Program-made: the position numbers and the translations under genes
Assembly (NCBI RefSeq): GCF_000025485.1
Contig: NC_013851.1
Location: 2,275,501-2,339,500, forward strand
Source: Allochromatium vinosum DSM 180
Lineage (GTDB): Bacteria; Pseudomonadota; Gammaproteobacteria; Chromatiales; Chromatiaceae
Direction: 5' to 3'
DNA: 64,000 nucleotides
In this document: piece after piece, positions 1 to 64,000 of the stretch
Layout of the letters: the number at the start of each line of letters is the position of its first letter
Position numbering within the stretch: position 1 is the stretch's first letter
The notes under the pieces: model-generated
What the model was told of the DNA's origin: nothing
Seen by the model: the letters and a program-made list of their open reading frames with translations, nothing else
The model's database searches: none

Positions 1-1104
1 ATCCAGGCGCTGGCCGAGGAGATCCGGGCCATGAGCGGCGTCCAGATCCCGGAGGACGCCTGGGATCAGTCGGTGATCCCGCCGCATCTGCGCATGAAGA
101 TCCGGCTGGTCGACGAGTCGGGGCAGGCGCTCGCCGTGGGCGATGATCCGCTGGCGCTCAAGCGGCGGTTCGCGGTGCAGGGGGCTCAGGGGTTCACCCG
201 GATTCCGAGCGCCGATCTCGCGCTGGAACGCGAGGGCGTGACGCGCTGGACCTTTGGCGATCTGCCCGAGTCGGTGGATCTGACCCGCGCCGGGATCACG
301 CTGCGCGGTTATCCGGCACTGGTCGATCAGGGCGAGAGCGTGGCGATCCGGGTGCTCGACTCGGCGCAGAATGCGACCAGCGCGCATCAGGCGGGACTGC
401 GGCGGCTCATCATGCTGCATCTGGGCGCGGACATCCGCCAGCTACGCAAGCAACTGCCGGAGCTGGACCGGATGCGGTTGCAGTATGCCAAGGCGCCGGT
501 GCCGACGGCTCAGCCCGCCGATCTGGCCGACGAGCTGATCGCGCTCATTCTGGATCTGACCTTCATCGAGGATCAGCCGCCGATCCGCGCCCAGGCGGTG
601 TTCGAGCAGCGTCTGGCCGCGTGCAAGCCCCGGCTCTTTCCGACGGCCAACGCGGTCTGTCAGCTCATCGGCACGATCCTTGGCGACTATCAGGCTCTGC
701 GCAAACGGCTGTCCAACATCAACCAGGTCAACTGGATGCCCTCGGTGCTCGACATCCGCGATCAGCTCGATGCGCTGGTGTTCCGGGGTTTTCCGCAGAC
801 CATTCCCTCTGTCCATCTCAAGGACTATCCGCGCTATCTCAAGGCGATCGGGCAGCGCATCGAGCGTCTGGCCCATGCGCCCGACCGTGATCGGCGCTGG
901 ATGAGCGAGATGGCCGGAATCCAGTCACGCTGGCGCGAACGCGAGGCGGCGGCGCGCACGGCCGGGCGTCAGGATCCGCGTCTGGATGAGATCCGCTGGC
1001 TGCTGGAGGAGTTGCGCGTCTCGCTTTTCGCCCAGTCGCTCGGCACGGCCTGTCCGGTGTCGGTCAAGCGCATCGAGACGCGGTGGAAGGAGCTGGGACT
1101 GTGA
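1..1104 (+). CDS. hrpA: ATP-dependent RNA helicase HrpA, C-terminal part (partial)
   Basis: The reading frame is open from the first base, so only the last 367 codons are present and the DEAH helicase core lies outside the window. What remains matches the C-terminal DUF3418 region of HrpA: a segment with the pattern VIPPHLRM, then K-I-R-L-V-D, W-x-F-G-D-L-P, and a helical tail ending in V-S-V-K-R-I-x-x-R-W. HrpA is a cytoplasmic DEAH-box RNA helicase linked to mRNA processing and ribosome rescue. It converges on the diguanylate cyclase gene with only about 20 bp between them. A second HrpA-like helicase, hrpB, lies at 38888. Family assignment is firm; the 5' part cannot be judged. Confidence 0.9.
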   Translation: MQALAEEIRAMSGVQIPEDAWDQSVIPPHLRMKIRLVDESGQALAVGDDPLALKRRFAVQGAQGFTRIPSADLALEREGVTRWTFGDLPESVDLTRAGITLRGYPALVDQGESVAIRVLDSAQNATSAHQAGLRRLIMLHLGADIRQLRKQLPELDRMRLQYAKAPVPTAQPADLADELIALILDLTFIEDQPPIRAQAVFEQRLAACKPRLFPTANAVCQLIGTILGDYQALRKRLSNINQVNWMPSVLDIRDQLDALVFRGFPQTIPSVHLKDYPRYLKAIGQRIERLAHAPDRDRRWMSEMAGIQSRWREREAAARTAGRQDPRLDEIRWLLEELRVSLFAQSLGTACPVSVKRIETRWKELGL

Positions 1105-1126
1105 CAGCCGAGCGCGCGTTGCAGGA

Positions 1127-2449
1127 TCACTCGACCGAATCGTCGATCACGAAGCGATTGCGCCCACCTTGTTTGGCATGATAGAGGCAGGCATCGGCGC
1201 GGTTGATCATGGCTTGCAGGCTGTCGCCCAACGCCAGGGTCGCGCCCAGGCTGATCGTGACCGACAGCGACTGATCCTCGTGTTCGATGGGCGTGGATGC
1301 GACGGTGGAGCGCAGCCGCTCCAGAGTCATGGCCAGACTCGACTGATCGATCCCGGTCAGCAGGATGCAGAACTCCTCGCCCCCATAGCGCCCGAGCAGA
1401 TCGGCCTGACGCACGCCGCAGGCCAGGAGGCTGGCGACCTGCTTGATGACCCGATCCCCGGCCAGATGCCCGTAGGTGTCGTTGACGCGCTTGAAGTGAT
1501 CGATGTCGAGCATGACCGCCGCCAGCGTGATCTGGCGTCGCTTGGCCCCGGCATAGAGCGTCTCGCCGGTCTCGAAGAAATGACGGCGGTTGTAGAGCCC
1601 CGTGAGATAGTCGCGCACCGCCGAGTCGCGGATGGTGCGCACCAGCTCGATCTGCTCGATGTTCTGGATGACGCGGCAGTAGAACTCCTCGACCAGAAAG
1701 GGCTTGGCGATGCAATCGTTGGCGCCGTTCTTGAGCAGCCGCGCCGAGAGCGCCTGTGTGCCATGCTCGGACAGCCCGATGATCGCCAGCTCCGAACGCG
1801 GATGCCGCTGACGCAGCGCGCCGATGAGCGCCAGACCGTCCATCTCGGGCATGTTGTAATCGGTGATGACCAGATCGACACCCGGATCGGACTGCATGAC
1901 TGCCAGAGCTTCGCGCCCGTTCGCGGCCTCAATCACCTGGAGACGGTGCAGTTCGAGCAGCCTGACCAGATAGGCGCGAAAAGAGCCTGAATCGTCGACC
2001 ACCAGCACCTTGACGTCGCGGTTGCGATGGATTCGCCGCACCAGGGTCGCGACATGATCGATCTCGTGCAGACTGCTCTTGAGCAGATAGTCGACCACTT
2101 CCTTGGTCAGCATGCGCGCGCGAATGGCCTCGTCGTAATGGGCCGTGAGCACGATCACCGGAATGTCATGGGCGCGCACCAGATCGATCGCCTCGCCCTC
2201 GCGCGAATCGGGCAGGTTGAGGTCGACCACGGCCACGAAGAAGCGCCGCGCCCCGCTCGCCAGCAGCGCCCTGGTCTCGGCCAGCGAGCCGGCCATCTCC
2301 GACTCCACACCGGCCAGCTCCTGGCAACGCGCGCGCAGCAAGCGACTGATCGCCTGACTGTCATCGACCAGCAGGACGCGCTCGCCCTCGGCCGGTGGAG
2401 GGTCGGTGCTCACGGCGGGACCGGATGTCAGGGGTATCACAGTCGACAT
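1127..2449 (-). CDS. Double-receiver response regulator with GGDEF (diguanylate cyclase) domain
   Basis: A PleD-like protein: REC1, REC2, then GGDEF. The first receiver has VDDS, phospho-acceptor Asp in VVDLNLPD, the LTA threonine and LLK lysine. The second has VDDSG, VITDYNMPEMDG and IAKPF, so both look able to accept phosphate. The C-terminal domain has intact GGEEF, with an RxxD product-inhibition site (RQAD) five residues ahead of it, which suggests an active cyclase making cyclic di-GMP under feedback control. I chose the ATG at 2449, which has a purine-rich stretch just upstream. A GTG at 2482 would add 11 residues and lacks a good ribosome site. No sensor kinase gene is adjacent, so the input is unknown. 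Confidence 0.9.
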   Translation of the reverse strand: MSTVIPLTSGPAVSTDPPPAEGERVLLVDDSQAISRLLRARCQELAGVESEMAGSLAETRALLASGARRFFVAVVDLNLPDSREGEAIDLVRAHDIPVIVLTAHYDEAIRARMLTKEVVDYLLKSSLHEIDHVATLVRRIHRNRDVKVLVVDDSGSFRAYLVRLLELHRLQVIEAANGREALAVMQSDPGVDLVITDYNMPEMDGLALIGALRQRHPRSELAIIGLSEHGTQALSARLLKNGANDCIAKPFLVEEFYCRVIQNIEQIELVRTIRDSAVRDYLTGLYNRRHFFETGETLYAGAKRRQITLAAVMLDIDHFKRVNDTYGHLAGDRVIKQVASLLACGVRQADLLGRYGGEEFCILLTGIDQSSLAMTLERLRSTVASTPIEHEDQSLSVTISLGATLALGDSLQAMINRADACLYHAKQGGRNRFVIDDSVE

Positions 2450-2505
2450 CGTCTCGCTCGCTGTCGGGTGTTGCAGCGCCACGCGGCGTCCGGGGGGACG
2501 GGCGG

Positions 2506-3630
2506 TTAGAGTCCGGCCGCCTCGGCCACGGCCTCGACCACGCGCACCTGCGTCTCCTCGTCCAGATAGGGATGCATGGGCAGACTCAGCACCCGGCGCG
2601 CGATGGCGGTGCTGACCGGATAGTCCTCGCCCGGCAGGCCGACATGGAACACCGGCTGCTCGTTGAGCGGGATCGGGTAATGGACGGCGGTCGGTATTCC
2701 CTGCTCGTTGAGCTTGGCGGCGACCGCGTCGCGATCCTCGACCTGGATGGTGTACTGGGCATAGACCGACAGGTTGTGCGGATGCACGTAGGGCGTGAGC
2801 ACGGGCGCGCCGCCGACATCCGTACCGACCGCGCCGCGTGCCTGGAACAGCTCGGTATAGCGCGCGCCGATGCGGGCGCGGGCTTCGACCTCCTCGGGGA
2901 AGATCTCCATCTTCGCCAGCAGGATGGCCGCTTGCAGGGTGTCCAGGCGCGCGTTCAGTCCGAGACGCGGATGATGGTAGCGCCGGTCCTGGCCATGGTT
3001 GCGGATCTCGCGCAGGGACTTGGCGAGCGCATCGTCGTCGGTGAAGCAGGCACCCGCGTCACCATAGGCGCCGAGCGGCTTGGCCGGGAAAAAGGAGGTG
3101 CAGCCGATGCGCGAGAGCGCACAGGAGCGCCGGCCGTGATAACTGGCGCCGAAGCTCTGGGCGGCGTCCTCGATCACTGGCAGCCGATGACGCGCGGCGA
3201 TGGCGGCGATGGCGTCCATGTCGGCGCACTGGCCATAGAGCGAGACCGGCATGATGGCGCGGGTACGCCCGGTGATGGCCGCTTCGATCCTGGCCGGATC
3301 GATGTTGTAGGTGACGGGATCGATGTCGACGAACACCGGACGCGCCCCGAGCAGGGCGATCATCTCGCCGGTGGCGATGAAGGTGAAGGGCGTGGTGATG
3401 ATCTCGTCGCCACGGCCGATCTCCAGCGCCATCATGGCGGCGAGCAGTGCGTCGGTGCCACTCGACAGACCGACGCAGTGGCGCACGCCGACGAATTCGG
3501 CCAGTCGCGCTTCCAGCGCCTGGACCTCCGGCCCCTGAATGAACTGACCATGGTCGAGCACGGCTTCGATGCGGGCCTTCACATCGCGGTCGATACGGGC
3601 GTACTGGGTCTTCAAGTCGATGAATTGCAT
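2506..3630 (-). CDS. DegT/DnrJ/EryC1-type PLP sugar aminotransferase, WbpE-like
   Basis: 374 residues, the usual length for the DegT aminotransferase family. The N-terminus MQFIDLKTQY, the segment TPFTFIATGEMIALLGA, and the block SLYGQCADMDAI follow Pseudomonas WbpE closely. WbpE transaminates UDP-3-keto-2-acetamido-glucuronate on the way to a diacetamido uronic acid of O-antigen. The PLP lysine is Lys184 in SFFPAKPLG, and the HGQDRRYHHxRxGxNxRLDTLQAAIL block is present. The start is the ATG at 3630, preceded by GAGG; a longer frame to 3777 has no homology. It stands alone with no wbpA/B/D/I neighbours, so the surface polysaccharide it serves must be encoded elsewhere. The exact substrate is inferred by similarity. 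Confidence 0.85.
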   Translation of the reverse strand: MQFIDLKTQYARIDRDVKARIEAVLDHGQFIQGPEVQALEARLAEFVGVRHCVGLSSGTDALLAAMMALEIGRGDEIITTPFTFIATGEMIALLGARPVFVDIDPVTYNIDPARIEAAITGRTRAIMPVSLYGQCADMDAIAAIAARHRLPVIEDAAQSFGASYHGRRSCALSRIGCTSFFPAKPLGAYGDAGACFTDDDALAKSLREIRNHGQDRRYHHPRLGLNARLDTLQAAILLAKMEIFPEEVEARARIGARYTELFQARGAVGTDVGGAPVLTPYVHPHNLSVYAQYTIQVEDRDAVAAKLNEQGIPTAVHYPIPLNEQPVFHVGLPGEDYPVSTAIARRVLSLPMHPYLDEETQVRVVEAVAEAAGL

Positions 3631-3800
3631 TCGGATCGCCTCGGCGAGTGTCTCGCCACCTCTCGATTGAACGGCTGCCCCGGACCGGCGCGAGCCTGTT
3701 GCATCGGTCGTTCGGGGCATGGAGAATCCAGAGATTATAGAATCGCCGCCCAATGCCGGGGCTGATTTTCGTTGCAACCTCGAAACGCGGGAACCTGACC

Positions 3801-4685
3801 ATGCCCGATCTCTTGCGCACGATCACTGGATGTGGACTGCTGTTGGTGCTGTCGGGACCGCTTCAGGCCCAGGCACAGACGTCCGAACCCGCGCCACCCG
3901 CTCCGATCGCGGAGGAACCGGGCCCGGAGCCGATTCCAGTGCCGGTTCCATTCGAGGGACTCGACTGGCGCCTGACGGCCTATCGAAGCGACTCCGGTGT
4001 GAACAACGTCGCGCCCCGCTCGCGCCCGACAGAGTTTCGGTTCGAGGATGGCCGGTTCTCGGGCAGTACCGGCTGTAACCGGGTTCAGGGCGACTATAGG
4101 GTTGAAGGCACCGATTTTCGCTTTGGCGAGGGCCTGGCGGCGACCCGCATGGCCTGCCCCGAACCGCTGATGAAGCAGGAAGCGGCGATCTTCAAGGCGC
4201 TCCAAAGTGTGACGCGCTACCGTTATGTCCCGGATCGTCTGGAGCTGACCGATGATCGGGACGATACCGTGCTGAGCTTCACCCGGATCGGCGCGGCGAC
4301 GAGTGCAGCGGACACCACGGCAAACACGCTGGAAGGCTACACCTGGGTGGCCGAAGCCCTAGTCGACGCTCAGGGGATACTGGCCAACCCGATCCGGGGC
4401 ACCACGATCGACCTGAGCTTCGACCCGCGCGGACGAATCAGCGGCTCGGACGGCTGCAATCGTTATCTGAGCGGCTTTACGCACTCCAAGGCGTCACTGT
4501 CGTTCGGCCCGATCGCGACCACGCGCATGGCCTGCGCCGCCACCGATGGTCGCGCAGAGCAGGCACGCTCCTATGCTGATCTGCTTGGACAGGTGAATAC
4601 TTATCGGATCGAGGACGGGCGTCTGTTCCTGCTCGACGCCGATGGCGAAATCCTGGCACGCCTGCGGGCCGTGCGCGCCGATTGA
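3801..4685 (+). CDS. Secreted protein with two META domains (HslJ-like)
   Basis: 294 residues from the ATG at 3801. It starts with a hydrophobic signal peptide (about residues 1-26, ending ...LQAQAQ) and a Pro/Ala/Glu-rich linker. Two META domains follow, at roughly 55-165 and 175-290. Each has the hallmark G-x-x-G-C-N-R core (STGCNRVQGDY and SDGCNRYLSGF) and the matching T-R-M-A-C strand. META domains occur in HslJ, linked to novobiocin resistance and heat shock, and in envelope proteins, but no biochemical role is settled. It is transcribed toward serC with a possible shared hairpin between them. Function beyond 'periplasmic or outer-membrane-associated META protein' is unknown. Confidence 0.8.
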   Translation: MPDLLRTITGCGLLLVLSGPLQAQAQTSEPAPPAPIAEEPGPEPIPVPVPFEGLDWRLTAYRSDSGVNNVAPRSRPTEFRFEDGRFSGSTGCNRVQGDYRVEGTDFRFGEGLAATRMACPEPLMKQEAAIFKALQSVTRYRYVPDRLELTDDRDDTVLSFTRIGAATSAADTTANTLEGYTWVAEALVDAQGILANPIRGTTIDLSFDPRGRISGSDGCNRYLSGFTHSKASLSFGPIATTRMACAATDGRAEQARSYADLLGQVNTYRIEDGRLFLLDADGEILARLRAVRAD

Positions 4686-4752
4686 TCGGAGGCGCATCCC
4701 CGTCTTTCGGCTCGACGGCTGAAAGCAATACGTCAGACATTGAAGTCGAACC

Positions 4753-4781
4753 GATGCGGCACGCCAAAAGCGCGCCGCATC
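4753..4781. terminator. Possible intrinsic terminator between convergent genes
   Basis: An 8-bp inverted repeat (GATGCGGC ... GCCGCATC) with a 13-base loop lies in the 109-bp gap between the META protein gene and serC, which converge here. The T tract after it is weak, so termination could be partial or protein-assisted. Confidence 0.4.
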
Positions 4782-4794
4782 TTGCATCGGCCTA

Positions 4795-5877
4795 TCAGCC
4801 GTTGCGACGCTCGAACTCCTGCATGAAGGCCACCAGCGCATCCACCCCCGCCTCGGGCATGGCGTTGTAGATGCTCGCGCGCATCCCGCCGACCGAGCGA
4901 TGCCCCTTGAGCGTGGTCAGCCCAGCGGCTTTAGCCTCCTTGAGGAAGACCTCGTCCAGCTCGGCGTTGGCCAGGGTGAAGGGCACGTTCATCCAGGAGC
5001 GATCCGTCGGCGCAACCGGGTTGGCATAGAAGCTCGACGCATCGATGACGTCATAGAGCTTCCTGGCCTTGCGTGCATTGACATCGGCCATCGCCGCCAG
5101 ACCGCCCATGTCCTTCAGCCACTTGAACACCAGACCCGCCAGATACCAGGCATAGGTCGGCGGGGTGTTGTACATGGAGTCGTTGTCGGCGTGGATCTTG
5201 TAGTCGAGCATGGTCGGCGTGCCGTTGATCGGCTGGCCGATCAGATCCTCGCGCACGATGACGATGGTCAGGCCCGCCGGACCGATGTTCTTCTGCGCAC
5301 CGGCATAGATCAGCCCGAACTTGGACACATCAATGGGACGCGACAGGATGGTCGAGGACATGTCGGCGACCAGCGGCTTGTCGCCGGTCTCGGGCACATA
5401 GGGGAACTCGACGCCCTCGATGGTCTCGTTCGGCGTGTAGTGGACATAGGCCGCATCGGCGCTCAGATTCAGCTCGTCCTGGGCCGGCGCGCGGGTGAAC
5501 TTGCTCGACTCAGTCGTCGCGGCGACGTTCACGGTGCCATAGTGACGCGCCTCGGCGATCGCCTTCTTCGACCAGGAGCCGGTGTTGATGTAGTCCGCGC
5601 CCTCGGCCCCGCGCAGCAGGTTCATGGGGATCATGGCGAACTGGAGCGAGGCGCCGCCCTGCAGAAACAGCACCTTGTAATTGGCCGGAATCGCGAGCAG
5701 CTCACGCAAATCGGCCTCGGCCTCGGCGGCGATGGACATGAACTCCTTGCCGCGATGGCTCATCTCGGCCACGCACATGCCGCTGCCGCGCCAATCGAGC
5801 ATCTCGTCGCGGGCCTGGGCCAGGACCGCCTCGGGCAGCATCGCGGGACCGGCACTGAAGTTATAGACGCGAGCCAT
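4795..5877 (-). CDS. serC: Phosphoserine aminotransferase
   Basis: 360 residues. SerC converts 3-phosphohydroxypyruvate plus glutamate to phosphoserine, and also serves pyridoxal phosphate synthesis through 4-phosphohydroxythreonine. It shows the family N-terminus [13 protein letters not shown], the LQGGASLQF block, the PLP lysine Lys196 in [12 protein letters not shown], and the C-terminal [17 protein letters not shown] motif. The ATG at 5877 has GGGGA eight bases upstream. An in-frame start at 5892 would add five residues without homology. It lies 72 bp downstream of gyrA on the same strand, the common gyrA-serC arrangement of gammaproteobacteria, so the two may be cotranscribed. Confidence 0.96.
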
Positions 5878-5949
5878 TCTGACATTCCCCATGGGTTGAG
5901 TGTTCTGCGGTGGACATCCCGTAGGATGCGGTGAGCGGTTCGATCGAGG

Positions 5950-8900
5950 CTAGGCGTCGTCCGCCACGGACGCCTCGCTGTCCTCGGCGGCCTCCTCGCC
6001 CGTTTCCTTGTCGCCCTCCAGGGCGGCGATGCGTTCGACGAAGACCAGTCGCTGGCCCTCGCCGAGATTGATCAGTTTGACGCCCTTGGTATTGCGTCCG
6101 ACCACCGGGATCTGATCGACCGAGGTGCGGATCAGAGTGCCGTCGTCGGCGATCAGCATGATCTCGTCGCCCGGATGGACCAGGATCGCGCCGACCTGAG
6201 CGCCGTTACGCTCAGCGGTGTCGATGGCGATCACGCCCTGGGTGCCACGCCCCTTGGTCGGAAACTGATCGACGTCGGTGCGCTTGCCATAGCCGTTCTC
6301 GGTGACGCTGAGCACGGTGCCGCCGTCCTCGGGCGCGACCAGGGCGATCACCCGCTGTCCCTCCTGGAGCATCACGCCGCGCACACCATGCGCTGCGCGT
6401 CCCATCGAGCGGACATGGCTCTCGGAGAAGCGCACCGCCTTGCCCGCCGAGGTGAAGAGCATCAGATCCTGCTCGCCGCCGGTGATGGTCGCGCCGACCA
6501 GCAGCTCGTCTTCACGCAGGTCGATGGCGATGATGCCGCGCGAGAGCGGACGCGAGAAGTCCTTGAGCGGGGTCTTCTTGACCGTGCCGGCGCTGGTGGC
6601 CATGAACACGAAGGAGCCGTCCTCGTAGTCGCGTACCGGCAGCAGGGTGGTGATGCGCTCGCCAGCTTCCAGCGGCAGCAGATTGACCATGGGTCGCCCG
6701 CGCGCGCCGCGTCCGGCCTGCGGCAACTCGTAGACCTTGAGCCAGTAGACCCGCCCGCGGCTGGAGAAGCAGAGCACGGTATCGTGCGAGTTGGCGACGA
6801 AGATGCGGTCGATGAAGTCCTCTTCCTTGATCGCGGTGGCGCTCTTGCCCTTGCCACCGCGCTTTTGGGCCTGATAGTCGCTGATCGGCTGCGTCTTGAC
6901 GTAGCCCTGATGCGAGAGCGTGACCACGCGATCCTCGGGCGCGATCAAATCCTCCAGGGTCAGATCCGTTTGGTCGAGCTGGATCTCGGTGCGGCGCTCG
7001 TCGCCGAACTGGTCGCGCACGGCGATCAGTTCCTCGCGGATGACCTCCATCAGCCGATCCGGATCGGAGAGGATCAAGAGCAGCGCGGCGATGGTCGCCA
7101 GAATCTCTTCGAACTCCTTGAGGATCTTGTCCTGCTCCAGCCCGGTCAGGCGGTGCAGTTGCAGATCCAGGATCGCCTTGGCCTGACGCTCGCTCAACCG
7201 ATAGCCGGCGTCGCTGAGTCCGAAGCAGGCTTCGAGTTCTTCCGGACGGGTGCGGTCGGCCCCGGCGCGTTCCAGCATTCCGGTGACGGCGCCGGGCGCC
7301 CAGTGGCGCTCCATCAGCCGCTCGCGGGCCTCGGCGGGATTGGCGGCGGCCTTGATGGTCGCAATCACCTCGTCGATGTTGGCCAGCGCGATGGCATAGC
7401 CTTCCAGCACATGCGCTCGGTCGCGCGCCTTGCGCAGTTCATAGAGGGTGCGGCGTGTGACGACGTCGCGGCGGTGGCGCAGGAAGTATTCGAGGATCTG
7501 CTTGAGGTTGAGCGTCAGCGGCTGGCCGTCGACCAGCGCGACCATGTTGATGCCGAACACCTGCTGGAGCTGGGTGTGCTGATAGAGGTTGTTGAGCAGC
7601 ACCTCGGAGTGGGTGTCGCGCTTGAGTTCGATGACGATGCGCATCCCGTCCTTGTCGGACTCGTCGCGCAGACCGTCCTGGGCGATGCCCTCGATCTTCT
7701 TCTCCTTGACCAGTTCGGCGATGCGCTCCAGCAGCCGCGCCTTGTTGACCTGATAAGGGATCTCGGTGATGACGATCGCCTCGCGTCCGCTACGCTTCTG
7801 GGTCTCGGTCGTGGCGCGGGCGCGCATCACGCAGCGGCCGCGTCCGGTGCGGTAGGCTTCGCGGATGCCGCGCACCCCGTTGATGAGTCCGGCGGTCGGG
7901 AAGTCCGGTCCGGGCACGATCTCCATCAGCTCGTCGAGCGACACCAGCGGGTTGTCGATGATCGCCAGACAGGCGTCGATGACCTCGCGCAGATTGTGCG
8001 GGGGGATGTTGGTCGCCATGCCGACGGCGATGCCGGATGAGCCGTTGACCAGCAGATTCGGAAAGCGCGCCGGCAGGACCGAGGGCTCGTGCTCGGTGTT
8101 GTCATAGTTCGGGACGAAATCGACCGTTTCCTTGTCCAGATCGTCGAGCAGGGTGTCGGCGATGCGCGTCATGCGCACTTCGGTGTAACGCATGGCGGCC
8201 GGTGGATCGCCATCGACCGAGTTATGGACGAAGACACCGCACGCCAGCAGGAAATTGTGATGGTGATCGACCGTGATGTCGTAAGTGTCCGCGCGCTCGG
8301 TGAGTCGACGTTGACTGACAACCCGATGGTTATAATGTCTGCCCGCCGTAACGAGTGCATCAAAGTCGCCGAAATACTCGACGGCCTTGTTCAGGCGCGG
8401 AATCCAATTCTGCTGGCGATTCGATTCGTACAGTTCGGGGGTGACATCACAGTCAGGGAATCGCTTGGTCAGATCATAAACATAACCCGCGATCTTACGC
8501 CGCATCACCTGCCGGCGATATTCAGGCGCTTTCCAATTCGTTCGCAAGGACTCGACCGCTTTACGGTTGATATCCTGCATCAAATCAGGATTTTCGCGTA
8601 ATCGGCGTGCATTGCTGTCGATGACAGCCTGCTTCTGAGCCTGGATGAATTCAGCGGATTCCCACTGCTTGGAAATTTTTTCGCGATGGATCTCACGAGC
8701 TTCCGGCTTGTCCCAGAACCTGTGTGCCATGCGCGAGAAATGATCGGCTGGAAATTTTGCTCGATATTCAGGATCTTGCCACTGACGCTTGACGGCCTCG
8801 CTGATTTTCTTACGAATACTGTCGGAGGCCATGGCGCGGCAAATCGCCGCAACGATCTCTTCACGCTTGTCGTCGTCACCCCACATGCGCCGGCTTTTTT

Positions 8901-10110
8901 CCGCGATGATGGCACGGATACCGGCCTGTTCCTCATCCGAAAGTGGGCGTTTTTGGATGCCGGACAGCACACTGGACATCTTTTCGCGATAATCGGCATC
9001 CTGCCACAACAGGCGCATCCGTTCGGCAATCGCCGCACACGCTTCCGGGTGCTCGGCATAATAATGCTGCAACCCTTCCGAAGTGCGCGCGGCATTCAGC
9101 TGCCTGAAATGTTCGTCCTGGTTCTGACGAATGAAGCGCTCGCGCCGCTCTTCAACAACCTCGGGGTGTTGCGAATAGTAGGTCTGCACTCCACGCTTCT
9201 GTGCCTCGCGGAAATCCGGATCCTTCCAGAGTTCGCCGAGTTGCTCAGCGTGCAGATGCAAGTGTTCAAGGAATGTCAAACGCTGGATATTCGATGGAGT
9301 ATTGTCCCAGCGATCGAAGTTCCGGTGATGTCTAACGAACGGTCCCTGTACATCATCACATTGCCCGCGTTCGGCATTGAACTCGTCGGCCAGATGATGA
9401 ACGAACTGATACTGCCCAAGATTCGGCTGGAGGATGCGCAGATACTCGTTCAGTCCGGGCTTGACTGGAGCTGTATCGAAGACCCCAGGCATGAGGCTGT
9501 CGTCCGGCGTCAAGTCCTGCGCTTCCTTGTAGGAGCCATCGCGCAGCATGAAACGATGATCGGGCGTGCAACGGACGACATCGCCAGTGTCGAGCGTGAG
9601 CTCCAGAAGCTCGGCGTCGGGGCGGGTCAGGCGCGCATGACGCCCTTCGGCGATGACGATCTTGCCGGTCTTGTCGACTGCATAGACATAAAAGATTTCG
9701 TTTGGCGGCAGTTGCGCCAACTCGGCGAACGTCTTCTCGGTGCCGTCAGCCAGCTTGATGGCCGTATCGCCGGTGAAGCAGCCGAAGTTGCCCTGACCGT
9801 CGACGAGCAGATTGCGCAGCGAGAACGGCTGGGCCATGCGCACCATGGTGTCGTAGATGGCCGCATCGCCGTGGGGGTGATACTTACCCATGACGTCGCC
9901 GACCACGCGCGCCGATTTGCGATAGGCCCGGTTCCAGACGTTGCCCTGCTCGTGCATGGAGAAGAGGACGCGCCGGTGCACCGGCTTGAGACCATCGCGG
10001 ACATCCGGCAGGGCGCGGCCCACGATCACACTCATGGCGTAATCGAGGTAGGACTGACGCATCTCGTCTTCGAGATTGATGGGCAGGACTTCTTTGGCGA
10101 AATCTGGCAT
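5950..10110 (-). CDS. gyrA: DNA gyrase subunit A containing an intein
   Basis: 1386 codons encode GyrA interrupted by a 520-residue intein (precursor residues 111-630). Without it the product is 866 residues, normal for GyrA. The N-extein has the gyrase signature up to DGQGNFG. After the intein the sequence resumes [16 protein letters not shown], and the catalytic tyrosine is residue 642 of the precursor, which becomes Tyr122 in the spliced protein, the E. coli number. The C-terminal part carries the beta-pinwheel with a GyrA box (QKRGGKGKS) and an acidic tail. GyrA breaks and rejoins DNA with GyrB to introduce negative supercoils. Activity must depend on splicing, since the intein sits 12 residues before the active-site tyrosine. 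Confidence 0.97.
8221..9780 (-). other. GyrA intein with HNH-type homing endonuclease and W-rich repeats
   Basis: Intein of 520 residues between ...GNFG and SVDGD. Block A begins with Cys111 ([13 protein letters not shown]). Block B is [12 protein letters not shown] with the TxxH signature. The end is [20 protein letters not shown], with the terminal His-Asn pair and a serine as the first C-extein residue, so all splicing residues are present. The middle has an HNH nuclease-like region (about precursor residues 238-290: VHHLADEF, then [10 protein letters not shown] and [10 protein letters not shown]). A long helical section follows with repeated W-x-x-P/D-x-[FY]-R motifs resembling NUMOD3-type DNA-binding modules. 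The central part is visibly AT-richer than the gyrA exteins, consistent with separate origin. Boundaries were read directly from the codons. Confidence 0.93.
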
Positions 10111-10187
10111 GGGTGTGATGAACCGACTCTGAGGCGCGCGGCAGGGAGCGGGCGCGTGACCGCGCGGGCTTGGTGTTTAACTGTGTG

Positions 10188-10196
10188 ATTCTACCA
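10188..10196 (-). promoter_or_regulatory. Candidate extended -10 element for gyrA
   Basis: On the minus strand the bases TGGTAGAAT form an extended -10 (TG-N-TAGAAT) about 80 bases before the gyrA start. No good -35 is visible 17 bases upstream. This is pattern matching only. Confidence 0.35.
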
Positions 10197-10294
10197 CGAC
10201 AGCGGGACCGGACTGCGTTTCCGGGCCAGTATCAGCCGCGACTCGGCCGGGATTCGCCATCCGCAGATCCGGCTGTCTATCGACGGTCGCCGCC

Positions 10295-11359
10295 TCAGAA
10301 CGCAGGCCACTGCGGCTCGGGCGGTTGAGGCGCGGGCCGGGCGAACAGATAGCCCTGCACCAGATCGGCGCCCTCCCCCGCCACATAGAGCAGCTCAGCC
10401 TGGGTCTCGATGCCCTCGGCCAGCACCTGGATACCGAGATCGCGCGCGATGCCGACCAGCGCCCGGAACACCGACTGGCGCTGGGTATCGGTATCGATAC
10501 CACGCACGATCTCCATGTCGACCTTGATGATGTCGGGCTTGAGGGTGGCGAGCAGATTGAGCGAGGCATAACCGCTGCCCACGTCGTCGAGCGCCACCCG
10601 ATAACCCGCATCGCGGTAGAAATCGAGGATGTGCTTGAGGTGATCGAGGTCTCCGACCCGCTCGGTCTCGACCACCTCGAACACCAGCCGACCCGGATCG
10701 AACCCGAGCTTGCGCGCCCAGCCGACCGTGCTTTGCAGACAGTGCGCCGGGTCGTAGATCGCGGTCGGGACGAAGTTGACGAAGAGCTGACTCCCAATGC
10801 CCTCGGCCGCCGCGCACCGCAGGGCCGACTCGCGCGCCTGACGGTCAACCTGGAACAGCAGGTCGTTGTCGTTGGCGAGCGCGAAGATCTCCCCCGGAAA
10901 CATCAGGCGGCCATCGGGCCGCAGACCACGCAGCAGCGACTCGTAACCGACCACGGCCCCATCGGTCGCCGACAGGATCGGCTGGAACCAGGAGACGAAG
11001 CGCTTGGCCTCCAGGATTTCGAGCAGACCACAGGCATCGAGCAGTCCCAGCCATTGTTCCAGCGTGCGCGCGCGGGTGAATGAGTGGAAAGTCAGCGTCT
11101 CACCCGGTTCCAGCAGCAACGCCGAGAGTCCGCGCCGTTCGAGTGCGTTGAAGGCTTGGGCATCGCGCACCCGTTGCAGGAACTCGAACAGACTGGCTTC
11201 GTGCAGACGCAGTTCCAGCCCCGCATCCTCGAAGGCCAGCCCCTCGGACTCCAGAAAGTCGATCAGAATCTCGATGAGTTCGCGCACGGCCCCGGTCAGC
11301 AGCAGCGTGCCGCGCGTCTCGACCGAGAGCGGAAGTGTCTGACAGCGTGCACAAGCCAT
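10295..11359 (-). CDS. EAL-domain protein (probable cyclic di-GMP phosphodiesterase or sensor)
   Basis: 354 residues. The N-terminal 115 residues begin with CARC and resemble a small regulatory region. The rest is one EAL domain. The signature reads ESL rather than EAL (GYESLLR), keeping the catalytic glutamate. Other metal and substrate positions are present: the Asn in FVNF, Glu in FEVVETE, the double Asp in ALDDVGSGYASL, Lys in IIKVD, Glu in LAEGIET, and Gln in VQGYLF. Hydrolysis of cyclic di-GMP to pGpG is therefore plausible. AAGGAGA lies about ten bases before the ATG. It is cotranscribed in direction with mtnA upstream, but a functional link is not evident. It may balance the diguanylate cyclase at 1127-2449. 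Confidence 0.88.
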   Translation of the reverse strand: MACARCQTLPLSVETRGTLLLTGAVRELIEILIDFLESEGLAFEDAGLELRLHEASLFEFLQRVRDAQAFNALERRGLSALLLEPGETLTFHSFTRARTLEQWLGLLDACGLLEILEAKRFVSWFQPILSATDGAVVGYESLLRGLRPDGRLMFPGEIFALANDNDLLFQVDRQARESALRCAAAEGIGSQLFVNFVPTAIYDPAHCLQSTVGWARKLGFDPGRLVFEVVETERVGDLDHLKHILDFYRDAGYRVALDDVGSGYASLNLLATLKPDIIKVDMEIVRGIDTDTQRQSVFRALVGIARDLGIQVLAEGIETQAELLYVAGEGADLVQGYLFARPAPQPPEPQWPAF

Positions 11360-11397
11360 GGCGACGGGTCTCCTTGCAGTCCGATCGGATGAGAATT

Positions 11398-12453
<1,056 letters not shown>

Positions 12454-12522
12454 CGAAGGCTCCTTTGTGGCATGTTGGCGCCTATTGTCACCCATTCGCC
12501 CCCGCAACCAAAGGACCGCGCG

Positions 12523-13833
12523 ATGCACGCCGAACTGCTCATCCATGCCGAGTGGATACTGACCGTCGACCCCGATAATCGCCAACTGACCGATCATGCC
12601 GTCGCCGTCGCCGACGGGCGCATCCAGGCGATCCTGCCCTACGAGGAGGCGCGGCGCACGATCCAGGCCGAGCAGACCGTCGAGCTGCCCGGTCATGTCC
12701 TGATCCCAGGACTGATCAACGCCCACACCCATGCTTCCATGTCGCTGCTGCGGGGCTTGGCCGACGACCTGCCGCTCATGACCTGGCTGCACGAGCACAT
12801 CTGGCCGACCGAGGGGCGCTGGGTCGACGCGAGCTTCGTCGCCGATGGGACGCGGCTGGCCGTGCTGGAGATGCTGCGCGGCGGCGTGACCTGCTACAAC
12901 GACATGTACTTCCATCCCGAGGTCACGGCCCAGGTCACGGCCGAGGCCGGGATGCGCGCCGTGATCGGGATGATCGTGGTCGACTTCCCGACCGGCTATG
13001 CCGCCTCGCCCGATGAGTACATCGCCAAGGGGCTGGCGCTGCACGAGCGCTATCGCGACCATCCGCTGATCCGGGTCGCCTGGGCGCCGCATGCCCCTTA
13101 TTCGGTCTCGGACGCGCCGCTGCAGCGGATCGCGACCCTGGCCTTCGAACTCGGCGTGCCGGTCCACATCCATCTGCACGAGACCAGGGATGAAGTCGAG
13201 AACGCCGTGAATGCACATGGAGAGCGACCCTTCGCGCGGCTCGACCGGCTCGGCTTGATCGGCCCGTCGCTGGTCTCCGTCCACATGACCCAACTGGAGG
13301 ACGCCGAGATCGCGCGTCTGGCCGAGACGGGCGCCAGCGTCGTGCACTGCCCGGAGTCCAATCTCAAGCTCGCCAGCGGCTTCTGCCCGGTCGCGAAGCT
13401 CTTGGACGCGGGCGTGAACGTCGCACTCGGCACCGATGGCGCGGCCAGCAACAATGATCTCAATCTGCTCGGCGAGATGCGCACCGCCGCGCTGCTCGGC
13501 AAGGGCGTGTCCGGCTCGGCGTCCGCCGTGCCCGCGACCGAGGCGCTGCGGATGGCGACCATCAATGGCGCCCGCGCGCTCGGACTGGACAACGAAATCG
13601 GCTCGATCGAGCTGGGCAAGTCGGCCGATCTGGTCGCGCTCGACCTGCGCGACCCGCACACCCAGCCGCTCTATCACCCGGTCTCGCAACTGGTCTATGC
13701 CGCCGGGCGCCATCAGGTGCGGCAGGTCTGGGTCCGGGGGCGTCAGGTCATCCGCGATGGCGCCCCGACCACGCTGCATGTGGCCGAAGTACTCTCGGAA
13801 GCACAAATCTGGGCCGCGCGGATCGCCGAATAA
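12523..13833 (+). CDS. mtaD: 5-methylthioadenosine/S-adenosylhomocysteine deaminase (TRZ/ATZ amidohydrolase)
   Basis: 436 residues of the amidohydrolase superfamily. Metal-binding HxH is in [17 protein letters not shown]. Further ligands are in HIHLHET and the HMTQL segment, and the catalytic Asp is in [17 protein letters not shown]. The C-terminal part carries the second beta-domain ([14 protein letters not shown]). The family deaminates methylthioadenosine or S-adenosylhomocysteine to the inosine forms. The start is the ATG at 12523, preceded by AAGGA. An upstream extension of this frame runs antisense through mtnA and is not coding. The divergent partner mtnA supports a role in methylthioadenosine salvage. 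Substrate preference within the family is not certain. Confidence 0.9.
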
Positions 13834-13858
13834 CGGAGCGACGGGCCGGCTACAGACC

Positions 13859-14029
13859 TCAACGCTTCATCATTTCCATCAGGACGGCGGCCATGAGTTT
13901 GGCATCGCCCGAGCTGAGCCTGATCGGCGAGGGATTCGAGCGCGGACTGGCGTCGGCCGGCGTCGCCGGGCCGGCCTTCGGTTTCGGGCGCTGGGACGTG
14001 GGTCGAACGGGCGGCGTGGGCTTGGACAT
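13859..14029 (-). CDS. Small proline-rich protein of unknown function
   Basis: A 56-residue frame starting at ATG 14029 with a very good GGAGG ribosome site eight bases upstream. The N-terminal half is rich in Pro, Lys and Arg ([18 protein letters not shown]...). The C-terminal half has a short amphipathic stretch ending [13 protein letters not shown]. There is no signal peptide or known domain. It ends 26 bp from the stop of mtaD, which converges on it. I do not recognise it. The ribosome site and the clean fit in the gap are the only support. Confidence 0.5.
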
Positions 14030-14230
14030 TTGACATCCTCCATACCGGGATCGGATCGATCGCACTCTACACCATGTCCGCCTCGCGGCCCATCCGTGCT
14101 CGGCCGCCCCGACCGGGCCGGTTCGAGCCGCACACCTTCACGCGCCCTGCGTTCGTGCGGGCGGTTTGAAAATCACCGGGGAGCGACCACATCGGGGAAG
14201 ACCCTTCAAACGAGACAGGCGATCCCGAGC

Positions 14231-15703
14231 ATGGACTATCTGAGCCTTTCACGCGCCGCGCGGCTCGCGGGCGTCACCCGAGCCGAACTCCAGGCGCGCA
14301 TCCGTCGCGGCGAGATCCCGACCTTCGAGGGGGCGGTGGCGGTCAACGATCTGTTGCGCGCCTATCCGAGCGTCAGCCTTGCCAACGACGATGCGCTGGA
14401 GCGGACCACCCGCATCAAGGCGCTCGCCCATCCCAAGCTCCACGCCGGCGGCGAGACCACCCTGCCCGATCCCGAGGTACTGCTCTCACGGCTTCATGGA
14501 TTGAGCGCCAGTCTCGCCGAGCGTGTCTCGCGGCTGGAGTCGGCCACGGAGTTGCTGGACCAGATCGGCGAGCAGGTCGACGAACTCTGCCGGCTGCCGC
14601 GCGGTCAGCTCGAGGAATCCCTGCTGGCGCTGCGCGACTGGCTGCGCGGGGAACGCGCGCGGCTGGCTGCTGAGTCCAATCCGGACCAGCGCGCCCAACT
14701 CATCGTCAAAGACGCTTTTTTGCGACTCATGGCCGCCAACGTCAAGCTCATCCCCAGCGGGCACGATTTCTTCGTCGAGGGCAACGAATCCATTCTCGAA
14801 GCCTCGGTGCGCGCGGGCCTGACGCTCAACTACGGCTGCTCCAGCGGCAACTGTGGCGGCTGCAAGGCGCGTGTGGTCAGCGGTGAGACCTGGCGTCTGC
14901 GTGAGCACGACTATGTGATCAGCGAACGCGAGAAGGCGATGGGCTATATTCTGACCTGCTCGCACACGGCCGTGACCGATCTGGTGCTGGAGGCCGCCGA
15001 GACCAATCGGGCCGAGGATCTGCCCCACCAGGAGATCCGTGCCAGTCTGCGCAAGCTCGAACGGCTCGGCCCGGATCTGGTCGCGCTCAGCATCCAGACC
15101 CCGCGTACCCAGACCCTGCGCTTCATGGCCGGACAGCGGGCGCTCCTGACCCTGGAGAGCGGCGAATCGCGCGAGCTGCCGATCGCCAGCTGTCCCTGCA
15201 ACGGACGCCACCTGTGGTTCTATGTCAGGCGTCAGGCGGATGCCTTCTCGGAGGCGGTGTTCGATGGTCTGCGTCCGGGGCAACTCGTCACGGTCAGCGG
15301 CCCATTGGGAGACTTCGTGCTGCGGGACGAGGCGTCGGAACCGGCGATCTTCATCGCCCATGGCGATGGCATCGCCCCGATCAAGAGCCTGATCGAACAT
15401 GCGGTTTCGATCGACCACATCGAGTCGTTCCATCTCTATTGGGATACGCCCTACCCGGAGGCCCATCATCAGGCCCAGTGGGGGCGCGCACTGCGGGATG
15501 CGCTGGACAACTTCGGCTTCACACCGCTGATGAGTGGGCGCGTCGAGGATCTGATCGCGTTGATTCGCGCCGATCTGACCGAGCCGGCTGTAGCACGCTT
15601 CTATGTCGCCGGGCCGGCCGAGTGGGTCAGGGCGATGCGCGCGGCATTGCTCGCCCTGGGTATCGAAGTGGAGCGGATCGCGACCGAAGAGACAGCCACC
15701 TGA
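14231..15703 (+). CDS. HTH-like / [2Fe-2S] ferredoxin / FAD-NAD(P) reductase fusion
   Basis: 490 residues in four parts. Residues 1-46 resemble a MerR/excisionase-type helix-turn-helix (LSLSRAARLAGVTRAELQARIRRGEIP). Residues 80-150 are predicted helical. About 170-260 is a plant-type ferredoxin domain with cluster cysteines Cys203, Cys208, Cys211 and Cys243 (CSSGNCGGC ... LTCSH). About 265-490 is a ferredoxin reductase-like FAD and NAD(P) module with GDGIAPIKSLIEH for the nucleotide. The reductase part resembles CDP-6-deoxy-glucoseen reductase-type electron-transfer proteins. The FAD-loop motif is degenerate (ELPIASCPC instead of RxYS). The ATG at 14231 was chosen because homology begins there. 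It is monocistronic by spacing. Electron acceptor unknown. Confidence 0.8.
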   Translation: MDYLSLSRAARLAGVTRAELQARIRRGEIPTFEGAVAVNDLLRAYPSVSLANDDALERTTRIKALAHPKLHAGGETTLPDPEVLLSRLHGLSASLAERVSRLESATELLDQIGEQVDELCRLPRGQLEESLLALRDWLRGERARLAAESNPDQRAQLIVKDAFLRLMAANVKLIPSGHDFFVEGNESILEASVRAGLTLNYGCSSGNCGGCKARVVSGETWRLREHDYVISEREKAMGYILTCSHTAVTDLVLEAAETNRAEDLPHQEIRASLRKLERLGPDLVALSIQTPRTQTLRFMAGQRALLTLESGESRELPIASCPCNGRHLWFYVRRQADAFSEAVFDGLRPGQLVTVSGPLGDFVLRDEASEPAIFIAHGDGIAPIKSLIEHAVSIDHIESFHLYWDTPYPEAHHQAQWGRALRDALDNFGFTPLMSGRVEDLIALIRADLTEPAVARFYVAGPAEWVRAMRAALLALGIEVERIATEETAT

Positions 15704-15731
15704 TCACGCTCGCCGGACCTGCCCCTGGCGT

Positions 15732-15914
15732 TCAGGCCGCCCTTGGCCTGGACTGCTCCGGCGGCAGGAACACCGTGCCCTTGCCGAAGCGGTTGACCGC
15801 GACATCGCGCACCCAGCTCGGGGCATCGGCATAGAGCCGGATATAGGTGTAGCCCAGATTGCCACGCACCTTGGAAGCCACCCAAGTGTCCAATTCTCTT
15901 TGTCTTTTTTCCAT
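15732..15914 (-). CDS. Small conserved-looking protein, function unknown
   Basis: 60 residues from the ATG at 15914, which has GGAG about ten bases upstream. A TTG at 15932, also with a GAGGAG site, would add six residues. The sequence is mixed and not low-complexity: basic N-terminus MEKRQRELDTWVASKVRG, then a GYTYIRLYADAPSWVRDVAVNRFG segment, which looks like a folded cytoplasmic domain. There is no membrane segment or cysteine. It is convergent with the ferredoxin-reductase fusion gene. I do not recognise a family. Confidence 0.55.
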   Translation of the reverse strand: MEKRQRELDTWVASKVRGNLGYTYIRLYADAPSWVRDVAVNRFGKGTVFLPPEQSRPRAA

Positions 15915-16124
15915 CACGCTGACTCCAAACAACGTCTGTCTCTCCTCACCGGAGCCAGGGATGCGATGTCAGTGATCCATCCGCGAGACTCCGATTTCCT
16001 GAGTCGTTCGAGCCTGGGGCGCGAGCGCTCAGTGTTATTGAGTCCCAAGCATATGTTTTCAGTGACGGGCGTTCAATAGGACAGGCCGGCTTATTCCCGT
16101 TTTATCGCACGGAGACTGAAACGC

Positions 16125-16877
16125 TCAATCGGCACGACGTTGCCAGACCATCATGTAATTGACACCCTTCCAGCGCGTGTAGCCAAAGGCGCGATTGAAC
16201 GGATTGACGCGCACGCCGGTCTCGTGAATCAGGCGGTAGCCGGCGCCCAGCCCATGCGCGACCTCAGCAGGCCGCACCAGCTTGCGGTAATGGTGGGTGC
16301 CGCGCGGCAGCCAGCGCAGGATGTATTCGGCGCCCAGGATGGCCATGACCCAGGCGGCCGGCGTGCGGTTGATGCTGGAGACGACCATGAGTCCGCCGGG
16401 CTGCGCCAGACGTGCGCAGTCGGCGAGGAAATCGGGCAGATGCTCGACATGCTCGACCACCTCCATGTTGAGCACCACGTCGAATCCTGCCTCATCCTCC
16501 GCCAGCTGCTCGACGCTCGCCAGACGGTAATCGATCTCCAGCTCGCTCCATTGGGCATGCATCCGGGCGACCTGGAGATTTTTCTCTGTGATGTCGATGC
16601 CGGTCACCTGAGCGCCGAGTCGGGCCATGGACTCGCTCAGGATGCCGCCGCCGCAGCCGATGTCGAGTATCCGCAGGTCTGCGAACGGACGCTCGGCGTT
16701 CGGGTCGCGATCCAAGGCCGCGCACAGATGCCGGCGGATGTAGTCGACCCGGAAGGCATTGAGCCGGTGCAGGGGCCAGAACGGGCCTTCGGTGTCCCAC
16801 CAGCGGTGGGCGAGCCGCTCGAAATAGGCGACTTCCTCAGGATCGATGCTCGGCGCGGAGAGATGGGCGGTGGACAT
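16125..16877 (-). CDS. ubiG: Ubiquinone biosynthesis O-methyltransferase
   Basis: 250 residues. UbiG carries out both O-methylations of ubiquinone synthesis using S-adenosylmethionine. The N-terminus (EVAYFERLAHRWWDTEGPFWPLHRLNAFR) is the specific UbiG signature. The methyltransferase core shows motif I at about residues 70-80 (LDIGCGGGILSE), NMEVVEHV, and the SSINRTPAAW and GTHHYRKLV segments. The ATG at 16877 is preceded by AAGGAGA. It lies downstream of dnaB on the same strand but with a 123-bp gap, so it is probably separately expressed. Purple bacteria use ubiquinone in cyclic electron transport. Confidence 0.95.
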   Translation of the reverse strand: MSTAHLSAPSIDPEEVAYFERLAHRWWDTEGPFWPLHRLNAFRVDYIRRHLCAALDRDPNAERPFADLRILDIGCGGGILSESMARLGAQVTGIDITEKNLQVARMHAQWSELEIDYRLASVEQLAEDEAGFDVVLNMEVVEHVEHLPDFLADCARLAQPGGLMVVSSINRTPAAWVMAILGAEYILRWLPRGTHHYRKLVRPAEVAHGLGAGYRLIHETGVRVNPFNRAFGYTRWKGVNYMMVWQRRAD

Positions 16878-17000
16878 GTTGGATCTCCTTGGTCGAATGC
16901 CGCCGGCTGAATGCTCGCACTAGATGGTGGTGCGGAACGCCGACGGCAAGTCAGCGCCTTTGGCATGGACAGGCCGGCGCTCGCGGCTCGGCGCGGAGCG

Positions 17001-20000
17001 TCAATGCTCGTCCTCACCGTAATAGCTGCCGATGTAGTTCTCGAACTTGGTGTATTTGCCGAGGAAAGTCAGCCGCACGGTTCCGATGGGGCCATTGCGC
17101 TGCTTGCCGATGATGATCTCGGCGATGCCCTTGTCGCTGCTTTCCTTGTTGTAGACCTCATCGCGATAGATGAAGACGATGAGGTCTGCATCCTGTTCGA
17201 TGGCTCCCGAGTTGTGGCTGACGATACCGTCCGCCAGCCAGCACGCTGGCCCCGGAACGGTTAGATCGAAGACGTCCTCTTCTCCGTCTGGCTCGATAGC
17301 AACGACAGTATCCCAGAACAAATCGCTGGCGGCGGCGGCCTGTAACTCTGGGTCTTGAAGCTGCTCGCCGTAATCCGCCAACAAACTTCGCGATGGAGAA
17401 AAGCGGAAATGGGAAGAACCACCATAGGCAGTCCCACGCAATGCGGTCATTTTTCTTTGCGATATGCCACGTTCTTGCATCAATAAACGCACTCGATCAA
17501 ACATCTCGCGCGGAAGCGTATCAACATTCGTATTCGATTTGATATCTATCAATGCCGCTTGCAGCGCAGCAGCTTGCGATGCACGGGGACCAAAAGCGCC
17601 AACTTGACTTAAAAACCGCCTTTGATTATCGGCACCTCTAACCCAAACCATATAGGTTGTCCGATAGCTGGCTTGGCATACAGCCTGAATCCGACCAACG
17701 ATTCCCAGACGCATCAATACAGCCGCAACGTCTTCCGCAAGCCCACGGCTATTTGTGCTGAGATGTACGCCGTGACTGCCTTTCTGCCCTGGTTTACGGA
17801 GTGAAATCGTACCGTCAGTTGCCCAGAGATGGCGCAGAAATAAGGCCAGTTGTTCATTATTTAAGCGGAACAACTCAGCCGGCACGCGCTTTTCGTGAGA
17901 TCGTTGCCCAAAAATACCGAGTTCGCGCAACCAGAGATTGATACCAGCCGGATGCCAACGGTTGCCGTTGCCGCTGAAAACAAGCTGATGCCAAGCTCCA
18001 ACTCCCGCATGACGGCTGATACGCACACCAAATTGAGCGGCACACTCAGATACAATGCGGCTATTGTCCTCCGAAGCAGTCGTATAGCGTAATGGCTGAC
18101 CGCTCAGATAGCTACCATCACCGATCAAATGAGCAAGCAGTATCAAGTGATGATCCGGCCATCGCCGGCTATCTATGGGAGAGGGCAAGCGACGCGCGAT
18201 CGCCAAACGTGCCCCTGGAGTCAATTCACCAACGGTTTGCCAGCCATTCGCGCCTAGCAAGCGATGATCGGCCGTGGCTCGGATCTGACGCCCGCTCGCG
18301 AGCCGGACAACGGATACCGGGCGACGCCCCACGCACCATACGCAGTCAGACTTGGCCTCGATCAGGCGACCGGATTCGTCTACCGACACCACATCGGGAC
18401 AAGTACCGACGAGATCTCGAATCGGGATACGACGCCCATCCGCCAAAACGACTAGAGTGTCTCCAGTCACGCATTCTCTGAGATCCGACATCACCGGCCG
18501 CTTGTTTGGGCGCTGCTCCAGGCTGCGGTTGAGCTGCGAGAGCGCGATGACCGGGACACTCAGCTCCTTGGCCAGCCCCTTGAGTGCGCGCGAGATGGCC
18601 GAGATCTCGGTCGCGCGGTTCTCGCCTGCGCCGGGTGCCTGCATGAGCTGGAGGTAGTCGAGCACGATCAGCCCCAGATCACCCTGTTCGCGCTTGAGCC
18701 GACGTGCGCGCGCACGCACTTCGGTCGGCGAGAGCGCCGGGGTGTCGTCGATGAAAATCGAGGTCTCGGACAACAGGTTGATCGCCGAGGTCAGACGCGG
18801 CCATTCGTCGTCCTCCAGCTTGCCGGTACGCACCCGATGCTGATCGATCCGCCCCAGCGAGGACATCATGCGCATGGCCAGCGAGTCGCCGGGCATCTCC
18901 ATACTGAAGACCGCCACCGGGCGCTTGGACTGGATGGCGACGTTCTCGGCGACATTCATCGCGAAGGTGGTGTTGTGCACACAGATATCGTTGGCGATGA
19001 AGTTGTGCGTCTCAGGGATGGTCAGATCATAGACCTGCCGCTCGCCGATCGACTCGATAGCGACGATCTGGTCCCAATAGACATCCCCTTTAGCCGAAAC
19101 AGGATTTCGCGCGGAGTTATTTTCCGGTATCGCTAATGGTTCTTGCGCTAAAAGACCAATCTCTGTAGCGAAGATCTCGATCGAGTCGATGTCCGTGATG
19201 TCGAGCCGCCAAACGCTTGTTTCAGCGTGTGCCGGCTCAAGGTGCCGCCGATAGCAACTGGCAATGATGTCGAAGCGCAAAAGCAGATGCTGCACCTGCC
19301 TGCACAGTCGCTCACTTAGTGTCGAATAGCCAAGTTCATCCAGTCCCCGCGCTGTAAAAAACCGGTTGATGAAGAGCGCCAGCTGGCTCTTGGGTAAGCG
19401 AAAAACGGCTTCCGGAACAAAAACAGCATTGGCAGAACAATCACGAAGTTTAAATGCTTCCAGCCAGATCGCTAGTGCTTCGGACGCTGACCGAGTGCTC
19501 TCGCGATTTTCGTTTAAACCCGTGATCACGGCATCAGTAGCTGCACTGAAATCCGCCTGAACGAGTGGATCGGAATTGGTCAAAAGCGGGCGGGTTCCAG
19601 TCAGGCAGCCATCGCCGATCAAATAGCCGAGCAGCTTGACTTCACAATCACGCATCGCCTCCCGACCGAAGATCGGCAGACGGCGCGGCACGGCGATCGT
19701 TTCGCCAACGCGCAATTCGGACAGCGGACGCCAGCCGGAAGGAGTCAGGTAGGGATGAGGGGCCGTGGTCTCGATCTGACGCCCCAGTCGCGTGGTGACG
19801 CGGAACACCGGCTTGCGACCGTCATCGACGAACGCGCTCGGCTGTGTCAACCCAAGGCGCCAGTCGTCTCCCAGGGTCAGCAGGCGCGCCTGACCCTCGC
19901 GCACGATCTCTTCGATGGTGGCGACCCGACCGTCGTCGAGCAGGATCTCGGTGTCGGCGGCCACACACTTTCCCATCGACGGCCGCCCCGCCACGATGAT

Positions 20001-20660
20001 CAGGTCCGAGGGCTGGAGTCCCGAGGTCATCTCGTCGAAGTCGGCAAAGCCGGTCGACAGACCCGTGATCGGCTCTTCGCGCTGGAAGAGCGTCTCGATG
20101 CGGTCGACGGCCTGGCTCAACAGGGTGCGGATCGCCTGAAAGCCACCGCCCCCGCGCGACTCCTGCTCGGCGATGGCAAAGACCCGTCGCTCGGCCTCGT
20201 CGAGCAGCTCGGACGCTTCACGGCCATCGGGGTGATAGGCGCTGTCGGCGATCGCCGTGCCGGCGGCGATCATCTGGCGCCGCACCGACGCCTGACGCAC
20301 GATCTTGGCATAGGCCTGGATGTTGGCCGCGCTCGGCGTCTGGCTGGCCAGGGTGCCCAGGTAGGACAGCCCGCCGACGTCGTTCAAACGCTGACTGCTC
20401 TCCAGCGTGTCGGCCAGCGTGACCACATCGAACGGCTGGTCGACGGTGGCGAGCTTGGTGATGGCCTCGAAGATCAGACGATGCTCGCGCCGGTAGAAAT
20501 CGCCCTCGCTGACCATGTCGGCGACGCGATCCCAGGCGCTGTTGTCGAGCATCAGGCCGCCCAGCAGTGACTGCTCGGCGTGGAGGTTATAGGGTGGGAC
20601 ACGCAGTTCGTCGAAGCCGGCGGCCATGCCCGGCGGCCCAGCGGTCTCTGACTCGAACAT
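17001..20660 (-). CDS. dnaB: Replicative DNA helicase DnaB containing two inteins
   Basis: 1219 codons with two inteins (precursor residues 232-563 and 730-1150). The exteins add to 466 residues, close to E. coli DnaB at 471. N-extein: the DnaB N-terminal domain (PPYNLHAEQSLLGGLMLD) and linker, ending in GRPSMGK. Intein 1 splits the Walker A motif between that Lys and the following Thr-Thr. The middle extein has FSMEMPGDSLAMRM, Walker B LIVLDYLQLM, and SQLNRSLEQRPNKRPVMSDLRE. The last extein has SGAIEQDADLIVFIYRDEVYN. DnaB is the ring helicase at the replication fork. With the P-loop interrupted, ATPase activity requires splicing of intein 1, and intein 2 interrupts another conserved helicase motif. 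Confidence 0.97.
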   Translation of the reverse strand: MFESETAGPPGMAAGFDELRVPPYNLHAEQSLLGGLMLDNSAWDRVADMVSEGDFYRREHRLIFEAITKLATVDQPFDVVTLADTLESSQRLNDVGGLSYLGTLASQTPSAANIQAYAKIVRQASVRRQMIAAGTAIADSAYHPDGREASELLDEAERRVFAIAEQESRGGGGFQAIRTLLSQAVDRIETLFQREEPITGLSTGFADFDEMTSGLQPSDLIIVAGRPSMGKCVAADTEILLDDGRVATIEEIVREGQARLLTLGDDWRLGLTQPSAFVDDGRKPVFRVTTRLGRQIETTAPHPYLTPSGWRPLSELRVGETIAVPRRLPIFGREAMRDCEVKLLGYLIGDGCLTGTRPLLTNSDPLVQADFSAATDAVITGLNENRESTRSASEALAIWLEAFKLRDCSANAVFVPEAVFRLPKSQLALFINRFFTARGLDELGYSTLSERLCRQVQHLLLRFDIIASCYRRHLEPAHAETSVWRLDITDIDSIEIFATEIGLLAQEPLAIPENNSARNPVSAKGDVYWDQIVAIESIGERQVYDLTIPETHNFIANDICVHNTTFAMNVAENVAIQSKRPVAVFSMEMPGDSLAMRMMSSLGRIDQHRVRTGKLEDDEWPRLTSAINLLSETSIFIDDTPALSPTEVRARARRLKREQGDLGLIVLDYLQLMQAPGAGENRATEISAISRALKGLAKELSVPVIALSQLNRSLEQRPNKRPVMSDLRECVTGDTLVVLADGRRIPIRDLVGTCPDVVSVDESGRLIEAKSDCVWCVGRRPVSVVRLASGRQIRATADHRLLGANGWQTVGELTPGARLAIARRLPSPIDSRRWPDHHLILLAHLIGDGSYLSGQPLRYTTASEDNSRIVSECAAQFGVRISRHAGVGAWHQLVFSGNGNRWHPAGINLWLRELGIFGQRSHEKRVPAELFRLNNEQLALFLRHLWATDGTISLRKPGQKGSHGVHLSTNSRGLAEDVAAVLMRLGIVGRIQAVCQASYRTTYMVWVRGADNQRRFLSQVGAFGPRASQAAALQAALIDIKSNTNVDTLPREMFDRVRLLMQERGISQRKMTALRGTAYGGSSHFRFSPSRSLLADYGEQLQDPELQAAAASDLFWDTVVAIEPDGEEDVFDLTVPGPACWLADGIVSHNSGAIEQDADLIVFIYRDEVYNKESSDKGIAEIIIGKQRNGPIGTVRLTFLGKYTKFENYIGSYYGEDEH
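17211..18473 (-). other. DnaB intein 2, inserted before SGAIEQDAD
   Basis: 421 residues, from Cys730 (CVTGDTLVVLADGRRIPIRDLVG) to ...WLADGIVSHN, followed by Ser. Block B is ATADHRLLGANGWQ. Both LAGLIDADG motifs look complete (LLAHLIGDGSYL and LFLRHLWATDGTIS), so this is a candidate active homing endonuclease. The start resembles the Rhodothermus DnaB intein type. The junction lies between DLRE and SGAIEQ, close to but two residues upstream of the site I recall for the Synechocystis DnaB intein. The 17.4-18.1 kb portion is clearly AT-richer than the surrounding dnaB codons. Confidence 0.92.
18972..19967 (-). other. DnaB intein 1, inserted in the Walker A motif
   Basis: 332 residues, from Cys232 (CVAADTEILLDDG) to His-Asn in ...ETHNFIANDICVHN, followed by Thr as the first C-extein residue. 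Block B has TTAPHPYLTPSGW, with T-x-x-H given as TAPH. A LAGLIDADG block C is present (LLGYLIGDGC, about 343-352). The matching second block reads ALFINRFFTARG (428-439), where the acidic catalytic residue expected near the end is missing. The endonuclease may therefore be dead while splicing is kept. Boundaries were read from the codons on both sides, AAG|TGT and AAC|ACC. Confidence 0.92.
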
Positions 20661-20997
20661 GGCACCAGACCAGTCAGCGTCTGAATAGACGGATTAACGA
20701 GAGGTTTCGATCCTGACGCGACGACAGGGTCGAAACGGGGCAAGGCCAGGCCCGCCCGAGTAGCTTGGGATGCACCGGAAAGGACGATGCGGATATGGCC
20801 GATCAGGGATATTGGCCCTGCGGGTCGAGCGGATCAAGCCGGGACTCGATCGAAGCATCCCAAAACAGGAGACGCGCCCGGGGGCGCGTCCAAGCGGCGC
20901 TCAGGCTACGGAGCCGGAGACGCCTCACGAGCATGGCATCGAGGTTCTGGAGCCGGTCGCGGCCGGCGTCGATCGCCGGCCCGATCGGCATCCAGAC
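20661..20997. other. 337-bp intergenic region between dnaB and rplI
   Basis: No convincing gene. Frames crossing it have no recognisable protein and no ribosome site. It should contain the dnaB promoter near its left edge and holds the GC hairpin listed at 20862-20890. Nothing else stands out. Confidence 0.6.
20862..20890 (-). terminator. Probable intrinsic terminator of the rpsF-rpsR-rplI operon
   Basis: On the minus strand a perfect GC-rich hairpin (GACGCGCCC / GGGCGCGTC, 20871-20890) is followed by CTCCTGTTTT. It lies about 110 bp beyond the rplI stop, the right place to end the ribosomal operon. The T tract is imperfect. Confidence 0.6.
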
Positions 20998-21447
20998 TCA
21001 GTTGCCGGGAACGATGTCGACCTTGACCAGCGCGTCGACGTCAGCGTGCAGGTGCAGCGCGACTTCGTACTCACCGACGGCACGGAACGGACCCTCGGGC
21101 AGACGCACCTCGGACTTGGTCAGCTCCAGACCAGCCTCGCACGCGGCTTCGGCGATGTCGGCCGCGCCGACCGAGCCGAACAGACGGCCTTCGTCACCGG
21201 CCTTGCGGGCGATGGTCAGGCTCACGCCCTCGAACTGGGCCTTGCGCGCCTCAGCAGCGGCCAGGGCTTCGGCGGCGGCGCGCTCCAGCTCGGCGCGACG
21301 GGCCTCGAAGGCTTCCAGGTTCTCTGCGGTCGCCGACACGGCGAAACCACCAGGGATCAGATAGTTGCGGCCATAGCCCGAACGGACCTTGACCTTGTCC
21401 CCGAGCACGCCCAGCTTGGCGACGTTCTTCAGCAGGATGACTTCCAC
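20998..21447 (-). CDS. rplI: 50S ribosomal protein bL9
   Basis: 149 residues from a GTG start at 21447, the same length as E. coli bL9. It begins (M)[29 protein letters not shown] with the family signature, then a long alanine-rich helix (about 45-75) joining the two RNA-binding domains, and a C-terminal domain ending [11 protein letters not shown]. The GTG has GAGAGGAA a suitable distance upstream; the frame extends to 21528 but without homology. It is the last gene of the rpsF-rpsR-DUF2232-rplI cluster. bL9 binds domain V of 23S rRNA near the L1 stalk. Confidence 0.97.
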
Positions 21448-21490
21448 TTGAGTATTCCTCTCGACAAATTTTGGATGCCGCCACCGGGGG

Positions 21491-22402
21491 CTAGGGCTTC
21501 CCGGTTCCGGAGACGCGTTGCTCGACACGGGCGCGGATGTCGGCCCAGAGATCGATCAGCCCCAGACTGATCAGCAACAGCACCATCTGCGGCATGAAAA
21601 AGACCAACAGCACATAGAGCGCGACCAGCCAGCCCTGATTGGCGTTGCGCAGTTCGCGGAGACGGTGGATCACGGCCAGCCCCTGCAAGAGCAGCAGCAG
21701 ACCCAGAACCGGCACCAGATCCAGACCCGGCCCCTGAGCCAGCAGCCCCCAGGCCAGAAACAGCACGAACAGCCCGCCGACCGGCGACCCCACACGCAGC
21801 GCCTTGAACTCGGCGCCGAATCCGCCCGGATTGTAGAGCTGAGCCTGCCAGGCCCGCGCGACGAAGAGACTGACGAGATACTGCAACACCAGGGCGGCGG
21901 CAAAGGCCCCCGTCATCCACTGGGCCAGACGCTCGAAGAGCACCTGACTGGCCGCCGCCTCGACCAGGCCATCGCTGAGCAGCGACTGACGCAGGGGCTC
22001 GATGAGTTCGCGCCAGTAGAGCGCGGGATCACCCACGGCCAGATGCACGACCAGCACCACCACGAGGCCGCCCAGGGCGGCGAGCTGCGCGGTCAGATTC
22101 AGCGAGCGCGTGGCACGCAGAACGGCCGCCAGTCCCCAGATCGGCACCCAGAGCACCAGCAGGATCCCGAGTCCGACCAGGGGGCTGCCGAGCGCCGGCC
22201 AGGCGATGAGACCGCTGGCCAGCGTCGAGGTGCCCAGCAGCAGCATCCCCGGACGGGCGCCCTGACGCAGTGTCACCAGACCGACCGCCGCCGAGCTGAT
22301 CACGCCGACGAAGGGGATCAGCAGCGACAGCAGACCCGCGACCGTCGTCACCAGGGTCGCCGGCGAGTAGCCACGCATGATGAAGTTCGCAAGCGGCTTC
22401 AT
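21491..22402 (-). CDS. DUF2232 (YybS-like) integral membrane protein
   Basis: 303 residues with about seven to eight hydrophobic membrane segments spread along the whole length, for example near residues 15-45, 52-90, 105-125, 160-185, 205-270 and 265-290. The position between rpsR and rplI matches the DUF2232 membrane gene found there in many gammaproteobacteria. It starts with [18 protein letters not shown] after an AGGAG site. The C-terminus is cytoplasmic and basic. The function is not established. It shares the ribosomal operon, so expression should be growth-linked. Confidence 0.8.
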
Positions 22403-22455
22403 CGTCGATGGGACTCCTGACTGGACGCGCGTGCCGGCTCGACGCCGAACGACGC

Positions 22456-22680
22456 TCAGTGGCCGTCGGTATAGGGCAGCAGCGCCAGATAACGGGCGCG
22501 CTTGATGGCCTGCGCGAGCTGGCGTTGGTACTTGGCCGAGGTTCCGGTGATGCGGCTCGGGACGATCTTGCCGGATTCGCTGATGTAGGCCTTCAGCAGG
22601 TTGAGATCCTTGTAGTCGATCTCGGTGATGCCTTCGGCGGTGAAGCGGCAGTAGCGCTTGCGGCGGAAGAAGCGTGACAT
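22456..22680 (-). CDS. rpsR: 30S ribosomal protein bS18
   Basis: 74 residues, the usual size. It begins [17 protein letters not shown] and contains [49 protein letters not shown], all conserved bS18 features. AGGAG lies seven bases before the ATG. It follows rpsF by 42 bp in the same operon. bS18 binds bS6 and the central domain of 16S rRNA at the platform. Confidence 0.98.
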
Positions 22681-22722
22681 GGTGTTCTCCTGGAGTCAGA
22701 GACGCACGTCTGAGGCAGGTGC

Positions 22723-23115
22723 TCAGTCGTCGCTGTTGTCGTTGTCGTCGTTGCTGTCGGAGTCGTTGTCCGAGCTCTCGGAGCGCTCGCGCTCTTCGCT
22801 GCCCTTGGCCAGCGGCGAAGGCTCGGTCACGGCCGCATCACGCTGGATGATGAGGTTGCGCAGCACGACGTCGTTGAACCGGAACGCGTTGGCCAGCTCG
22901 TCGATCGCTTCCTGATCGCACTCGACGTTCATCAGCACATAGTGGGCTTTGTGCACCTTGTTGATCGGATAGGCGAGCGGACGACGCCCCCAGTCTTCAC
23001 AGCGATGCACCACACCGCCCCGCTTCTCCAGGCTACCCTGATAGCGCTCGATCATGCCGGGCACCTGCTCGCTCTGGCTCGGATGAACCAGGAAAACTAC
23101 TTCGTAATGTCGCAT
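22723..23115 (-). CDS. rpsF: 30S ribosomal protein bS6
   Basis: 130 residues. The core (1-95) has [25 protein letters not shown], a [22 protein letters not shown] segment and [14 protein letters not shown]. The tail is very acidic (runs of Asp, Ser and Asn after about residue 105), resembling the variable glutamate-modified tail of E. coli S6 but Asp/Asn-rich. AAGGAG precedes the ATG. It is the first gene of the operon, with a strong promoter at 23192-23219 and a leader hairpin at 23139-23162. Confidence 0.97.
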
Positions 23116-23138
23116 TGCGGCTCCTTACGGATTGGACA

Positions 23139-23162
23139 GCCTCCCGCACGCTGCGGTGAGGC
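23139..23162 (-). promoter_or_regulatory. Leader hairpin of rpsF, candidate S6:S18 autoregulatory element
   Basis: In the mRNA sense the bases fold as GCCTC-A-CCGCA-GCG-TGCGG-GAGGC: a two-part stem with a single-sided bulge next to CCG, about 25 bases before the rpsF start codon. Known S6:S18 leader motifs are bulged hairpins containing CCG that mimic the 16S site. Position and shape fit; the match to the consensus was not computed. Confidence 0.45.
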
Positions 23163-23191
23163 AAGGAGACCCCGAAATTCGGGGAATCGCG

Positions 23192-23219
23192 CATCATACT
23201 GGAAAGCGACCCGATGTCA
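23192..23219 (-). promoter_or_regulatory. Sigma70-type promoter of the rpsF operon
   Basis: Minus strand TTGACA (23214-23219), 16-base spacer, then TATGAT (23192-23197). Transcription would start near 23185, giving a leader of about 70 bases. A near-consensus -35 and -10 at the head of a ribosomal operon make this convincing. Confidence 0.8.
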
Positions 23220-23329
23220 AAACGATGCTTGTGCACCGCTTCGCGGTGTCCACCGCTTGCCCCGGACGCCGGCCTGGATCAAACTGATCATCTAAAATTC
23301 AGCAATTCAGAATATAGGGGGACATCGAA

Positions 23330-23815
23330 ATGGGTACTGAACAAGATTTCGAATCACTGCGTCGCTCCAGTCTGAGCGCCAATCTCAGCGACGAGCAGGT
23401 CCAGGCGCTGGCCGGAATCGCCTACTGTCGCCGGCTCGCCGACCAGGAGATCCTGATCCAGGAGGGCAATATCGACAACAGCCTGCACGTGATCACCGAG
23501 GGGGCGATCGCGGTCACGCGCGACATGGGCAAGGGTGAGTACACCACCATCCATGTGCTGCGCACCGGCGATCTGGCTGGCGAGATGGGCTTCATCAGCG
23601 GCCAGCCGCACACGGCCACGCTGCGCTCGCTCGGACGCACTCTGGTCTGTAGCTTCGAGCGCGAGGCGTTCGAATCATTGCTGATCGAGCATCCCTGGCT
23701 CGTCTATCGTGTGATGCAGAACATCGTCAAGGTCAGTCAGGACATCCTGCGTCGAATGAACGCGCAGCATGTCGAGCTGACCAAGTATGTCTGCAGTTCG
23801 CACGCGCTTCATTGA
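23330..23815 (+). CDS. Stand-alone cyclic nucleotide-binding-like domain protein
   Basis: 161 residues made of one Crp/Fnr-type beta-roll (about 15-130: LADQEILIQEGNIDNSLHVITEGAIAVTR, then GDLAGEMGFISGQPHTATLRSLGRT) and a C-terminal helix. There is no helix-turn-helix, so it is not a transcription factor by itself. The phosphate-binding cassette lacks the usual arginine: the motif is GEMGFISGQPHTATL, where cAMP binders have R-(S/T)-A. It may bind another ligand or work by protein contact. The start has GGGGGA upstream. It is divergent from rpsF and has no obvious partner gene. Confidence 0.8.
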   Translation: MGTEQDFESLRRSSLSANLSDEQVQALAGIAYCRRLADQEILIQEGNIDNSLHVITEGAIAVTRDMGKGEYTTIHVLRTGDLAGEMGFISGQPHTATLRSLGRTLVCSFEREAFESLLIEHPWLVYRVMQNIVKVSQDILRRMNAQHVELTKYVCSSHALH

Positions 23816-23904
23816 ACGTTTGAGCACGATCGAGCGTCTGAACGTCTCGACATGGAGGCCGGTTCGGTGTGCGGATCGTCATCACGTCACTGCGCGAAGG
23901 TGAC

Positions 23905-23910
23905 TATAAT
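23905..23910 (+). promoter_or_regulatory. Candidate -10 box upstream of the DUF2892 gene
   Basis: A perfect TATAAT lies about 85 bases before the start codon at 23994, just outside the preceding gene. The -35 region 17 bases upstream is poor. Confidence 0.4.
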
Positions 23911-23993
23911 CGCGTCCGGTTCCGCTCAATGCCTGGCGCCATCGTCGTCTGAATCTCAAACCCGTCCAATCCTGTCGAAGGAGTAAAGAACGC

Positions 23994-24200
23994 ATGAGTA
24001 TGCTGCAGAACCTGCCCAAGAACGTCGGCCCCATGGACCGCAACATCCGCTTGGCCGCCGCCGGCGTGCTGATCCTCGCCGGCCTCATGACCGGCAGCGT
24101 CATCCTGGACATCCTGGGTCTGATCGTGCTGGCCACTGGTGCCATCAGCTTCTGCCCTGCCTATACGCTGCTCAAGATCGATACCAACAAGAAGGACTGA
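23994..24200 (+). CDS. DUF2892 small inner-membrane protein
   Basis: 68 residues. MSMLQNLPKNVGPMDRNIRLAAAGVLI is the DUF2892 start (N-V-G-x-x-D-R-x-I-R), followed by two membrane segments (about 22-36 and 38-52) and the closing CPAYTLLKIDTNKK motif. The same module forms the membrane anchor of YgaP-type rhodaneses. A GAAGGAG site precedes the ATG. It stands alone here. Its role is unknown, but in sulfur bacteria such proteins may sit near sulfur-handling enzymes; nothing in the context proves that here. Confidence 0.85.
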   Translation: MSMLQNLPKNVGPMDRNIRLAAAGVLILAGLMTGSVILDILGLIVLATGAISFCPAYTLLKIDTNKKD

Positions 24201-24272
24201 TCGTGACGATTGCCGCCGGCCAAGAGCCGGCGGCTACTCTGCCATGGACGGCCGTCGACACAGCCACCCCGC

Positions 24273-24857
24273 TCATCCACCTGCCAGCAATGCCTCGTAA
24301 CGCGCCTTGAACGCCTCCTGGCGCAAGCGTCCCGCCTCCTGCTCAGTCGGCGCCAGCGGCGCATCCATCCAGGTTCCGGTGTCGCGGTCGAAGACCGAGA
24401 AGCGGTAGCCGCGTCCGACCTTGAAGACCTGGGTGACGTCGCGCCCGGCCTGTTCCATCGCCTCCAGTTTGCTCAGACCGGCGCCAGTCGGCTTGGACGT
24501 GGCGGGTGAGACGACCGGCGCTGCCTGGGGGTGACGCCCTATGTCGAAACGGGTGTTCTGGATCTCGCCCTGGATGTCCGGCTCGACCGTTTCCACTCCC
24601 GGTAGACGATCCAGGAGATAGCCGGCCATGAGTGTGCCGAGCTTGAGGTTGTCGGTCTCGATCGCTGTCAGAAGACGATCGGCGACGATCTGGGCGCGCT
24701 GGATCCGGTCGGGCGCCTCGATCCAGTCACGGCCCATCTGCCAGCCGCGATCCATGTCGCGGTCGATCTGATCGAAGTAGTCGCGCGCTTCGGCCAGGAG
24801 CGCGTCCGGCACGTTGATCTCGTGGGGCTGGTCGTCGATGATGAGCTTCAGAATCAA
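24273..24857 (-). CDS. Hypothetical cytoplasmic protein
   Basis: 194 residues from a TTG start at 24857. The TTG has GAGGAGAGA about nine bases upstream, and the protein pattern begins there (LILKLIIDDQPHEINVPDALLAEARDYFDQIDRDM). The frame is open to 24980 but the extra part lacks a ribosome site. The N-terminal 95 residues look like a compact alpha/beta then helical domain. A Pro/Ser/Thr linker (about 115-140) leads to a C-terminal segment VGRGYRFSVFDRDTGTWMDAPLAPTEQEAGRLRQEAF that looks helical. There is no signal or membrane segment. I do not recognise the family. It is divergent from gcvR. Confidence 0.65.
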   Translation of the reverse strand: MILKLIIDDQPHEINVPDALLAEARDYFDQIDRDMDRGWQMGRDWIEAPDRIQRAQIVADRLLTAIETDNLKLGTLMAGYLLDRLPGVETVEPDIQGEIQNTRFDIGRHPQAAPVVSPATSKPTGAGLSKLEAMEQAGRDVTQVFKVGRGYRFSVFDRDTGTWMDAPLAPTEQEAGRLRQEAFKARYEALLAGG

Positions 24858-24985
24858 TGAGTTCTCTCCTCGCAACAGTGTTAACCAGGGTCGACTTATC
24901 GACTCTAGATATGGCCCCCTGTCGGGCCATGCTAGACTGAACCAGTTCGACCCGACCCATTTTCCCCAATCCCCGACCAATCGGC

Positions 24986-25531
24986 ATGGATATGACCAGG
25001 CAGAAGACCTACCTCGTGATCTCGGCGCTGGGTGAAGACCGCCCAGGCATCGTCAACCAGCTCTCCAAGGTCATCCTCGACCAGGGCTGCAACATCGAGG
25101 ACAGCCGCATGACCGTCCTCGGCGGCGAGTTCGCGGCCATGCTGCTGGTCGAGGGCAAGTGGAACACCCTGGCCAAGATCGAGAACGCGCTCCCCGAAGT
25201 GGAACGCCAGCTCGGCATGACCATCATCTGCAAGCGCACCGGCGAGCGCGCCACCGGACGCAACCTGCTGCCCTATGCCATCGACGTGGTATCGCTGGAC
25301 CATCCGGGCATCGTCAACAACCTCGCCGGATTCTTCGCCGAGCGCGACATCAACATCGAGGATCTCTCGACCAGCACCTATGCCGCCGCCCACACGGGCA
25401 CGCCCATGTTCGCGGTGCACATGACGGTCGGCATCCCGGCCGATCTCCATATCGCGGCGCTGCGCGAGGATTTCATGGACTACTGCGACGCGCTCAACCT
25501 CGACGCCGTGCTCGAACCGCTCAAGGGCTGA
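24986..25531 (+). CDS. gcvR: GcvR-type double-ACT regulatory protein
   Basis: 181 residues with two ACT domains. The first runs about 8-80 (YLVISALGEDRPGIVNQLSKVILDQGCNIEDSRMTVLGGEFAAMLLV). The second runs about 95-175 (YAIDVVSLDHPGIVNNLAGFFAERDINIEDLSTSTYAA). This is the GcvR plan; in E. coli GcvR binds glycine and restrains GcvA at the glycine cleavage operon. No gcvA or gcvTHP is present in the window. The ATG at 24986 or the one two codons later would both work. It is followed after 59 bp by the PIN-PhoH gene on the same strand. Confidence 0.85.
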   Translation: MDMTRQKTYLVISALGEDRPGIVNQLSKVILDQGCNIEDSRMTVLGGEFAAMLLVEGKWNTLAKIENALPEVERQLGMTIICKRTGERATGRNLLPYAIDVVSLDHPGIVNNLAGFFAERDINIEDLSTSTYAAAHTGTPMFAVHMTVGIPADLHIAALREDFMDYCDALNLDAVLEPLKG

Positions 25532-25590
25532 GCCGCGCGCCGTGCGGGCGCCCTCCTCCACTCCCGATCCAGACCGGAAGGCGGAACATC

Positions 25591-27009
25591 ATGATCAAAC
25601 GCGAAAACGACAAGCCCTGTCTGTTCGTGCTCGACACCAATGTCCTGATGCACGATCCGACCTCGCTGTTCCGCTTCCAGGAGCATGACGTCTTCATCCC
25701 GATGGTGGTGCTGGAAGAGCTCGACCGCGCCAAAAAGGGCCTGTCGGAAGTCGCGCGCAACGTGCGTCAGGTCAGCCGCTTCCTCGATCAGCTCATGTCC
25801 GACGCGGACAAGGCCGAGATCGACGCCGGCCTGCCGCTCGGGCCGGACGCGGTGGGGGGCGGCATCACGCAATCGGCCAGCGGCCGGCTGTTCTTCCAGA
25901 CCGAGCCGCTCGACATCCATCTGCCCGAATCCTTGCCCGGCGCCACCCCCGACAACACCATCCTCGGCATCGCGCTGGCCCTGCGCGAGAAGCATCCCGA
26001 GTGCCAGGTCATCATCGTCTCCAAGGACATCAACCTGCGCATCAAGGCCGCCGTGCTCGGCCTCCAGGCCGAGGACTATTCCAACGACCAGGTACTCGAC
26101 GACGCCAATCTGCTCTATACCGGGCTGGAGGTGCTGGCCGACGACTTCTGGGAGCGGCACGAGAAGTCGGTCGACGCCTGGAAGGAACAGGGCCGGACCC
26201 TCTATCGGATCTCGGGACCGGACATCGCCGACTGGTATCCGGCCCAATGCCTCGCCTTCGGCGATGACGGCGAGTTCGAGGCCATGGTGCGCGACAAACC
26301 GAGCCTCAACGAGGCCGTCGTCGAGCTGGTCGAGGACTACCGTCTGCCGCGTCACAACGTCTGGGGCATCAACGCGCGCAACCGCGAGCAGAACTTCGCG
26401 CTCAACATGCTGATGAACCCCGAGCTGGATTTCGTCACCCTGCTCGGCACGGCCGGCACCGGCAAGACCCTGCTGGCGCTGGCGGCCGGACTGGTGCAGG
26501 TGCTGGAGCGCAATCTCTATCGCGAGATCATCATGACCCGGGTCACGGTCCCGGTCGGCGAGGACATCGGCTTCCTGCCCGGTACCGAGGAGGAGAAGAT
26601 GACGCCCTGGATGGGCGCGCTCATGGACAACCTGGAAGTGCTGACCCGGCCCGAGAGCGGCGGCAGCTGGGGACACGCAGCGACCCAGGATCTGGTGCGC
26701 AACCGCATCCGCATCTCCTCGCTCAACTTCATGCGCGGGCGCACCTTCCTCAACAAATACATCATCCTCGACGAGGCCCAGAACCTCACCGCCAAGCAGA
26801 TGAAGACGCTCGTCACCCGCGCCGGGCCGGGCACCAAGTTCGTCTGTCTCGGCAACATCGGCCAGATCGACACGCCCTACCTGACCGAGACCACCTCGGG
26901 ACTGACCTATGTGGTCGACCGCTTCAAGCACTGGCCGCACAGCGGGCACATCACGCTCATGCGCGGCGAGCGCTCGCGTCTGGCCGATTTCGCTTCGCAG
27001 GAATTGTGA
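25591..27009 (+). CDS. PIN domain - PhoH ATPase fusion (PhoH2-type RNA helicase/ribonuclease)
   Basis: 472 residues. The N-terminal PIN nuclease domain (about 10-150) has acidic residues at Asp15 (VLDTNVLM), Glu42-Glu43, Asp121 (TPDNTILG) and Asp146 (VSKDINL). The C-terminal PhoH ATPase (about 250-472) has Walker A GTAGTGKTLLAL (286-297) and Walker B YIILDEAQN, plus MRGRTFLNK. Proteins of this kind are reported to unwind and cut RNA. The start at 25591 follows GGAAGGCGG. There is no antitoxin-like gene directly upstream, unlike the mycobacterial PhoAT-PhoH2 pair. Cytoplasmic. Confidence 0.92.
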   Translation: MIKRENDKPCLFVLDTNVLMHDPTSLFRFQEHDVFIPMVVLEELDRAKKGLSEVARNVRQVSRFLDQLMSDADKAEIDAGLPLGPDAVGGGITQSASGRLFFQTEPLDIHLPESLPGATPDNTILGIALALREKHPECQVIIVSKDINLRIKAAVLGLQAEDYSNDQVLDDANLLYTGLEVLADDFWERHEKSVDAWKEQGRTLYRISGPDIADWYPAQCLAFGDDGEFEAMVRDKPSLNEAVVELVEDYRLPRHNVWGINARNREQNFALNMLMNPELDFVTLLGTAGTGKTLLALAAGLVQVLERNLYREIIMTRVTVPVGEDIGFLPGTEEEKMTPWMGALMDNLEVLTRPESGGSWGHAATQDLVRNRIRISSLNFMRGRTFLNKYIILDEAQNLTAKQMKTLVTRAGPGTKFVCLGNIGQIDTPYLTETTSGLTYVVDRFKHWPHSGHITLMRGERSRLADFASQEL

Positions 27010-27024
27010 GGCGGCCGGTCGCCG

Positions 27025-27696
27025 CTAGTTCACGACCAGGACCGGATCGCCGACCCTGAGCCGTTCGAACAGAAAGCGCGCATCCTTCTCCCCGACCCGG
27101 ACGCAGCCGTGTGAGTCCGGGTAGCCGGGGAGCCAGCCTTCATGCAGGAAATAATGGCCGTAGAACTGGATCGAGTACGGCATCCAGGCCTGCATCCCGA
27201 GCTGATTGGTGTAGCGCGATGAGACCTTGTCTTCATCCTTGCTGAGCACCTTGAAGCGGCCGGTCGGCGTCGGATTGCCCGGCTTGCCCGATGAGATGGG
27301 ACCGGAGCGGACCACGGACTCGCCCTCCTTGTATTCGAAGAGCTGCTCCCCGAGCGAGATCGTCAGCGAGCGATGCTTGGCGGTATCGGCGTCCGCCGCC
27401 GGTGCGGCCGTCGCGGACTCAGCCGGCCAGGACGACGGCTCGGCGGCGATGGCTTCAGCCTTGGTCGGCACCGCTTCGCTCGCGTCAGGCTCGGCTTCGA
27501 TCGGTGCGCCCGTCGTCACCGGCAGCGCGATGAACCCCTGGCTCATGTCAGCCGGCAAACCGGCGTCAGCGCCACCGATACGCCACTCGGTCTCGCGCGG
27601 TTCCGGCTCCGTGAGCGTTTCGCTGGGTGTATGGGCACAGCCGACGAGTGACAGGGCCGCGAGGAATGACAGAAGATGCGTGGACGGTGCAGACAT
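27025..27696 (-). CDS. L,D-transpeptidase (YkuD domain) lipoprotein
   Basis: 223 residues. The N-terminus is a lipoprotein signal with lipobox LVGC (Cys20), so the protein should be tethered in the envelope. A Glu/Ala/Pro-rich linker (about 25-110) leads to a YkuD catalytic domain (about 112-223). The active-site motif is present with His in LHEGWLPGYPDSHGCVRV and the catalytic cysteine in SHGCVRVG. These enzymes form 3-3 crosslinks in peptidoglycan or attach lipoproteins to it. It is convergent with the PhoH gene, with 15 bp between stops. Confidence 0.88.
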   Translation of the reverse strand: MSAPSTHLLSFLAALSLVGCAHTPSETLTEPEPRETEWRIGGADAGLPADMSQGFIALPVTTGAPIEAEPDASEAVPTKAEAIAAEPSSWPAESATAAPAADADTAKHRSLTISLGEQLFEYKEGESVVRSGPISSGKPGNPTPTGRFKVLSKDEDKVSSRYTNQLGMQAWMPYSIQFYGHYFLHEGWLPGYPDSHGCVRVGEKDARFLFERLRVGDPVLVVN

Positions 27697-27807
27697 GGCG
27701 TCAAGGCTCTCCGCTCGCCCCGCCGGGATCGACGGGGTTCCAGAGAGAGCATAGACAGGATGTCAAAAAAAGTCGAAGCGCACTCCGACGACCTTTCCCC
27801 GTGCGCG

Positions 27808-29046
27808 CTAAGCGTCGGTGCCGCGCCCATAGCGCGACTCGATGTACTCATCGACCATGCGCTTGAACTGCTCGGCGATGCCCTCGCCCTTGAGAGTAGC
27901 GACCTTCTCGCCGTCGACATAGACGGGCGCGGCCGGACGCTCGCCGCTGCCGGGCAGGCTGATGCCGATGTTGGCGTGCTTGCTCTCGCCCGGACCATTG
28001 ACCACGCAGCCCATCACGGCCACCTGCATGGTCTCGATCCCCGGATACTGGGTGCGCCACACCGGCATCTGCTCGCGCAGATAGCCCTGGATGTCCTTGG
28101 CCAGATGCTGGAAGGTGTCGCTGGTGGTGCGTCCGCAACCGGGGCAGGCCGTGACCATGGGCGCGAACGAGCGAAAGCCCATGGATTGCAGGATTTCCTG
28201 CGCCACCACCACCTCGCGCGTGCGCGACTCGCCCGGCTCGGGGGTGAGCGAGACGCGGATGGTATCGCCGATGCCTTCCTGCAACAACACGGCGAGCGCC
28301 GCCGTCGAGGCGACGATGCCCTTCGACCCCATGCCGGCCTCGGTCAGACCCAGATGCAGCGCATAGTCGCCGCGCGCCGCCAGCATCCGATAGACGCGGA
28401 TCAGATCCTGCACCCCGCTCATCTTGCACGACAGGATGATGTGGTCCTTCGGCAGACCCAGTTGCACCGCACGTTCGGCGCTGCCGATCGCCGACTCGAC
28501 CATGGCTTCGTACATGATCTGGTCGCTGTCCTTGGGCTGGGACGCGCGGGCGTTCTCGTCCATCATCCGCGCCACGACCTCCTGATCCAGACTGCCCCAG
28601 TTGACCCCGATGCGCACCGGACGGTCGTAACGGCAGGCCAGCTCGATCATGGTCGCAAACTGGCTGTCCTTCTTCTCGCCCTTGCCGACGTTGCCCGGAT
28701 TGATGCGGTACTTGGCCAGCGCCAGGGCGCACTCGGGATAGTCGGTCAGCAGCCGATGGCCGTTGAAATGGAAGTCACCCACCAGCGGGACATGGCAGCC
28801 CTGGGCCTCGAGCGCCTCGCGGATCGCCGGCACCGCCCTGGCCGCCGACTCGTGGTTGACGGTCAGACGCACCATCTCGGAGCCGGCGCGCGCCAGCTCG
28901 GCGACCTGACGCACGGTCGCGTCGATATCGGCCGTGTCGGTGTTGGTCATGGACTGGACGACGATCGGCGCTCCGCCGCCGATGGTCACGGACCCAACGG
29001 TCACGGGCAGGGTCTGGCGTCGCTGGGGGGTGTTCGTTTGGCTCAT
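27808..29046 (-). CDS. ispG: 4-hydroxy-3-methylbut-2-en-1-yl diphosphate synthase
   Basis: 412 residues of the bacterial IspG (GcpE) type. It reductively opens methylerythritol cyclodiphosphate in the MEP isoprenoid pathway, which here also feeds carotenoid, bacteriochlorophyll and quinone synthesis. Features: [29 protein letters not shown] near the start, YRINPGNVG, and cluster cysteines in [10 protein letters not shown] and [10 protein letters not shown] for the [4Fe-4S] centre. It is read in the same direction as the Nudix and ppsR genes upstream, with a 55-bp gap to the Nudix gene. Confidence 0.96.
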
Positions 29047-29101
29047 GAGTTCGATTCGTTCCGCGTGGGCGATGTGGACAGGAGAGGTTTGCAGGGGCGG
29101 T

Positions 29102-29956
29102 TCAGGGCAGCGGCGCGCGCAGTCCGGCCAGGATCTCCAGATAGTCCGGTTCCTCGGGCGTGATGAAACCGTGCCGAACCAGGAAGTCGATGATGGTCAG
29201 ATTGCAGTTGAGCTTGAACGCATCGGTGTCGCGCACCAGCGCGGCGACCTCAGCGAGCGGCAATCGCTGGAAGGACTCGACCTCGCCATCGGTGCAGACC
29301 GGCACGAAGTCTTCGGGCAGTTCCAGGTCATAGCAATACATGACGTCCGGCTTGAGCCCCCCCGCCGAGTCGCGGCAATAGGTGATGGCACCCGCCACCA
29401 CGGCCCGATCGGCCAGCGCGCGCGGTATCCCGGCCTCCTCGGTGCATTCCTTGCGCAGATTATCCACCAGACTCAGCCCATGCGGGAGTCCGCCCGCGAC
29501 CAGATTGTCCAGATGGAGCGGATAGTGACGCCGATCGGCCGCGCGCCGCCCGATCCACATCTCGATTCCGTGCGCGGTGCGGACATAGCCGTTGAGATGC
29601 TGACCGAAGGCGCGCGCGCCGAGAAAGGGCGCGCAGGCGCGGTCGATCACACAGCAGGCGCGCTCACGGGTGCTCGCGGTCAATGGATAGCGCTCGCCGT
29701 GCAGATGACTGACCACCCCCTCCTCGGCCAGACGCGCGAAGACGGCATCCAGCGCGGCGGTGCGCGCTGAGAACTCGGCCGGCGCTCCGACCCAGGTCAC
29801 GCGCCCGGATTCGACCGCGAACTGCTCCGGCCAGCGTCGCAGCTGATCGCACGCGCTCCGGCGCAACCACCCGACCCGTGCTCCGTCGAGCCATAGCGGC
29901 ACGAAGTCACTCGGATTCCAGGCATTACAGGCGCGAATCTTGTCGATGAAACTCAC
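29102..29956 (-). CDS. DUF4743 - Nudix hydrolase family protein
   Basis: 284 residues from a GTG at 29956 with GAGG upstream. The N-terminal DUF4743 domain (about 1-120) has [19 protein letters not shown]. The Nudix domain (about 120-275) has the variant box [23 protein letters not shown], with the catalytic REx2EExG core kept as KECTEEAG. This architecture is typical of 'thiamine pyrophosphokinase-related' Nudix proteins, which may clean up damaged thiamine diphosphate. The substrate is not proven. It sits 21 bp after ppsR and before ispG, so a three-gene transcript is likely. Confidence 0.85.
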
Positions 29957-29977
29957 GTGATGGGCCTCGGAGCGGTT

Positions 29978-30820
29978 TCAATGCGTCTCGGTGAACACAG
30001 GATTGCGTCCCTCCTGAGCCTCCTTGAGCGCTTTGACGATCTGTGAAGAGATCTCCTCGATCGACTGCGAGGTGGTGTTGAGCACCGGCGCCTGCAAGCG
30101 CTTGTAGATCTGATGCGCCATCCGGATGTCGTCCTGACAGCGCTTGAGCGAGGCATAGGGGCTGCCGGGACGGCGCTCCTCGCGGATGAGCTGCAACCGC
30201 TGCGGATCGATGGTGAGGGCGAAGAGCTTGTGCTTGCAGTCGTAGAGCAGCTGCGGCACGTCCCCGCGCTCGAAGTCTTCCTCGGTGATCGGATAGTTGG
30301 CCGCGCGCAGGCCATAGTGCATGGCCAGATAGAGACAGGTCGGCGTCTTGCCCGAGCGAGAGACCCCGGTCAGCACCACATCGGCGCGATAGAAATTGTC
30401 GGGGCGGATGCCATCGTCGTTGGACATGGCGAAATTGATCGCCTCGATGCGCTTGGTGTAGTAGCTCGGCTTGGTGATGGCATGGCTGCGGCCGGCCTTG
30501 AGGCTCGGCGGCACACCGAGTTCGCGCGCCAGCGGATCGACGAAGACCTCGAACAATTCGACGTAGAAGCAGTTGCCGCTCTTGAGGATGGCGCGGATTC
30601 CGTCGTCGATCATGGTGGCGAAGACGATCGGGCGTGCGCCATCGCGATCAGCCGCCTCCTGCATGCGCTGGGTCAGGGCACGCGCACGCAGTTCGGTGTT
30701 GATATAGGGCATGTAGACCTGCTCGAACTCGACGGTGTCGAATTGCGACAGCAGGCTGTGCCCCAGGGTCTCGGCGGTGATGCCGGTGCTCTCGGAGACG
30801 AAGAAAACGGTGCGGTTCAT
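29978..30820 (-). CDS. ppsR: Phosphoenolpyruvate synthase regulatory protein (bifunctional kinase/pyrophosphorylase)
   Basis: 280 residues of the DUF299 family. PpsR uses ADP to phosphorylate and phosphate to dephosphorylate a threonine of PEP synthase, switching gluconeogenic flux. It starts MNRTVFFVSESTGITAETLGHSLLSQF, and has the P-loop GVSRSGKTPTCLYLA near residue 155 and the ISRSGK-type core. I chose the ATG at 30820; upstream frame to 30958 lacks homology. The target ppsA is not in this window. Confidence 0.93.
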   Translation of the reverse strand: MNRTVFFVSESTGITAETLGHSLLSQFDTVEFEQVYMPYINTELRARALTQRMQEAADRDGARPIVFATMIDDGIRAILKSGNCFYVELFEVFVDPLARELGVPPSLKAGRSHAITKPSYYTKRIEAINFAMSNDDGIRPDNFYRADVVLTGVSRSGKTPTCLYLAMHYGLRAANYPITEEDFERGDVPQLLYDCKHKLFALTIDPQRLQLIREERRPGSPYASLKRCQDDIRMAHQIYKRLQAPVLNTTSQSIEEISSQIVKALKEAQEGRNPVFTETH

Positions 30821-31018
30821 AACGAGGTGGTCTGTTGTGGTCTCGGCACAGGCCGATCGTGGCCCGACTTCAGGGCGCGATGGCCGACGCGTCAGTATGA
30901 CACGCTCACGGCCCCACCGGACAGCGTACCGTCGGGCTCCGGCTGGAGAACACGCCAAGCGTGCCCGCTTCCAGGAGGCGGGGAGGGAATGGCCGGCAAA
31001 ACCCAGTCATTTCGACAC

Positions 31019-31054
31019 AAAAAAAGCGCCATCTCTCGCGAGAATGGGCGCTTT
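31019..31054 (-). terminator. Intrinsic terminator downstream of tRNA-Ser
   Basis: Minus strand: stem AAAGCGCC / GGCGCTTT around a 16-base arm that itself can pair (TCTCGCGAGA), followed by seven T. It sits about 40 bp past the tRNA 3' end, so it most likely ends that transcript. Confidence 0.8.
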
Positions 31055-31091
31055 CTTGCGGGCTGACGCGTTGATGCGTCAAGCGTATATA

Positions 31092-31182
31092 TGGCGGAGA
31101 GGGAGGGATTCGAACCCTCGATAGGGTATTAGCCTATACACACTTTCCAGGCGTGCTCCTTAAACCACTCGGACACCTCTCC
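31092..31182 (-). tRNA. tRNA-Ser (anticodon GGA)
   Basis: 91 bases including an encoded CCA end. Acceptor GGAGAGG pairs with CCTCTCC, the anticodon loop is CTGGAAA (anticodon GGA), a long variable arm typical of type II tRNA-Ser follows, and the T loop reads GGTTCGAATCC. The variable arm and anticodon agree on serine. Confidence 0.96.
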
Positions 31183-31413
31183 AGCAGAGACATCGAGCCA
31201 TCATCGGCTTTTGCGCGTCGGCTATAGCCGGCCATCCCTGTCGCTCGATAAGCAGCGTACTATACATCAATACACTCCCGCCTGCAATCAGCGCCGACTA
31301 CGGCATTTTGAATGCGAATGCAGTGGCTCGTGACCCACGTCAATGTGATCGAGCGCAGAATTTGCTGATATAACTCCCCGGACATTCCATACTCTTGGCT
31401 GAGGACTCGCCCC

Positions 31414-31869
31414 ATGGCCACGATCGACAACGACCAGGATCTTCGCGCGGCGCTCAATCGGTTGACCCCGGATCAGCAACGACAGCTCGGTTGCCGGTTC
31501 GCGCAACAGGTGATGAGCCTGAGCCGTGACGAGCGCGTGAACCGTGCCATCGCCACCGGACTCACGGACACGATCACACCCGGCGAACTGGAGGACGCTT
31601 TCCGGGCGGCCCGTGCCTATGCCGTCAAGACTTATACCGACTGTGGCCGGGATACCGACTGGCTGGCACAGGCCGATCACTTCGTCGCCGCCGCCGCCGC
31701 CGCCGCTCTGACCCCGGACGAGTTCATGACCGAACGACAGAATCGCGCCTGGAAAGCGGCCGTTCAGGCACGCATGGCCGTCAGTTGTGCCATGATGGAA
31801 GACGATTCGGCCGACGAGAGCCATACCGCACGACAGCAACACGCACTGGCAGCCGAGTTTCTCGGCTGA
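31414..31869 (+). CDS. Hypothetical protein, mostly helical
   Basis: 151 residues starting MATIDNDQDLRAALNRLTPDQQRQLG. It is predicted almost all helical with no signal peptide or membrane segment. There are three cysteines (in GCRFAQQ, TDCGRD and SCAMM) without a metal-site spacing. An alanine run (VAAAAAAAL) lies near residue 95. Composition matches neighbouring genes, and the frame closes cleanly before the next gene. No family recognised. It might be a regulatory partner for the adjacent polysaccharide genes, but nothing shows this. Confidence 0.65.
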   Translation: MATIDNDQDLRAALNRLTPDQQRQLGCRFAQQVMSLSRDERVNRAIATGLTDTITPGELEDAFRAARAYAVKTYTDCGRDTDWLAQADHFVAAAAAAALTPDEFMTERQNRAWKAAVQARMAVSCAMMEDDSADESHTARQQHALAAEFLG

Positions 31870-31942
31870 ATTCACAGCCTCGCCCTGGATTCGCTCCACG
31901 CGCGTCACCGTCGCTGAACGCATCACATTCCGGAGGTCTGAA

Positions 31943-32368
31943 ATGCACAAAATCGGTTTGTCCGTATCGGGAGCCGCCCTGGCGCTCGCCCTGGGTCTTG
32001 CGCTACCCGACAACATCCAGGCCCAGCCAGGTGGTGGGCCGGGTCAGGGGCCGCAGGGTTCGAGTCAGGGGATGAATCAAGGCCAGGGGCCCAGTCAGGG
32101 CCAGGGTGGCCAGCAGAATCAAAGACCCAATCAGCCGCAGCAGGGGCAGTCCCAGGGATCAGGACGCGGCCCGGGATATGGATATAGCCCTAGCGGACCC
32201 GGATATGACCGCGGACCAGGCTATGGGCGTGGACCGGGCGGCTATGGCCCGCCGCCCCCGCGCAACGATTATGGTCCGGGATATGGCCCTGGATACGGTC
32301 CGGGATACGGCCCCGGTCCCGACGGCCCCATGCCTTACGGCGGACGGCGCCCGCCTCCGGGCTATTGA
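31943..32368 (+). CDS. Secreted Gly/Gln/Pro/Tyr-rich low-complexity protein
   Basis: 141 residues with GGAGG before the ATG. A signal peptide (about 1-27, ...PDNIQAQ) leads into a Gln/Gly-rich section (28-75) and then Gly-Tyr-Gly-Pro repeats (75-130) with a YGPGYGPGYGPG core. The bias resembles matrix, adhesive or cell-surface structural proteins, and it lies directly upstream of a Wzz/tyrosine-kinase-like pair. Function unknown. The exact repeat count may vary between strains because of the DNA repeats beneath. Confidence 0.7.
   Translation: MHKIGLSVSGAALALALGLALPDNIQAQPGGGPGQGPQGSSQGMNQGQGPSQGQGGQQNQRPNQPQQGQSQGSGRGPGYGYSPSGPGYDRGPGYGRGPGGYGPPPPRNDYGPGYGPGYGPGYGPGPDGPMPYGGRRPPPGY
32268..32315 (+). 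repeat. Short tandem repeats encoding YGPG units
   Basis: Imperfect 12-base units of the type TATGGTCCGGGA repeated about four times within the low-complexity secreted protein gene. Such tracts are prone to slippage in whole 12-base steps, which would keep the frame. Confidence 0.6.
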
Positions 32369-32455
32369 CGCGCCCGGGTCCCCGGCGAAGCCGCACCCCC
32401 GCTGCGGGGCGCGGCTCCGCATCCAAAGTCTGCGCTGTCAAGGTCAGATCTTTTC

Positions 32456-33592
32456 GTGGAAGAACATCGTCTTACGCTAGGTGACTCGCTAGCGATCCTC
32501 GAACGCCGTAAATGGCAAGCCATCGTCCCCGCCTCCATCCTGTTCACCATCGCCGTCCTCGTCAGCCTGCTCATTCCGCCCAGCTACAGCTCGACGGCCG
32601 TCATGCTCGCCGAACGCCTGGAGATCCCGCCGGATCCGGCCAGAACCACGGTCATGCGTCATGCCGAGCAGCGCCTCCGGCTCATCGGCCAACAGGTGAT
32701 GACCGCCGGCCACCTGCGCACCCTGATCGAGCGCTATGACCTCTATTCCGACATCCGTCGCCGCGAGAGCCTCGACATGGCCGTCGCGGAGATGCGCCAG
32801 CACATCACAATCGATACGATCCGTGCCGAAATACTCGACATGCGGACCGGACACACCGCCCGGCAGGCCAATGTCACCTGGACGCTGTCGTTCGAGGATG
32901 GATCGGCCAAGATCACTCGGGACGTGACCAACGCACTGGCCTCGCTCTTCCTGAGCGAGAACCCGGAACAGCGCACCACAGCCAACCCTGCGGCCGACTC
33001 GCTGCACGCGGCTGCCGAGCGACTGGCCGCCGAAATCGACGCACTGAAGACCCGGCTCGCCACCGTTGAGCGGCAGCGCGTCGATCAACACACCATCAGC
33101 GCGCTCAGACGTGACTATGTGAACGCCATGACCAAGTATCGCGAGCTCCGCGAGCAGAGCCTGCAAACGCAACTGGTCCAGTCACTCGAGCGTGATCGGC
33201 AGGGTGAGCGCTTCTCACTGCTCGAACCTCCAGGGGCGCCCGAAACGTCCAACACGCCCAATCGACTACTGATCCTGGTGCTCGGGTTCGTGCTCGCCGG
33301 AGCCGGCGGCGTTGGCGTTCTGCTACGGCTGGCGCGTCTCGACACGGGACTGCATGGCCCATGCGCGATCCAGTTGGCCACCCCCATCCCGCTGCTGGCC
33401 GTCGTTCCCCGTATCGAGACGGCGCGCGACCGCCAAACGCGCCTGACGCGCACCTACACCCTCGCCGGAGTCGCCTTGACGCTCGCCCTCTTCGCGACGG
33501 CCGTCATCCATTGGCTCGTCATGCCACTGGATCTGCTCTGGTCGTTACTCATGCACCGGGTCGACGCCGCCGCGTCGGGCTTGTCGGGCTGA
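32456..33592 (+). CDS. Wzz/GumC-type polysaccharide chain-length determinant
   Basis: 378 residues from a GTG. The topology is that of a polysaccharide co-polymerase: membrane segment at about 25-42 after a short cytoplasmic N-terminus (LTLGDSLAILERRKWQAIVPASILF), a large periplasmic part with a coiled-coil region (about 180-250: LAAEIDALKTRLATVERQR), and a second membrane segment near 270-290. An additional C-terminal hydrophobic segment (about 335-355) is unusual. The putative tyrosine kinase gene follows four bases later, the usual pairing for capsule or exopolysaccharide export. No glycosyltransferases are nearby. Confidence 0.82.
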   Translation: MEEHRLTLGDSLAILERRKWQAIVPASILFTIAVLVSLLIPPSYSSTAVMLAERLEIPPDPARTTVMRHAEQRLRLIGQQVMTAGHLRTLIERYDLYSDIRRRESLDMAVAEMRQHITIDTIRAEILDMRTGHTARQANVTWTLSFEDGSAKITRDVTNALASLFLSENPEQRTTANPAADSLHAAAERLAAEIDALKTRLATVERQRVDQHTISALRRDYVNAMTKYRELREQSLQTQLVQSLERDRQGERFSLLEPPGAPETSNTPNRLLILVLGFVLAGAGGVGVLLRLARLDTGLHGPCAIQLATPIPLLAVVPRIETARDRQTRLTRTYTLAGVALTLALFATAVIHWLVMPLDLLWSLLMHRVDAAASGLSG

Positions 33593-33596
33593 CGTC

Positions 33597-34472
33597 ATGG
33601 AACGCTTGAGAAAAGCCATGGAGCGTGCCCGCGCGGAGCGTCAGCAGTCGCTCGCCCAGCCGCAGCGCTCCACCCAGCCGCCGCCCGCGCCCGCCAACCA
33701 CGAACAGCCCATCCGGCCAGTCGGGAAGACCGATGGAACCGGCGTCCAACTTCAGTGCAGACGTACGGGGCAACTGTCGTTCGATCCCTATTCACTGCTG
33801 AATGGGCGTCTTCTGCGGATCGAGGGCGATCCGGCGCTGGTCGGCGTCGATGAGGGTGTGGCCGAGGCGTACAGGATTCTGCGCACTCAGATCCTGCATC
33901 GACTGCGTACCGAGTCGCACCGAACACTCGCCATCACCAGCCCAGGGCGTGGTGACGGCAGGACAACGACCGCGCTCAATCTGGCGATCAGTCTGGCGCG
34001 TGATATCGAGCAGCACGTGCTGCTGGTCGATTTCGATCTGAAACATCCGTCACTCAGCCGCTATGTCACGCCTCGCGGCTCGCCTGGGCTCATCGACTGG
34101 CTGGCGGGTCAGGCCGACCTGGAAGACGTCCTCATCGATCCCGGCATCGAGCGACTGACGATCCTGCCGGGCGGTGCGCCGATCCGGCACGCGCCCCAGC
34201 TCTGCTCTTCGCCACGCATCAGGCAACTGATCGAGGCGCTGAAGCGTCACAGGACCGATTGGCTGATCCTGTTCGACATGCCGTCGCTCTTCGCCGGCGA
34301 CGCTGTCGTCGCGGCTCTGCCCCATGTCGATGCCGTGCTGCTGGTGGTCGCGGATGGCCGGGTCAGCCGTAAGGAACTGGCCGATGCCCAGGCGCTACTC
34401 GGCGCGCAATGCATCGGGATGGTGCTCAACAAAGCCGAGTCGGGTTACGCCCGCTGCGGTGACGGCGAGTGA
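33597..34472 (+). CDS. BY-kinase / CpsD-like P-loop protein with altered Walker A
   Basis: 291 residues. The N-terminal 60 residues are Arg/Gln/Pro-rich. The rest is a MinD/BY-kinase fold: EAYRILRTQIL near 90, Walker A at 115-124 (SPGRGDGRTT), Walker A' VLLVDFDLKHPSLSRY (141-156), and Walker B WLILFDMPSL. In active BY-kinases the P-loop ends GKT/S; here the lysine is Arg122. The C-terminus ends SGYARCGDGE, with a single tyrosine instead of a tyrosine cluster. It may be a non-catalytic partner of the Wzz-like protein encoded four bases upstream, or a weakly active kinase. Confidence 0.82.
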   Translation: MERLRKAMERARAERQQSLAQPQRSTQPPPAPANHEQPIRPVGKTDGTGVQLQCRRTGQLSFDPYSLLNGRLLRIEGDPALVGVDEGVAEAYRILRTQILHRLRTESHRTLAITSPGRGDGRTTTALNLAISLARDIEQHVLLVDFDLKHPSLSRYVTPRGSPGLIDWLAGQADLEDVLIDPGIERLTILPGGAPIRHAPQLCSSPRIRQLIEALKRHRTDWLILFDMPSLFAGDAVVAALPHVDAVLLVVADGRVSRKELADAQALLGAQCIGMVLNKAESGYARCGDGE

Positions 34473-34485
34473 ACCGTTTCAGCGC

Positions 34486-36252
34486 TCACCCATCCGCCAG
34501 ATGCGGATAGCGGCGCGGGAACTCCTCGCGATCCTTGCGAAAGCGCCGCTCGACCGGATAGGGAAAGACGTCCTCCAGATGCCCGGCACGGATACTGGCC
34601 TGACGCGCGCGCCACCAGTCCGGGTCGAGCAGCTCGCGATGCCTGGCGCGAAAGACCTTGCGGATGCGCGGGTCGGTGAGCAGGAAGGTCGCGAACTCTT
34701 CCGGAAAGACATCGTTGGGACCGGCGGTGTACCAGGTCTCCTCGCTCAGCTCCATCTCGGGATAGGGTGCCTCGGGGATGTCGCGGAAGTTGCACTCGGT
34801 CAGATAGCACAGCTCGTCGTAGTCGTAGAAGACCACGCGCCCATGCCGGGTGACGCCGAAGTTCTTGAACAGGAAGTCGCCGGGGAAGATGTTGGCGGCG
34901 GCCAGTTGTTTGATGGCGTCGCCATACTCGCCGATGGCATGGCGGATGTCGTCGTCGTCGGCGCTGTGCAGATAGAGGTTCAGCGGCGAGAGCCGGCGCT
35001 CGATGTAGAGATGCTTGATGATGAGCTGATCCCCGACCCGTTCGAGGCTGCCGGCGCATTCGGCATCCAACAATTCCAGTAGCGCCGGTGAGAAGCGATC
35101 GAGCGGAAAGGCCACATGCGAGTATTCCCAGGAGTCGGCCATGCGCCCGACCCGGTCGTGCATCTTGACCAGCTGGTACTTCTCCTTGACCTGCTCGCGC
35201 GTCATCTCCTTCGGCGGCGGGAAGCGGTCCTTGATGATCTTGAACACATAGGGAAAGGACGGCAGGGTGAAGACGCACATCACCATGCCGCGAATGCCGG
35301 GCGCGATCATGAACTCGTCGGACGAGTAGCGCAGATGCTTGATGAAGTCGCGATAGAACTCGGCCTTGCCGAACTTCTGGAACCCGATCGCGGTATAGAG
35401 CTCGGCCTTGCCCTTGCGCGGCATCAGCGGACGCAGGAAGTCGACCACGGCGGCCGGCGCCTCGGTGTCGACCATGAAATAAGCGCGCGAGAAGCTGAAG
35501 ACGTTCGAGATGTCCTCCACCCCGGTCAGGAGCGTGTCGACATAGAGTCCCTGCTCCGGGTCGTTGAGGATGGGCACGACGAAGGGGATCTGATCGGCGC
35601 CATTGATCGCCTTGCCGATGATGTAAGCGCCCTTGTTGCGGAAGAAGGGCGCGCACAGCACCGCGATCTGGAAGTTCTGCTGGATGGCGCGATTGGCCGG
35701 GAAGCGCGAACGGATCGCGAGCAGCAGACAGCGGATGTCGCGCCGCATGTCACGGAAGCGGCGTTCGAATCCGGCATCGCGCAGGATACGGGCGATGACG
35801 CGCGCAAAGCCGTCGCGCGCCGGGTAATAGGGCCGGAAGATCGGCACCTCCGCTTCCAGATGCTCGGTCGAGATCAGCGGCCAGACGAAGATGTAGCTGT
35901 TGTTGTAGTAATGGCGGTCGAACAGCCGGCAGAAGACCGAATTGTAGAAGGTCTCGGCCAGCTCGGGCTGATTGATCTGCGGCAGCAGGCGCATGTACTC
36001 GACCTTGACCCGGCGCCAGAGCGTATCGCTGGGATCGCGCAGATGAAACTCGCGCCGCAGGAGCGCCACGGTCTCGCCGACGCGCGTATCGTAGAAATCG
36101 ATGCGCTCGCGCGCGGCGACCTGGACCGCCGGCCAGTCGGCCTGCTCGAAGCGTGCCTGGGCGCCGGCCGTGGTCTCACGAAAGAGCCGGAAGTGACGCT
36201 CGAAACCTTCGAGGATGGCTTCGGCGATGAGTTTGGCTTCGGTCCAGGCCAT
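34486..36252 (-). CDS. aceK: Isocitrate dehydrogenase kinase/phosphatase
   Basis: 588 residues, the family length. AceK phosphorylates isocitrate dehydrogenase to push carbon into the glyoxylate bypass and also removes the phosphate. Recognisable segments are LYVDTLLTGVEDISNVFSFSRAYF, the kinase-like core IFPGDFLFKNFGVTRHGRVVFYDYDEL (about 455-480, with catalytic Asp residues), and CNFRDIPEAPYPEMELSEETWYTAGPNDVFPEEF near the end. It lies six bases after rlmD on the same strand. aceA/aceB are not in the window. Confidence 0.96.
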   Translation of the reverse strand: MAWTEAKLIAEAILEGFERHFRLFRETTAGAQARFEQADWPAVQVAARERIDFYDTRVGETVALLRREFHLRDPSDTLWRRVKVEYMRLLPQINQPELAETFYNSVFCRLFDRHYYNNSYIFVWPLISTEHLEAEVPIFRPYYPARDGFARVIARILRDAGFERRFRDMRRDIRCLLLAIRSRFPANRAIQQNFQIAVLCAPFFRNKGAYIIGKAINGADQIPFVVPILNDPEQGLYVDTLLTGVEDISNVFSFSRAYFMVDTEAPAAVVDFLRPLMPRKGKAELYTAIGFQKFGKAEFYRDFIKHLRYSSDEFMIAPGIRGMVMCVFTLPSFPYVFKIIKDRFPPPKEMTREQVKEKYQLVKMHDRVGRMADSWEYSHVAFPLDRFSPALLELLDAECAGSLERVGDQLIIKHLYIERRLSPLNLYLHSADDDDIRHAIGEYGDAIKQLAAANIFPGDFLFKNFGVTRHGRVVFYDYDELCYLTECNFRDIPEAPYPEMELSEETWYTAGPNDVFPEEFATFLLTDPRIRKVFRARHRELLDPDWWRARQASIRAGHLEDVFPYPVERRFRKDREEFPRRYPHLADG

Positions 36253-36258
36253 GGGGGT

Positions 36259-37581
36259 TCACCGTTCGAAGAGCGCCATCGACTCGACGTGGCTGGTGTG
36301 CGGGAACATGTCCATCACGCCCGCCGCGCGCAGTCGATAGCCGAGTTCGTTGACCAGGCGGTCGGCGTCGCGCGCCAGGGTGGTCGGGTAGCAGGAGACA
36401 TAGACCAGACGCTCCACGCCCAGACGCGGCAGCCAGTCGAGCACCTCCCAGGCGCCACTGCGCGGCGGGTCGATCAGGGCCTTGGTGAAGCGTTGTTGGG
36501 TCCAGGGTGCGGCGGTGCTCAGTTCGGCCTGGAGGTCAGCGACGTGGAACTGCACGTTGGTCAGCCCATTGCGCTCCGCGTTGGCGCACGCGCGCTCGAC
36601 CAGTCCGGCATCGCCTTCCACGCCCACCACCTCAGCCGAACGGCGCGCCAGCGGCAGGGTGAAGTTGCCCAGTCCGCAGAACAGATCCAGCACCGCGTCG
36701 TCCGACTCGGGGGCGAGCAGATCGAGCGCCTGATCGACCATGCGCCGGTTGAGCTCCAGATTGACCTGGGTGAAGTCGCTTGGCAGGAAGCCGATCTCGA
36801 CGCCGTGGTTCGGCAGGCTGTAGCTCAGCGCGACCTCCTGGCCTGGGAGCGGGCGGATGCTGTCGATGCCGCCGTCCTGGAGATAGATGTGGAAGCCTTC
36901 GCGTTGGCCGAGTTCGAGCAGACGCGCCTCGTCCTCGGGCGTCGGCGTCTGCATGACGCGGAACACCAGCACACAGGGACCATCACCCATGGCCATCTCG
37001 ATCTGGGGGACGTGGTCGCGGATGCTCAGGGTCTCGATGGTCGCCGCCAGCGTCTCCAGGCGCTCGCCGACCTGCGGGTGCAGCACCTCGCAGCGGCGCA
37101 GATCGGCCAGGAAGCTGTTGCGACGCTCGCGAAAGCCGACCAGGGTGCGCCCCTTCTTGACGACATGACGCACGCCGAGCCGCGCCTTGCGTCGATAGCC
37201 CCAGGACTCGGCGGTGAGCGGGTCGAGCCAGCGTTCGGGCGTCACCTTGCCGATGCGTTCGAAGACGTCGGCCAGACTGTCGTGCTTGACGCGGATCTGG
37301 GCCTCGGGGTTCAGATGCTGGAGCGCGCAGCCGCCGCAGACGCCGAAGTGGGCGCACTTCGGCTCGATGCGGTCGGGCGAGGCCGTGAGCACTTCCTCGA
37401 CCTCGGCCTCATCGAAGCGGCGCTGGACGCGGGTATAGCGCAGGCGCACGCGCTCGCCGGGCAGTGCGCCATCGACGAACACGGTCTTGCCGTCGACGCG
37501 GGTCAGGCCGCGGCCTTCATGGGTCAGGGTTTGGATCTCGGCCTCGATGGGCGCGGGGAGCGTTTTGGGTTTTCTCGACAC
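36259..37581 (-). CDS. rlmD: 23S rRNA (uracil(1939)-C5)-methyltransferase RlmD
   Basis: 440 residues. N-terminal TRAM domain (about 10-67), then a [4Fe-4S] site formed by Cys76, Cys82, Cys85 and Cys164 (CAHFGVCGGC and LRRCEVL), and a methyltransferase domain. This last has VLDLFCGLGNFTLPLA, the DPPRSGAWE motif, and the catalytic cysteine in LVYVSCYPTTLARD. These are the RumA/RlmD hallmarks. It is upstream of aceK and probably cotranscribed with it. The start at 37581 gives a short basic N-terminus usual for the family. Confidence 0.95.
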   Translation of the reverse strand: MSRKPKTLPAPIEAEIQTLTHEGRGLTRVDGKTVFVDGALPGERVRLRYTRVQRRFDEAEVEEVLTASPDRIEPKCAHFGVCGGCALQHLNPEAQIRVKHDSLADVFERIGKVTPERWLDPLTAESWGYRRKARLGVRHVVKKGRTLVGFRERRNSFLADLRRCEVLHPQVGERLETLAATIETLSIRDHVPQIEMAMGDGPCVLVFRVMQTPTPEDEARLLELGQREGFHIYLQDGGIDSIRPLPGQEVALSYSLPNHGVEIGFLPSDFTQVNLELNRRMVDQALDLLAPESDDAVLDLFCGLGNFTLPLARRSAEVVGVEGDAGLVERACANAERNGLTNVQFHVADLQAELSTAAPWTQQRFTKALIDPPRSGAWEVLDWLPRLGVERLVYVSCYPTTLARDADRLVNELGYRLRAAGVMDMFPHTSHVESMALFER

Positions 37582-37676
37582 GGGCGGGCTGGATGATCGT
37601 TGGTTGGCGGTTGAAACTCGGAAGCCGACATCTTAGCGCCCTTTGATTGATGGTGCCCGCACGGTGAACCCGGCCG

Positions 37677-38057
37677 TCAGTCCGGCTCGATGTCCTGATA
37701 GACCTCAGGAGTGAAGCGCGGGGTGCAGATGGCCAGAAAGATCAGATCACAGTCGCCGTCGTTCTCGATGCGCTGCGCGGCGCCGGCCGGGATATAGACC
37801 AGATCGCCCGGCCCGACCCGTCGGGGTTCGAGTCCCTCGACCTCCAGCAATCCGACCCCCACGAGGATCAGATAGCGCTCGACGACGCCATCAAGTCGAT
37901 GCAGGCGCGTGCGCTCGCCCGGTTCGACCCGGGCGCGCGCGATCGAGAGGGCGGGATCCTCGGGCCGGTTCCAGCCCTCCAGGATGAAACAGCCCTCCTC
38001 CATGAAGTATTCGTCCGACTCGGCGGGCGAATGGATCAGTGCGTGCTCCAACGTCAT
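37677..38057 (-). CDS. Cupin-domain protein
   Basis: 126 residues forming one cupin barrel. Motif 1 is partial (EPGERTRLHRLDGVVERYLILVGVGLLEVEG), with one His and a Glu-Arg pair. Motif 2 reads VGPGDLVYIPAGAAQRIENDGDCDLIFLAICTP with the histidine replaced by glutamine. Metal binding is thus uncertain. Proteins like this often act as small-molecule isomerases or sensors. It lies 12 bp downstream of the RAYT gene, same strand. No specific role is evident. Confidence 0.78.
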   Translation of the reverse strand: MTLEHALIHSPAESDEYFMEEGCFILEGWNRPEDPALSIARARVEPGERTRLHRLDGVVERYLILVGVGLLEVEGLEPRRVGPGDLVYIPAGAAQRIENDGDCDLIFLAICTPRFTPEVYQDIEPD

Positions 38058-38069
38058 GTCGACCAGACC

Positions 38070-38786
38070 TCACAGCAAGCCGGCACTGCGCCGATAGGCT
38101 TCGGAGCGTCGATCACCGCCGCGCGGACGCGGCAGAGCGCGACGGTTGAGCAGGCTCTCGATCTCCTGGCAGAACTCGGGGCTGCCCAGCGCCCAGGCTT
38201 TGTTGGTCGAATCGCGAATCCGCTTGAGCATCGCCTCGTCGAGCGGGCGCGCGGCCTCCTCGGCATAGCGTTCACGCCGAGCCTTGGCGCTACGGCCCAG
38301 ACGCTCGTATTCGTGATGCGGCTTGACGAGCCGATCTTCGACCCCTTCGGCGTTGCCGCCGTAGCTCGACCAGCCATATTCGGAGGCTGAGGGGACCAGA
38401 CCGGCGCGCACCGGATTGGACTCGATATAATGTGCGACCGTCAGCAGATGATTCCTGGGGTCGACCAGGGTGGCGCGATAGCGTCCCTCCCAGAGCGTGC
38501 CGCGCCGTTCGTGACGGCCGTTGAAATACTGGACGTAGTAGCGCCCGACGTACTGCATCAGCTTGCCGATACCGTTCTCCATATAGGGCGTGAGCAGCAG
38601 ATGGAAGTGGTTGGGCATCAGCACATAGGCGTGGATGTCGCACTGGAATTTCTCGGCGGCCACGCCCAGCTTGTCCCAGATGAACCAGTAGTCCTCCTCC
38701 TCGAACAGGATCTGCTGACGATTGTTGCCGCGCTGGATGACGTGCTGTGGATAGCCGGGCATGACGAAACGAGGAAGGCGTGCCAT
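38070..38786 (-). CDS. REP-associated tyrosine transposase (RAYT, Y1/HUH family)
   Basis: 238 residues from the ATG at 38786. The domain begins MARLPRFVMPGYPQHVIQRGNNRQQIL and contains the HUH motif in MPNHFHLLL, a GRYYVQYFNGRHERRGTLWEGRYRA segment and the HYIESNPVRAGLV block with the family tyrosine. RAYTs are domesticated IS200/IS605-like single-strand nucleases that act on REP hairpins. No flanking inverted repeats or clear REP sequences were found beside it, so it is probably a fixed host gene and not a mobile element. It is divergent from hrpB. Confidence 0.9.
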   Translation of the reverse strand: MARLPRFVMPGYPQHVIQRGNNRQQILFEEEDYWFIWDKLGVAAEKFQCDIHAYVLMPNHFHLLLTPYMENGIGKLMQYVGRYYVQYFNGRHERRGTLWEGRYRATLVDPRNHLLTVAHYIESNPVRAGLVPSASEYGWSSYGGNAEGVEDRLVKPHHEYERLGRSAKARRERYAEEAARPLDEAMLKRIRDSTNKAWALGSPEFCQEIESLLNRRALPRPRGGDRRSEAYRRSAGLL

Positions 38787-38887
38787 GAGGGTCGGGTCCG
38801 GTTGGTTGACCTGATCTTGAGTATAGACAGCTCCCGACAACTTGCCGGACTTGTTTGCGATCACCCATCCAACCCTACTGAACACCC

Positions 38888-41458
38888 ATGCCCCATCTCG
38901 ACCCACTCCCCATCGATGTGATCCTGGACGACCTGCGTGCCGCGTTGCGCCAGGGGCATGGGGTGCTGCACGCGCCAACGGGGTCGGGTAAGTCGACCGG
39001 CGTGCCGCTGGCCCTGTTGGACGAACCCTGGCTGACCGGTCAGCGCATCCTGATGCTCCAGCCGCGCCGTCCGGCAGCCCGGATGACGGCGGCGCGGATG
39101 GCCGACCGGCTCGGTGAGCCGCTCGGGGAGCAGGTCGGCTATCAGATCCGCTTCGAGCGCCGTATCGGTCCGCGCACCCGGATCGAGGTCGTCACCGAGG
39201 GCATCCTGACGCGGCGCTTGCAGAGCGATCCGACCCTGGACGGGGTCGGGCTGGTGATCTTCGACGAATTCCATGAGCGCGGTCTGCCCTCGGATCTGGG
39301 GCTGGCGCTGACGCTGGACAGCGCGCGCGGTCTGCGGCCTGATCTGCGACTCCTGGTCATGTCGGCGACACTGGAGGCCGAACCCGTCGCCGAACTCCTG
39401 GGCGGCGCCCCGATCCTGCGCGCCGAGGGTCGGAGCTTTCCGGTCGAGATCCGCTATGCCGAGCGTACGCCGGACAGCGATCCGGTTCGCGCCCTGGTCG
39501 CGGGGGCGCGTCAGGCGCTGGCCGACGAGACGGGCGACATCCTGGCCTTCCTGCCCGGCGCGCGTGAGATCGAACGGGCGCGCGAAGCGCTCGGCGCTCA
39601 AGTGGGGTCAGAGGTCGAGATCCTGCCGCTGCATGGTGCGCTGTCGTCGGCGGAGCAGGATCGGGCGCTGCGCCCGGACGGCAGCGGACGCCGGCGCCTG
39701 ATCCTGGCCACGGATCTGGCCGAGACCAGTCTGACCATCGAAGGCGTCCGGGTGGTGCTCGATTCGGGGCTGACCCGCAAGCCGCGCTTCGATCCCGGTT
39801 CGGGTCTGACCCGGCTGGTGACTGAGTCCATCCCGCGTGCCAGCGCCGATCAGCGTGCGGGACGCGCCGGTCGACTGGCGCCCGGCGTCTGCCGGCGACT
39901 CTGGACCCGCGCGCAGGAGGTCGGACGCCCCGACCGGCGCACGCCTGAGATACTCGAATCCGATCTCGCGCCACTGGCGCTGGAACTGGCGCTCTGGGGC
40001 GTCAAGGATCCGGCTGAACTGAGCTGGCTCGATCCGCCGCCCGCGCCGGCCTGGAATCAGGCGCTCGAACTCTTGCGCACCCTTGGCGCGCTCGACCGGC
40101 GCGACTCGATCACGCCGCTGGGCCGCGCCCTGGCTGAACTGCCGGTCCATCCCCGGCTCGGGGTCATGCTGCTCGGCGCCGCGCCGGAGGAACGGCAGAC
40201 GGCGGCGGATCTCTGTGCGCTGATCTCGGAACGCGATCCCTTTTTGCCCGAACCTGGACGGGCGCGCCCGGCCGATCTCGGTCTGCGGCTGGAGGCTCTG
40301 CGCGCGGCACGCGAGCGGCGAGGCACACCGGCGGGCGTCGAGCGTCGTCGGCTGGAGGCCATCGAGCGGGCGGCGCGACAGTTGCTCCGTCTGGCTGAAC
40401 GGGCGGCCGAAACCGCACCTGCACCTGCCAGTTTGGATCAGGCGCTGTCGCCAACTCGGTTACAGCGGGTTCCGGGGGCCCTGCTCGCTCTGGCCTATCC
40501 GGATCGCGTGGCCCAACGGCGCGCCGGGGCCGACGAGCGCTATCTGTTAGCGACAGGCACCGGCGCCGAGCTGCCACGCGACGACGCACTCGCCATCCAT
40601 CCTTATCTGGTCGTGGCCGCGATCGATGCGCGTGGACGCGATGGGCGCATCCAGTCGGCCCTGCCGATCAGCGAAGACGAGCTTCGCACCGAGCTGGCCG
40701 AGTGTCTGGAATCGCGCCGCGAGGTGTTCTGGGACGACGAGCGTGCGGCCGTGGCCTGTCGCGCCATCACCCGGATGGGCTCTATCGTGCTGGAATCGCG
40801 CCCGGTCGCACTCGGACCCGAGGACGACGCCGGCACTTATCTGCTCGCGCATATCCGCGAGCACTTCGGCGACGCGCTCGACTGGTCGGACTCCGCGCGC
40901 CAGCTTCAGGCTCGGGTGGCATTGGCGCGCCGCTACGATCCGGCCGGCGACTGGCCCGACCTCTCGGACACCGCCCTGCGCGAACAGCTGGACGACTGGC
41001 TCGCCCCCTGGATCACCGGCAAGTCCAGGCTGTCGGACGTGCGCCGGCTCGATCTGAGCGCCATCCTGCTCGATCGACTGAGCTGGGAGCAGCGCCAATG
41101 GCTCGATCAGCAGGTGCCCCGCACCTTCGTCACCCCAGCCGGCAACAACCGCCCGATCGACTATGTCAGCGGCGAGACGCCCATCCTCGCCGCTCCGCTC
41201 CAGGAGTTCTTCGGCCTGAGCGACACCCCGCGCCTGTGCCGGGGGCGCGTGCCCGTGCTGCTGCACCTGCTCTCGCCCGCCCGCCGCCCGATGCAGGTCA
41301 CTCAGGATCTGGCCGGTTTCTGGGCGCGCGGCTATGCCGAGGTGCGCAAGGAACTGCGCGGACGTTACCCCAAGCATCACTGGCCCGAAGATCCCACTCA
41401 GGCTCAGGCGCTGGTCGGCGGCCTGCGGCGGCGCGGCGCATCCGCCCCATCACGCTGA
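38888..41458 (+). CDS. hrpB: ATP-dependent helicase HrpB
   Basis: 856 residues. DEAH/RHA helicase core: Walker A HAPTGSGKST (28-37), motif Ia [10 protein letters not shown], motif II DEFH (126-129), motif III SATLE (159-163), motif V ATDLAETSLTIEGV, and motif VI QRAGRAGRLAPG. The HrpB-specific C-terminus runs from about 600 to the end, with LLSPARRPMQVTQDLAGFWARGYAEVRKELRGRYPKHHWPEDP split over its last 80 residues. HrpB is a putative RNA helicase, non-essential in E. coli. The gene is monocistronic and divergent from the RAYT gene. Confidence 0.95.
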   Translation: MPHLDPLPIDVILDDLRAALRQGHGVLHAPTGSGKSTGVPLALLDEPWLTGQRILMLQPRRPAARMTAARMADRLGEPLGEQVGYQIRFERRIGPRTRIEVVTEGILTRRLQSDPTLDGVGLVIFDEFHERGLPSDLGLALTLDSARGLRPDLRLLVMSATLEAEPVAELLGGAPILRAEGRSFPVEIRYAERTPDSDPVRALVAGARQALADETGDILAFLPGAREIERAREALGAQVGSEVEILPLHGALSSAEQDRALRPDGSGRRRLILATDLAETSLTIEGVRVVLDSGLTRKPRFDPGSGLTRLVTESIPRASADQRAGRAGRLAPGVCRRLWTRAQEVGRPDRRTPEILESDLAPLALELALWGVKDPAELSWLDPPPAPAWNQALELLRTLGALDRRDSITPLGRALAELPVHPRLGVMLLGAAPEERQTAADLCALISERDPFLPEPGRARPADLGLRLEALRAARERRGTPAGVERRRLEAIERAARQLLRLAERAAETAPAPASLDQALSPTRLQRVPGALLALAYPDRVAQRRAGADERYLLATGTGAELPRDDALAIHPYLVVAAIDARGRDGRIQSALPISEDELRTELAECLESRREVFWDDERAAVACRAITRMGSIVLESRPVALGPEDDAGTYLLAHIREHFGDALDWSDSARQLQARVALARRYDPAGDWPDLSDTALREQLDDWLAPWITGKSRLSDVRRLDLSAILLDRLSWEQRQWLDQQVPRTFVTPAGNNRPIDYVSGETPILAAPLQEFFGLSDTPRLCRGRVPVLLHLLSPARRPMQVTQDLAGFWARGYAEVRKELRGRYPKHHWPEDPTQAQALVGGLRRRGASAPSR

Positions 41459-41491
41459 AAATCGATCAGCCGGACCACTGTCGATCGAGCA

Positions 41492-41518
41492 TTGCCCCTG
41501 ACTATAATGTGCATTCCC
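41492..41518 (+). promoter_or_regulatory. Candidate promoter of the carbonic anhydrase gene
   Basis: TTGCCC (41492-41497), a 15-base spacer, and a perfect TATAAT (41513-41518), about 72 bases before the start codon. The -35 and spacing are weak; the -10 is strong. Confidence 0.45.
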
Positions 41519-41590
41519 GTCGTCCCTGGCTGATTCGGCTCGATGCGCGGCAACCAGGTCTTTCCACATCCAACCCAGCGAGTCGTCGCC

Positions 41591-42346
41591 ATGAACAAGC
41601 CATTGCTGCCCACCCTTGCCTTCACCCTGGCTCTCGTCTCCAGTGCTTCGGTCCTCGCCGAGGAGCACGGCCATTCCGCGCACTGGGACTATGTCGGCCA
41701 GGAGGGGCCGGAACACTGGGGCGATCTCGACCCGAACTTCGACCTCTGCAAGCGCGGCAAGAACCAGTCACCCGTCGACCTGAAGCACTTCGTCGACTCC
41801 CGACTGCCGCCGATCGGCTTCCACTACAAGCCCGGCGGTCATGACGAGGTCAACAACGGCCACACCATCCAGGTCGACTACGATGCCGGCAGCACCATCA
41901 CCATCGACGGGCGCGACTACGAGCTCAAGCAGTTCCACTTCCATACTCCGAGCGAAAACCACATCGCCGGCCATGAATTCCCGATGGAGGCGCATCTGGT
42001 CCATGCCGACAAAGAGGGCCATCTGGCCGTGATCGCGGTCATGATCGAGCGCGGTATCGAGAACCGCGCGCTGGCCAATGCCTGGTCGGTGATGCCGGAT
42101 CACCCCAACACCACCGTGCATCTGGCCACCGAAGTCTCGGCCGAGGATCTGCTGCCCACCAACCGCGACTACTATCGCTTCAGCGGCTCGCTGACCACCC
42201 CGCCCTGCTCCGAGGGCGTGCTCTGGCTGGTCATGCAGCATCCGATCACGGCGTCGCCGAAGCAGATCACGCAGTTCGCCCATGTGATGGGGCATCCCAA
42301 CAATCGCCCGATCCAGGAACTCAACGCACGTCTGATCGTCAAGTGA
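41591..42346 (+). CDS. Periplasmic alpha-carbonic anhydrase
   Basis: 251 residues. Signal peptide about 1-23 (...SSASVLA). Zinc ligands His116 and His118 (ELKQFHFHTPSEN) and His135 (MEAHLVH). KNQSPVDL and the TTPPCSEGVLWLV strand are present; Cys53 and the cysteine in PPCSE probably form the structural disulfide. It converts CO2 and bicarbonate in the periplasm, fitting an organism that takes up inorganic carbon. The start is the ATG at 41591, where the signal peptide begins. It overlaps the downstream methyltransferase gene by four bases. Confidence 0.95.
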   Translation: MNKPLLPTLAFTLALVSSASVLAEEHGHSAHWDYVGQEGPEHWGDLDPNFDLCKRGKNQSPVDLKHFVDSRLPPIGFHYKPGGHDEVNNGHTIQVDYDAGSTITIDGRDYELKQFHFHTPSENHIAGHEFPMEAHLVHADKEGHLAVIAVMIERGIENRALANAWSVMPDHPNTTVHLATEVSAEDLLPTNRDYYRFSGSLTTPPCSEGVLWLVMQHPITASPKQITQFAHVMGHPNNRPIQELNARLIVK

Positions 42347-43146
42347 GTCGCGGCGAACGCGACCGCTTTCGACTCTATCAGCTGGCGGTCCAGAATCCGG
42401 TCGCCGAGATCGACTTCGTCGACCGGATCTTCCACCAGCGGCATGGACGCCCGGCGCAAGCCCTGCGCGAGGATTTCTGCGGCACGGCGGCCGTCTGCGC
42501 CGAGTGGGTGCGCCGCCGACCGGACAATCACGCCTGGGGGCTGGATCTCGACCCGGAGGCGCTCGACTGGGGACGCACGCACAATCTCCAGCGCCTGAAC
42601 ACCGAACAGCACGCCCGTGTCGCACTCATCGCAGGCGATGTCCTGAGCACCGAGACACCCGCGCCCGAGATCGTCCTGGCGCTGAACTTCAGCTACTGGC
42701 TGCTGCACACCCGAGCCGCGTTGCTTGACTATTTCCAGCGCGTGCACGCGATCCTGCCACCAGCCGGACTCCTGGTGCTCGACGCCCACGGCGGTCCGCA
42801 GTCACTAAGGCTTGCCAGCGAGACACGACGCATCCGCAACCCGCTGGGCGAGGACTTCGACTATGTCTGGGAGCGTGCCGATCATGATCCCATCAGTAGC
42901 CGCCAGGTCTGTCACATCCATTTCCGTTTCGACGACGGCTCCAGTCTGGAACGCGCTTTCAGCTACGACTGGCGTCTCTGGACGCTCCCCGAGATCCGCG
43001 AGCTGCTCGACATCGCCGGTTTCTCCAGGGTCCGGGTCTATTGGCAGGGCTGGGACGAGCACGATGAGCCGGATGGTCATTTCGTCCCGGTCGAACGCGG
43101 CGAGCCGGACGAAGCCTGGATCGCCTACATCAGCGCCGAACCATGA
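42343..43146 (+). CDS. Class I SAM-dependent methyltransferase
   Basis: 267 residues from a GTG that overlaps the stop of the carbonic anhydrase gene (GTGA), so translation is probably coupled. Motif I is altered (REDFCGTAAVCAEWVRR), followed by the acidic WGLDLDPEALDWGR binding the cosubstrate, and a VLALNFSYWLLHTRAALLDYF segment. The plan fits the group of small-molecule or unknown methyltransferases common in bacteria, with a long C-terminal beta part (HIHFRFDDGSSLERAFSYDWRLW). The substrate cannot be read from the sequence. A functional link to carbonic anhydrase is not obvious. Confidence 0.85.
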   Translation: MSRGERDRFRLYQLAVQNPVAEIDFVDRIFHQRHGRPAQALREDFCGTAAVCAEWVRRRPDNHAWGLDLDPEALDWGRTHNLQRLNTEQHARVALIAGDVLSTETPAPEIVLALNFSYWLLHTRAALLDYFQRVHAILPPAGLLVLDAHGGPQSLRLASETRRIRNPLGEDFDYVWERADHDPISSRQVCHIHFRFDDGSSLERAFSYDWRLWTLPEIRELLDIAGFSRVRVYWQGWDEHDEPDGHFVPVERGEPDEAWIAYISAEP

Positions 43147-43152
43147 GCGCTG

Positions 43153-44667
43153 TCAGCCCGGTTCGTAGGGCCGGCGGCCGTAGAGCCGGCTGAGCCTGAG
43201 CAGCCGCTCGGCGGCCGCCGGATCGAGCTGATCCTCACGATAGCGCCACAGCCAGTTGCCCTCGGCCGTGCCCGGACGGTTCATGCAGGCCTCGCCCCCC
43301 AGGTTCAGCACGTCCTGCATCGGAAAGAGCGCCAGATCGGCCACCGAGCCGAGCGCGACGCGGATGAAGTCCCAATTGACCGCCTGTCCGTCACCATTGA
43401 GGTAGGCCAGCACCTGCGCGCGCAGGTGCTCGTTGCGTTCGGCCCACCAGCCGAGCAGGGTATTGTTGTCGTGCGTCCCGGTATAGACGGCCAGACGCCG
43501 ACGATGCCGGTGCGGCAGGAAGGACGAGCCGCCGAAACCGTCCTCCAGATCCTCGAAGCCGAATTGCAGCACCGCCATGCCGGGTAGCTCCAGGGTGTCG
43601 CGCAACGCCTCGACGTCCTCGGTGATGACCCCGAGATCCTCGGCGATCAGCGGCAGGTTTTCGCCCAGGGCCGCGCGCAGCGCCTGGAAGAACGCCAGAC
43701 CGGGTCCGGGCACCCAGCGCCCGTTGATGGCTGTCTCCTCGCTGGCCGGAATCTCCCAATAACCCGCGAAGCCACGGAAGTGATCGATGCGCACCAGATC
43801 GACCAGCTCCAGCGATCGGCGCAGACGCTCGATCCAGAAGCGATAGCCGTCGGCAGCCAGCACCGGCCAGCGATAGAGCGGATTGCCCCAGCGCTGACCC
43901 GTGGCGCTGAAATAGTCGGGCGGCACTCCGGCGATCACGGTCGGATGTCCACGTTCGTCGAGCTCGAACCACTCGGGATGGGTCCAGACCTCGCTGGAAT
44001 CATGGGCGACGAAGATCGGGATATCACCGATCAGACGTACGCCGCGCACGCGCGCATAGTCGCGCAGCGACGACCACTGACGATGGAAGACGTACTGGAC
44101 GAACCGCTGAAGTTCGACCTCATCGCGATGACGCGCGGACCAGTCGCCCAGCGCATCGGGATCACGCTGGGCGAGCGCCGGCTCCCAGTCGGTCCAGGGG
44201 CGCAGTTCGTGATGGGTCTTGAGCGCGTGATAGAGCGCGTAATCGTCGAGCCAGAAGGCCTCGCGCGTGCAGAACCGGGCATAGTCGGCACGATCGTCCT
44301 CGCCGGCACGCTCGGCGAAGCCCGCCCGGGCCAGCGCCAGGAGCCGGGTCTTCCAGGGTGCGACGGCGCCGAAATCGACCCGATCCTCCGGGAAGGCTGG
44401 TCGTCCGTCCAGATCCGACGCCTGGAGCCAGCCGAACTCCAGCAGCCCATCTGGACTGATCAGCAGTGGATTGGCCGCGAAGGCCGAGGTGCATTGATAG
44501 GGTGAGTCACGATAACCGGTCGGACCCAGCGGCAACATCTGCCAGAGCCCCTGCCCCGCTGCGGCGAGGAAATCGACGAAACGGCGTGCGCTTGGGCCAA
44601 GATCGCCGATTCCATAGTGACTCGGCAGCGAAGTCGGATGAAGCAGGAGGCCGCTGGTGCGGTGCAT
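43153..44667 (-). CDS. malQ: 4-alpha-glucanotransferase (amylomaltase)
   Basis: 504 residues, GH77 family. It starts MHRTSGLLLHPTSLPSHYGIGDLG. The catalytic nucleophile Asp is in VRIDHFRGF, the acid/base Glu in LIAEDLGVIT, and the third acidic residue in YTGTHDNNT. The enzyme transfers maltosyl and longer glucans between chains, and works with glycogen phosphorylase in glycogen use, a main storage route in purple sulfur bacteria. It is convergent with the methyltransferase gene (6 bp apart) and divergent from the DUF1134 gene. Confidence 0.96.
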   Translation of the reverse strand: MHRTSGLLLHPTSLPSHYGIGDLGPSARRFVDFLAAAGQGLWQMLPLGPTGYRDSPYQCTSAFAANPLLISPDGLLEFGWLQASDLDGRPAFPEDRVDFGAVAPWKTRLLALARAGFAERAGEDDRADYARFCTREAFWLDDYALYHALKTHHELRPWTDWEPALAQRDPDALGDWSARHRDEVELQRFVQYVFHRQWSSLRDYARVRGVRLIGDIPIFVAHDSSEVWTHPEWFELDERGHPTVIAGVPPDYFSATGQRWGNPLYRWPVLAADGYRFWIERLRRSLELVDLVRIDHFRGFAGYWEIPASEETAINGRWVPGPGLAFFQALRAALGENLPLIAEDLGVITEDVEALRDTLELPGMAVLQFGFEDLEDGFGGSSFLPHRHRRRLAVYTGTHDNNTLLGWWAERNEHLRAQVLAYLNGDGQAVNWDFIRVALGSVADLALFPMQDVLNLGGEACMNRPGTAEGNWLWRYREDQLDPAAAERLLRLSRLYGRRPYEPG

Positions 44668-44826
44668 GATGATGAGGTGCTCCGGTTGGACGCGGTTGGC
44701 CGAAAACGAAGTCTACCAAAGCCGGTTGCAAAAACCCGCCAAATCCGACGTCGCTTGCCGGTCCGGGTCCGGGCACCTAGACTTGGGGACTCGACGATCG
44801 AGCCACAGAGACCCAAGGGAGCGCTG

Positions 44827-45489
44827 ATGACACGACCGATACCCGCCGGCCTGCTCTGGATGACGACCTTCGCGCTGAGCGTTCAGGCCCAGACGCCCTA
44901 TAACGGGGGCGAACCAGATTATGCCCAGAACCAGCCCGGACACTATCAGTCGGAAGGTTACCCGCCGCAAGGGACTCAGACCTATCCGGGTGCGTATGCT
45001 GAACGCCAGACCTACGGCGAGCAGGAGATCCTCGCCAAGGTCGAGGGCTATTTCGGACAGGGCGCCGAGAATCTGGCGATGGCGGTGCAGAAGGTCTTTC
45101 GCGAGCAGGGCGAACCCAATGGTTATATCGCCGGCGAGGAGTTCGGGGCGGCGCTCGGCATCGGGCTACGTTATGGGCGTGGCGTACTGAGCACCCGCCA
45201 GACGCAGGATCATCCCGTCTTCTGGCAAGGCCCCTCGATCGGCCTGGATCTTGGGGTGAACGTCGCCAAGGTCTTCATCCTCATCTACCGCCTGCCCGGC
45301 GAGGAGTATCTGTTCCAGCGCTTTCCAGGCGTCGAGGGCAGTCTCTACTTCATCGGCGGCGTGGGCGTGAACTATCTGCAATCGGGCGACACCGTCATCG
45401 CCCCCATCCGTCTCGGAGCCGGTTGGCGCCAGGGACTGAGCGCCGGCTACATGGACTTCACCAGGCGCGCGCATTACAACCCCTTTTGA
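44827..45489 (+). CDS. DUF1134 (EipA-like) envelope protein
   Basis: 220 residues. Signal peptide about 1-22 (...LSVQAQ), a Tyr/Gln/Pro-rich linker (23-70), then a DUF1134 domain (about 75-220). This has GLDLGVNVAKVFILIYRLP and the closing block FIGGVGVNYLQSGDTVIAPIRLGAGWRQG, ending NPF. EipA, the founding member in Brucella and Caulobacter, is a periplasmic beta-barrel-like small protein needed for envelope integrity. The start ATG at 44827 has AAGGGAG upstream. An exact role here is unknown. Confidence 0.85.
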   Translation: MTRPIPAGLLWMTTFALSVQAQTPYNGGEPDYAQNQPGHYQSEGYPPQGTQTYPGAYAERQTYGEQEILAKVEGYFGQGAENLAMAVQKVFREQGEPNGYIAGEEFGAALGIGLRYGRGVLSTRQTQDHPVFWQGPSIGLDLGVNVAKVFILIYRLPGEEYLFQRFPGVEGSLYFIGGVGVNYLQSGDTVIAPIRLGAGWRQGLSAGYMDFTRRAHYNPF

Positions 45490-45540
45490 ACCCGGACCGA
45501 CCCACGCCCTCCATGGCGCGACTCGACCTGGGGCAATCGT

Positions 45541-45966
45541 TCAATAGCGATCGTCATAATCACGTGGCGGCGGACCACGGCGATCATCATAGTCGCGTGG
45601 CGGGGGACCGCGGCGATCGCCACGATAATGCGGCGCCACATCGCTATTACGGGACAGTTCGCGGATATGCCGATCCACCCGATCCAAACGCCGCTCGATC
45701 ATGCGCCGTGCCTCGTGCGGCGGATAGCCATCGCGACGCAGGTCACGCATGAACTGGCGCGCCTCGTCCTGCTCTTGCCTCAGCCTGCGGGCCTCGCGGC
45801 GCGTCAACTCACCCGAATCGATGCCGCGCTGGATGGACGATGACTGAAAATCGAGCCGGTCATCGAAGCGCGGTCCGGGTGGGCCGCCGCGTTGGGCCTG
45901 GGCGGGCAACGACAACAGCAGGCCCGAGGCCATCAAGACCAAGAGCGTATTGCGACCTTTCATCAT
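45541..45966 (-). CDS. Periplasmic Arg/Asp-rich protein with C-terminal tandem repeats
   Basis: 141 residues. A signal peptide (about 1-24, ...SLPAQAQ) is followed by a highly charged helical domain (30-110: RGIDSGELTRREARRLRQEQDE ...) and a C-terminal repeat of DRRGPPPRDYD twice. The charged helical part recalls small periplasmic stress proteins such as the Spy/CpxP or DUF4148-like groups, but no diagnostic motif (LTxxQ) is present, so this is only a resemblance. It lies downstream of and convergent with the DUF1134 gene. Confidence 0.7.
   Translation of the reverse strand: MMKGRNTLLVLMASGLLLSLPAQAQRGGPPGPRFDDRLDFQSSSIQRGIDSGELTRREARRLRQEQDEARQFMRDLRRDGYPPHEARRMIERRLDRVDRHIRELSRNSDVAPHYRGDRRGPPPRDYDDRRGPPPRDYDDRY
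45548..45613. repeat. Two 33-base tandem repeats
   Basis: Two adjacent 33-base units (45548-45580 and 45581-45613), differing at about five positions, code for the 11-residue repeat DRRGPPPRDYD at the C-terminus of the periplasmic protein. A third partial copy follows. Confidence 0.8.
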
Positions 45967-46058
45967 GAACTCTCCTGCTAAGATGCCGCCTCGGGCGGCT
46001 GGAACTCCAGAGTATAACGATTCGCTCGTACAAACCTTGCAGCAACCTTGAAGACATC

Positions 46059-47000
46059 ATGCATCCGGACGAGATCGCTACGCTGACCACCCGCATCGGG
46101 CGCGCCCATCTGCGCCGGCGCCTCGGGCTGGAGGCGGACCACGAAGTCTTCGTGATCAACAGACCGGGAGCGCATTTCTTCTATCCGGAGAACTGGTATT
46201 CGGTCCATGGGTTCATCCGGCACGCATTGCGTCTCAGCGGTCTGCTGGCACGAGCCCAGCACAACGCCACCCGCCTCCAGGTCCGTCACAACCGGGTCGT
46301 CCTGCCCGCCCTGCCCGCCGCTTTCGAGGGCTTCCGAATCCTGCATCTGAGCGATCTGCACCTGGACATGGAACCGCGCAACGTCGCGGCCCTATGCGCG
46401 CGCCTGCCGACACTCGACGCCGACCTCTGCGTACTCACCGGCGATTATCGCGCCAAGACCTTCGGCCCCTATGGTCGGGTGCTGAGCGCCATGTGCGAGG
46501 TGCGCCGACAGATCGAAGCTCCCGTCCTGGCCGTGCTCGGCAATCACGACACGCTGGCCTTCGTGCCGGCGTTCGAGTCCATGGGCATCCGTTGCCTGCT
46601 CAACGAGTCGGAGCCGATCGAACGTCAGGGCGAGCGGATCTATTTCGCCGGGGTCGATGATGCCCATTACTATCGGGTCCACAATCTCGACAAGGCGACC
46701 GCCGGCATTCCGGAAGGCGCCATCGCGATCCTGCTCTCTCACACACCCGAGATCTACCAGCACGCCGCCCACTGCGGGTTCGATCTGATGCTGTGCGGCC
46801 ACACTCACGGCGGCCAGATCTGTCTGCCGGGCGGATTCCCGCTGACCTGGGATGCGCGTTGCCCGCGCCGTCTGGCCGCCGGCGCCTGGCGTCATGGCGC
46901 TCTGCTCGGCTATACCTCGGTCGGAGCCGGAACCTCGGTCGTCAACGCCCGGCTCAATTGCCCGCCCGAAATCACTGTCCATACGCTGAGCGTCGGCTGA
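46059..47000 (+). CDS. Calcineurin-like metallophosphoesterase (YkuE-type)
   Basis: 313 residues. A phosphoesterase domain spans about 85-300 with all metal motifs: HLSDLHLD, LTGDYRAK, LGNHDTLA, LLSHTPEI and CGHTHGGQICLPGG. The N-terminal 85 residues are soluble and lack the membrane helix or Tat signal of many YkuE proteins. Related enzymes hydrolyse UDP-diacylglucosamine-like or other phosphodiesters. The substrate is not evident. The ATG at 46059 is the first plausible start. After it comes the AT-richer accessory block beginning near 47.2 kb. Confidence 0.88.
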   Translation: MHPDEIATLTTRIGRAHLRRRLGLEADHEVFVINRPGAHFFYPENWYSVHGFIRHALRLSGLLARAQHNATRLQVRHNRVVLPALPAAFEGFRILHLSDLHLDMEPRNVAALCARLPTLDADLCVLTGDYRAKTFGPYGRVLSAMCEVRRQIEAPVLAVLGNHDTLAFVPAFESMGIRCLLNESEPIERQGERIYFAGVDDAHYYRVHNLDKATAGIPEGAIAILLSHTPEIYQHAAHCGFDLMLCGHTHGGQICLPGGFPLTWDARCPRRLAAGAWRHGALLGYTSVGAGTSVVNARLNCPPEITVHTLSVG

Positions 47001-47247
47001 CGAAAGAGCGCCGGCATGAGCGCCGCGCCGAATCGGCTGTCCTGGCTGGTTCGGCGGGATGGGATCAGCGGATGCACGAACGAAAACAGCCGAGGGAACC
47101 TCAGCCCCAGCGGGCGGTACGCGAGCAGTGCTTTCGCCAACAGCGCCATTACGAGCATTGCGGCAGGTTAGCTTCCGGATTGCGCAAACTGGGATACTGA
47201 CACGGGCATTTCTTCAGTTACGTTGTAAAAAAATCATATTTCCTGCA

Positions 47248-48486
47248 TTAAAAATTCCGCGTGCCCTTACAGCCAGGATACTGTGAACAGCCCCAGAACT
47301 GACCGTAGCGCCCGGAACGCAACCGCATTGAAGAACCACAATACGGACAGGTTGGAGTGCCAGACCTAGTGGTAACGCGCGGCGACGTAGGTGTTATGAC
47401 GCGGGATGCGCTGGGCGGCGACGTTACTGTCAGCGTAACGCTTGAAGCCGGAACTAAAACGGATAATTCGCGCAAGTCTTTTGCAGCTTGCGCTCGGGCT
47501 GCGAGAGCGTCTGTAAGTGCTCTGTCGCTTCTAGCCTTGGCAGGTAGCGTGTCAAGGCGGGTCTTGGCGTTTCTGAGGGTACCTAGTCCGTTGCGGATCA
47601 CGGATTCCAACTTAGCCTTTTCTGCTGAGAAACGCCCACGCAGAGTCCTTTCATCGGCGACGTCCTGCGCATTTGGTGTCGAGTCATATTTGAACCGGGA
47701 CTCAAGCCCACGCCGCCACGCCATCAGCTTGCCGGTCATCACGTCACCGAAACCGGGAACACGCAGGACGGCAGACTGGTTCACATCAGCGGCTGTTTCG
47801 ATACCAAAGGATATGAGCGTAGCGGTTTTAGCCGGGCCAATACCAGAAATGTTTGCATGGCGTATCGAAAAACGATCAAGGTAGGTCTGTCGCTGACGCG
47901 ACTCCCGGTTGGATTTCATCACCATCAACTCGCGCGCGAGCGCGTCGTCAAGACCTTTGTAGGTCGCGATAGCGACATCTAAATCGCCGTAAACCTTCAT
48001 GACCTCGGTCATTCCGTTGCGCTGAACGAAGGCGTTTAACTCACGCTGCACTCGTTCATCAGCTTCCTTGAAGGTTTTCTGGAACGGGGCGGATTCAACT
48101 TCACGGTCAGAGAACTTGACCAACCCCCAAATTAACAACCCAAACCACACAATCCCAGCCGGAGCGGCGAAGATGAAACCGGCGATGGCACTACCTATCA
48201 TGAGCAAACCAGACAAAGGACGCCAGCGCTTTTCCCTCCTAGCTTCGCGGAGTGCATTACTAACACCATGCGGCTGCGCCACAGCAGGAAGCAAGTCTGC
48301 AACAGTTGGAAAGCGGAACGCCAGAATTTCGCGAATTGCCTGTTCCGTGCCGTGCGCATCGGTTGGAATGTTCAGATCAACAGTGGCTAGATCGGGGAAC
48401 ATGTCAAAACGACTGTTGCCCATCAGTTCGCACCAAACACATCCCCGGGCACTACCCATCTCATTACACACATGTTCATAAGTCAT
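47248..48486 (-). CDS. C-terminal fragment of a YegI-like kinase (TM, HhH, zinc ribbon), cut off by the IS
   Basis: 412 codons. The first ten or so codons (to the 9-bp duplication at 48448-48456) come from the IS end; native sequence starts at RGCVWCELMGNSRFDMF. Contents: a CxxC pair, two membrane segments (about 90-125), a coiled region, two helix-hairpin-helix motifs (ISGIGPAKTATLISFG, VPGFGDVMTGKL), and a C-terminal topoisomerase-type zinc ribbon (CPYCGSSMRLRSGRYGQFWGCSQYPGCKG). This is the rear half of the kinase that begins at 50811. An AGGGA site six bases before the ATG, inside the IS, could let it be translated separately. The frame is intact to its stop. Confidence 0.85.
   Translation of the reverse strand: MTYEHVCNEMGSARGCVWCELMGNSRFDMFPDLATVDLNIPTDAHGTEQAIREILAFRFPTVADLLPAVAQPHGVSNALREARREKRWRPLSGLLMIGSAIAGFIFAAPAGIVWFGLLIWGLVKFSDREVESAPFQKTFKEADERVQRELNAFVQRNGMTEVMKVYGDLDVAIATYKGLDDALARELMVMKSNRESRQRQTYLDRFSIRHANISGIGPAKTATLISFGIETAADVNQSAVLRVPGFGDVMTGKLMAWRRGLESRFKYDSTPNAQDVADERTLRGRFSAEKAKLESVIRNGLGTLRNAKTRLDTLPAKARSDRALTDALAARAQAAKDLRELSVLVPASSVTLTVTSPPSASRVITPTSPRVTTRSGTPTCPYCGSSMRLRSGRYGQFWGCSQYPGCKGTRNF
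48448..48456. repeat. 9-bp target-site duplication, left copy
   Basis: GGCACTACC on the plus strand, directly outside the IS end at 48457; identical to 49876-49884. Confidence 0.92.
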
Positions 48487-49875
48487 GAGATTCCCTGGCG
48501 TATTTGATCCCGGCGGCCACGTCTCTGATGCGCTGCAGACCGAGCCAAATGGTCTTCACACCGGGCTCGCCATCGCCCTTGCGTCCGAGAAAACCGCCCT
48601 GGCGGGCGATCAAGCGCAGCACGTCGTTGAGTCGTGGAGGCGACTTGGGTACGGGCTTCTTGGCCAGGATGTAGGTCGCTTGCCACTCTTCGGGTTCAAA
48701 CAACAGCGACGCCTCCAGGTCTGGCACGGTACGCCCCAGACGCATCAGTCGGGCGATGCGCCATCCCACCACCAGAAACAGCGCGAAGGCGCGCTCCAGG
48801 CGCGCGACGGTGCCCAGTTGCAGGGCCTCGACACGACAGCCTTCCTTGAGCACCAAAAACAGCCGTTCGATTTCCCAGCGCGCCCGGTACCACTCGATCA
48901 GTTCGACGACGGTCGCGAGCGTCTCCGCCGTGCGGTTGGTCAGCAGACGCCATTCAATCGGTTTGACGCCCTTGGGAGCCTCCATTTCACGGGCGATCAC
49001 ACAGGTGACCTCAAGGTGACCGTGGCGCCGATCCGAGAGCGTGACGCCTCTGGCATAGAGTTGCTGACGCACCTCTCGGGCCTGACGTCCGCGACCGGGC
49101 GGCCGGGTGAAGCGCACCGTCCCAAGTGGCTTGGTCTCCAGCACATGCGCCCACAGCTTCCGGCCCTCGCCACCGGGCAACGCGCGGTTATGCTTGGCGC
49201 GCAACAGCCAATCGGCGGGGGTTGCCAAATCCCGAGCGCGCACCATCAGGTCCAGTATGTCGGCCTCACGATCGGCCACATAGACCAGGCGGGTGTCGGG
49301 CAACTCCCTGGCCAGGTCCGCGACCCGTTCATAGCCTTCTTTCCAGCGCACACTCTCGGGGCCTCCCGGACGCTGGCCGTCGGCGTCTTTTGGCTCGCGG
49401 GCCCACATCCAGGCATCCAGGACACCCAACGGTTCGCGCTCGGGCGTCACCGCGTAGGTCGGATGCAGGTACATCCCGCGCTGGGCCTCGTAGCTCAAGG
49501 GACCAAGTCCTTTGATCGTCTGGCCGTTGAAGTCCAGCTCCGTGGTGTCCTGCAGACACAGCACCACCGGATAGGCCGCCATGCGCCTCTGCGTGCACTG
49601 ACGATGCGGCTCCAGAATGTCGAGCCAGTCGTAGCGTTCACTGCCGAGAAACCGATAGGCCGCCTGCGTCTCCGCCCAGCCGTTGCAGGCCCCCGGAATA
49701 CTCGCCGTCGGATGCTCGGCCAGGCGCTCGATCAAGTGGATCGCACGCCGGTCGCGGCGCGTGTCGCCCAGATCAATCGAGGCCAATTCTTCCGACGCCC
49801 AGCCCATCGTGTGCTCCAACATGTCTCAGAAAAACAGTTCTCTATCGTACACCCAGAGTTCTGTGTAATGGGATG
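48457..49875 (-). mobile_element. Complete IS4-family (IS50-like) insertion sequence, 1419 bp
   Basis: The ends are inverted repeats: reading inward, CATCTCATTACACA at 48457 and CATCCCATTACACA at 49875 (13 of 14 match). The element is flanked on both sides by the same 9 bases, GGTAGTGCC on the minus strand (48448-48456 and 49876-49884). It holds one transposase gene on the minus strand. The 9-bp duplication and Tn5-like transposase fit the IS50 group. It interrupts the YegI-like kinase gene. It is GC-rich, unlike the gene it entered. Confidence 0.93.
48476..49822 (-). CDS. IS4-family transposase (Tn5/IS50-like)
   Basis: 448 residues. N-terminal Tn5-type DNA-binding domain (WASEELASIDLGDTRRDRRAIHLIERLAEHPTASIPGACNGWAETQAAYRFL, in two parts), then an RNase H-like DDE core. 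The catalytic Asp residues are in CLQDTTELDF and YVADREADILDL, and the Glu is in the Y-x-x-RW-x-IE-x-x-F-x-x-LK block (YRARWEIERLFLVLK). The C-terminal domain resembles the Tn5 dimerisation part (LARQGGFLGRKGDGEPG). It looks complete and functional. Its last codons overlap the start of the kinase rear-half frame. Confidence 0.95.
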   Translation of the reverse strand: MLEHTMGWASEELASIDLGDTRRDRRAIHLIERLAEHPTASIPGACNGWAETQAAYRFLGSERYDWLDILEPHRQCTQRRMAAYPVVLCLQDTTELDFNGQTIKGLGPLSYEAQRGMYLHPTYAVTPEREPLGVLDAWMWAREPKDADGQRPGGPESVRWKEGYERVADLARELPDTRLVYVADREADILDLMVRARDLATPADWLLRAKHNRALPGGEGRKLWAHVLETKPLGTVRFTRPPGRGRQAREVRQQLYARGVTLSDRRHGHLEVTCVIAREMEAPKGVKPIEWRLLTNRTAETLATVVELIEWYRARWEIERLFLVLKEGCRVEALQLGTVARLERAFALFLVVGWRIARLMRLGRTVPDLEASLLFEPEEWQATYILAKKPVPKSPPRLNDVLRLIARQGGFLGRKGDGEPGVKTIWLGLQRIRDVAAGIKYARESHDL

Positions 49876-50811
49876 GGCACTACCGGGGTAATAGTGCGTC
49901 TTGATTTTGCTACAACGGTTCAACAAACCTTCCAAAGAATTCAGGGCGTGAATCCAGTCCATCGCAGTTGGACGCGCGGACGGTGACAGTCCAAAGGAAT
50001 TCTCGAACGCACGGGAGATTGCGTCCGGGAACATATCAAGTTTCAGTGAGCCGGGCGGCGGAGTGGTTTGGGTTGCGGCTTGGCGGGTGAGCGAAAAGGC
50101 AAACCGGTTCTGGGAAATGGCATCGCCCATCGAAATGTCGGGGCCGCTGTAACGTCCTGCGTAAGGGTGACGACCCATGAACAGAAGATGAAAAATCGCA
50201 ACGGCTAGCCCAAAGTTATCATGCTCTATAGTTCGCTGAACGGATGCGAGATTCCTCCCGTGTAATTCGGGCGGGGTGAAGTCAGGAACACCAACAACGC
50301 AAGGGTAGTATTTGCCGTTCAGGGTGAACTGAAAGCTATCTGCATCAATCAGAGCAACAGTCGCGTCCTGCGCCACAAGTACACCGGAATGATTCAAATC
50401 ACCGATGACACATCCAGTCTGATGCACCATGCCAACGGCACGTGCGACGTTAAGCGCGGCACGGACAATAAACCGATAATCAGCTTTAGGGAAATGGCGC
50501 TGCCGGGACTTCGGGCTATATAGCTCATGCAGTGGGCGATACCCCGACACAAGTCGCATTTCAAAACCAATGAAGTTGCCACGACTGTCGGTCACAACAT
50601 GACCGGGATAGGCAACAAGATCTGTCTTGACTGCAAGACCTTCACGCACCATCGCCCGCACCTTGTCTTCGCGTTTAGCGCGCAGGCTAGGGTCGTAGAT
50701 TTTAACGGCCAGTCCAGAACGACCCTTGAGCGCGTAGACTTCGCCTTCACCACCCTTTCCAATCAACTCAGCGACTGAAACCAGATCTTTTCCGATAACG
50801 ACTTCCTGCAC
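49732..50811 (-). CDS. N-terminal fragment of a YegI-like protein kinase, truncated by the IS
   Basis: 359 codons from a GTG at 50811 with a strong GGAGG site. The first 312 codons are native kinase; the last 47 are read from the IS end and stop at 49732. Kinase motifs: glycine loop GKGGEGEVYAL (18-28), catalytic Lys37 (AVKIYD), the HRD-like IGDLNHSGVL with Asp137, and the DFG-like IDADSFQF with Asp155. Family-typical GVPDFTPPELHG follows. It starts two bases after the PP2C stop. In E. coli YegI the same kinase is paired with YegK and YegL. The insertion lies after the kinase domain, so this half could still fold. Confidence 0.87.
   Translation of the reverse strand: MQEVVIGKDLVSVAELIGKGGEGEVYALKGRSGLAVKIYDPSLRAKREDKVRAMVREGLAVKTDLVAYPGHVVTDSRGNFIGFEMRLVSGYRPLHELYSPKSRQRHFPKADYRFIVRAALNVARAVGMVHQTGCVIGDLNHSGVLVAQDATVALIDADSFQFTLNGKYYPCVVGVPDFTPPELHGRNLASVQRTIEHDNFGLAVAIFHLLFMGRHPYAGRYSGPDISMGDAISQNRFAFSLTRQAATQTTPPPGSLKLDMFPDAISRAFENSFGLSPSARPTAMDWIHALNSLEGLLNRCSKIKTHYYPGSAHPITQNSGCTIENCFSETCWSTRWAGRRKNWPRLIWATRAATGVRST
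49876..49884. repeat. 9-bp target-site duplication, right copy
   Basis: GGCACTACC on the plus strand, directly outside the IS end at 49875; identical to 48448-48456. Confidence 0.92.
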
Positions 50812-50813
50812 GG

Positions 50814-51560
50814 TTATCCTCCGGAAATAAGAATTATCGTCTTGTCATCATCAGTGCGATCACAAACCGATGGACTAGCAAGATAGGCAGCTAGTTTTGC
50901 CGAAAGATCTACTAGGCGTCCTTCACCCGATGCAGTTTCAACCGGACGCATCATTGGATCAAAGAATCGTGTATAAGCAACCCGTTCCAAATGCGACAAC
51001 GCTAGATCGCCCACGCCGTCAGAAAATAGTGCGAAAGCATTATATTCACGCGGATGACGGAGTATGTTCAGACGTGGTTCGGGGGCATCGGTGACAAAGT
51101 ATGTGCTGGATGCATATTCACCGTTATCAGGCCAGCAAAGGACATCCCATTCGCAGCCTTTCCTCCCAACAATAGCGCTATCGCCAATGTGTAGCGTGAC
51201 CGCTTCATCCGGCGCGAGAACGATTGCCGCCAAGGTTGCAGCAAACTCACGGGGAACGGTGTCCCTCCGAGTTGCTATGGTGGAAATTCGATCCCTCAAT
51301 TCATCTATCCAACCCGACAAATCCTCATCGGTCGGCAACTCAGGATTTTCAAGGATCCATTCGCGGAATCGAACTATGAGGAAACGGCAAACGAGCCATG
51401 CGCCAAACGCACCGAACTTGGCGCTGCCAGCACCATCAGACACAACAGCAAAGATGTAACCATTACCCAATTCCGAAACAGCATAGGCATCTTGTAACCT
51501 GTCGCCGTTCTGGATGTGGGATGTGCCGATTACGGACGCGGAAGCCCACCGCCAAGCCAT
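50814..51560 (-). CDS. PP2C-type protein phosphatase (YegK-like)
   Basis: 248 residues. PP2C core: IQNGDRLQDAYAV near 20 with Asp residues, VVSDGAGSAKFGAFGAWLV, an EFAATLAAIVLAPDEAVTLHIGDSAIV strand pair, FALFSDGVGDLAL, and RTDDDKTIILI at the end. These match the metal-binding aspartates. This family (PP2C_2) is found next to vWA and kinase genes, where it would reverse the kinase. It starts four bases after the vWA stop and ends two bases before the kinase start, so the three form one tight operon. Confidence 0.9.
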   Translation of the reverse strand: MAWRWASASVIGTSHIQNGDRLQDAYAVSELGNGYIFAVVSDGAGSAKFGAFGAWLVCRFLIVRFREWILENPELPTDEDLSGWIDELRDRISTIATRRDTVPREFAATLAAIVLAPDEAVTLHIGDSAIVGRKGCEWDVLCWPDNGEYASSTYFVTDAPEPRLNILRHPREYNAFALFSDGVGDLALSHLERVAYTRFFDPMMRPVETASGEGRLVDLSAKLAAYLASPSVCDRTDDDKTIILISGG

Positions 51561-51564
51561 AGCG

Positions 51565-52242
51565 TCACCCTGCTACAGCCCAGCCATCTGGGGCGGTCGG
51601 GTTTGCAAGCGGAACGGCATCGCCAGGGTTCGAACGCGAGACGGCGCTAAGGGAACTAGACAACCATCGAAACAATTCCTTGAAGTCCAGCCCTTTCAAC
51701 TTGAGCGGCTGGCGCGTCGCGATCTGACCAAGAACACGCATATCCGCTTGCTCTACACCAACAGCGTAGAACATAAATTCCTTACGTTCCTCGCCTTGGT
51801 GAATACGTCTCTTAGCCTCTTCCCAACTATCGGTTGGGGCACCATCTGTGATCAAGAATACCCACGGGCGGTAGTATTTCACGCCATTATCGCGATAACG
51901 GTTTTTCCGCTGGCGTAGCATGTCCAACCCGGTCAGAATCGCCTCACCCATGGGGGTTGCATTGTCCGCAACCAGCGTTTCAGGATAGAAATGATCTATT
52001 GTGGCGAAGTCGGACTTGATCTCCACAGGCCCGAATGTGACCACAGCCAGTTCCACACGCTTTACGGCCATCGGATCATTCAAGAGTTCTTGCCGCAACG
52101 TGGCCAGTCCCTCGTTCAACTCCGAAATTGGCCTGCCGCTAATTGAGTAGGAAGTGTCCAGCAGAAGGATTACCGGACAACGCTGTTCCGGGTTTTCAGC
52201 GAATTCCACATCACTGAATGGTTGTTGATCGAATTCATTCAT
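51565..52242 (-). CDS. von Willebrand factor A domain protein (YegL/TerY-like)
   Basis: 225 residues. The vWA domain has a complete MIDAS: DTSYSIS (D-x-S-x-S, about 29-35), Thr in NATPMGEAI, and Asp in [17 protein letters not shown] and [10 protein letters not shown] are the usual strands. The TerY/YegL group is cytoplasmic (no signal peptide) and belongs to the tellurite-type stress module. It is the first gene of the vWA-PP2C-kinase operon, with GAGG eight bases before the ATG. Base composition is lower in GC than most of the window. Confidence 0.9.
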
Positions 52243-52787
52243 ATCAAAACCTCATTCATGACTAATGACAATTTTACTTTGTAATCTTTACCGTAACCCA
52301 TCAAAAAAATTAGCCTGAAATCCGACAAACATAACTCTAATTCGAGCTATTTCTATCAGTCTTCAATGTTTTTGATTTACAACACCAAGAAAAATTAGCA
52401 AGGGGGCAAGTTTCGGCATCTATAAGCACCCCGGCCCCTCTTTAATCTTATCCTCTTGATTTCCAATCAGTTAGCCTTCTGGGGACTGCAAAAATCGAGA
52501 ACTAAACAAAGGAACGAGAAAATTTTATTATTTTAATTATTAATAATAACAGAGAATTGCATCAGAAACTGACGACAGACCGACCTGTCTTGATTGAGGT
52601 GCAAAGGAGGAGTGAGGAAGCAGACCGGCTTGGTCAGAGTAGAGAGCCCCCCTCACGCGCGCCCCAACAAAACACCCAGAGAGCCGCATCTGAGCGCAAG
52701 TTTACCAGCACGTAACGGTGACGACCCAGCAGAAACGAAGAAGGAACTGCGGACCAGAAATGGACCGGAAAGCCCGATCAGCAGGCA
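52243..52787. other. AT-rich noncoding region between the kinase triad and the tRNA operon
   Basis: About 545 bp with visibly more A and T than the rest of the window, including A/T runs around 52510-52560. An 80-codon frame near 52594 has no ribosome site and no family resemblance, so I do not call it. The promoter of the vWA operon should lie in the first 100 bp. No repeat of the tRNA-Lys 3' end was found in or beyond it. Confidence 0.55.
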
Positions 52788-52788
52788 T

Positions 52789-52819
52789 AAAAAAAGCGGC
52801 TACATGACTGTAACCGCTT
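52789..52819 (-). terminator. Intrinsic terminator of the tRNA operon
   Basis: Minus strand: AAGCGG / CCGCTT stem extended by TAC/GTA with one bulged base, then seven T. It lies 19 bp past the 3' end of tRNA-Lys. Confidence 0.8.
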
Positions 52820-52837
52820 GTTTTACTTACTATTAAT

Positions 52838-52913
52838 TGGTGGGCTGTCAGGGATTCGAACCCCGGACCGATGGATTAAGAGTCCACTGCTCTACCAGCT
52901 GAGCTAACAGCCC
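52838..52913 (-). tRNA. tRNA-Lys (anticodon CTT)
   Basis: 76 bases with encoded CCA. Acceptor GGGCTGT / ACAGCCC, D loop AGCTCAGCTGGTAGAGC, anticodon loop CTCTTAA, T loop GGTTCGAATCC. Last gene of a four-tRNA operon. Confidence 0.96.
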
Positions 52914-52929
52914 TTTGACTTGCATTGTT

Positions 52930-53006
52930 TGGGGTGGACGATGGGGATCGAACCCACGACCACAGGAATCACAATCCTGCGCTCTACCAACTGAGCTACA
53001 TCCACC
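52930..53006 (-). tRNA. tRNA-His (anticodon GTG)
   Basis: 77 bases with CCA. Anticodon loop TTGTGAT. An extra G at position -1 faces the C at position 73, the mark of tRNA-His. Acceptor GTGGATG / CGTCCAC. Confidence 0.96.
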
Positions 53007-53080
53007 ATAGAAACTGCTCAACTTGTCCGTGTCGAATTATATCGCATTTGATGCCGCTTTGGCATCCCCGGATTCGCTAT

Positions 53081-53157
<77 letters not shown>

Positions 53158-53213
53158 TTTGGGGTGCGGTTCGGTCACGCATTCCTGGCGGTTTCTCTGC
53201 TCTGGAAAGCGTT

Positions 53214-53290
53214 TGGTCGGGGTAGAGGGATTCGAACCCCCGACATCCTGCTCCCAAAGCAGGCGCGCTACCAGACTGCGCTATACCCCG
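53214..53290 (-). tRNA. tRNA-Pro (anticodon TGG)
   Basis: 77 bases with CCA. Acceptor CGGGGTA / TACCCCG, anticodon loop TTTGGGA, T loop GGTTCGAATCC. First gene of the operon after the promoter at 53343-53371. Confidence 0.96.
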
Positions 53291-53342
53291 GCTTCGGATG
53301 CGTATCCGGAGCTTCAATGCATCCCGGAACCGAAGAGCCGGC

Positions 53343-53371
53343 ATGATAGCCATCGGTTCGGCGGCTGTCAA
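53343..53371 (-). promoter_or_regulatory. Sigma70-type promoter of the tRNA Pro-Arg-His-Lys operon
   Basis: Minus strand TTGACA (53366-53371), exactly 17 bases, then TATCAT (53343-53348), about 50 bases before tRNA-Pro. A GC-rich stretch follows the -10, like the discriminator of stable RNA promoters. Confidence 0.82.
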
Positions 53372-53488
53372 CCACTGCATTTCACAAACTCCCACGGCAA
53401 CCGAGATTGTTTACAGTCGACGACGAGTCGCTATCATGGTGCATCCCTAGCCAACTGGCCTTCTTAATTCAGGATTGACGTCGATCAC

Positions 53489-54352
53489 ATGAGCGCCGCC
53501 CTACTCGATGGCAAAGCCATCGCCGCCGACATTCAGCAAACCATCCAACAGCGCGCCGCCGCGATGCTGAGCACGCGCGGCCGGGCGCCGGGGCTGGCCG
53601 TGGTGCTGGTGGGCCAGAATCCGGCCTCGCAGGTCTATGTACGCAACAAGCGCCGCGCCTGCGCCGAAGTCGGGTTCCATTCGGAATTGCACGAACTGCC
53701 GGAGCACACGTCCCAGGCCGAGTTGATGGCGCTGATCGATCGGCTCAACGCCGATCCGGCCATCGACGGCATCCTGGTCCAACTGCCGCTCCCGTCACAG
53801 CTCGACGAGGCGGCTGTCACCGAGCGCATCTCGCCGACCAAGGACGTCGACGGCTTCCACCCCTACAATGTCGGTCGTCTGGTGCTGCGTATGCCCCTGT
53901 TGCGTCCCTGCACGCCCAAAGGCGTGATGACGATGCTGGCACGCACCGGGCAGTCACTGGAGGGACTGGACGCCGTCATCATCGGCCAGTCGAACATCGT
54001 CGGCCGCCCCATGGCCCTCGAACTGCTCGCGGCGCGCTGCACAGTCACCGTCTGCCACAGCCGGACCCGCGATCTGGCCGAGAAGGTTCGGGGCGCGGAC
54101 ATCCTGGTCGCAGCCGTCGGGCGGCCGGGGTTCGTGCCGGGCGACTGGGTCAAGGAGGGCGCCATCGTGATCGACGTCGGGATCAATCGCACCGCCGAGG
54201 GCAAACTCGTCGGCGACGTGGATTTCGCAACCTGCGCTGAGCGTGCATCCTGGATCACGCCGGTGCCGGGCGGGGTCGGTCCGATGACCATCGCCAGTCT
54301 GCTGGAGAACACGCTCCAGGCCGCTGAACTGCACGCGGAGACGGTGCCTTGA
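53489..54352 (+). CDS. folD: Methylenetetrahydrofolate dehydrogenase/cyclohydrolase
   Basis: 287 residues. FolD interconverts methylene-, methenyl- and formyl-tetrahydrofolate with NADP. Conserved blocks: [16 protein letters not shown] with the catalytic Lys, [40 protein letters not shown] for the dinucleotide, and [16 protein letters not shown] near the end. The start is the ATG at 53489. It is followed after 52 bp by a small membrane protein gene on the same strand. Confidence 0.97.
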
Positions 54353-54404
54353 AGCGCGCTTCTCGCAGTCGCGCCATCGTCAAACACGGCTGGCCTGATC
54401 GGCC

Positions 54405-54866
54405 ATGTTCGACGCGCTCCTGAACTGGATCGAATCCCATCAGGCGCTGACGCTGCTGTTGGCGGGCGCCTCCGTGCTGACCTTCATCGGCTCCATTCTG
54501 GCGTTGCCCGTGCTGGTGGCGGCCATGCCCGAGGACTATTTCCTCGATACCAAACGCCACCAGAGCCGTCTACGGCGCTTTCATCCGCTGATCTATCTGG
54601 CACTGCGGATCCTGAAGAATGTCGTGGGCTGGCTGCTGGTGCTGTGCGGACTCCTCATGCTGGTGCTCCCCGGTCAGGGACTGCTGACAATCCTGGTCGG
54701 GCTGGTGCTCAGCGATTTTCCGGGCAAATTCCGACTCGAACGCCGGCTCGCCGGCAACCCCAGCGTCATGGCGGCCTTCAACTGGCTGCGTCGGCGTGCC
54801 GGTCGTCCGCCGCTTCGGGTGCCGGCGCCGCTGGCCGAATCGCCCGATCCCCAGCACCCGGCGTGA
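54405..54866 (+). CDS. Small membrane protein with a PGxG motif (PGPGW-like)
   Basis: 153 residues with membrane segments at about 14-45 and 62-95. The second holds LCGLLMLVLPGQGLLTILVGLVLSDFPGK, which resembles the PGPGW-type membrane motif (P-G-x-G-x-L-T-I-L). A basic cytoplasmic tail ends in Pro-rich sequence. No function is known. It runs toward the glutathione peroxidase gene, stops three bases apart. Confidence 0.7.
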   Translation: MFDALLNWIESHQALTLLLAGASVLTFIGSILALPVLVAAMPEDYFLDTKRHQSRLRRFHPLIYLALRILKNVVGWLLVLCGLLMLVLPGQGLLTILVGLVLSDFPGKFRLERRLAGNPSVMAAFNWLRRRAGRPPLRVPAPLAESPDPQHPA

Positions 54867-54869
54867 CGC

Positions 54870-55415
54870 TCACAGCAAACGCTCAATCGCCTTGATGACC
54901 TTGCCGCTGTCGGGCTTGGTGGTGCTGATGTAGTGATCGACGAGGTTGCCGTTGCGGTCGATCAGGTATTTGTAGAAGTTCCATTTTGGATAGGGGGCGC
55001 CGGCGGCGGCCAGCCTCTCGAACAGCGGCGCGGCCCGCCCCTTCTTGACGCTGACCTTCTCGAACATCGGAAACTCGACCGCATAGGTCAGGCGACAGAA
55101 TTTCTGGATCTCCTGTTCGCTGCCCGGCTCCTGGTTGGCAAAGTCGTTGGACGGAAAGCCCAGGACCACGAAACCGCGATCCTTATAGGTCCGATAGAGC
55201 TGCTCCAGCCCCTCGTACTGCGAGGTGAAGCCGCATTTGCTGGCGGTGTTGACCACCAGGATCACCTGCCCCTGATAGGCGTCGCAGAGATTGACGACCT
55301 CGTCCCCGGCCAGGCGCCGGACATCGAGATCGAGCAGGGACGAGCACGGGGCGGTCTCGGCGCCGGCAGTCGCACTCATGGCCGCCAACCCCAATAGCAG
55401 CACGGATGGTTTCAT
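54870..55415 (-). CDS. Periplasmic glutathione peroxidase-family thiol peroxidase
   Basis: 181 residues from the ATG at 55415, with GGAG upstream. Signal peptide about 1-19 (...SATAGA). GPx core: catalytic Cys61 in VVNTASKCGFTSQYEGL, GFPSNDFANQEPGS, and KWNFYKYLIDRNG with the Trp and Asn of the active site. In most GPx proteins the second block reads PCNQF with an active-site Gln; here it is PSNDF, so that Gln is Asp. Bacterial homologues usually use thioredoxin-like donors. Export suggests defence against periplasmic peroxides. Confidence 0.88.
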   Translation of the reverse strand: MKPSVLLLGLAAMSATAGAETAPCSSLLDLDVRRLAGDEVVNLCDAYQGQVILVVNTASKCGFTSQYEGLEQLYRTYKDRGFVVLGFPSNDFANQEPGSEQEIQKFCRLTYAVEFPMFEKVSVKKGRAAPLFERLAAAGAPYPKWNFYKYLIDRNGNLVDHYISTTKPDSGKVIKAIERLL

Positions 55416-55580
55416 AATCCAACTCCAGTCTCGATTCGTCTGGTTTACTGAAGTAGAGCATCGCGGCGGGATTGCAATGGCGCCGATCGCACCGATCATG
55501 ATGCGAGAGCGGATCTCATCCATCCGCACACATCATCCAAACAGAACCGGTTTCCGGACAGATTCGAGGCGGTACGGGAT

Positions 55581-56324
55581 ATGAACGATTGGGTCAAGGC
55601 ACGAGTCGTCGGCAAGCATCGCTGGACCGAGGGGCTCTACAGTCTGCAATTCGAGGCGCCCATCACGGATTTCGTGGCGGGTCAGTACATCAAGGTCGCA
55701 CTCGACATCGAGGGCGAGCGCGTGGGGCGCCCCTACTCGCTGGTCAACGCCCCAGGCGCACAACCGATCGAGATCTTTTTCAACGAGGTTCCGCAGGGGC
55801 CGCTGACACCACCGCTCTCGGCGCTGAGTCCGGGTGATACGGTCTGGTTGACCGCGACTGCCAGCGGCATCTTTACACTGGAGACGGTGCAGCCGGCACG
55901 GGATCTGTGGCTGCTGGCCACGGGGACGGGGCTTGGAGTCTATCTCTCGATCCTGCGCTCACCCGATCCCTGGCGCCTGTTCGAGCGGGTGGTCCTGGTC
56001 CATGGCGTGCGCCAGGGCGCGGATCTGGCCTACAGCGAAACGCTCGACGAGATTGCAGGCCGCTATCCGGGGCGGTTTACGCGCGTAGCCGCCGTCAGTC
56101 GCGAATCCTGGCCAACGGCGTTGTCCGGCCGCATCACGGATCTGCTGACCGGCGGCGAGCTGGAACGTCACGTCGGCCTGACCATCGACCCGGCGACCAG
56201 CCATGTGATGCTCTGCGGCAACTCGGCCATGATCAAGGATGCCAAGGTCATCCTGGAGGCACGCGGACTGGTGCGGCACCGACGACAGACGCCGGGACAT
56301 TACACCACCGAGCAGTATCACTGA
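55581..56324 (+). CDS. fpr: Ferredoxin/flavodoxin-NADP reductase
   Basis: 247 residues, the Fpr length. The FAD site is RPYSLVNAP (about 50-58); NADP-binding segments are LLATGTGLGVYLSIL, VHGVRQGADLAY, and MLCGNSAMIKDAKVILEARG. It ends TPGHYTTEQYH, the typical Fpr closing region. It moves electrons between NADPH and ferredoxin or flavodoxin, for nitrogenase, biosynthesis or oxidative stress. It is divergent from the glutathione peroxidase gene with a 165-bp gap. Confidence 0.94.
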   Translation: MNDWVKARVVGKHRWTEGLYSLQFEAPITDFVAGQYIKVALDIEGERVGRPYSLVNAPGAQPIEIFFNEVPQGPLTPPLSALSPGDTVWLTATASGIFTLETVQPARDLWLLATGTGLGVYLSILRSPDPWRLFERVVLVHGVRQGADLAYSETLDEIAGRYPGRFTRVAAVSRESWPTALSGRITDLLTGGELERHVGLTIDPATSHVMLCGNSAMIKDAKVILEARGLVRHRRQTPGHYTTEQYH

Positions 56325-56405
56325 GCCGCGAAGATCCACTCCACGCCAAGAGCGCCCTCGCCGGAGGGCTGCTCCTCCAGCGGCGCCCGAGACATGCGGC
56401 GCGCA

Positions 56406-56834
56406 CTACCTGCGGCCAAAGCGCAAACCAGCCGTGGCGATGAATATCTCACGGAGAAACAGCAGCAAGGCCAGGATGAAGGCCAGCATGGAAGCCACGA
56501 ACAGCATGGCCACGACCAACGAGGCATTGAAGGTCAAGAAGGTTCCAAGGAAGAGAAGCGCGATGACGGTGGAAACCAATAACGAGGTCAGGGTGCAGAG
56601 ACCGATGGATGCGCCGACCAGTCTGGCGCGTGTCGACAGCGCCTGCAATTCGGCCTGAGCGCTGCCCTGATCCTCTGGGATCCGCCTCTCAACGACCCTG
56701 GCGCGATCGACGATACGGCTCAGTCGGTTCGTCAGGACGCCCAGCATGGCGCCGATGCCCGTGAGCAGGAAAACGGGAGCAACCGAGAGCTGGATGACGT
56801 GTGCAATCGCTGTGATAGGAGATTCGGGCGGCAT
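56406..56834 (-). CDS. DUF2721 membrane protein
   Basis: 142 residues from ATG 56834. Three membrane segments (about 10-32, 68-92, 96-122). The family signature lies in the loop after the first: GVLTNRLSRIVDRARVVERR, with the D-R-A-R core. It ends with a basic tail. The frame runs on to 56894 but that part is not like the family. Function unknown. Confidence 0.82.
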   Translation of the reverse strand: MPPESPITAIAHVIQLSVAPVFLLTGIGAMLGVLTNRLSRIVDRARVVERRIPEDQGSAQAELQALSTRARLVGASIGLCTLTSLLVSTVIALLFLGTFLTFNASLVVAMLFVASMLAFILALLLFLREIFIATAGLRFGRR

Positions 56835-56896
56835 AGGCTTGAGAGGCTGTAAAAAGCTGAGCAGAGACACCCGCCTTGCATCAGGCCGAGGCAAGC

Positions 56897-56931
56897 AAAA
56901 AGGCCTAGAGGTAAAACCTCTAGGCCTTTTT
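56897..56931 (-). terminator. Strong intrinsic terminator after tRNA-fMet
   Basis: A perfect 16-bp stem (AAAAAGGCCTAGAGGT / ACCTCTAGGCCTTTTT) with a three-base loop; T-runs on both strands make it able to stop transcription in either direction. It lies nine bases beyond the tRNA 3' end. Confidence 0.9.
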
Positions 56932-56939
56932 GTTCGATT

Positions 56940-57016
<77 letters not shown>

Positions 57017-57028
57017 ACTGAGGTGCCT

Positions 57029-57057
57029 ATAATAGCCATCCAGATCCGATCGCGCAA
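57029..57057 (-). promoter_or_regulatory. Promoter of tRNA-fMet
   Basis: Minus strand TTGCGC (57052-57057), 17-base spacer, TATTAT (57029-57034), 12 bases before the tRNA 5' end. Confidence 0.65.
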
Positions 57058-57131
57058 CCCCTAATTTGCTCTCGATGTTACCGACACCGTGCCGATAGAA
57101 TCGGCGCGCTCACCACGAAGGATTCAATACA

Positions 57132-58621
57132 TTGATTCATAAAACGAATTCCATCCAGAACCCAGCACTCACCCCGAGCATACTTTGGTTCAGACGCGAT
57201 CTGCGCCTGGACGACAACCCGGCACTCGCCGCCGCGCTGAGTGATGGAGCGCCGATCATTCCGGTCTATATCCATGCTCCAGAAGAGGAGTCGCCCTGGG
57301 AACCGGGCGCGGCAAGCCGCTGGTGGCTGCACTGGAGCCTGACGGCGCTCGACGCATCGCTGCGCGCGCGCGGCAACCGGCTCTGGATCCTGCGCGGGCC
57401 GAGTCTGGACGCACTGCGTCGTCTCGCGCACGAAACAGGAGCGCGCACCATCCGCTGGAACCGTCTCTATGACCCGGCGACCCGTGAGCGGGACACCCGG
57501 ATCAAGCAGACACTGCGCGCCGAGGGACTACACTGCGAGAGTCACAAAGCCGCCCTGCTCTTCGAGCCTTGGGAGGTTCTCAACGGCAGCGGCCAACCCT
57601 ATCGGGTCTTCAGCGCCTTCTGGCGCGCCTGCATGCGCTCGCTGAGCGTGCCCCCCCCCGCCCCGCCCCGGAGACCGTTCCGCCGCCGCCCACCCCCATC
57701 TCGCCGAGCGCCGCGCTCGAACCCGAATCGCTGGATCTGCTGCCGCACCGCGACTGGGATGGCGGGTTGCGCGCAACCTGGACACCGGGCGAGACAGGCG
57801 CCCTGGAGCGTGCGCGCGCCTTCATCGCCGCAGGACTGAACGACTATGGCATCGCACGCGACCGCCCCGACCGACCGGGCACCTCGCGTCTGTCACCCCA
57901 TCTGCACTTCGGCGAGATCGGCCCGCGACGCCTGCTGAACTGGATCGTCGCGGCATTCGGCGACCCGGCCCAGAGCATCGCCGAATCCTATGTGCGCGAA
58001 CTCGGCTGGCGTGAGTTCGGCCATCACCTGCTGCACCATTTTCCGCATACGACCGACGAACCGCTGGATGGGCGGTTCGGCGCCTTTCCCTGGGCGACGG
58101 AGGGCGTCGAGGCGACGCTCGGAGCCTGGCAGCGCGGACGTACAGGTATCCCGCTGGTCGATGCCGGGATGCGCGAGCTGTGGCACACCGGCTGGATGCA
58201 CAATCGGGTGCGGATGGTGGTCGCTTCGCTGCTGACCAAGAATCTCTTGATACCCTGGCAAGAAGGCGCGCGCTGGTTCTGGGATACGCTGGTCGATGCC
58301 GATCTGGCCGGCAACACCCTCGGCTGGCAGTGGACAGCCGGGTGCGGGGCCGATGCCGCACCCTATTTCCGCGTCTTCAACCCAGTGCTCCAGGGGCAAC
58401 GCTTCGATCCGGACGGAGTCTATGTACGCCACTGGTGCCCGGAACTGGCGCGCCTGCCGGACAAATATCTCCAGCAGCCCTGGGCGGCGCCTCAAGCCGT
58501 CCTGGCGGCGGCGGGTGTCCGGCTCGGGCGCGACTATCCACATCCCATCGTCGATCTGGCCAGATCGCGCGTGCGCGCACTCGCCGCCTGGGAGCAGACC
58601 AATCGGGCGGCCGGCCCCTAA
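57132..58621 (+). pseudogene. phrB: Deoxyribodipyrimidine photolyase, frameshifted at a C9 tract
   Basis: The gene is open in one frame from a TTG at 57132 (AAGGA upstream) to the nine-C run at 57651-57659, and continues in another frame to 58621. The front half has LWFRRDLRLDDNPALAAAL and the alpha/beta antenna domain. The rear half has the FAD region: SRLSPHLHFGEIGPR, YVRELGWREFGHHLL, WQRGRTGIPLVDAGMREL, HTGWMHNRVRMVVASLLTKNLL, and WQWTAGCGADAAPYFRVFNP. One extra C (ten) would join the halves into a normal class I photolyase of about 496 codons. Either a real mutation, slippage-based switching, or a sequencing error. The 3' end overlaps the hynL stop by four bases. Confidence 0.88.
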
Positions 58622-60348
58622 ACGACCCTGACCTGAAACGACTCGCCCGATTCCGGATCGGCCAGATGCACCGCGCAGGCGATACAGGGATCGAACGAAT
58701 GGATGGTGCGCAGGATCTCGATCGGCTGCTTGACGTCGACGAGCTGATGGTTGTCCTGGAGCGCGGCCTCGTAGGCGCCGGCTTGACCGCGACCATCGCG
58801 CGGTCCGGCGTTCCAAGTCGAGGGCACCACGGCCTGGTAGTTGGCGATACGGCCATCTTCGATGACGATCCAATGCCCGAGCGCGCCGCGCGGAGCCTCC
58901 ATGATGCCGACGCCCTGCGCCCGGCTCGGCCAGCTCGACGGCTCCCACAGCGTCTCGTTGAAGGTTTTGGTGTCGCCGGATTTGACGTTGGCGATCAGAC
59001 CGTCGTACCAGCCCTGCATGGCGTCGACCAGGATCTTGCTCTCCAGGGCGCGCGCCGCCGTGCGTCCCAGGGTCGAATAGAGCGCATCGACCGGCAGGTC
59101 GAGCCGGGAGAGCGTGCTGTCGACCAGCTCTCGGGCCTGATCGTGACCGGTAGCATAGAGCATGAGAACACGCGCCAGCGGTCCGACCTCGACCGAGCGC
59201 CCCTTCCAGCGCGGCGCCTTGAGCCAGGAATAGCCGTCGCTGACGTCGAGTTGCTTGTAGGGCGGCGCCACACCGCCGCGCCGGTCGTATTCCAGATTGG
59301 TTTGCCCCTCGTAGGGATGCAGTCCGCGATCGTTGCCGACGCTGTATTCGTACCAGGAATGGTTGACGAACTCCTGGATCTCGCCGGTGGCCTCCAGGTC
59401 GACCTCGTGGATGGTCGAGAGATCGCGGTCGAGGATGGCACCGCGCGGAAACAGGAAGGTCGCCGGGTCCAGACTCGCGCCCGTGGGCAGGTCGCCATAG
59501 CAGAGGAAGTTGCCCAGCCCCTCGCCGCGCTCGCCCCAGTCTTTGTAGAACCCGGCGATGGCCAGCGTGTCGGGCACATAGACCTGATCGACGAAGGTGC
59601 GCATCGACTGGATCAGATTCCGGACCTCGGCCAGCCGCTTGGCGTTGAGCGCCGAGTCCGAGTCCAGATCGATCGGTGACGGGACGCCGCCGACGACGAA
59701 GTTCGGATGCGGATTCTTGCCGCCGAAGATGGCATGGAACTTGGCCGTGTCACGCTGCCAGGCGAGCGCCTCCAGATAGTGCGCGACCGCCATCAGGTTG
59801 GCCTCGGGCGGAAGCCTGTAGGCCGGATGTCCCCAATAGCCATTGGCGAAGATGCCGAGCTGGCCGGATTCGACAAAGGTCTTGATCCGTTTCTGAGTGT
59901 CGGCGAAATAGCCGGGCGAAGACTTCGGCCAGGCGCTGATGGACTGGGCCAGCTCAGAGGTCGCTCTCGGATCGGCGCTCAGGGCGCTGACCACATCGAC
60001 CCAGTCGAGCGCGTGCAGATGATAGAAATGCATCACATGATCGTGGATGTACTGCGCACCGATCATGAGGTTGCGGATGAGTTGGGCGTTGAGCGGCAAC
60101 TCGATCCTGAGGGCATCTTCGACGGCGCGCACCGAAGCGATGCCGTGCACCAGAGTGCAGACGCCGCAGATGCGCTGGACGAAGGCCCAGGCATCGCGCG
60201 GATCGCGGCCCTTGAGAATGGTCTCGATGCCGCGGACCATGGTGCCCGAGCTGTAGGCTTGGGCGATGGTGGCGCCGTCCATCTGGGCCTCGATGCGCAG
60301 ATGGCCCTCGATGCGGGTGATGGGGTCGACGACGATGCGTTCACTCAT
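58618..60348 (-). CDS. hynL: [NiFe] hydrogenase large subunit (HynL)
   Basis: 576 residues from ATG 60348. Nickel-binding motifs: L1 RICGVC (Cys61, Cys64) and L2 DPCIACAVH (Cys555, Cys558). The C-terminus has 15 residues after His561, the expected peptide removed by a maturation protease once nickel is inserted. MSERIVVDPITRIEGHLRIE is the usual N-terminus. It catalyses H2 oxidation or production together with HynS. It is the last gene of the operon, 60 bp after isp2, the typical Thiocapsa order with isp1-isp2 between the subunits. Confidence 0.97.
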   Translation of the reverse strand: MSERIVVDPITRIEGHLRIEAQMDGATIAQAYSSGTMVRGIETILKGRDPRDAWAFVQRICGVCTLVHGIASVRAVEDALRIELPLNAQLIRNLMIGAQYIHDHVMHFYHLHALDWVDVVSALSADPRATSELAQSISAWPKSSPGYFADTQKRIKTFVESGQLGIFANGYWGHPAYRLPPEANLMAVAHYLEALAWQRDTAKFHAIFGGKNPHPNFVVGGVPSPIDLDSDSALNAKRLAEVRNLIQSMRTFVDQVYVPDTLAIAGFYKDWGERGEGLGNFLCYGDLPTGASLDPATFLFPRGAILDRDLSTIHEVDLEATGEIQEFVNHSWYEYSVGNDRGLHPYEGQTNLEYDRRGGVAPPYKQLDVSDGYSWLKAPRWKGRSVEVGPLARVLMLYATGHDQARELVDSTLSRLDLPVDALYSTLGRTAARALESKILVDAMQGWYDGLIANVKSGDTKTFNETLWEPSSWPSRAQGVGIMEAPRGALGHWIVIEDGRIANYQAVVPSTWNAGPRDGRGQAGAYEAALQDNHQLVDVKQPIEILRTIHSFDPCIACAVHLADPESGESFQVRVV

Positions 60349-60408
60349 GTTGGCGGATCTCCGGCACGGGGCCGCCAACGCGGCCCGGCTCTAAAACAGG
60401 TGTTCGGT

Positions 60409-61674
60409 TCAGTCGCGCTCGACCAGATGCTCGGCGATCATCTCGGTGAGTCCGACCACCGGAATCTCCATGTTGAACGCCTCCAGCCCCTCTTCGAGCT
60501 GGGTGCGGCAAGTGGCGCACATCGTCACCATGCGCTCGGGGGCGACCTCCTCGATCTGCGCCTTCTTGCGCTTGAAGGCCGCCATCTTGAGTTCCTCGGC
60601 GCGTTCGTTGGAGCTGACACCGCCGCCGGCTCCGCAGCACCACTGATATTTGCCGTGCTCCTTGAGGTCGACGAAATTCTCGGCCACCAGCGCCATGAGG
60701 TTGCGCTGCTGCTGGATGACACCGCTCTTGCGCGCCAGATTGCAGGGATCGTGCAGCGAGAGCCGGTCGTCTTCCTTGCCTTCGGTCTTGATCCGCCCGG
60801 CGGCGCGCAGTTCGTCGAGCACCTCGATGATGTGGAAGACCCGGAACGGATAGGGCCGGCCGATCAGGTTCGGCCCCTCCCAGCGGATGGCGGTATAGGC
60901 GTGACCGCACTCAGGACTGATGACCTTGGACACCCGGAGCGTTTCGGCCGCCGCCACCACGCGCTCGACCAGCTCGGCGGCAATGTCCTTGTTGCCGATC
61001 TGGATACCGGCGTTGGTGGCCTCGAAACACTGGGTCGAGAGCGTCCAGGAGATGCCGGCATGGTCGAAGATCTTGGTGATGGCCTCCAGATATTCGGGGA
61101 AGTTGATGATCTCCATCGAGGACAGCAGCACCAGATATTCGGCGCCCTCCCGGTCGACCGGCACGGTCAGCCCGCTACTGGATTCGACATGCTGGATCTG
61201 CACCGCGAGCGTCTTCCATTGCAGCCCCATGGGGCTGCCCGTGGTGATCGCACGCACCGAGGCACTGATCAAACCCTCGGGCGCATGACCCGACTGAACC
61301 ATGCCCTCGCGGGTCTTGCGGATCATGGCATAGAGATCATTGCCGACCGGACAGACCACGGAACAGCGACCGCACAGCGAGCAGGAGTCGTAGACCAGTT
61401 CCTCCCATTCGGCCAGCATCTCATCCGTGACCTTCTTCTGGAGACCGAGCAACCCTTTGATCCGGCCCCACAGGGTGAACTCGTTCTCCCACACCCGGCG
61501 CAGGGGTTCGAGCTTCAGGATCGGCGTGTACTTGGGATCGCCGGTTTCGAGATAGAAGGGGCAGGCCTGGGCGCAGAGTCCGCAGTGCACGCAACTGGAG
61601 AAGAACGCCGCCGTCGGTGCGTCGATCTCGGCGCGCAAGGCCGCCAGGCCCCGTTCGAGTGTCAGCTCGCTCAT
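60409..61674 (-). CDS. isp2: Isp2: iron-sulfur/CCG-domain electron transfer protein of the Hyn hydrogenase
   Basis: 421 residues resembling HdrD/DsrK. Two [4Fe-4S] sites lie near the N-terminus: Cys28, 31, 34, 38 (CVHCGLCAQACP) and Cys98, 101, 104, 108 (CSLCGRCSVVCP). The rear has cysteine-rich CCG-type segments (SPECGHAY, DPCNLARK, QWCCGAGGGVSS, CATCR), which in Hdr bind a special 4Fe-4S centre. Its ATG at 61674 overlaps the isp1 stop (ATGA), so translation is coupled. It probably links hydrogenase electrons to the membrane partner Isp1 and further to sulfur or quinone pools. Confidence 0.92.
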   Translation of the reverse strand: MSELTLERGLAALRAEIDAPTAAFFSSCVHCGLCAQACPFYLETGDPKYTPILKLEPLRRVWENEFTLWGRIKGLLGLQKKVTDEMLAEWEELVYDSCSLCGRCSVVCPVGNDLYAMIRKTREGMVQSGHAPEGLISASVRAITTGSPMGLQWKTLAVQIQHVESSSGLTVPVDREGAEYLVLLSSMEIINFPEYLEAITKIFDHAGISWTLSTQCFEATNAGIQIGNKDIAAELVERVVAAAETLRVSKVISPECGHAYTAIRWEGPNLIGRPYPFRVFHIIEVLDELRAAGRIKTEGKEDDRLSLHDPCNLARKSGVIQQQRNLMALVAENFVDLKEHGKYQWCCGAGGGVSSNERAEELKMAAFKRKKAQIEEVAPERMVTMCATCRTQLEEGLEAFNMEIPVVGLTEMIAEHLVERD

Positions 61675-62333
61675 GACTGGACCCCCTTGCGGCCGAAGGC
61701 GGCGCCGTTGTACCAGCGCGCGATGAAGGCCGTGAAGATGTGGGTGAGCTTGGTGAAGGGCAGAATGATCAGCAGGATCTCGGCGCTGAGGATGTGCATG
61801 CCGAGCGCCAGCGGATAGGGCTCGACCAGACGGTGATAGGCCAGATAGCCGGTGAGCACCACCATGAACACCACCGCCCACACCAGATAATCCTCGACCG
61901 TGCTGATGTGCCGCTTCACCGGGTGGGTGAGGCGATGCACCAGGGTTGCGATCAGGGCCAGGATGGTGACGGCCGTCGCAAAATCGACCAGCGGATTGGG
62001 TAGCGCCGGCCAGGCAAAGCCGAGCACGCCCTGGATCAGCTCGACATGGGGCACGAAAAACAGGAGCGCCGTCAGAAACCCGATGTGCCAGATCCAGCCG
62101 ACCACCACGTTGAAGGGTGCGCGCTTGAAGGTGCCCGGATCGGCGACGGTGCGGGTCAGCATGGTGCGCAGCCCGGCCGGCCATTCACGCGCACGCGGCT
62201 CGGCATAATTGGGCGCGCGCCCGAGCATGAAGATCTCGACCAGACGCGCCAGCAGACCGATGGCGAAGATCGCCAGCGCGACATCGAAGACTGGACCCTT
62301 GGTCCAGAGCAGAAATTCCATCGAGCCGCTCAT
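61671..62333 (-). CDS. isp1: Isp1: NarI-like membrane cytochrome b subunit of the Hyn hydrogenase
   Basis: 220 residues with five membrane segments (about 12-32, 75-98, 110-130, 145-168, 175-200). Several histidines lie in or at the edges of them (IWHIGF, LVHRLTH, AYHRL, MHIL), suitable for two b hemes as in NarI/DsrM. It overlaps both neighbours by four bases (ATGA at each end), so hynS, isp1 and isp2 are translated as one coupled unit. It probably anchors the electron path from the periplasmic hydrogenase across the membrane. Confidence 0.92.
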   Translation of the reverse strand: MSGSMEFLLWTKGPVFDVALAIFAIGLLARLVEIFMLGRAPNYAEPRAREWPAGLRTMLTRTVADPGTFKRAPFNVVVGWIWHIGFLTALLFFVPHVELIQGVLGFAWPALPNPLVDFATAVTILALIATLVHRLTHPVKRHISTVEDYLVWAVVFMVVLTGYLAYHRLVEPYPLALGMHILSAEILLIILPFTKLTHIFTAFIARWYNGAAFGRKGVQS

Positions 62334-63433
62334 AGCTTTTGCTCCAATTCGTCGACGGTGACGGGTTGGCGTGTGGCCGCCGCGTCCCGGCCCTTCTTTC
62401 GGGACAGAGCCGCCAGTCCACCGCCGACGACAGCACCGGCCGCGCCCGCCCCCAGGAGTGTCGCGGGACCGAGCGTGAGCGGCACCGACACCGGCTCATA
62501 GAAACCGCCGGCATCCCAGAACTGCGGCTCGGAGCAGCCCAGACAGGGATGCCCCGCCTCGACCGGCCAGCTGGTGCCGTCGTTCCATTTCATGGTGGCG
62601 CAGGCGTTGTAGGTGGTCGGACCCTTGCAGCCGAGCCGATACAGACACCAGCCCTGTTTGGCCCCTTCGTCGTCGAAGCTCTCGGCGAACAGCCCCTTGT
62701 CGTAGAAGGGCCGGCGATAGCAGCGGTCGTGGATCGACTGGCCGTAGAAGGCGAGCGGCCGGCCATAGCCGTCCAGCTCGGGTAGCCGACCGAAGACCAG
62801 ATAGTGCGCGATCACGCCGGTGATGACCATGGGGATCGGCGGACAGCCGGGGACATTGATGACCGGCTTGTCGCGGACCAGATCCATGACCGACATGGCG
62901 CCGGTCGGATTGGGCCGCGCCTGGGGCAGACCGCCGAAGGCGGCGCAGGTGCCGACCGCGATCACGGCGGCGGCGTGCTCGACAGTCTCCATCAGGATCG
63001 AATAGTTGCTGTGACCGGCAACGGTCGAGAAGCCCGGATTGGCGTCCGGCCCCGGGATGGAGCCGTCGACGATCACCAGATACTGGCCCCGGTTCTCATC
63101 CATCGCCTGGAGCCGCGCGGCTTCGGCCGCCTCGCCCGAGGCCGCCTGAAGCGTGTGATGGTAGTCCAGCGAGATGAAATCGAGGATCAGGTCTTCGAGC
63201 GTCGGGGCATGGGCGCGGGTCAGGGATTCGGTACAGCCGGTGCATTCCTGGAACGACAGCCAGATGACCGAGGGACGGCGCGCCTGCTCCAGCGCGGCGG
63301 CGATGGCCGGCGCCATGCTCGGCGGCAGGGCCATCAGGGAGGCGGTCGCGGCGCAGAGCTTGAGGAATCCGCGGCGTGACAGGCCGTGATCGCGCAGGCT
63401 CTCGCCCAGTGTCTTGTCGGATCTCTTGCGCAT
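62330..63433 (-). CDS. hynS: [NiFe] hydrogenase small subunit (HynS), Tat-exported
   Basis: 367 residues. Twin-arginine signal LSRRGFLKLCAATASLMAL (Arg20-Arg21), then ECTGCTES (Cys64, Cys67) for the proximal cluster, VIAVGTCAAFGGLPQA, NVPGCPPIP, and the distal and medial cluster region (DRCYRRPFYDKG, GWCLYRLGCKGPTTYNACATMKWN, HPCLGCSEPQFWD in consecutive stretches). A C-terminal hydrophobic segment (about 322-347) should fix the enzyme to the outside of the cytoplasmic membrane. GGAGG precedes the ATG. The large subunit would be exported with it. Confidence 0.96.
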   Translation of the reverse strand: MRKRSDKTLGESLRDHGLSRRGFLKLCAATASLMALPPSMAPAIAAALEQARRPSVIWLSFQECTGCTESLTRAHAPTLEDLILDFISLDYHHTLQAASGEAAEAARLQAMDENRGQYLVIVDGSIPGPDANPGFSTVAGHSNYSILMETVEHAAAVIAVGTCAAFGGLPQARPNPTGAMSVMDLVRDKPVINVPGCPPIPMVITGVIAHYLVFGRLPELDGYGRPLAFYGQSIHDRCYRRPFYDKGLFAESFDDEGAKQGWCLYRLGCKGPTTYNACATMKWNDGTSWPVEAGHPCLGCSEPQFWDAGGFYEPVSVPLTLGPATLLGAGAAGAVVGGGLAALSRKKGRDAAATRQPVTVDELEQKL

Positions 63434-63451
63434 GGTCCCTCCTTTCGGGTG

Positions 63452-63919
63452 TCAGGACGAAGGTGGCGAAGCGTTCGGCGCGGCGGCGTCCAGTCCGGAC
63501 TCGGAGAGTCGATCCTCGAGTGCACCGAGCGACTCGGCGAGATCCTCCGGGCGCGGACGCAGGATCTCGGGGATGGCGGCGATCTCGATCTGATAGCTCA
63601 GGCGCTGATCTTCCAGGCCGCGATAATCGACCAGCCAGACGCCGGGGATGGCGGTCTCCTGGATCAGGGTCGGACCGAGCGCTTCGACACGCGCCTGGAC
63701 CTCGCCCGAACCGAGCACAGCGGTCAGGCGCTCCAGGTCGCCCGGACCGAAGGGCATGGAATGGAGATCGATGCGCGTCTCCTCGCCGCTGGCGAGCAGG
63801 CGTTCGAGTGCATGACGGATCTCGTGCAGGATGGGGAGCGCGTGCCCGTGTTCATGCCGGGATCGCGCGCAGGATGCACCCGATGAGGAATGACCGATGG
63901 TTGGATCCAAGCCTGACAT
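63452..63919 (-). CDS. HupH/HyaF-like hydrogenase expression protein
   Basis: 155 residues from ATG 63919 (GGAG five bases upstream); a GTG at 63925 would add two residues. After an N-terminal histidine-containing stretch (RHEHGHALPILHEIRHALERLL), the domain has IDLHSMPFGPGDLERLTAVLGSGEV and TAIPGVWLVDYRG, the pattern of the HupH C-terminal domain. HupH proteins help mature the small subunit or regulate hydrogenase expression. It is 18 bp upstream of hynS on the same strand, the probable first gene of the operon. Shorter than full HupH, so it may be a single-domain version. Confidence 0.82.
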   Translation of the reverse strand: MSGLDPTIGHSSSGASCARSRHEHGHALPILHEIRHALERLLASGEETRIDLHSMPFGPGDLERLTAVLGSGEVQARVEALGPTLIQETAIPGVWLVDYRGLEDQRLSYQIEIAAIPEILRPRPEDLAESLGALEDRLSESGLDAAAPNASPPSS

Positions 63920-64000
63920 ATCCACTCCAGCTCGACGTCGATGGAATGGATTCTAGGTCGATCCAAGGTTTTTTGATTTGATCTGGAGCAGGTGATTTTA

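Follow-up and report, generated by a model that had tools for sequence, protein, structure and literature searches.

Gene triads of the TerY-P type in which the kinase carries a zinc ribbon have been described before (Anantharaman et al., 2012, as cited in a passage of PMC11090510). For the corresponding genes of Escherichia coli, a section of PMC13232886 presents YegI as a membrane-bound, autophosphorylating kinase that is dephosphorylated by PphC, and a TerY-P system was found to be active against T7-like phages (according to an excerpt of PMC7699616). Disrupted TerY-P clusters are already known from Helicobacter pylori (described in part of PMC4978471). The locus considered here lies in a window of 64,000 nucleotides from Allochromatium vinosum DSM 180 (positions 2,275,501 to 2,339,500 of contig NC_013851.1; all coordinates below are those of the window) and carries such a triad, the kinase gene of which is interrupted by an insertion sequence (IS). 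In our judgement it is highly probable that an IS with a 9-bp duplication split the kinase of a horizontally spread triad, that regulated signalling was probably lost, and that the insertion is young. The insertion as such is routine, an everyday case of an IS breaking a module of known type, and it yields a naturally disrupted, seemingly datable example of a kinase module that is poorly understood.

The Triad and Its Reconstructed Kinase

All three genes of the triad are on the minus strand. The VWA (TerY/YegL-like) protein (51565-52242, 225 aa; VWA E 3e-9) and the PP2C-type phosphatase (50814-51560, 248 aa; PP2C_2 E 7.2e-50) are intact. The N-terminal part of the kinase (49885-50811, residues 1-309) holds a complete kinase domain (Pkinase E 2.9e-9), and its C-terminal part (47248-48456, 402 codons plus stop) holds a membrane segment, an HhH-like region and a C-terminal topoisomerase-type zinc ribbon (Pfam Zn_ribbon_Top1, E 3.6e-11). 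When the two parts are joined, they give 2,136 bases or 712 codons, with a sole, terminal stop and thus 711 residues, just as an earlier note on this DNA had stated for a single-frame rebuild with one copy of the duplication dropped. The membrane segment corresponds to a hydrophobic stretch at about residues 389-424 of the rebuilt protein, while the HhH-like region is suggested by alignment to YegI, the Pfam scan of the C-terminal half having returned no HhH match. A VWA, a PP2C and a Ser/Thr kinase gene are thus found together, and the kinase is fused to a C-terminal zinc ribbon in the rebuilt frame, the two being separate ORFs in the present strain. By its sequence, this gene encodes the kinase component of a TerY-P triad with a zinc-ribbon kinase, and the triad is homologous to E. 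coli YegL-PphC-YegI.

The rebuilt protein was scanned against the genomes of 84,980 species, which returned 20 loci: 13 long relatives (62-82% identity in the best segment) and seven that match at the C-terminal zinc-ribbon part only. The records of the long relatives belong to alphaproteobacteria, Desulforhopalus, a Desulfovibrionaceae, a Chlorobiaceae, a Verrucomicrobiales, Serratia and a Symbiopectobacterium. VWA and PP2C genes lie directly upstream of the kinase in all 13, as well as in both long homologues from viral contigs. A search of PDB sequences with a threshold of E 0.001 gave no match, and the AlphaFold2 model of one homologue (L031; mean pLDDT 61.9, pTM 0.37) was too poor for placing the junction in a structure.

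The 13 long relatives together with a family member (L028) form an alignment of 14 rows, in which residues 300-320 are free of gaps and the rebuilt protein, with its junction after residue 309, is continuous with all 14 homologues from diverse bacteria. Together with the perfect target-site duplication, this upholds the proposal that a single gene was split by the IS. Nucleotide comparison by blastn with 16 homologous loci gave matches that stop no more than about 20 bp from the insertion on both sides in 11 of them; the match stops 80-100 bp short on one side in two (L039, L073), covers the N-terminal side only in two (L040, L041) and reaches neither side in one (L071). The duplication encodes Gly-Ser-Ala (residues 310-312) and is placed between C300/H306 and C315/C318, four residues that are invariant across the 14 homologues and that appear to form a single metal-binding cluster.

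The Insertion Sequence

The IS (48457-49875) has the same orientation as the kinase gene and is inserted between residues 309 and 310. The genome (3,669,074 bases in three contigs) contains eight copies of this 1,419-bp unit, each of which spans it end to end, so that the limits of the IS are exact. Its ends are the imperfect inverted repeats CATCTCATTACACA / CATCCCATTACACA. Direct comparison of the flanks revealed identical 9-mers, GGCACTACC (GGTAGTGCC on the minus strand), at 48448-48456 and 49876-49884; by our arithmetic, the odds of a perfect 9-mer match at a given position are about four in a million, and such a perfect duplication accompanies seven of the eight genomic copies, L004 being the exception. 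A target duplication of 9 bp is typical of IS50/Tn5. The transposase (48476-49822, minus strand, 448 aa) comprises Tnp_DNA_bind, DDE_Tnp_1 and Dimer_Tnp_Tn5 domains, scores 365.6 bits with the NCBIfam IS4 model NF033590 (cut-off 160), and shows at residue 312 the Y-R-E-K pattern, which we take to be the IS4-family signature. Transposase domains, signature, inverted repeats and 9-bp duplication all place the element among the IS50/Tn5-type members of the IS4 family, and the boundaries and flanking 9-mers given in the earlier note proved exact. One of the other genomic copies differs from that in the window by one mismatch in 1,419 and another by three, the remainder being about 94% identical. 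In the plasmid set, identity to the nearest relatives is about 68-69%, and relatives in sister genomes are fragments only (67-90% identity, in two of seven).

Age and Consequences of the Insertion

The insertion appears recent, as previously proposed, because near-identical IS copies (one and three mismatches) are present elsewhere in the genome and both halves of the kinase are intact. Gene conversion could be another source of the near-identity of the copies. At columns that are otherwise invariant, the rebuilt kinase has two private changes in the N-terminal half and one in the C-terminal half up to residue 650, the same measure giving 0-12 and 0-6, respectively, for the 13 kinase homologues; PP2C and VWA have four each, within the range of their homologues. 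No sign of decay was seen in either kinase half in these sequence comparisons. With a best segment identity of just 82%, the rebuilt gene lacks close relatives against which a loss of function that was slow or happened long ago could be dated.

The covalent link of the kinase to the membrane/HhH/zinc-ribbon part is lost, and the cut falls inside the conserved Cys-His-Cys-Cys cluster. The present N-terminal ORF runs on to 49732, thereby gaining 50 residues (three from the duplication and 47 from the IS), and retains the kinase residues corresponding to K37, D138, D156 and D158. The C-terminal ORF of 412 residues is opened by ten IS-encoded residues (48457-48486, minus strand). Its predicted in-frame start codon (ATG, 48486-48484) overlaps the stop of the transposase gene, lying 8 bases before that gene ends, and an AGGGA-like match to a ribosome site immediately precedes the codon. 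The term “natural knock-out” used in the earlier note is overstated: the fused protein is lost, but the kinase domain is still read in frame and a start codon for the C-terminal half is supplied by the IS.

The following course of events would account for these features. In the intact triad, VWA and PP2C may set the phosphorylation of, or by, the membrane-bound kinase, the C-terminal tail of which would sense a ligand or nucleic acid, and the module might act in phage defence or stress response. A Tn5/IS50-type IS then inserted into the kinase gene and left a 9-bp duplication. This would have parted the kinase from its membrane/sensor portion and broken the putative metal-binding cluster, so that regulated signalling is likely to have been lost. 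The kinase domain with its IS-encoded tail may still be made as a protein of its own, and the C-terminal half is perhaps made too, from the IS-borne ATG and coupled to the transposase; relative to gene decay, the insertion appears young.

It is rather unlikely that the split kinase instead works as two polypeptides, namely a soluble kinase domain that has gained a tail and a membrane/sensor half whose start now lies in the IS, and that the pathway is re-wired rather than lost. Both halves are indeed open and have plausible starts (residues 1-309 are kept, and the ATG at 48486 has its AGGGA-like match), and the four kinase residues are present. However, halves would be open by chance anyway after a recent insertion, the conserved cluster is cut in two, and IS elements often lower the expression of genes downstream. 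Loss of regulated signalling is preferred, and two further readings concern the insertion itself. A repeat-induced misjoin that put an IS copy here during assembly would be conceivable with eight copies, three of them nearly identical, but is very improbable, because a misjoin would not create a direct 9-bp repeat whose removal recovers a conserved reading frame exactly, and the assembly consists of three contigs. That the halves were always two separate genes with the IS merely between them agrees with the present state of the sequence only and is refuted, as far as homologues can do so, by the 14 continuous homologues and by the perfect target-site duplication.

An Accessory Segment beside tRNA-Lys

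The triad is carried by an accessory low-GC segment (47013-52835, delimited by synteny with sister genomes and by GC) that adjoins the 3′ end of a tRNA-Lys gene (52838-52913, minus strand, from a tRNA search). DNA similarity to sister genomes stops at 47012 in three of three and resumes on the right at 52833-52836 in three of five regions and at 53388-53409 in the other two. GC of 1-kb windows is 0.47-0.56 inside the segment (IS excluded) versus 0.60-0.71 in the flanks. The kinase C-terminal half occurs in one of eight genomes of the genus, which is the window's own, the other seven having topoisomerase-like zinc-ribbon matches only, so that the genus offers no relatives for the comparison proposed in the earlier note. 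At E 1e-15 it occurs in two of the family's 194 genomes, with just 29% identity in the second. This narrow distribution and the lower GC indicate that the triad was acquired, and show it to be an accessory module, of the TerY-P / YegL-PphC-YegI kind, that has spread horizontally. Within the genome no second copy of the kinase C-terminal half or of PP2C was found, and the N-terminal half has one distant match elsewhere (35% over residues 110-293).

An integrative island with a tRNA att repeat was considered and rejected, since the 3′ end of tRNA-Lys is not repeated in the segment beyond 9-nt matches. No recombinase was present among the five segment proteins scanned, a set to which the ORFs in 52243-52835 do not belong. 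A simple empty site was not found in sister genomes either: the left-flank gene is matched at E 1e-40 or better in four of eight genomes (own included) and folD in all eight, and in the three sisters with both flanks these are found on separate contigs or at a distance of about 270 kb. Because the flanks are not neighbours there, the edge of the segment also marks a rearrangement rather than a simple site of insertion. Promoter and terminator counts in the segment did not exceed those of shuffles.

Among the same five proteins, which represent the three triad genes and the IS only, none was of the ter, restriction/DNA-processing or CoCoNuT/McrBC kinds. The triad probably serves stress response or phage defence; the defence role finds no support in the PADLOC 2.0.0 library, since the VWA protein had no match and the kinase and PP2C had weak matches only.

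Mobility and Tails of Related Triads

For the neighbourhood of related triads, 20 of 77 flanking ORFs were scanned, covering 11 of the 13 long loci. Four of these 11 have an integrase or a phage gene as a neighbour, with a terminase large subunit on one side and a portal gene on the other (L029), an integrase (L036, L040), or Rha and MuF-type genes (L041), and none was seen among the scanned ORFs of the other seven. Scanning of viral contigs with the single protein gave one zinc-ribbon match only, and scanning with the alignment gave seven loci, two of which contain a long homologue: one has terminase and capsid genes upstream (L072), and the other (L073) is immediately preceded by an integrase and followed by a helicase-PLD protein. 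Furthermore, on a conjugative Sphingobium plasmid the triad stands beside a tyrosine recombinase. In the phage collection, the kinase C-terminal half and PP2C were without match, and the N-terminal half gave four weak matches of less than 60% identity.

The C-terminal tail also differs in three of the 13 long relatives, in that one continues into the zinc ribbon in a different frame past residue 651 (L030), one ends at that point without it (L037), and in one a WYL domain replaces it (L032). It is tempting, if rather speculative, to regard zinc-ribbon VWA-PP2C-YegI triads as a mobile phage-exclusion or stress module, borne by prophages, integrase elements or plasmids, in which the sensor tail at the C-terminus can be swapped (a zinc ribbon, a WYL domain or no tail). 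Here the IS would have severed the kinase precisely from its sensor half, leaving the module off or the kinase sensor-less. The locus and its relatives show the “YegI-like” genes of this group to be accessory and mobile, with exchangeable tails. Literature searches brought up no paper recognised as dealing with an IS insertion in this kinase gene or with TerY-P systems carried by prophages.

Comparison with Described Systems

The element itself resembles IS50/Tn5-type members of the IS4 family in its Tn5 DNA-binding, DDE and Tn5 dimerisation domains and in its 9-bp duplication. The triad matches E. coli YegL-PphC-YegI in the kinds of its three genes and in their order, and the rebuilt kinase is homologous to E. 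coli YegI over residues 9-616 (phmmer, E 9.9e-95), so that the description “as in YegI” stands for the kinase, membrane and HhH regions. However, E. coli YegI (648 aa) stops before the zinc ribbon with which the protein ends here, and TerY-P is the better label. The TerY-P triad with a zinc-ribbon kinase, as outlined in a passage of PMC11090510, has a VWA protein, a PP2C and a zinc-ribbon-tailed kinase in one operon like the locus described here, where by contrast the kinase is interrupted. The anti-phage TerY-P system (Gao et al., 2020; excerpts of PMC7699616 and PMC11090510) is similar in its VWA-phosphatase-kinase composition, but its kinase has an OB fold where the zinc ribbon stands here (same passage of PMC11090510). 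In Helicobacter pylori, the TerY-P island has likewise been shrunk by gene disruption and deletion, a loss that, in the portion of PMC4978471 concerned, is spread over many strains, whereas a single IS insertion is responsible for the disruption at this locus.

Exchange of the kinase tail and mobile surroundings of the triad

In the Desulforhopalus locus (L032, 6001-8346) the C-terminus of the same kinase is formed by a WYL domain, and because this domain replaces the zinc ribbon, the putative sensor tail of the triad kinase is exchangeable. In the Jhaorihella homologue (L030, 3600-4100) the zinc ribbon is found in a different frame after residue 651, reflecting either a frameshift or an error in the draft sequence.

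The borders of the low-GC segment that carries the triad, at window positions 47012 and 52836, also mark a rearrangement border among the sister genomes. Beyond position 47012, similarity of two loci from these genomes, L061 and L062, resumes with window positions 31091-32426 and 4710-8078, respectively.

On a MAG contig (L029, 10-6686) genes for the phage terminase large subunit and portal protein flank an intact triad, which resembles a cargo module within a prophage packaging region. The triad of a viral contig (L073, 5126-13754) is bordered directly upstream by an integrase and directly downstream by a helicase-PLD protein. The E. coli record L070 (1094-2597) has an annotated IS1 transposase between pphC and yegI, a further IS inside a triad of the VWA-PP2C-kinase kind.
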